Position numbers and translations under genes: made by a program. 32,589 nucleotides of DNA, from NCBI GenBank assembly GCA_947461225.1, contig CANHJV010000028.1, forward strand, positions 1 through 32,589, in the 5' to 3' direction. The first letter of the stretch is position 1, and each line of letters begins with the position of its first letter. The notes beneath the pieces are model-generated. The model did no database searches. It was not told the DNA's origin and was given only the letters and a program-made list of their open reading frames with translations. The stretch is from Gemmatimonadota bacterium (GTDB lineage: Bacteria > Gemmatimonadota > Gemmatimonadetes > Gemmatimonadales > Gemmatimonadaceae). Positions 1-32,589 of the stretch are shown piece by piece.

Positions 1-44
1 CCGACCGGGGCGGTCGTTCACGACCCACCGTCCGAAAGCAACAA

Positions 45-69
45 GGCCCCGAGCACACAGCCCGGGGCC
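45..69 (-). terminator. Probable intrinsic terminator downstream of gcvH
   Basis: Inverted repeat ggccccg...cggggcc (45-51 / 63-69) just 3' of the minus-strand gcvH stop, followed on the minus strand by TTGTTGCTTT. Confidence 0.5.
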
Positions 70-101
70 CCGCGTACCACGATCCCGTCGAGCGAAAAGC
101 C

Positions 102-488
102 TTACTCGCCCACGACGCCCTTGTACTCGGCGGCCGACAGCAAGCCAGCATCACCGCCGGCCGCGACGCGCACCTTGATCATCCAGCCGTCGCCGTACGG
201 GTCCGTGTTGATCAGGGCCGGTTCGCCGTCGAGGCGCCCGTTGATCTCGACCACTTCGCCGGCCACGGGCATGTACAGCTCCGAGACGGCCTTCACCGCT
301 TCCACGGTGCCGAACACATCGTGCGATCCGTACGTCGCGCCCATCTTGGGCAGTTCGACGTAGACGATGTCGCCCAACTCGCCTTGCGCGAAATCCGTGA
401 TGCCGATGGCCACGATCGCGGCATCGTCGGTCGCGCGGATGTATTCGTGTTCCTTGGTGTACCGCAGATCGGCGGGGATGTTCGACAC
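102..488 (-). CDS. gcvH: Glycine cleavage system H protein
   Basis: 128 aa (GTG start); lipoyl-lysine context GTVEAVKAVSELYMPVAGEVVEIN, plus YTKEHEYI and GDIVYVELP motifs typical of GcvH. Confidence 0.96.
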   Translation of the reverse strand: MSNIPADLRYTKEHEYIRATDDAAIVAIGITDFAQGELGDIVYVELPKMGATYGSHDVFGTVEAVKAVSELYMPVAGEVVEINGRLDGEPALINTDPYGDGWMIKVRVAAGGDAGLLSAAEYKGVVGE

Positions 489-516
489 GAGGACTCCAGA
501 TGGGGAAAAGGAACGA

Positions 517-1146
517 TCACAATGAAGTATCCGCAGCGGAGCCGCGGAGGGGAAGCGCCTGAATCGTCTGCCAGAGTTCGGCGACGCGTACCGGAAGCTG
601 CTCTCGCGGACCGTCGTTGTCGATGATCCAGGTCGCTCCCGCTCGTTTTCGGGCGGCGGGCCACTGTGCGGCGATCATCGACTGGGCCTCATCGCGCGAC
701 AGTCCGCGGTCGTGCTGGAGGCGCTCGAGCCGCTGCGGCTCGGGCGCGTCGACCAGGATCACCCCATCGAACGCATGCTCGAGGCCGACTTCGAAGAGCA
801 GGGGGATGTCGGAAATGACCACCGCGTCGCCGCGGCGCTTGGCTATGGCCAGCTGCTCGTCGCGTAGCCGGCCCACGGCCGGATGTACGATGGCGTTGAG
901 CGCGTCGCGTGCCACCGGATCCCGAAAGACCTGGCGGCGGAGGGCCGGCCGGTCGAGCGTGCCGTCGGGGAGTAACACCGATGGGCCGAATCGCTCGACA
1001 ATGGCGTCGAGGGCTGCGGAGCCCGGACGCACTGCCTCACGGGCCAGCAGGTCCGCATCGATGATCGTCGCCCCGTGGGCCTCCAGCAGCGAGGCCACAC
1101 TACTCTTGCCGCTGGCGATGTTTCCGGTGAGCGCGAGGTGGAGCAT
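517..1146 (-). CDS. coaE: Dephospho-CoA kinase
   Basis: MLHLALTGNIASGKSSVASLLEAHGATIIDADLLAREAV...: P-loop, DAD motif and DIPLLFEVGLE typical of CoaE. The ATG at 1146 is preferred over the upstream ORF start at 1200. Confidence 0.95.
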   Translation of the reverse strand: MLHLALTGNIASGKSSVASLLEAHGATIIDADLLAREAVRPGSAALDAIVERFGPSVLLPDGTLDRPALRRQVFRDPVARDALNAIVHPAVGRLRDEQLAIAKRRGDAVVISDIPLLFEVGLEHAFDGVILVDAPEPQRLERLQHDRGLSRDEAQSMIAAQWPAARKRAGATWIIDNDGPREQLPVRVAELWQTIQALPLRGSAADTSL

Positions 1147-1223
1147 GCCGAAACTTACCACCAACGCCAAAGGGCTCCGGAGATTCCGGAGCCCTTCCAT
1201 GCGATGGCGATACCCGCGCCACG

Positions 1224-2039
1224 TTACGCGGCGGCGCTCTCCGGCATGTCGTCTTCTGGTTCCGAGATCTCTCGCCGCTTTTCGCGGTTGACGAGGAGCT
1301 CCTGAATCACCCAGCCGGCCCCGCCGCGCAGTCGAATCTGGTGTGGCGTGCAGCCGAGATAGCGCTGGCAGGTGTTCCGGAATGCACTACCCGACGGGAA
1401 ATCGAGCGCACCGGCGACGCCGTCGGCGCTGCGGGAGCCGTCCTCCAGCATGCTCGCGGCCACGATCAAGCGACCCCACGTCAGCAGCTGATGCGGTGGG
1501 GGCAACTCCGCTCCCTCCAGCCGCTTCGAGAGCAGTCGTCGCGACACGGCGATGAGGCGCGCCAAACTGTCTGGCGTCAGCCGCTCGTGCGCCCGGGTCA
1601 CCGACAGCATCACGGCATCACGCACGACGCTGCGCAATCCGGCGAGATGTGGCTTGAGCAGACTCGAGACACTGCGCGCTTCGGCCTGATCCAGAAGCGC
1701 CCCGAGCATCTGCGGCGTATCCGTTTCCTCGGCGACCACGAGCACATCGATGCCGCATCGACCGGCGTCGAACATGTCCTTGGCCCGTTCCCGCGTCAGG
1801 TCCACGTAGGCCACCAGCGCCGCTCGCGGCACACGGATACGCAGCTGGCGCACCCGTTCGAAATCCGCGCGGCCGTCGACGTATAAATCGAAGACCACCA
1901 CGTTGATTGGCCCACGCTCGCAAGCGCGGGTCAGAGACGTCCAGTCCTCGCAAGACACGAAGCGGTACCGGTCCCGCGCGGCGCTACGCAGCCGTGCGAG
2001 CCGGGGCTCGTGTGCGAGGAGCGTCGCGATTACGCCCAT
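1224..2039 (-). CDS. AraC-type HTH regulator with N-terminal receiver-like domain
   Basis: C-terminal AraC-like HTH (SADGVAGALDFPSGSAFRNTCQRYLGCTPHQIR). The N-terminal ~110 aa has a CheY-like pattern (INVVVFDLYVDG...). ATG at 2039 preferred over the TTG at 2108. Confidence 0.75.
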   Translation of the reverse strand: MGVIATLLAHEPRLARLRSAARDRYRFVSCEDWTSLTRACERGPINVVVFDLYVDGRADFERVRQLRIRVPRAALVAYVDLTRERAKDMFDAGRCGIDVLVVAEETDTPQMLGALLDQAEARSVSSLLKPHLAGLRSVVRDAVMLSVTRAHERLTPDSLARLIAVSRRLLSKRLEGAELPPPHQLLTWGRLIVAASMLEDGSRSADGVAGALDFPSGSAFRNTCQRYLGCTPHQIRLRGGAGWVIQELLVNREKRREISEPEDDMPESAAA

Positions 2040-2107
2040 GCGACGATCCGTTCGGGGAAGGGGGGGCTTGACAATGACATCAGCCCAAAGACGCGGCGGG
2101 CGGGGCA

Positions 2108-5347
<3,240 letters not shown>

Positions 5348-5364
5348 CGGTTCGCCGCGACCTG

Positions 5365-5976
5365 CTAGAGCAGTTGCTGCTGCCCTTCGGTGGGTCGCGG
5401 GACAATGTGGCAGGCGCGGCATCGCGCTTCGTACGCATCAGCCGCGCCCACCATGATCGTCGGCGAGTTGTATGGCGCGGGTTTGCCGCCGATCAGTCGC
5501 TGATTCCGACTGGCCGGCGATCCGCATAACACGCAGATCGCGTGCAGCTTGTCGACCATTTCCGCGACGGCCATCAGCTGCGGCATCGGACCGAACGGTT
5601 CACCGCGGAAATCACTGTCGATGCCGGCGAGAATGACCCGCCGGCCGCGGTCGGCCAGACTCGACGCCACCTGCACGATCCCGGCGTCGAGAAACTGCGC
5701 CTCGTCGATGGCGATGACCTGTGCCATCGGATCGAGGCGTAACAGAATCTGGGCCGACGAGTCGACCGGAATCGCCTCGAAGGTACGCCGGTCATGGCTG
5801 GAGACATTCCATAACCCGGCGTACCGGTCGTCGAGATGCGACTTGAACACCTGCACGCGCTTTCGGGCAATGGTTGCCCGACGCACGCGCCGCAACAGCT
5901 CTTCGGTCTTGCCGCTGAACATTGATCCAGCGACGACCTCCATCCACCCGCCGGAGACCTGGAAGCTGCCGCTCAT
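5365..5976 (-). CDS. tdk: Thymidine kinase
   Basis: [57 protein letters not shown] and Cys pairs CVLC/CRAC typical of type II TK. Confidence 0.96.
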
Positions 5977-5978
5977 GG

Positions 5979-7814
5979 TTAGCTCTCGCTGCTCCCTTCA
6001 GGATTTCCTTCGGAATTCACACGCGGCTTCCGGCTCGCATTCTGCATGCGGGCGCCGCGTTCGGACCACTCTTCCCGCCCTTCCGCGCGCTCACGCACCG
6101 GACGGTCGCCGAAGGCCCGACGTTCTTCGTCGGCGCGGGGCGGACGATCGTTGCCGCCGCGCGGCGGACCACCACGGCCCTCCGGGCGCGGGCCGCGGTC
6201 GCTCCCGAACGACGGGCGCGCCGCACGATCACCACCGAACGACGGACGGGCCGGACGGTCGCCGGCATCACGACGCGGCGGGCCGAACGTGCGCTCACTG
6301 CGCGGGCCTCGTGCGCCGCGATCCCCACCACGATCACCACCGCGCGGTGCGTCCCCGCCGCGCTCGTCGATCCGGGCGCTGAGACGACGGCCACGCAGCG
6401 ACACGGAGCCCAGCGCCTGCACGGCCTTGGCGGCGTCGTCGGCGTTGAGCTCGACGATCGCGTGCGACTCGAACAACTCCACCTGTCCGATCCGGTCACC
6501 CGGGATGCCGGCTTCGTTGGCGACGGCACCGACGATGTCGCCAACGCGCACGCCATCACGCTTGCCGGCCGCCAGGAACACGCGCTGCTTGCCATTGACC
6601 ACGGGCGCCTCCGGCTTCTGGCCGGCGGCGAGCGGGGTGCGCACGGGACCGGCGATGGTAGCCTTGGTGCGAGCCGTCACGAGATCGCGCCGCGCGCCCT
6701 CGTACAGGCGCAAGGCGGCCGCGGCAATCTCGAGCGAATCGTGCGTTTCCAGGAGCGGCGCGAGCAGCGCCATCTCGCTGGCTGAGGTGCCGCCGGAATT
6801 CGCGAGTGTCGTGCGGAGCGCGGCGCGTAGGGCCTGCACGCGGCTTTCGGCGTTGGCCTTGCGGGCGGCCGGCGTCCACGCCTCGGCGAGCCCGCTCGTC
6901 ATGCGACGGAAGGCCGCGAGCTCGTCCGCCATCAACAGGGCGACCGCATCCACCGGCCGTGCGGCCAACGCGTCCAGGAGCGCGTCATACGACACCGGCG
7001 ACTCCCACAAGACCACGAGCGCGACATGCTGCGACGTGGCCTGCCGCACGACCTGCACGTTCAGCCCATCCACGGCCATACCGATCCGAGTGATGGCGGC
7101 CTGCGCTTCGCGCTCGCCGGCATCGGTGGTCGTCACGACGACGATCGACGGGGGATCGACTTCATCGAGGATCGACCGGAGGGCGTCGGCACGTCCGGAG
7201 GCCGATGTGATCACGAAGCTCGGCGTCATCGCGAGCGGGGCGACGCCGGCCAGCATCGGCGTGAGGCGACGCGCGCGGCGCATCTGCGCTTCGAGGAAGG
7301 CTTCGATCTCGTCCGACTCGCTGTCGATGGTGCCGACGCGCATCATGTCGTCCGGCGAATCGCCGAGCAGCGCTTGCAGCGTGTCGCCCATCTTGTCGGC
7401 GAGAATCTCGTCGAGGCTGAAGACCACGAGGACCTGGAGTTGCTGCAGGTCGATGGCGGCGTCCTTGCGGAGTGCGAGCAGATCGGCGGCGGTGCCGGTC
7501 ACGATGGCCACCGGGCCGGCCGCCAGGACGCGACGGGCGCGTGTGGCGGAGGTGACCGGTACAACCCGCAGGCTCTCGTCGGCCAGCAGCAGGCGCGCTT
7601 GTTCGGCGGCGCTGAGTGCCTGTTCAACCGTGGGAGTGATGACCAAGCAGGCCGGCGCGGCCACGCCCTGCATCCGGCGGCTGCGTTCGATCCCCGGACG
7701 CATGGCGGCGGTCATCATCCGCAGATCTGCGGGTCCCTGCAGCACCACGTGCTGGCTCCGCGTCGCCCCTGGCGACGTCTCTTCCCGTTCTTGCTCGCCC
7801 ACGCCCCACCCCAT
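5979..7814 (-). CDS. DEAD-box-like protein (degenerate helicase core) with DbpA-type RNA-binding domain and RG-rich tail
   Basis: C-terminal [59 protein letters not shown] matches the DbpA/CsdA RNA-binding fold. The N-terminal ~370 aa can be laid along the two RecA lobes of DEAD-box proteins but lacks catalytic motifs. The RG/RPSFG-rich tail is likely disordered. ATG at 7814. Confidence 0.75.
6201..6260. repeat. Two tandem ~30-bp repeats encoding 10-aa units ([10 protein letters not shown] / [10 protein letters not shown])
   Basis: gctcccgaacgacgggcgcgccgcacgatc followed directly by accaccgaacgacggacgggccggacggtc. Confidence 0.7.
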
Positions 7815-8025
7815 CGATTGTCGGTCAGCCTGGCCGCCCAACGGCCAGTGATTGTCGCGCCCCTATGGCGCATCGCGTACCCGCACAGCGCAACTGCGTA
7901 GCGCACCCCTGTCAGGCGCGCTTAATTGCTTCTTGCCCAGCGAGGAAAGGTATCCCGGTCCGGCCCCGAACTGCAGGGGCCCCGCGCGTTTCCCTTGCCA
8001 TCCACCTTCGTTCCGCGTCTCGATC

Positions 8026-9219
8026 ATGCCTCTGGTCTTCCAGCCGTCCGCTAATATCGCCCGACTCAAGGAATCCGCGACGCTGGCCGTGGCCGCGAAA
8101 GCGAGGGCGCTCAAGGCGGCCGGCCAGGCCATTATCGATCTCGGGGCCGGTGAGCCCGACTTCGACACGCCGGCGTTCATCCGGCACGCCGCCACCGCCG
8201 CCGTGGAAGCGGGGGCCACCCGCTACACGGCGACCGATGGCATTCTGCCGCTGCGTGAAGCCATCGCCGCCGATGCCAATCGGTTGCTCGCGCATGGCGC
8301 GCCGATCACCGCGGCCGAAGTGGTGGTGTCGAGTGGTTCTAAGCAGTCGCTGTACAACGCCTGCGTCTGCTGCTTCGGCCCCGGTGACGAGGTGCTGATT
8401 CCAACGCCGGCGTGGACGAGCTACTACGAGATGGTGGAACTGGCGCGGGCGGTGTCGGTGCCGGTGTTCGGTGACGAGGCCAACGATCTCAAGGTGACGG
8501 CCGATCAGCTGGCGGCCGCCGCGACGCCGCGCACGAAGGGGCTGATGCTCAATTCGCCGAGCAATCCCACCGGGGCCGTGTACACGCGTGACGAACTCAC
8601 CGCGATCCTCGACCTCGCGGCCGACAAGGGATGGTGGGTGCTTGCTGACGAGATCTATCTGCGCATCGCCTACGAGGGCGGTGCCCAGTCAGCGCTCGAG
8701 GTGGCGAAGACGCGCGACAACTTGATCGTGATCAATGGCGTCGCCAAGGCGTATGCGATGACGGGATGGCGCATCGGCTGGACGATCGCGCCGGTGGCCG
8801 TGTCCCGGGCGATGACGGCGTTCCAGTCGCATACCACGTCGAACGCGTCGGCGGTCTCGCAGTACGCGGCACTCGCCGCCCTCGCGCGACGCGACGAGGC
8901 CGACGAGGCGGTGAACTACATGGTCAAAGAATTCCGTCATCGTCGTGACGCGGTCGTGGCCGCGCTCGCCGCGTTCCCGACGGTGCGGTACGTCCATCCG
9001 GCCGGCGCGTTCTACCTGTATATCAACGTGGCCGGTTTCCGTGGGGCCGCTGATGCCGGCGCCGCCTTCGCCGCCGCCGTGCTTGAGGAACACCAGGTGG
9101 CGGTGGTGCCGGGCAGTGCCTTCCTGACGCCCGACTGGATTCGCGCGAGCTACGCCACCACGGAGTCGGTGGCGGTTGAGGGCGTGACGCGCATCGCCCG
9201 CTGTCTCACCGGCGCCTGA
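8026..9219 (+). CDS. aspC: Class I/II pyridoxal-phosphate aminotransferase (aspartate aminotransferase-like)
   Basis: IDLGAGEPDFDTP, LNSPSNPTGAVYTRDEL, INGVAKAYAMTGWRIGW (PLP lysine), GSAFLTPDWIRASYA. ATG at 8026 preferred over the upstream TTG at 7852. Confidence 0.93.
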   Translation: MPLVFQPSANIARLKESATLAVAAKARALKAAGQAIIDLGAGEPDFDTPAFIRHAATAAVEAGATRYTATDGILPLREAIAADANRLLAHGAPITAAEVVVSSGSKQSLYNACVCCFGPGDEVLIPTPAWTSYYEMVELARAVSVPVFGDEANDLKVTADQLAAAATPRTKGLMLNSPSNPTGAVYTRDELTAILDLAADKGWWVLADEIYLRIAYEGGAQSALEVAKTRDNLIVINGVAKAYAMTGWRIGWTIAPVAVSRAMTAFQSHTTSNASAVSQYAALAALARRDEADEAVNYMVKEFRHRRDAVVAALAAFPTVRYVHPAGAFYLYINVAGFRGAADAGAAFAAAVLEEHQVAVVPGSAFLTPDWIRASYATTESVAVEGVTRIARCLTGA

Positions 9220-9256
9220 GCGGCACCCGCGACTCTCTCACGTCTTCGAGGCGATC

Positions 9257-9535
9257 ATGATTACCACCATCGTGCTGGTGCAGGCTGATCCGAAAACCAT
9301 TCCGGCCTGCGCGACCGCGCTGGCGGGCATTGAAGGGGTCAGCGAGGTCTACTCCGTGTCGGGCGCGTGGGATCTCGTGGCCATCGTGCGCGTGCCCGAT
9401 CTCGAACGCATCGCGACCGTGGTCACTGAGGAGTTCGCCAAAGTACCCGGCATTGTCCGCACGCAAACGCTCACCGCGTTCCGTGCCTACAGCCGCAACG
9501 ATCTCGAGCAGGCGTGGGACATCGGGGTCGAGTAG
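9257..9535 (+). CDS. Stand-alone Lrp/AsnC ligand-binding (RAM) domain protein
   Basis: 92 aa ITTIVLVQADPKTIPACATALAGIEGVSEVYSVSGAWDLVAIVRVPDLERIATVVTEEFAKVPGIVRTQTLTAFRAY is a complete RAM domain with no HTH. Confidence 0.9.
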   Translation: MITTIVLVQADPKTIPACATALAGIEGVSEVYSVSGAWDLVAIVRVPDLERIATVVTEEFAKVPGIVRTQTLTAFRAYSRNDLEQAWDIGVE

Positions 9536-9544
9536 TCGACCCCG
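9523..9544 (+). terminator. Hairpin spanning the stop codon of the RAM-domain gene
   Basis: Perfect inverted repeat cggggtcga-gtag-tcgaccccg with stop codon TAG (9533-9535) in the loop; no clear U-tract. Confidence 0.4.
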
Positions 9545-9573
9545 GATACGCGCTGCGCGCTATGTGTCACGCG

Positions 9574-10557
9574 TCACGCGTGGCAGCGCTGCCGCTCGTT
9601 GCGTAGCAGTTCGCGCCACGCGTCCGCTTCATAGCGCAGTACGATCGTGTACAGCGGCGCGGCGGCGAGCCTGAGCCCGAAGAACAACTCCGACTTGCCG
9701 TCGTTGTCCACATCGATGTGGTCGAGGTAGCGATAGCGCGGCGGCGAGAGCCTGTTGCCCAGCGTCGTGTACGTGAACGTCGGCTTGTAGCCGTACACGC
9801 CTTTGTCCAGCACCACCACCAGATGTCGGGGCCGCGCGCCCATCTGGCGCACGCTGTCGGCGACCACTTCGGGGTCATCGTACACCACCACGATCGTGGG
9901 CCGCGGTCCATTGCCGGTCTCGGCCACGTAGACGTCCCGCGTGTAGCGCGGCAGCAGCGACATCGAGATGCCGGCGGCCGGGGCGATCAAGGTTGCAATC
10001 GCGCCGATCGCGGTCTGCAGCTCCGCCGCCGACAGCGCGGTCACCGGCTGGAGCGGCGGTCGCTTCCCATTGGTGAAGAATTCCACGCCCGCAGGGATCG
10101 AAGCCACCGCACCGGGCAGTATGATCGAGCAGCCGGGGATCGAATCGAGCGGAGCGCCCTCCCACATGCCGCGCGTTGACCTCACGGGCGCCAACTCCCG
10201 CCCACCGCGGTACGGGATCAACGATTTCCCACCGACCAGATAGTCGAGATCGAACGAGCGCCACCCGCGATCGCTCAAGGTTAGCAACCGGAATCCCTGC
10301 GGTCCCATCGTGGCCAAGGGGACGACACGGGCGCCAGCGCTGTCGCGCGTGACGCGGAACAAGACGTCGGGATGCGTGGCGAGCAAGGTGCTGTCCCCTT
10401 GCCAGACGGGATCGCCCTGATCGGCGCTGAGCGCGTTCTTGACACGCTCCGTGGTGTCGCACGCTCCGCCGAGGAGCGCGATCGCCAAGGGCAGGGCACG
10501 AAGGGCTACGCCGCGGAGTCGCGGGGCGGCGATGGCAAAAGGTCGGGAGAGTCTCAC
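9574..10557 (-). CDS. Predicted lipoprotein/exported protein with VCBS/FG-GAP-like Asp motif
   Basis: GTG at 10557 gives a hydrophobic leader VALRALPLAIALLGGACDTTERVKN (lipobox-like). The C-terminal DHIDVDNDGKSELFFGLRL resembles an FG-GAP/VCBS calcium loop. The longer ORF to 10818 would overlap the divergent gene. Confidence 0.65.
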   Translation of the reverse strand: MRLSRPFAIAAPRLRGVALRALPLAIALLGGACDTTERVKNALSADQGDPVWQGDSTLLATHPDVLFRVTRDSAGARVVPLATMGPQGFRLLTLSDRGWRSFDLDYLVGGKSLIPYRGGRELAPVRSTRGMWEGAPLDSIPGCSIILPGAVASIPAGVEFFTNGKRPPLQPVTALSAAELQTAIGAIATLIAPAAGISMSLLPRYTRDVYVAETGNGPRPTIVVVYDDPEVVADSVRQMGARPRHLVVVLDKGVYGYKPTFTYTTLGNRLSPPRYRYLDHIDVDNDGKSELFFGLRLAAAPLYTIVLRYEADAWRELLRNERQRCHA

Positions 10558-10663
10558 GCCGTGAGTTTCGTGGGCGGGAGCGCCGAAGTCCACCACCGGA
10601 GGCCACGGGATTCCCGCGCGACACGGATGGGCCGCGTTGTCTGCGGGCGCCCGTCCTGCTAGC

Positions 10664-11722
10664 GTGCCCCTCGTGACTGATGAACACCCGCCCGCCGCCG
10701 CTGCCGCTACGGCCACCGATGCCTCGCTTCGCGGCGCCTTGCGCTCCCTCCGCGTGCTGTTCGGTGACGGCGCGCTGGTGGCGGCCGGCAGTGGCCCGCC
10801 CCTCGAACGCATGGCCATGCGCAGCGATCCGCCCTCGGTGGCGCCCTGCGTGCCGCTGGAGGCGCCCGGCGCGCGCCAGATCGCGGTGCCGAGCGAACCG
10901 CTGGTCGCGGCCTTCCTCGACGGCGTGCAGCGGAGTCGCGTGGTGGGTTACCTCGCCGGCTCACCGCTCATCTATGCCTCGGTCGCGGCGGCCGTCCGCG
11001 AGCGGGTGGCGCGGCGCCTCGAGACGTGGCGCGCGCCGAGCGTGCGTCGCGCGCTCTTCGTCTCGCGCGGCAAGCTCGGGGAGACGGCATGGAACCAACT
11101 GGTGGAAAGCGGGGTCCCGATGGTGGACATTACCGCCGATGTCGCGGACGAGGCGATTCCGGTCCACCCCTTCGCGCTCCGCGCCCGGGCGCTCGACTTG
11201 GTCGCGCTGGAGCGGGAAGGGCTCGAACGCCGGCTCGCCGCGGAGTGGTGTCGGAGTGAATCGCGATGGCTCTGGATCGACGGCGGCATTTCCGGCAATC
11301 TGGCGGTCGACGAACGGGCCACCGCCTTCGGCGTGGTGAAATCGCACACGACGCTGTACGGGAGCGCGGAGCAGGTGGAATCGGTGCTCACCCTCCGGGA
11401 GGCGGAACGCTCACCCGCCTTCCTGGTCGGCCATCGTCCGCGTCGCGCGGTCGCGAGTTGGTATCTGCGTCTGCGCACCACGGCAGGCGGCGATCCGATG
11501 CACGGGCTGGTGCGCGTGGAGATCTCGCCGCCGATGGACATGCTCGACCCTGATCACATCACCGACGACGCGCGCGCCCGGCTCACCGAGCACTGTGACC
11601 GCCTCTCCGCCGGCATTCTTGCCGAGCGGGCCCCGCTCTCGCTTCCCGATCCGCGATGGGATACCCTCACCTACGGCATTCATGCCTGTGAGATGTATCT
11701 CGATGCGCTCGTCGGCATTTGA
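10664..11722 (+). CDS. nurA: NurA-like nuclease (putative)
   Basis: SRWLWIDGGISGNL...FGVVKSHTTLYGSAEQVESVLTLREAERS... and C-terminal LPDPRWDTLTYGIHACEMYLDALVG are NurA-like. It lies directly upstream of a HerA-like ATPase. Start uncertain (TTG 10637, GTG 10664 or GTG 10673). Confidence 0.7.
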   Translation: MPLVTDEHPPAAAAATATDASLRGALRSLRVLFGDGALVAAGSGPPLERMAMRSDPPSVAPCVPLEAPGARQIAVPSEPLVAAFLDGVQRSRVVGYLAGSPLIYASVAAAVRERVARRLETWRAPSVRRALFVSRGKLGETAWNQLVESGVPMVDITADVADEAIPVHPFALRARALDLVALEREGLERRLAAEWCRSESRWLWIDGGISGNLAVDERATAFGVVKSHTTLYGSAEQVESVLTLREAERSPAFLVGHRPRRAVASWYLRLRTTAGGDPMHGLVRVEISPPMDMLDPDHITDDARARLTEHCDRLSAGILAERAPLSLPDPRWDTLTYGIHACEMYLDALVGI

Positions 11723-13727
11723 CCTTTTTCGTCGTGACGCTGTGACCTCGCCTTCCGTTGTGCCCGATGCTGTGTCGCTGCCGCTCGGTCGTGTCGTCGC
11801 GACCGAGAAAAAGCCCAATACGCCGCACGAGTTTCATTTCTGGACCGCGATCGATGCGCCCATCGGGATCGGCACGATCGTGCGCGTGGAGGGCAACACG
11901 CCAGTGGAGAACGTGATCCCACGCGTGTACGGGGTCGTCGTCGAAGGCTTCAGCTATAGCGATCTCCAGTCACCGCTGCACGATGTGCTCGGCCACGATG
12001 GCCGTCCGCACGCGGGGCCGCTGTCGCACACCGATCGCACCGAAATCCGGTTGTACACGGCGTCCGTGTTGCGGCACATCCCCGAAGAACCGTTGCAGCC
12101 GGTGCCGCTCGGGGCCGTGTATCTCGCCGACGATGCCGATGTGGCCGTGGCGCTGCGCATGGATGGCTACATCACGGGTGAATCATCTACCGGCATTCCG
12201 GTGGGCATGTACCGGGCCGGTGGCATGCGGTCGCCGATCTTCCTCGACGCCGATTTCCTGGTAGGACCGGAAGCCGCACACCTGAACATCTCCGGAGTGT
12301 CGGGACTCGCCACGAAGACCAGCGCCATCGAATGGCTGCTGCAGTCGATCTTCGCGCATTTCCCTGCCCATCGCGGAACCGTGGCCGCGGTGTGCTTCAA
12401 CGTGAAGGGGCCCGACCTGTGCTTCCTCGATCAGCCGGGCAAGCTCGAGCCGGCCGATCTCGAGATGTACGAGATGCTCGGCGTGCCACCGACGCCGTTT
12501 CAGGACGTGCAATACTTCGCGCCGTTCACCGCCCGCGGCTTCGCGCTGAACACGTTACGCTCCCATCCGGCGCTCGCCGACAGTGTGTCGCCGCTCACGT
12601 GGGGCCTCGGTGAAGTGCTGCAGTTCGCCGAGGTATTGCTGAACAAGGACGACATCGATGCGAAGGCCGACGCGCTCATCGATTTCATCCGAGAGCGCGT
12701 CGTCGGTAAGGACTTCGAGGAGCCCGGCTTTTCACGCACGCACCGCGTGCAGTCGTTCGCCGATCTCGACGCCTGGTTCCGCGATGTGCTGCGCAAGCTC
12801 GAGGATTCCAACGGCGACACGTGGCGCACCCACCACGCGGCCACCGTGCGCAAAGTCCGCAATCGGCTCTCCAATCTGTCCACGCGCTGCGCGGGCTTGG
12901 TGACCGACGATGGCGCCGTGTCCGATCTGCCCTTCGGGAGCTTTGTGGATCGCGCGGTGTACGTGGTCGATGTCGCTAATGTGGAGGAAGACGCGCAGGA
13001 TCTCGTTTTCGCCCGCGTGGTGTCCCGGTTGCGCGAACAACTCGAGCGACGAGAACTCGGCGTCGATCACGTCATCGTCTTCGTCGATGAGCTGAACAAG
13101 TATGCGCCTCATGATGGTCCCGATACGTATGTCCGCAAAATGCTGCTCGATATCGCCGAACGTGGTCGATACCTCGGGCTGGTGCTCTTCGGCGCCCAGC
13201 AATTCCGCTCGCAGGTGCATCGTCGCGTGACCGGCAACGCGGGGACCGCGCTATACGGGCGTATGGATGGTGATGAGCTGGCATCGCCCGGGTATCAGGT
13301 GCTGAGCCCGGCGATCAAGGCGCGCATGGCCACGCTCGACAAGGGGCAGCTCATGGTGCGGCATCCGCATTTCACGCAGCCGGTTTTCGTGCGCTTTCCC
13401 CGTCCGTCCGTGATGTCCGGTCGCGAGGGCGTGGAGCGCTTCCCGCAGGCGCCGGAGCCGTCGCTCGCGCAGGCGGTCACGCGTGAGCTGCGTCGCCTCG
13501 ACGAGACCATCGACCTGGGTTTCGTGCAGCAGACGATTCTGCTGTACGACGAGCCGGTGGTGCTGGCCGCGCGCAATGCGGTCGTGCGAACGCGTCCCGA
13601 CGATGTGAAGCGTGCCTTCGCGCGCGAACTCGCACGTCGGTCGCGCCCGACCGCGAGCGACGTCGAGTCGGTGACCCCGCGACCGCGCGCCCTGCGGTCG
13701 TTCTCCCCCGACGAATACGGCGGATGA
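11703..13727 (+). CDS. herA: HerA-like ATPase (HerA/FtsK superfamily)
   Basis: HAS-barrel-like N-terminus (IGTIVRVEG...RVYGVVVEGFSYSD), ISGVSGLATKTSAIEWLLQSIF at the Walker A position, VIVFVDELNKYAP Walker B, LGLVLFGAQQFRSQVHRRVTGNAGTALYGRMDGDEL typical of HerA. ATG at 11703 overlaps the nurA end; GTG 11742 is an alternative. Confidence 0.82.
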   Translation: MRSSAFDLFRRDAVTSPSVVPDAVSLPLGRVVATEKKPNTPHEFHFWTAIDAPIGIGTIVRVEGNTPVENVIPRVYGVVVEGFSYSDLQSPLHDVLGHDGRPHAGPLSHTDRTEIRLYTASVLRHIPEEPLQPVPLGAVYLADDADVAVALRMDGYITGESSTGIPVGMYRAGGMRSPIFLDADFLVGPEAAHLNISGVSGLATKTSAIEWLLQSIFAHFPAHRGTVAAVCFNVKGPDLCFLDQPGKLEPADLEMYEMLGVPPTPFQDVQYFAPFTARGFALNTLRSHPALADSVSPLTWGLGEVLQFAEVLLNKDDIDAKADALIDFIRERVVGKDFEEPGFSRTHRVQSFADLDAWFRDVLRKLEDSNGDTWRTHHAATVRKVRNRLSNLSTRCAGLVTDDGAVSDLPFGSFVDRAVYVVDVANVEEDAQDLVFARVVSRLREQLERRELGVDHVIVFVDELNKYAPHDGPDTYVRKMLLDIAERGRYLGLVLFGAQQFRSQVHRRVTGNAGTALYGRMDGDELASPGYQVLSPAIKARMATLDKGQLMVRHPHFTQPVFVRFPRPSVMSGREGVERFPQAPEPSLAQAVTRELRRLDETIDLGFVQQTILLYDEPVVLAARNAVVRTRPDDVKRAFARELARRSRPTASDVESVTPRPRALRSFSPDEYGG

Positions 13728-14710
13728 CGTCGGCTGTGCGCGTCCGCGGGTGGTGGATCGCCCGGATGTGTGGTGTGCTCACCGGCTCGTGTACGCTTGT
13801 GTGCGCGCTGGCCTTGCCGCCAGCGCTGCGCGCGCAGTCGATGCGAGTTGGTCCCGATGGTGTGTCGCTCATTGTGCGACCGCGCGTCGGTGACACCCTG
13901 CGTCTCCAGATGGAGCAGACCATCGAGATGAGCGGACGACGCACGGAATCGTCGGTGCCGCCGGTGGGCTCGGGCGCTGGCATCGACGGGCGTCGCGCCG
14001 GCGGGACAACGCTGCCGGCCGCTAAGTCGCCGGAGTACGGGCCGCGTCGCACGCGCGCCTCGCTCCGGGTCACGAAGCTCGTGATGTATGCGCACTCGCT
14101 CGTCGAGGCGAGCGATCTATCGACCACGACCTTGCTGGCCACGACCGACTCGATGGCCATGTGGGCCGGGGCGCCCGCTGAACAGGGGCGGCCGGAGATG
14201 CTCCCGCTTCCCGCCGACGGACGGCAGGTGCGGGTTCGCGTGACGCCCGATGGGGGCATGCGGGTGAGCGATCCACCGCCGGGGGCCATGGAACTCGGGG
14301 CCACGCTGGCCTCGATGCCCGCGCTGTTGCCCACCCATGCGGTGCGCGTGGGCGAGCGCTGGGTGCGCGACATCGTGCTCCCGTCGCTTCCCGTGAGCGG
14401 CTATCGTGCCGACGGCGTGGTGCGCACGCGATTCCGCCTCGATTCCCTCACCCAGGGTGGACGGAACGCGTGGATCTCCATGGATGGCGAACTCCGACGG
14501 GATGGCGCCGCGCGCGAACTGCCGGCCGGCACGCGGGTGGTCACGGCCGGCACCGTGCTCGGCACCATGGTCCTTGATCGGCTCCGTGCCTGGATCGTCG
14601 ATGCCCGCACCGTGATCGACGTGCAGTCCGAGGTCACGCCCGGTCCAGCCGACGCGGCTCGGCCCATGTTGCTGGATCTGCGCATCGTGCAGCGGATTCG
14701 CGTCCGCTGA
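13724..14710 (+). CDS. Uncharacterised exported protein
   Basis: 328 aa; N-terminal signal peptide (CGVLTGSCTLVCALALPPALRAQS). ATG overlaps the herA stop by 4 bp (ATGA). No confident family assignment. Confidence 0.75.
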   Translation: MTSAVRVRGWWIARMCGVLTGSCTLVCALALPPALRAQSMRVGPDGVSLIVRPRVGDTLRLQMEQTIEMSGRRTESSVPPVGSGAGIDGRRAGGTTLPAAKSPEYGPRRTRASLRVTKLVMYAHSLVEASDLSTTTLLATTDSMAMWAGAPAEQGRPEMLPLPADGRQVRVRVTPDGGMRVSDPPPGAMELGATLASMPALLPTHAVRVGERWVRDIVLPSLPVSGYRADGVVRTRFRLDSLTQGGRNAWISMDGELRRDGAARELPAGTRVVTAGTVLGTMVLDRLRAWIVDARTVIDVQSEVTPGPADAARPMLLDLRIVQRIRVR

Positions 14711-14767
14711 ACAGCGAGAGCGCCGCTTCGCGCTTTGAGCGGGCGTGGTCGTTCTGTAGCTTGCAGC

Positions 14768-15964
14768 ATGCGCCTGGTCCATCTCAGCGATCTCCATCTC
14801 GGATTCCGCCAGTATCAACGGCTCACGCCGACCGGAATCAACCAGCGCGAAGCTGATGTCGCCGCGACCGCGTCGCGGGCGGTCGCCCAGATCATTGCCT
14901 GTGCCCCCGATCTGATCGTGGTGGGCGGCGATGTGTTTCACACGGTGCGCCCCTCGAACCCGGCGATTCTGCACGCCTTTCGCACCTTCTCGGCCCTGCG
15001 CGATCGGCTCCCCGATACGCCGATCGTGATGGTGGCCGGCAATCACGATGCGCCGCGCACGTCGGAAACGGGGTGCATCCTACGGCTCTTTCGTGAAATC
15101 GGCGTGCACGTCGCCGATGCGAAGGCCGAACTGTTCACCTTTGCGGGGCGTTCGCTCGCGGTGCTGGCGGTGCCCGACGTGCCCGGGATCGATCGTCCGC
15201 CCTTCGTGCCGCCCGAAGGCTTCGAGCACACGGTGCTGCTGCTGCATGGTGAGATCGCCGGCATGCTCCCCGCGCACGCGGCCCCCGCCGATCGGGCGGC
15301 CATCGAGATCGATCCGGCGGAACTGCACGCCGAGCAGTGGAGCTATGTGGCGCTCGGCCACTACCACGTGTATCGCGAAGTGGCCACGCGGGCGTACTAC
15401 AGCGGCTCGCTCGACTACACGAGTTCGAATCCGTGGGGGGAACTGCGCGAGGAACGCGAGCAGCGCATCCCCGGCAAGGGCTTTATCGAACACGATCTCG
15501 TGTCGGGTGCCCATCGCTTTCATCCGGTGGCGCCATCGCGCCCGTTGTTGGATCTCGAACCGATCGATGCCAGTGGGATGGGCGCGACCGACGTCGACAG
15601 CGCGTTGCGTGCACGGGTCGACAGCGCGATCGGCGGGATCGACGACCGCGTCGTGCGCGTCACGGTGCGCAACATCGCGCGACACATCGTGCGCGAACTC
15701 AATCACGACGCGCTGCGCGAGTATCGGAAGCGCGCCATGCACTTCCATCTCGACACGCGTCGGCCGGAAGTCCTGGCGCGTCGTGGCAAGGGAGAAGGCG
15801 CGCCGGGCCGTCGGGCCACCTTGCCTGAGCTGGTGGCAGAGCGACTCAACGAGCGTCCGTTGCCGCCCGGAGTGGATCGAGAACAGCTCGTCTCGCTCGG
15901 CTTGCGCTATCTGCAGCAGGCCGAAGACGCCGCGATGGCCGCCCTTCCTGTGCTGGAGGGCTGA
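14768..15964 (+). CDS. sbcD: Mre11/SbcD-type DNA repair exonuclease
   Basis: MRLVHLSDLHLGF...LIVVGGDVFH...VMVAGNHDAPRTSE...LLLHGEIAG...VALGHYHVYREV: metallophosphoesterase motifs of Mre11/SbcD in order. ATG at 14768. Confidence 0.95.
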   Translation: MRLVHLSDLHLGFRQYQRLTPTGINQREADVAATASRAVAQIIACAPDLIVVGGDVFHTVRPSNPAILHAFRTFSALRDRLPDTPIVMVAGNHDAPRTSETGCILRLFREIGVHVADAKAELFTFAGRSLAVLAVPDVPGIDRPPFVPPEGFEHTVLLLHGEIAGMLPAHAAPADRAAIEIDPAELHAEQWSYVALGHYHVYREVATRAYYSGSLDYTSSNPWGELREEREQRIPGKGFIEHDLVSGAHRFHPVAPSRPLLDLEPIDASGMGATDVDSALRARVDSAIGGIDDRVVRVTVRNIARHIVRELNHDALREYRKRAMHFHLDTRRPEVLARRGKGEGAPGRRATLPELVAERLNERPLPPGVDREQLVSLGLRYLQQAEDAAMAALPVLEG

Positions 15965-15967
15965 CGG

Positions 15968-18445
15968 ATGCGACTGATCTCCCTCCGCCTCCAGAACTTC
16001 CGTCAGCACGCGGACACGCGCATCGAGTTCGAGCGTGGACTGACGGGCATCATCGGGCCCAACGGGTCAGGGAAGTCCACACTGTTGGAAGCGATTGCCT
16101 GGTCGTTGTACGGCACGCCCGCCGCACGAGGCACGCGCGATTCCATCCGGTTCTCACGCGCCGCACCGCGCGCCTCTGTAAAGGTGGAGCTGGAGTTCGA
16201 GCTCGCCGGCCACCGCTATCGCGTGATGCGCGGCCTCACGAACGCCGAGGTCTTCCTCGATGGCGGCGATGTGCCGATCGCCAACACGATTACCGGCGCC
16301 ACGGAGTTGCTGCAGCGACGGCTCGGCATGACGCGTTCCGAGTTCTTTCACACCTACTTCACGGGCCAGAAGGAACTCGATGTCATGGCCTCGCTCGGGG
16401 CGGCGGAGCGGGCCCGCTTCCTCTCGCGTGTGTTGGGCTACGATCGGATCAGCGGCGCGCAGGAGATTGCGCGCGAGCGTCGTCGCGCGCTCATGGCGGA
16501 AATCAACGGGCTCAAGCAGGGCATGCCCGACGCTGACGCCATCTGGCGCGGCGTGGCCGATGCCGAAGCCCGATTGGCGGTGGCGCGAACGCGTGCCGCC
16601 GAAGCCGACGTGGCGCGCGTTAGCACGGCCGAACGCCTGAGCGCGGTGGCACCGCAGTGGCTCGATGCGCAGGCGCAGCGGGACCAGATGCAGCAGCTGC
16701 TGGCCGAGCTGCGCGTGGCCGAGAGCGAGGCGATGGGATTCGCCCGCGATGTGGAGCGGCTCGATCGCGAGCTCGACGCCGTGGCCGTGGCGCACAGCGA
16801 GCTGGCGCCGTTGCGTGAGGCGATTTTGCCGCTGCTGTCGTTACGGGCCGAACTGGAATCGCTGGAGCAGCTCGCGGCGGCCGACGCGCGACGGCAGGCG
16901 TTGATGGAGCGGGTGCGTACCGCGGCCGAGGACGACGCCAAGCTGGCCGAACGTGCCACGCGACTGGAATCGGCGCCGACGCTGGAACGCGATGCGCAAC
17001 AGCAGCTCACTACGCTTCGCGGCACGCTCACCGAGGTGGAGCGGACGTTTGACGCCGAGAGCAAGGCCTGGACGAGGGATGGACAGGAGGCGGAGACCCG
17101 TCTCGAGGCTCTCCGACGGCAGTACGCGGAGTTGACCGACCAGCGCGACACGCTCGAGGGCCTCGGCGAGGAATCCCCGTGCCCCACGTGCGGGCGGCCG
17201 CTCGGTGCGTCCTATCGTGGCGTGCTCGACTTGCTCAACGAGCAGATCGAGACCGTGCGCATCGATGGGAACTACTACCGACAGCGCGTCGAACAGCTCG
17301 CCGCCATGCCGGCGGCCATCGAACTGATGGACGAGCAGCGCCGCACCCTGCAGACCGAGCTGTCGGCGGCCGAGCGGCGGCTGCTGCGAATTCAGAACGC
17401 GCTGGTGGAGGCCACGCAGGTCGCGGATGCGCGGGCTGAGCTGGCCACACGACTCGCGCAGGCGACGGAGCAACTGGCGGCGCTACCGCTGGGCTACGAC
17501 GCGCAGCGGCATCGCGCGTTGCGCGACGAGGTCGTGCGATTGCAGGAACTCGAAACGAAGGCCGCGCGGGTAGGCGGGCTCGTGGAGCGTGAGGATATCA
17601 CGCGCAGCGAACGGTTGCGTGTCACGGTCGTGCGAGACGCGGCGCGTACGAAGGTCGTCGAGCTCGAGCGGCAACGTACCGCGCTCGGGATGGACGACAC
17701 GTCGTATCAGCGTGTCCGTGACGCCCATGAGCGTGCCGCGACCGAAGCCCGTCGGGCGGAGCTCGATGCGGTCGGCGCCGCGGGCGAAGCGGAGCGGGCG
17801 CGGGCTGCGCTCGACAGCGCCGAGCAGGGGCGACGCGATCTCGCGCGGCTGCAGGAAACGCTCGACGTGCTCGAGAAGGACAAGCAGCTGCACGATGAGC
17901 TCGATCGCGCGCTCACCGACCTGCGCACCGATCTCAACTTCCAGTTGCGCCCGGAGCTGGCCGAGATCGCCAGCGGATTCCTCGATGGGCTGACGGATGG
18001 GCGGTACAGTGCGCTGGAGTTCGACGAGGACTACAAGGTGCTCGTCATGGAGGAGGGGCTCCCCAAGCCCGTCATCTCCGGCGGCGAGGAGGACCTGTGT
18101 AATCTCGTGCTGCGCTTGGCGATTTCGCAGATGATCGCCGAACGTGCCGGGCAGGCATTCTCGTTGCTCATTCTCGACGAAGTGTTCGGGTCACTCGACG
18201 AAACACGCCGGGCGAATGTGGTCGAACTCTTGCGCCATCTGCATGATCGATTCGAGCAGGTCATCGTGATCACGCACATCGAGCAGGTCCGTGAAGGACT
18301 CGATCGCGTGCTGTTGGTGCGCTTCGACGAGACGCGCGGGTGCAGTGTGGTGCACACCAGCGCGCCGGCGCTGCCCGATGAGCCGCTCGACGACGAGCTC
18401 GTCGGGGCCGACGGTCGCAGCCCGCTGACGCTGGCGGACACATGA
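15968..18445 (+). CDS. sbcC: Rad50/SbcC-type SMC-like ATPase
   Basis: Walker A IIGPNGSGKSTLLEAIAWSLYG, Q-loop FTGQKELD, zinc hook SPCPTCGRPLG, signature VISGGEEDLCNLVLRLAIS, Walker B LLILDEVFGSLDE; long coiled-coil arms; 825 aa. Confidence 0.96.
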   Translation: MRLISLRLQNFRQHADTRIEFERGLTGIIGPNGSGKSTLLEAIAWSLYGTPAARGTRDSIRFSRAAPRASVKVELEFELAGHRYRVMRGLTNAEVFLDGGDVPIANTITGATELLQRRLGMTRSEFFHTYFTGQKELDVMASLGAAERARFLSRVLGYDRISGAQEIARERRRALMAEINGLKQGMPDADAIWRGVADAEARLAVARTRAAEADVARVSTAERLSAVAPQWLDAQAQRDQMQQLLAELRVAESEAMGFARDVERLDRELDAVAVAHSELAPLREAILPLLSLRAELESLEQLAAADARRQALMERVRTAAEDDAKLAERATRLESAPTLERDAQQQLTTLRGTLTEVERTFDAESKAWTRDGQEAETRLEALRRQYAELTDQRDTLEGLGEESPCPTCGRPLGASYRGVLDLLNEQIETVRIDGNYYRQRVEQLAAMPAAIELMDEQRRTLQTELSAAERRLLRIQNALVEATQVADARAELATRLAQATEQLAALPLGYDAQRHRALRDEVVRLQELETKAARVGGLVEREDITRSERLRVTVVRDAARTKVVELERQRTALGMDDTSYQRVRDAHERAATEARRAELDAVGAAGEAERARAALDSAEQGRRDLARLQETLDVLEKDKQLHDELDRALTDLRTDLNFQLRPELAEIASGFLDGLTDGRYSALEFDEDYKVLVMEEGLPKPVISGGEEDLCNLVLRLAISQMIAERAGQAFSLLILDEVFGSLDETRRANVVELLRHLHDRFEQVIVITHIEQVREGLDRVLLVRFDETRGCSVVHTSAPALPDEPLDDELVGADGRSPLTLADT

Positions 18446-19419
18446 CCGCGACGCCGCGTCCCTGGCGCACGGCCCGTCCGCTCGAGGGGCCAAGCGTCGC
18501 CACCATCGACGACATTCCGCAGCTCAACGAGGTGTTCGCGGACGCGTTCACGGAGCGCTACCGGAAGGATGGTATGAATGGCGTGCGCGTGCCGCCGCTC
18601 AATCCGGCGATCTGGCGTTACGCGATCGAGGACGCCGGCGACGGTGCGCTGTGCTGGCGCGACGAACGTGGGCGCATTGCCGCGTTCAACATCGTGCATC
18701 ACTCCGGTACGGAAGGCTGGATGGGGCCGCTGTGCGTCCGTCCCGACTGCCAAGGCGCCGGACTGGGAAAGATCATCGTCGAAAGCGGCATGCGCTGGCT
18801 GCGCCAGCAGTCGGTGAAGGTGATCGGACTCGAGACGATGCCGCGCACGATGGACAACATCGGTTTCTACTCGAATCTCGGATTCGTCCCCGGCCATCTC
18901 ACGGTCACGCTGACGCTCGAGGCGGCGTTGGGCGAGCGCGCGCCGTCATTATTGTCGCGGTTGTCGTTGCGCGAGAAAGCGGCCGCGATGGCCGCGTGTC
19001 GCGATCTCACGCTGCGGGTCATGCCCGGGTACGACTTCACGCGCGAGCTCGAACTCACCGATCGTCACGCACTGGGCGACACCATTCTGATGGGGCCGCT
19101 CGAGGCGCCGACCGGATTCGCGGTCTGTCACACCGTTCCGCTGGTCGAGGGGCGGACGCGGGACGAACTCCGTGTGCTCAAGCTCGTGCTGGCCAGGCGA
19201 AGCGGCCTGCCCGCGTTGCTGGGCAGTCTCGCGGATCTGGCGCGCCGATCAGGAACACGGCGTGTCGCGATTCGGCTGCAGGGCGATTACCCGGATGCGT
19301 ATCGTACCCTGGTCGCGCTGGGCGCGCGGGTGCGCTGGACGGATCTGCGGATGAGCGCCTACGGCTGGAACGAAGTCCCTCCCACCGAGGGCATGGTGCT
19401 CTCGAATTGGGAGATTTGA
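18442..19419 (+). CDS. GNAT-family acetyltransferase, probably tandem GNAT fold
   Basis: MGPLCVRPDCQGAGLGKIIVESGMRWLRQQ...IGFYSNLGFVP is an acetyl-CoA binding GNAT signature. A second, weaker GNAT-like segment fills the C-terminus. Start overlaps the sbcC stop by 4 bp (ATGA). Confidence 0.82.
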   Translation: MTATPRPWRTARPLEGPSVATIDDIPQLNEVFADAFTERYRKDGMNGVRVPPLNPAIWRYAIEDAGDGALCWRDERGRIAAFNIVHHSGTEGWMGPLCVRPDCQGAGLGKIIVESGMRWLRQQSVKVIGLETMPRTMDNIGFYSNLGFVPGHLTVTLTLEAALGERAPSLLSRLSLREKAAAMAACRDLTLRVMPGYDFTRELELTDRHALGDTILMGPLEAPTGFAVCHTVPLVEGRTRDELRVLKLVLARRSGLPALLGSLADLARRSGTRRVAIRLQGDYPDAYRTLVALGARVRWTDLRMSAYGWNEVPPTEGMVLSNWEI

Positions 19420-19431
19420 GACCGTGGGGGG

Positions 19432-19602
19432 TTAGCGCTTCTGGTCTGGACCCGACGGGGTGTCGCGCACGACGATGCGCCAGATCACGAGAAAGACGCC
19501 ACCGGTGAGCATCAGGTGGATCCAACCGGGGGCGTCGGTCGTATACGTGACACCGCCCCACGCGATGAGCATCACGATTCCGGCAAGCAGATAGAGGTCC
19601 AT
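19432..19602 (-). CDS. Small two-TM membrane protein
   Basis: MDLYLLAGIVMLIAWGGVTYTTDAPGWIHLMLTGGVFLVIWRIVVRDTPSG: two hydrophobic helices, reminiscent of small DUF5670/lmo0937-like proteins. Confidence 0.7.
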   Translation of the reverse strand: MDLYLLAGIVMLIAWGGVTYTTDAPGWIHLMLTGGVFLVIWRIVVRDTPSGPDQKR

Positions 19603-19616
19603 GCCGTAATCTCGCA

Positions 19617-19646
19617 TTGCGCACGCCGTGGCGCACCATATACAAT
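19617..19646 (+). promoter_or_regulatory. Sigma70-like promoter for the predicted ncRNA
   Basis: TTGCGC (19617-19622), 18-bp spacer, TACAAT (19641-19646). Confidence 0.5.
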
Positions 19647-19652
19647 ATCGGC

Positions 19653-19882
19653 GTGTAGTACCGATCCTCCGGGGTCGATACTCAACCCGTATGCGGGGCG
19701 GAGAGAATTACCTCTTGAGCCGATAAGTCCTAAGAAAAGGTCCGACAGACTGCGTTTACGTCATGCCCCAGTGCGGGGAAGGCGACCGCGCGGTGAGGAC
19801 CTTATCAGTATTCTTTGGGCTTCAAGACCTCCTCTTCGTTCCGCACCTTGTGCGAAAGCCCCGCCGGTTGGCGGGGCTTTCG
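19653..19882 (+). ncRNA. ssrS: Putative 6S RNA (primary transcript; mature part probably about 19695-19850)
   Basis: Non-coding interval with its own promoter and terminator. TTGAGCCGATA (5' side) and GGGCTTCAAG (3' side) resemble TGAGCCGATA and GGGTTCAAG in E. coli 6S as I recall it. Arms gcggagagaa/ttcgttccgc, tcttga-gcc/ggc-t-tcaaga and gataa..ggtcc/ggaccttatc pair into a long rod with internal bulges. Confidence 0.6.
19853..19882 (+). terminator. Rho-independent-type terminator
   Basis: Perfect 13-bp stem CGAAAGCCCCGCC-GGTT-GGCGGGGCTTTCG. Confidence 0.8.
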
Positions 19883-19986
19883 TGTGTCTGTCCCTGAGCC
19901 GAAGGTCGTGGGCTGCCGTACTGGCACGCACCGGGGCGACGGGCCGGCCGATGGAACCTCTCCCCCGTTCGGGTCGTTGGGTACCT

Positions 19987-20400
19987 ATGCCTATCGTCAC
20001 CGCCACGCGACTGCTGCGCTTCAATGCGGCCCACCGCGTTCACAATCCTGCGCTCTCCGACGAGGAGAACACCCGCCTGTTCGGCAAGTGCAACAATCCG
20101 AACTGGCACGGTCACAACTACACGCTCGAGGTCTCGGTCAAGGGACCGGTCGACGAGCGCACCGGTTATGTGATCGACCTCGGGCTGTTGCGCGATACGG
20201 TGGAGCGGCACGTGGTCAGCGTGACCGACCATCGCAATTTCAATATCGACGTGCCCTACATGCAGGGGATCAACCCAACCACGGAGAATGTCGTGGTCGG
20301 CATGTGGCGTGAGTTGGAGCCGGTCGTGGCGCCCGGAAAACTGGTGCGGCTGCGCCTGTGGGAAACCGAGAATAACTATGTCGACTACGAGGGAGAGTAA
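19987..20400 (+). CDS. 6-pyruvoyl tetrahydropterin synthase family protein (PTPS-II-like)
   Basis: [21 protein letters not shown]...[22 protein letters not shown]: Cx5HGH motif and zinc His ligands. ATG at 19987 chosen over the ORF start at 19516, which covers the ncRNA. Confidence 0.9.
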
Positions 20401-20404
20401 GCAC

Positions 20405-21049
20405 ATGATCCGACCGACTTTGGCGGCGAGTGTAGGCGTGGCGGCGGTCGATCCCGACGACATGGAAACGAACGGCGCCACGCAGGTGGAATTCGAGGGG
20501 CTCGTCCGGCGCCAGCTCGAAATGCTGGGTGAAGATCCCAATCGCGATGGACTGCTCAAGACACCGAGTCGCGTCGCGAAGTCGATGGCGTGGCTGACCC
20601 GTGGCTATGACCTCGATGCCCGCCAGGTCATCGGCGACGCATTGTTCGAGGAGAATCACGAGAACATGGTGATGGTGCGTGACATCGAGATGTATTCGAT
20701 GTGCGAGCATCACATGCTCCCGTTCTTCGGCAAGGTCCACGTGGCATACATCCCCAACGGCAAGATCGTGGGCTTGTCCAAGCTTCCGCGTGTGGTCGAG
20801 GTGTTCGCGCGTCGACTGCAGGTGCAGGAGCGGCTCGGCGAGCAGATCGCCAACGCGATCGACGAGGTGCTGCAGCCGAAGGGCGTCGGCGTCGTCATCG
20901 AAGCCGTGCACCTGTGCATGATGATGCGCGGCGTCGAGAAGCAGAGCTCGCGTACCATCACATCGTCGCTGCGTGGGCAGTTCCGCGACGACTCCAAGAC
21001 GCGCAGCGAATTCCTGCGGTTAGCGCACGGCCCGTCCGCGGCATTCTGA
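20405..21049 (+). CDS. folE: GTP cyclohydrolase I
   Basis: [47 protein letters not shown]...[22 protein letters not shown] typical FolE. Confidence 0.96.
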
Positions 21050-21759
21050 TGCTCCAGGGCGCGTCGGCCGTGGTTACGGGCGCCTCACGCGGCATCGGTC
21101 GTGCCGTGGCTGGTGCGCTCGCCGCGGCGGGTGCGCGCGTGTTTCTACTCTCCCGTTCCGCTGGTGATCTCGAACAGGTCGCTACGCACATCGGGAAGGG
21201 GGCGGTCGCCGTGCCGTGTGATGTCACCAACGCCGACGCGGTGAGCCGTGCGGTCGAGGTCATCGGCGAGGGTGGGGCGGCCGGGCCGATGATCTTGGTG
21301 AACAACGCCGGCATCTTTCCGCTCGGCGCTATCGAACGTACCGATCCCGCGCTCTTCGAGCGCGCGCTGCAGGCCAATCTGGTGGCGCCCTTTCGATTCC
21401 TGCACGCATTCGTGCCGGGCATGCGGGCGGCCGGGCAAGGACACGTGATCACGATCGGGTCGGTCGCCGATCGCAGTATCTACAGCGGTAACGGCGCGTA
21501 CTCGGCCAGTAAATTCGGCGCCCGCGCGCTGCACGAAGTGCTGCGTGAGGAACTGCGAGGGAGCGGCGTCCGTGCCACGCTCGTGGCACCGTCGGCCACA
21601 GATACACCGATCTGGGATCCGATCGATCCGGATCACACGCCGGGCCTCCCGCCGCGGGCGGCGATGCTGCGCCCCGAGGACGTGGCTGATGCCGTGCTCT
21701 GGGCCGTGACCCGACCGTCCACCGTCAACGTCGACGAACTCCGCATCAGTCGGACCTGA
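21049..21759 (+). CDS. Short-chain dehydrogenase/reductase (candidate sepiapterin reductase-like)
   Basis: TGASRGIG cofactor motif, NNAG, S...YSASKFG catalytic motif. Start overlaps the folE stop by 1 base (TGATG). Confidence 0.85.
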   Translation: MLQGASAVVTGASRGIGRAVAGALAAAGARVFLLSRSAGDLEQVATHIGKGAVAVPCDVTNADAVSRAVEVIGEGGAAGPMILVNNAGIFPLGAIERTDPALFERALQANLVAPFRFLHAFVPGMRAAGQGHVITIGSVADRSIYSGNGAYSASKFGARALHEVLREELRGSGVRATLVAPSATDTPIWDPIDPDHTPGLPPRAAMLRPEDVADAVLWAVTRPSTVNVDELRISRT

Positions 21760-21843
21760 CCGGCACGTCGACCGGGATCGGTTGGTCGGCAACTCGCCGA
21801 ACCGGGCCATCGGTTGCACCTTCAGGGTAGCACGCTCGCCTGA

Positions 21844-24165
21844 ATGTCTCCATGCGCCTCTCCCGACCGACCCATGCCCGTCTTGCTGACCGAACGATCG
21901 CACCGCGCGCTTCGCACGGCCGCCTCCAGTGTCACACTGGCCCTGGCAGCCACCGTAGGCCCCTCGATGCTCGGCGCCCAGGGCGCAGTCCCCTCCGCCG
22001 CGCTCACGCCCGCCGACTTGCTCGACGTGCGGACGGTCTCGGCCGGCGACTACTCGCCCGATGGGAAGTGGCTGGTGGTGCGGATTGCCCGCCGAGGTGA
22101 CGGTTTGGGGTTTGTGGCGGCGCGCGATGGCGATCCGAGCTACACGCGCCCGGCACCGTCCCGCCTGCTACTCCTCAACACCGCGACCGGTGACACGACG
22201 GCCATCCTGAGCACGCCGCGCACGATCGGGACGGTGGCCTGGTCGGCGCAGAGTGAACGCCTCGCCATCGCCACGCGCGACACCGTTCCTCAGTTGCTGA
22301 TCTGGGATGTTGCCACTCGAAAGCTTCGCGCCCAGCCGCTCGGCGGCGCACGGCTGGCGGAGAACAGCGATCTGTCCTGGACCGACGACGGACGGCTTCT
22401 GCTGGCCATCCGGGAGCGGCACTGGTTGCATGAAGTCCGGGCGCGTTTCGATTCGCTCGTGCGGGGGCCGATCTCGGTGCAGGTCGGCACCGAACCGTTT
22501 CTCGCGTGGGACGTGCTGCGTCGACTCGGCAATCGCGCCATCGTGGTGGCGCTCACGCCCCAATCGGCGCGCCTCGATACGCTCATTCCCGCCTCGCAGA
22601 TCACGAGCTGGACGGCCTCGCCCGACGGCCAACGCCTCAGCTGGCGCGAAGACCGCAACGCCAAGACGAATTACGAGGGCGGACCGAGTAACGAATCCCG
22701 CCTGCTCACCCGTCTCAGGCGCGACAGCGATCGCGACAGCGCCGAGGTGGTGTTCGCCTCGTTGCGCGGTGTCACCGTGCTTCAGGCTGCTGACGGCGAT
22801 CGGTATGCATTTGCCCGTGACGGTGCGATCTATCTCGCGAGTCTCACAGACACGACGCCGCGACGGCTGATCGGCCCCGCGCCGCGGGCTCGCCGCGATG
22901 GTGCGCGTGGTGACAGTGCGCGCAGCAACGACGAGGAGCGCTTCACGCTCGCGGGCTTCTCGCCGTCGGGAGCAGATGTCGTCGTCTCCTCGCGCACGGG
23001 GTTGCACTTGATTCGCGTCGCTGACGGGACTCGTCGCACGATCGGGGCCGTTACCGACACGATCCGCGGGCCGCGCTTTGCCCTCGCCGACTGGAGTCGA
23101 GACGGACGCACCCTGCTCGTGAGCATGGCATCGCGCACCACCTGGAACCGCGCGCTGATTCGCGTGAACCTCGCCACCAATGTCATCGACACGCTCGTGC
23201 GAGACGGCCGCCTGTATGGTGCGCCGAAGCTGAGCCCCGACGGGGCACGCGTGGCGGTCATGATCGGTGAGAACGGCCGTCCAGCCGATCTGTGGCTCGG
23301 TGAGGCTGCGAGGTTCGTGCCGAAGCGACTGGTGGAATCCAATCCCCAATGGGCCTCACGCGCCCTTCCCAGCACGAAGCTCGTCGAGTATCTCGATGCC
23401 GACGGCCGATCGCAGTTCGGCGTGCTGACGATGCCGGCCGGTGGTGGACGCGCACTGCCCACCGTCTTCAGTGTGTACGAAGACTTCTTCGACGACAGCT
23501 TCGATGCCACGACGATGCTGCTGGCGAGTCGCGGCTACGCGGTGATGAAACCGTCGGTGACCTTCGAAACCGGCTATCCGGGCGAGGCCTGGCTGAAGGG
23601 CGTCACGGCAAGCGCCAACAAGCTGATCGAAATGGGTGTGGCCGACAGTAGCAAGTTGGGCGTGCACGGCACGAGCTACGGCGGCTATGCCACCAACCTG
23701 CTGATCACACAAACCAATCGCTTCAAGGCGGCAATCAACATTTCGGGCAAGGTCGATCTCGTGTCGTTCTATACCGACTCGCCGCGGCTTGGCGTGCGCA
23801 ACGTGAACGCCGCCGAGAAGACGCAGGATCGCATCGGTGCCACGATGTGGGAGCAGCCGCAGAAGTACGTGCAACACAGTGCCGTGATGTTCGCCGACCG
23901 GATCAAGACGCCGCTGCTGCTGGTAACGGGTGGCGAAGACCACAATGTGCCGGCGATCAACACGCGTGAGATGTATTTCGCGCTGCGTCGGCTGGGCAAG
24001 CCGGTGGAGTGGGTGAACTACACGAACGGTGGGCACGGCATTCCCATGACGAACGCCGCCGAGTTTGCCGATTGGCACAACCGGCTGCTCGGGTGGTACG
24101 ACCGGTATCTGAAGCCGGCAACGGCCACCGTCCCGGCGTCGGAACAGCAGCACCTTCTTCGTTAG
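21844..24165 (+). CDS. S9 family (prolyl oligopeptidase-like) peptidase, exported
   Basis: N-terminal signal-like segment, beta-propeller style repeats (SPDGKWLVV, SPDGARVAVM), C-terminal alpha/beta hydrolase with GTSYGGYATNLL, GGEDHNVP and GGHGI triad motifs. Start may be ATG 21874. Confidence 0.88.
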   Translation: MSPCASPDRPMPVLLTERSHRALRTAASSVTLALAATVGPSMLGAQGAVPSAALTPADLLDVRTVSAGDYSPDGKWLVVRIARRGDGLGFVAARDGDPSYTRPAPSRLLLLNTATGDTTAILSTPRTIGTVAWSAQSERLAIATRDTVPQLLIWDVATRKLRAQPLGGARLAENSDLSWTDDGRLLLAIRERHWLHEVRARFDSLVRGPISVQVGTEPFLAWDVLRRLGNRAIVVALTPQSARLDTLIPASQITSWTASPDGQRLSWREDRNAKTNYEGGPSNESRLLTRLRRDSDRDSAEVVFASLRGVTVLQAADGDRYAFARDGAIYLASLTDTTPRRLIGPAPRARRDGARGDSARSNDEERFTLAGFSPSGADVVVSSRTGLHLIRVADGTRRTIGAVTDTIRGPRFALADWSRDGRTLLVSMASRTTWNRALIRVNLATNVIDTLVRDGRLYGAPKLSPDGARVAVMIGENGRPADLWLGEAARFVPKRLVESNPQWASRALPSTKLVEYLDADGRSQFGVLTMPAGGGRALPTVFSVYEDFFDDSFDATTMLLASRGYAVMKPSVTFETGYPGEAWLKGVTASANKLIEMGVADSSKLGVHGTSYGGYATNLLITQTNRFKAAINISGKVDLVSFYTDSPRLGVRNVNAAEKTQDRIGATMWEQPQKYVQHSAVMFADRIKTPLLLVTGGEDHNVPAINTREMYFALRRLGKPVEWVNYTNGGHGIPMTNAAEFADWHNRLLGWYDRYLKPATATVPASEQQHLLR

Positions 24166-24173
24166 CCACACGT

Positions 24174-24830
24174 ATGCAACGCGATCTGCTCGACGCCCTG
24201 CGCTGTCCCGGCACGCACGAAGAAAGTTGGCTGGTGGCCATGGTGCTGGAAGCCAGTGGTGCCACGCTCCTTGTGGCGGAACTCGCCTGTCCGGTGTGCG
24301 GTGCGGAGTTCCGGATCGACGACGGCGTGGCGCACTTCGCGGGGCTCCCACCACTCGCGCCGCACCCGCTCGCGTTGTCGTCCGAGCCGGTCACCAGCGA
24401 CATGGTGCTGCGACTGGCGGCACTGTTGGGTGTGGCTGAGAGCCAACTCCCGGTGGGACTGGTGGGCCGCTACGCGACGGCCAGTGGCATGCTCGCGTCG
24501 TTCGTGTCGGCACCGCAGTTGCTGATCAACAGTGGCCCGGGGATTCCCGGGCCAGACGTCTCACGCATCGTGGTGGCCGATCGGCTCCCGCTTGGCGTGG
24601 AAACGCTGGCCGCGATCGCGGTCGATGCGGCCCATGCCACGCCCCCGTTTCTCGAGAGTGCCGCGCGGGCGCTGCGTATCGGCGGGCACCTCGTGGCGCC
24701 GGCGGATGCGCCGGTCCCCGCGGGGATGCGCGAACTCGCGCGCGACGCGACCGAATGGGTCGCCGAAACGACAACGCGCGCCAGCGGGCTCGTGGAGCTC
24801 CGCCGACGCGCGCCCGATTCCGTCGGCTAG
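24174..24830 (+). CDS. Trm112-like zinc-ribbon protein fused to a degenerate methyltransferase-like domain
   Basis: MQRDLLDALRCPGTH...ELACPVCGAEFRIDDGVAHF zinc-ribbon pattern, then a segment resembling the second half of a class I methyltransferase (ESAARALRIGGHLVAPAD). Confidence 0.6.
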   Translation: MQRDLLDALRCPGTHEESWLVAMVLEASGATLLVAELACPVCGAEFRIDDGVAHFAGLPPLAPHPLALSSEPVTSDMVLRLAALLGVAESQLPVGLVGRYATASGMLASFVSAPQLLINSGPGIPGPDVSRIVVADRLPLGVETLAAIAVDAAHATPPFLESAARALRIGGHLVAPADAPVPAGMRELARDATEWVAETTTRASGLVELRRRAPDSVG

Positions 24831-24833
24831 CGC

Positions 24834-26720
24834 TTACTCCTCGTACAGCCCGTCGATGAGCGGCTTGTATGTCTTGTCGATCACGCGGCGTTTGACCTTG
24901 AGCGTCGGCGTGAGTTCGCCGCGCTCCACGCTGAAGTCGTGTTCCAGCAGCGCGACCTTCTTTGGTGTCTCGTAGCTCGCCAAGGCCGCCAGCTGCGTCT
25001 TCACTTCCTTTTCCATCTTCGCATTGATCGTCGGCATCGCCAGCAACTCGGCGCGGCTCGTCCACACGATACTCTGCGAGGCGGCCCACTTCTCGAGCTG
25101 GTCCCAGTTCGGCACGATGAGCACGACCGGGAATTTGCGCTTGTCGCCGATCATCACGGCTTGGGACACGTACTTGTTCGTCCGGAGCATGTTCTCGATC
25201 GGCTGCGGTGCAATGTTCTTGCCGCCCGCCGTCACGATGATGTCTTTCTTGCGATCGGTGATGCGCAGGAATCCGTCGGAAAGTTCACCGATATCACCGG
25301 TGTGGAACCATCCCTCCTCATCGATGGCGTCCTTGGTCGCCTCGGGATGGTTGTAGTAGCCGCGCATGATGTGCGGGCCCCGCGAGAGAATCTCGCCGTC
25401 GGCCGCGATCATCACTTCCACACCGGGGATCGGACGGCCAACGCTGCCGAGTCGATAGTGTTGGAAGGTGTTGGTCGAGATCACCGGCGAGGTTTCCGTG
25501 AGGCCGTAGCCTTCCAGGATGACGAGGCCGGCCGAGTAGAAAAACTTCGCGATGTCGGGCGAGAGCGGCGCGCCACCGGACACGAAGAAACGCAGATTTC
25601 CGCCCGTCCGCTCCTTGAGCTTCGAGAAGACCAGCTTCTGTGCAAGGGCGTACTGCATCGCGAGCAGGCCGGAGGGCTCCCGTCCCGCCAACTTCTCGTC
25701 GGCCCATTTCTCCCCGACGGCCTTCGCCCAAAGGAAGATGCGCTTCTTGATCGCGCCGCCGGCAACGGCGTTTTCCACCACGCGCGCGTAGATCTTCTCG
25801 TACAGACGCGGCACCGACATCATCATCGTCGGCTTCACTTCGCTCATGTTCACCGGCACCGTGTCGATCGACTCGGCGTATGCAATGCGAACGCCGTACG
25901 CGAACAGGAAGTAGTCGCCGGTGCGTTCGAAAATGTGGCTGAGCGGAAGGAAACTCAGGGCGAGGTCGCTCGTGCTCACCTGCAGTGACGTCTTCGTGGC
26001 GATGACGTTCGAGTACAGGTTGTCCTGTGTCAGCATCACGCCTTTCGGATTGCCCGTCGTGCCCGATGTGTAGATCAGCGTCACCAGCTGATCGGGCGTC
26101 ACCGCCAACGCATCACGCTTGAACGTCGTAGCGCGCTCGGCGTTGTCGAGGGCCGCCCCCTTGGCTTCGATGTCGGCGAGGGTGAAGTCGCAGCCGTCGG
26201 CCTTGGTGGCCGAGAATCCGATGATCCATTGCAGCCCCGGCACTTCACTGCGGATCGACGCGACCTTCTTCGCCTGATCGGCGTTCGACACGAAGATGGC
26301 ACGCGCGCCCGAATCGTTCAGCAGATAGGGCAGCTGATCGGCGGGGAGCGTGGGATAGATCGGGACGTCAGTGATCGCGCTGCAGATGCAGGCATAGTCC
26401 GCGATCAACCACTCGGGGCGGTTCTCCGACAGAATCGCCACGCGCTCCTGCGCCACGATGCCGATGTCGGCGAGGCCGAGCGCCGTACGGCGCACGCGCT
26501 CCATGATCGTGCGGTGGGACATCGGCTCCCACACACCACGCACCTTCGTACTCAGCGCGTCGGCGCGGTCGAATCGCTCGACGGCGTCGAAGAACAGCGC
26601 GTTGATCGTGCCGTGTGGCGGCCGCGGGCCGCCGGACGCATAGCGTGACGAGGCAGGGAGGCCGTTCATCGTCACGTTCAGGGCAGGGTTGGAATCAGCC
26701 GCGACCGAAGTCATCGCCAT
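24834..26720 (-). CDS. fadD: Long-chain fatty acid--CoA ligase (AMP-forming)
   Basis: LIYTSGTTGNPKGVMLTQDN, GYGLTETSPVIS, GWFHTGDIGEL, ITDRKKDIIVTAGGKNIAPQPIE typical of ANL long-chain acyl-CoA synthetases. Confidence 0.93.
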   Translation of the reverse strand: MAMTSVAADSNPALNVTMNGLPASSRYASGGPRPPHGTINALFFDAVERFDRADALSTKVRGVWEPMSHRTIMERVRRTALGLADIGIVAQERVAILSENRPEWLIADYACICSAITDVPIYPTLPADQLPYLLNDSGARAIFVSNADQAKKVASIRSEVPGLQWIIGFSATKADGCDFTLADIEAKGAALDNAERATTFKRDALAVTPDQLVTLIYTSGTTGNPKGVMLTQDNLYSNVIATKTSLQVSTSDLALSFLPLSHIFERTGDYFLFAYGVRIAYAESIDTVPVNMSEVKPTMMMSVPRLYEKIYARVVENAVAGGAIKKRIFLWAKAVGEKWADEKLAGREPSGLLAMQYALAQKLVFSKLKERTGGNLRFFVSGGAPLSPDIAKFFYSAGLVILEGYGLTETSPVISTNTFQHYRLGSVGRPIPGVEVMIAADGEILSRGPHIMRGYYNHPEATKDAIDEEGWFHTGDIGELSDGFLRITDRKKDIIVTAGGKNIAPQPIENMLRTNKYVSQAVMIGDKRKFPVVLIVPNWDQLEKWAASQSIVWTSRAELLAMPTINAKMEKEVKTQLAALASYETPKKVALLEHDFSVERGELTPTLKVKRRVIDKTYKPLIDGLYEE

Positions 26721-26828
26721 CTCCGACTGGAGCGAAAGGCAGGGCAGAGGCGCATCGGTGGAACGAACCGGAGCGACGCGAGGTGGGATGCATTGAAATT
26801 GCTCCCGGACGTCGTCTGGCGGGAGTCC

Positions 26829-27674
26829 TCAGGACGATCCGGACCCACGACGAACGGGGGCCGTCAGCCGAATCGGCGATCCCTTGAGCGACTTCCCCTT
26901 ATACGTGACCGTGGCGCGAACCACGACGGATTCCACCGCCGCACCCGTTGGAAACTGAAGCGCGCGGACGCGCACCCGCCGTCCGGCAACGCCGCTGTCG
27001 TCGGTGGTATCCATCGTGCTGGCCCGGCCTTGATCATCCACGAGGTACGCCGCGGCCATGGTGTCGTTGGTCGGATTCGCCGGCGTCAGCAACTGAAAGC
27101 GCACCGGCCACGATCGCGCCGGCGTGGCGGCACCGGACTCGAGGTGCACGACCCTCGCGGTGAGCGCCGAGGTCGTATTCTTATCGGTCCCGGTGCGTCC
27201 GGTATCCGGCAGACTGGTACCGAGGATCGTCGTCAGGCTGGTTCCGCTGACAGAATCCGGACGCGTGACGATCCGCAACATCCGAAGGACCTGCAGCGAG
27301 CTGCCAATGCGAGCGGCAACGCGCTTGTCGCCGCTCACCAGCTTCCTCGCGACGACCCGACCCGTGGCAGAATCGATCGCGAGTGCCGAGTCGATGTTGA
27401 AGTCGGCGTATAAATACCGCGGCTTGGCGTCGTCGATCACGTCACCGCGCACGTTGAACACGCGGGCGCGCACCGGCGCCACGATGCCATCGATGTTGCG
27501 CAGCGTATCGCCCACGACCACCGATGGTGACGGGAGGGGATCCAGTTCGATGGCCGCGGCTTCGTTCGGACCGAGACCCACCTCGGCGCACGCCGTGCCG
27601 ACGCCGGTGGCGGCGAGGACGGCCGTGATGACAAGGGCACTCGCGCGACGACGCGCGCGCACGGACGATGTCAC
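26829..27674 (-). CDS. Predicted lipoprotein with bacterial Ig-like repeats
   Basis: GTG start, signal peptide ALVITAVLAATGVGTACAE. The body has Ig-like patterns (VGDTLRNIDGIVAPVRARVFNVRGDVID...; ATPARSWPVRFQLLTP...VDDQGRASTMDTTDDSGVAGRRVRV). 4-bp overlap with the upstream ParA stop. Confidence 0.7.
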   Translation of the reverse strand: MTSSVRARRRASALVITAVLAATGVGTACAEVGLGPNEAAAIELDPLPSPSVVVGDTLRNIDGIVAPVRARVFNVRGDVIDDAKPRYLYADFNIDSALAIDSATGRVVARKLVSGDKRVAARIGSSLQVLRMLRIVTRPDSVSGTSLTTILGTSLPDTGRTGTDKNTTSALTARVVHLESGAATPARSWPVRFQLLTPANPTNDTMAAAYLVDDQGRASTMDTTDDSGVAGRRVRVRALQFPTGAAVESVVVRATVTYKGKSLKGSPIRLTAPVRRGSGSS

Positions 27675-28474
27675 GCGAAGCGCTCCGCCAGCCGCGTCGC
27701 GATGTTCACGTAGGCCTGGCTCGCCGCATCAGCCGGATTCCGCAGGACGACCGGCTGACCGGCGGAGAACGCATCGGCCGTGGCCGGCGTGCGAGGAATC
27801 GGGGTGTCGAACACGAGATGCTGCGGGAGGTGTTCGCGTACGTAGTGCACGACGCGTTCCGACGCCGGATTCCCCGGCTCGAACATCGTGAGCAGGATGC
27901 CTTCGAGCGTAAGCTCGTCGTTGCTGCTGATCACGTCCTGAATCGCCCGCAGAATTTGCGGAGTGGTCTGCAACGCGAGCGGTTCGCACTGCAACGGCAC
28001 GACCACGTGCTGACTGGCCGCCAGCACGCGACGGGTGACGGCACCGAGCCCCGGCGGTGTGTCCACCACGACCACGTGACACCGTTCGCGGGCCATGGCG
28101 AGCAGATCCGCCAGCACGGTGCTTTCACCAACGCGGTGCTGAAAGTCCGAGTGATCGGCCGACTCGCTCACGCTGCCCGCGAGGATGACGCGCAGCCACG
28201 GTAGGGCGGTGGGCAGAATCACTTCGCGCAGGGACTTCTCGCCCCGCAGGTAGTCGTCGAACCCGACCGTGGGGTGGCCGCGTCGCAATCCCACGCCATA
28301 GCGCACGGCCCCTTGCGGGTCGGCGTCGATCAGCAGCGTCTTGAGCCCGCGGCGCGCGAACGCGACCGCCAGATTTACGGCCGTGGTCGTCTTGCCGACA
28401 CCACCCTTCTGACTCACGATCGAGAGCACGCGTCCCACGTCAGCCCTCGTCGGTGTAGGCCGATCCATCGTCAT
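27671..28474 (-). CDS. ParA/MinD-family ATPase
   Basis: VLSIVSQKGGVGKTTTAVNLAVAFARRGLKTLLIDADPQG, VVVVDTPPGLG: ParA motifs. Confidence 0.9.
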   Translation of the reverse strand: MTMDRPTPTRADVGRVLSIVSQKGGVGKTTTAVNLAVAFARRGLKTLLIDADPQGAVRYGVGLRRGHPTVGFDDYLRGEKSLREVILPTALPWLRVILAGSVSESADHSDFQHRVGESTVLADLLAMARERCHVVVVDTPPGLGAVTRRVLAASQHVVVPLQCEPLALQTTPQILRAIQDVISSNDELTLEGILLTMFEPGNPASERVVHYVREHLPQHLVFDTPIPRTPATADAFSAGQPVVLRNPADAASQAYVNIATRLAERFA

Positions 28475-28943
28475 CGCCGGAGGGCGCTGATGGATCCTGA
28501 TACTGGCCGTCGGCATCGTCCGCGGCACCCTGCAACTGCGCGAGCGTGCGCTCGGCGTGGGCACGGAATCGTGCGGACGTCGGATCCTGCTCGGTGCTGC
28601 AGTGGAGGAACGACTCGAGATGCATCGCGGCGTGCGCCGTGTCGCCCCGCTTCAGGAGCAGAAACGCCAGCCCGTAGTGGGCCCCCGGCGATTCTGCATC
28701 GAGCTGCAGGGCGCGACGATACGACCGAATGGCCTCTTCGGGCTGCCCGGTCTTCGAGAACGCGATAGCGATGTTCTGCAACACGCCGAGGTCGTCAGGC
28801 CGCTCGCGCAGGGCGAGACGATACGACGTCAGAGCGTTTGCATAATCGCCGCGCGACTCAAGATCGAGCGCTTCAGCCAGGAAGTCCGTGGGGCGCGGAT
28901 TGCGTCCGGACGAACCGCCCACGAGACGGCGCCACCAAGTCAT
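28440..28943 (-). CDS. Tetratricopeptide-repeat protein
   Basis: MTWWRRLVGG...ALDLESRGDYANALTSYRLALRERPDDLGVLQNIAIAFSKTGQPEEAIRSYRRALQLDAESPGAHYGLAFLLLKRGD: consecutive TPRs. The 3' end overlaps the parA start. Confidence 0.85.
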   Translation of the reverse strand: MTWWRRLVGGSSGRNPRPTDFLAEALDLESRGDYANALTSYRLALRERPDDLGVLQNIAIAFSKTGQPEEAIRSYRRALQLDAESPGAHYGLAFLLLKRGDTAHAAMHLESFLHCSTEQDPTSARFRAHAERTLAQLQGAADDADGQYQDPSAPSGDDDGSAYTDEG

Positions 28944-29018
28944 GCGCTCGCAGTGGATCGGAGGAAGAAAAAAGGAGAGCGACGATCGATGCGCTAAGCT
29001 ATCGGGAGAGCGCGTTGC

Positions 29019-29039
29019 CAACAAGTTGTCAACACGTTG
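29019..29039. promoter_or_regulatory. Tandem CAACNNGTTG palindromes, candidate operator
   Basis: CAACAAGTTG-T-CAACACGTTG between the divergent TPR-parA operon and the PRTase gene. Confidence 0.4.
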
Positions 29040-29131
29040 CCGCGCGTGTCGCCAGGGGGAATTCGCGTGGCCGCGTGGCCCCCGAACGGCTACGCGGTGT
29101 ACACTGCGGGATCCCTTACCGGAGCGCCACG

Positions 29132-29665
29132 ATGACCGCACCACAGCCGTATGCCCCCGACCCGTCCAAGGGCGTCATGATCGTGGATTGGCCGCTCTTC
29201 GGGGAGCTGTCGCGCGCGTTGGCCGTGCGGGTGGCGCGCGAGTGGACCCCGGAGCTCGTCATCGGCATCGCGACAGCGGGTGTCGTGCCGGGCGCGGCGG
29301 TGGCGGCGATTCTCGACCTGCCGTTCCACTCGATTCTGGTCTCCCGTCGCTATAACGCCTCGGCGGTTCGCGAAACGCCCGCAGTCTTCGGGGCGGCGCC
29401 GCTCGAGGTGCGCGGCAAGCGGGTGCTCGTCGTCGACGAGACCTGCGACTCCGGCCAGACCATGCGCCTGGCCGTTGGCGCGGTGGGAAATGGCGGCGCC
29501 CAGGAAGTGCGCACGGCCGTCAGCTTCAAGACGGGCAGCTTTGCCCCGGACTACTTCGCGTTGGCAACCCAGAGCATGATCGTGCTGCCGTGGGATCGCG
29601 AAATCCTGATCGACGGCGAGCTCCGGCCTAACCCGAAGTACGCCGGACTCCTCCCCGAGGTCTGA
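29132..29665 (+). CDS. Phosphoribosyltransferase-family protein
   Basis: 177 aa; PRPP-binding motif RVLVVDETCDSGQTMRLAV; DLPFHSILVSRRYN; resembles hypoxanthine/xanthine-guanine PRTases. Confidence 0.82.
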   Translation: MTAPQPYAPDPSKGVMIVDWPLFGELSRALAVRVAREWTPELVIGIATAGVVPGAAVAAILDLPFHSILVSRRYNASAVRETPAVFGAAPLEVRGKRVLVVDETCDSGQTMRLAVGAVGNGGAQEVRTAVSFKTGSFAPDYFALATQSMIVLPWDREILIDGELRPNPKYAGLLPEV

Positions 29666-29718
29666 GCGACCAGCGCCCAGCAGGCCCGCGTTTAGGCCAG
29701 CGTCTGGGCGCTGGTCGC
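29666..29718. terminator. Large inverted repeat between convergent genes, possible bidirectional terminator
   Basis: Perfect 15-bp arms gcgaccagcgcccag (29666-29680) and ctgggcgctggtcgc (29704-29718), 23-nt loop. Confidence 0.5.
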
Positions 29719-30249
29719 CGCCCGCTCGTAGGGAATGCCGCGTTCCATCGCTTCCCACACGTAATTGAGCACGTCGACCGAGCCAAGCAGGAAGCGACAC
29801 TGCCCCTCGGCGGCCGATTCCGGGGTCACTTCGAGCACCGACAGCGGGGCATCGGCCAACCGCCCGAAGAAACCCGCGAAGAGCCCCGTGGAAACCGGGC
29901 AGCCGCTCGCCTCGGCCGCCGCTTCCCCCCAGTTGTTCGCGTCGAGCACCATCACCGCCTCGCTCAGCGATGACAGCTGGACCAACCCCCAGCCGATCTC
30001 GAAGAAGTACTCCCGAAGGAGGATCGGGAATCGACTGTCCAGGAGGTCGTCGGGGCCATGTTCGCTGCGATCCGCCAACCACGCTGAGAAGTGGTCGAAC
30101 AGCGCCTGCCCCGCCGCGTAGCCCGCGTCACGGACGGCGTCGATCAGGACCGCTGGATGCGCCTGCTGCGCAGACCGGCGAAGCCCGTCGAAGAATTCGA
30201 CCGGCACCGTGACGGTGCGGGTGGTCAGGAATGGAAGCGAAGTACTCAT
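29692..30249 (-). CDS. V4R (4-vinyl reductase)-like domain protein
   Basis: GCPVSTGLFAGFFGRLADAPLSVLEVTPESAAEGQCRFLLGS matches the V4R pattern of small-molecule binding domains. ATG at 30249. Confidence 0.6.
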   Translation of the reverse strand: MSTSLPFLTTRTVTVPVEFFDGLRRSAQQAHPAVLIDAVRDAGYAAGQALFDHFSAWLADRSEHGPDDLLDSRFPILLREYFFEIGWGLVQLSSLSEAVMVLDANNWGEAAAEASGCPVSTGLFAGFFGRLADAPLSVLEVTPESAAEGQCRFLLGSVDVLNYVWEAMERGIPYERAATSAQTLA

Positions 30250-30322
30250 GATCCGGTGACGCTCGCGCACGGAAGGGGTCACGTCAAGCGGTAACGGCGT
30301 GATAAACGGTGCCGGGAGTGTG

Positions 30323-32362
<2,040 letters not shown>

Positions 32363-32448
32363 CTAGGTGCGCGGTGCGGCATCCATCGCCGTCCGGGCAT
32401 CGGTCGAACACCACGGAGTTATTCACGCGCCTTGGCGCGGGAGGTCGC

Positions 32449-32589
32449 ATGTTCAACAGCGTCACGCGGGATCGCGGCGATCGCATGGATGGCCGTTCAC
32501 TCGGGCTTGGGCTGCTCATCGGGGCCGCGATTGGTGCCGGGGCCGCTCTGCTGATGGCACCGGCCAGCGGCGAACAGACCCGTCGCCAG
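32449..32589 (+). CDS. YtxH-like protein, truncated by window end
   Basis: ATG at 32449 reads MFNSVTRDRGDRMDGRSLGLGLLIGAAIGAGAALLMAPASGEQTRRQ, the characteristic YtxH glycine-rich TM plus APxSGxxTR motif. Confidence 0.75.
   Translation, partial: MFNSVTRDRGDRMDGRSLGLGLLIGAAIGAGAALLMAPASGEQTRRQ

Follow-up and report, generated by a model that had tools for sequence, protein, structure and literature searches.

Does a bacterium of the Gemmatimonadota encode the NurA, HerA, Mre11 (SbcD) and Rad50 (SbcC) functions in one locus, and would such a set resect DNA ends in place of RecBCD/AddAB or alongside it? The question arises from positions 10664-19419 of the window, i.e. the whole stretch of 32,589 nucleotides analysed here, where six genes lie on the plus strand, overlapping or closely spaced, with the open reading frames and junctions that the initial annotation had described. 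The first gene (10664..11722) encodes a predicted NurA-type nuclease of 352 amino acids with an RNase H-like fold; its GTG start is uncertain, since the open frame extends back to 10637 and the conserved portion begins about 20 codons in. It overlaps by 20 bp the second gene (11703..13727, ATG start), whose 674-aa product is predicted from profile and fold matches to be a HerA-type hexameric dsDNA translocase ATPase. An ATGA overlap leads into the gene for an exported protein with a signal peptide (13724..14710), a variable member of the cluster that matches Pfam DUF6263 under the cut-off (E = 0.06), and 57 bp further on lies the gene for the SbcD/Mre11 nuclease (14768..15964; TIGR00619 sbcd, E = 2.9e-20; Metallophos, E = 4.2e-10), in which the metallophosphatase motifs SDLHLG, GGDVFHT, GNHD, LLHGE and LGHYH are all found. 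After a gap of 3 bp comes the gene for the SbcC/Rad50 ATPase (15968..18445; PRK03918 Rad50, E = 4.8e-50; SMC_N, E = 4.5e-24), whose CPTC zinc hook reads CPTCGRP; judged from these motifs, SbcD and SbcC are intact. The last gene, joined by another ATGA overlap, encodes a GNAT acetyltransferase (18442..19419; Acetyltransf_1, E = 2.1e-10). The overlaps and the conservation of the arrangement point to co-transcription of the six genes, and a scan of 9400-20000 gave neither a sigma-70-like promoter nor more terminators than expected. No Rfam or tRNA features were found in the window. Downstream of the operon are PTPS-type and GTP cyclohydrolase I genes for pterin synthesis (19516-21049), and the sole other clear DNA-repair gene among the window genes scanned is that for NAD-dependent DNA ligase (ligA, 30323-32347, minus strand). 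In addition, 2108-5347 encodes a multi-PAS hybrid histidine kinase with a receiver domain, opposite which the other strand is open for 1078 codons as a high-GC shadow frame.

Single-protein searches were weak for the products of the first two genes. Pfam gave metallophosphatase, SMC/Rad50 and GNAT domains in the fourth, fifth and sixth genes but no domain in the NurA-like and HerA-like ones; Pfam, NCBIfam and PADLOC yielded nothing usable for the NurA-like protein and weak HerA matches, those from PADLOC being off-target. Family profiles were therefore required. The profile of 42 NurA-like sequences from Gemmatimonadota relatives (alignment A1) matched in PDB the NurA of Deinococcus radiodurans (drNurA, 7f6d_H, E = 2.3e-5) and the Thermotoga nuclease TM1739 (1zup, E = 0.0017), and a Foldseek search with the AlphaFold (AF2) model (pLDDT 90) again gave drNurA as the best match (7f6d_G, E = 2.8e-12), with 1zup_A also present (E = 8e-10). 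The Pfam NurA model scores in just one of the 42 members (E = 0.022). Residues D86, D206 of the second DG motif, K226 and R331 are invariant in 42/42, and D86, K226 and R331, mapped via alignments with a cyanobacterial intermediate and drNurA, are the equivalents of drNurA D53, K201 and R309, which are needed for nuclease activity (PMC9960219). As for the W8/pin motif of drNurA, there is no conserved tryptophan in the first 70 residues (any tryptophan in 10/42), where a helix is predicted; since this motif is described as an additional one absent from archaeal NurA (PMC9960219), it is not family-defining. By sequence and modelled-fold homology, the first gene is a NurA of the RNase H-like type. 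For HerA, the profile of 45 sequences from Gemmatimonadota relatives (alignment A2) had D. radiodurans HerA (drHerA, E = 9.1e-59) as its sole PDB match up to E = 1, and the AlphaFold model (pLDDT 78) aligned near full-length to drHerA (best Foldseek match 7wrw_A, E = 3.3e-35), with archaeal HerA and the defence HerAs of the SIR2 and DUF4297 systems well behind. A HAS-barrel is detected in eight of the 45 members (best 1.1e-5), whereas the Walker-A-like GVSGLATKTS, including K205/T206, and the Walker B VDELNKYAP (D462, E463, aligned with drHerA 487/488) are invariant in all of them. These matches identify the second gene as HerA, with a predicted HAS-barrel and a RecA-like domain bearing Walker A and B, and the NurA-like and HerA-like assignments first made for the two genes both hold. 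In the P-loop (window 12294-12323, residues 198-207) a threonine replaces the glycine before the lysine; the variant is invariant here and common to drHerA, and may be a reason why DUF87 models miss these HerA proteins. An invariant D87 near the NurA-binding acidic patch of drHerA is suggestive only as a sign of NurA binding. The pore arginines R495 and R552 of drHerA are not conserved in Gemmatimonadota HerA, and as the W8/pin region is not conserved either, the splitting of duplex DNA at NurA may differ.

Is the arrangement kept in relatives? Among the 298 Gemmatimonadota genomes surveyed, in which the relatives were collected, about 158 have a close HerA, which in nearly all genomes where linkage can be judged adjoins nurA and lies upstream of sbcD-sbcC-GNAT. 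On shared contigs, nurA and herA are at most 300 b apart in 74/79 genomes of the family f1 and in 42/53 others, and herA and sbcD at most 1.5 kb apart in 72/74 and 29/38, respectively. A separate scan of GTDB genomes gave 80 loci, nearly all from the Gemmatimonadota and partly overlapping with the survey, as some contigs are from the same genomes; there nurA is adjacent to herA in 73/77, sbcD follows herA at a distance of up to 2.5 kb in 62/62, GNAT is present in each of the 45 HerA loci long enough to show it, and the exported gene in only 39/62 HerA loci. Across the phylum the genes run nurA-herA-(exported)-sbcD-sbcC-GNAT, in many cases with the PTPS gene next, and HerA is about 60-70% identical across families at this fixed syntenic locus. 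Since the order recurs phylum-wide, the gene arrangement is real and far beyond chance; nurA-herA and sbcDC are linked in the relatives, and all four genes of the nurA-herA-mre11-rad50 operon are kept together. In six genomes from the genus of the window, however, nurA and herA are precisely the two genes missing: as far as the contigs extend, the lipoprotein-like gene upstream, the gene for the exported protein, sbcD, sbcC, GNAT and PTPS are all kept, and the same pattern is seen in other genera, with GNAT in nearly all HerA-negative loci. In the SbcDC tree the rows without HerA fall into ten clades, of which three lie within the window's genus; the shared synteny favours loss, while the tree alone cannot separate gain from loss. 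Because nurA and herA are missing jointly while the rest stays, they behave as a pair that sbcCD does not need, and SbcCD is thus not an obligate partner of HerA-NurA. As a part of the explanation that we hold to be probable as a whole, nurA-herA would be a two-gene unit which lineages can lose while retaining SbcCD. The exported gene and GNAT stay with sbcCD where nurA-herA is missing; therefore these two extra genes go with sbcCD, and the suggestion that they are partners of a HerA-NurA machine is not supported. That sbcCD, GNAT and the exported gene are unchanged without nurA-herA could also mean that two unrelated repair modules with no common function are neighbours by chance, but archaea, Oceanithermus (PMC5448004), Cyanobacteriota, Chloroflexota and Actinomycetota all have the same set, with a HerA identity of about 25-32%, and this recurrence makes such a coincidence very unlikely.

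The initial annotation had left two options, a machine in place of RecBCD/AddAB or alongside it. In the window's own genome, contig 88 carries recB (TIGR00609, E = 4e-205) and recD (TIGR01447, E = 9e-135), and contig 226 a recC fragment; the NurA-HerA set thus stands alongside RecBCD, and its use in place of RecBCD/AddAB is refuted for this genome, so that we consider it extremely improbable in this organism. Some phylum-wide counts do favour replacement: a RecC or strong PDDEXK_1 match was found in 45/158 genomes with a close HerA versus 124/140 without (Fisher p ~3e-27, kinship ignored), in a hand tally where some strong PDDEXK_1 matches are not AddAB. In family f1 the corresponding figures, for RecC or a PDDEXK_1 match of any strength, are 38/86 genomes with HerA versus 15/17 without (Fisher p = 0.001), but a paired test for reciprocal loss that took the tree into account did not reach significance, the informative pairs being too few. 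PDDEXK_1 alone misjudges RecB, as G000 scores just 2.6e-5 and the strong match in G019 comes from a distinct 497-aa gene, which is why searches for RecC and UvrD were added. In the PDDEXK_1, RecC and UvrD-type searches, the near-complete genomes G129 (one contig, 100% complete), G004 and G080, which carry the operon, gave no PDDEXK_1, RecC or detectable RecB/AddA and just two UvrD-type helicases each, and many operon-carrying relatives are without detectable RecBCD/AddAB. On the other side, neither a close HerA operon nor RecBCD/AddAB was found in G200, G202 and G186. Close relatives come in three states, i.e. RecBCD only, both, and NurA-HerA only. These distributions are suggestive of interchangeability. 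Tentatively, and with more doubt than confidence, we propose that across the Gemmatimonadota NurA-HerA(-SbcCD) and RecBCD/AddAB may be interchangeable resection machines, one being dropped where the other suffices, and that this replacement may have run many times, leaving some complete genomes on the NurA-HerA set alone. As candidates for AddA/RecB in the HerA-negative exceptions, the ~970-aa UvrD proteins of G013, G200 and G186 were rejected, being UvrD with a DnaQ-like exonuclease insert, as was the UvrD-type protein of G202, which is helicase-IV-like instead; G112 was rejected as a RecBCD-free genome because it does have recD, close to the end of a contig, so that what is missing there is probably due to the assembly. 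Several Gemmatimonadota encode such a UvrD-type helicase of ~970 aa, in which the exonuclease domain, DnaQ-like (RNase_T) and 3'-5' in polarity, is placed between the two helicase halves (L282:5639-8545, L283:4360-7290, L285:5197-8097, L286:5379-8270 and L287:5193-8117). In G019, L136:145-5777 holds an extra large helicase followed by a PDDEXK_1 gene that is not related to RecB; this may be a defence or prophage element.

From the gene identities, the intact motifs, the conserved linkage, the paired absence and the presence of RecBCD, we think it fairly likely that the locus encodes a Deinococcus-type NurA-HerA helicase-nuclease together with SbcD-SbcC, acting in end resection alongside RecBCD in this genus; the biochemical activity, a physical NurA-HerA complex, cooperation with SbcCD and a role in repair are predicted from homology. 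SbcCD would open or trim blocked or hairpin DNA ends, the HerA hexamer would then pump duplex DNA into the NurA dimer, which would degrade the 5' strand, and the remaining 3' tail would be used for recombination. In many relatives without detectable RecBCD/AddAB, end resection may have no other dedicated helicase-nuclease than NurA-HerA. Caution against a simple pro-repair role comes from D. radiodurans, where deletion of nurA-herA gives more, not less, resistance to UV and mitomycin C (PMC9960219), and from Thermococcus kodakarensis, whose HerA-NurA complex mostly cuts both strands (PMC12977600). NurA-HerA with SbcCD might instead mainly destroy foreign DNA such as phage or plasmid ends, not make recombinogenic 3' tails: the anti-phage HerA-nuclease pairs SIR2-HerA and HerA-DUF4297 are among the fold matches, an antiviral role has been suggested for archaeal HerA-NurA (PMC12977600), and nurA-herA is repeatedly missing, as accessory systems are. 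Relatives of the set also occur on plasmids, as nurA-herA-sbcD-sbcC in Sphaerospermopsis and Candidatus Chlorohelix and as herA-sbcD-sbcC-nurA in Streptomyces, NurA being confirmed by profile, and the Streptomyces set is near Wadjet-type genes (TIGR02680, TIGR02678, DUF2397). However, the fixed locus, the synteny across families and the high identity of HerA look like those of a core gene and not of a mobile defence island, the PADLOC matches are weak and off-target, and many operon-bearing relatives are without detectable RecBCD/AddAB; we thus judge the destruction of foreign DNA to be an unlikely main function, and DNA-end resection parallel to RecBCD is most likely the role. ImmA/IrrE metallopeptidase genes (L280:4098-4832 and L279:3775-4947) lie beside the Chlorohelix and Streptomyces plasmid sets; IrrE-type proteases control the Deinococcus DNA-damage response.

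Compared with D. radiodurans NurA-HerA (PDB 7f6d, 7wrw, 7wrx; PMC9960219), the Gemmatimonadota proteins have the same fold, catalytic residues, nurA-herA pairing and GxSGxATKTS P-loop variant, at ~28% identity for HerA and ~18% for NurA on fold alignment. Besides the W8/pin motif and the pore arginines, the main differences are that the pair lies directly upstream of sbcDC, while D. radiodurans is stated to have no Mre11-Rad50 (PMC12977600), and that RecBCD is present in the window's genome but absent in Deinococcus (PMC9960219). The archaeal nurA-herA-mre11-rad50 operon of Sulfolobus and Thermococcus (PMC2288612) has the same four functions in one locus, although at the sequence level the two are very far apart (HerA of T. 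kodakarensis is 17% identical in the fold match), the Gemmatimonadota cluster has extra genes, and its SbcC/D, judged by context only, would be of the usual bacterial lineage. The term 'archaeal-style', as the module was first called, applies to the gene set only; its proteins belong to the Deinococcus type found in bacteria. The SIR2-HerA and HerA-DUF4297 systems likewise join a HerA-family ATPase with a nuclease, but there is no SIR2 or DUF4297 partner here, and their fold matches (E ~1e-15 to 1e-17) are far weaker than that of drHerA (3e-35). The four-gene set is not unique to the Gemmatimonadota and is known in bacteria, though thinly: Oceanithermus profundus has the same arrangement, nurA-hepA-sbcD-sbcC, a likeness in published gene order, with sbcD and sbcC downstream of hepA reported in one sentence (PMC5448004). 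In contrast to that single species, the Gemmatimonadota set is phylum-wide, includes GNAT and, optionally, the exported gene, and occurs with RecBCD in the same genus; our literature search found no paper joining Gemmatimonad, HerA and RecBCD. Bacterial NurA-HerA has been described as confined to a few bacteria, e.g. Deinococcus-Thermus (PMC9960219), whereas the present survey places it, in synteny and linked to SbcCD, throughout much of a large phylum. This locus is real, well conserved, correctly identified and widespread, and the genomes with and without nurA-herA among close relatives are a useful natural series that makes the role of NurA-HerA in bacteria testable by comparison.
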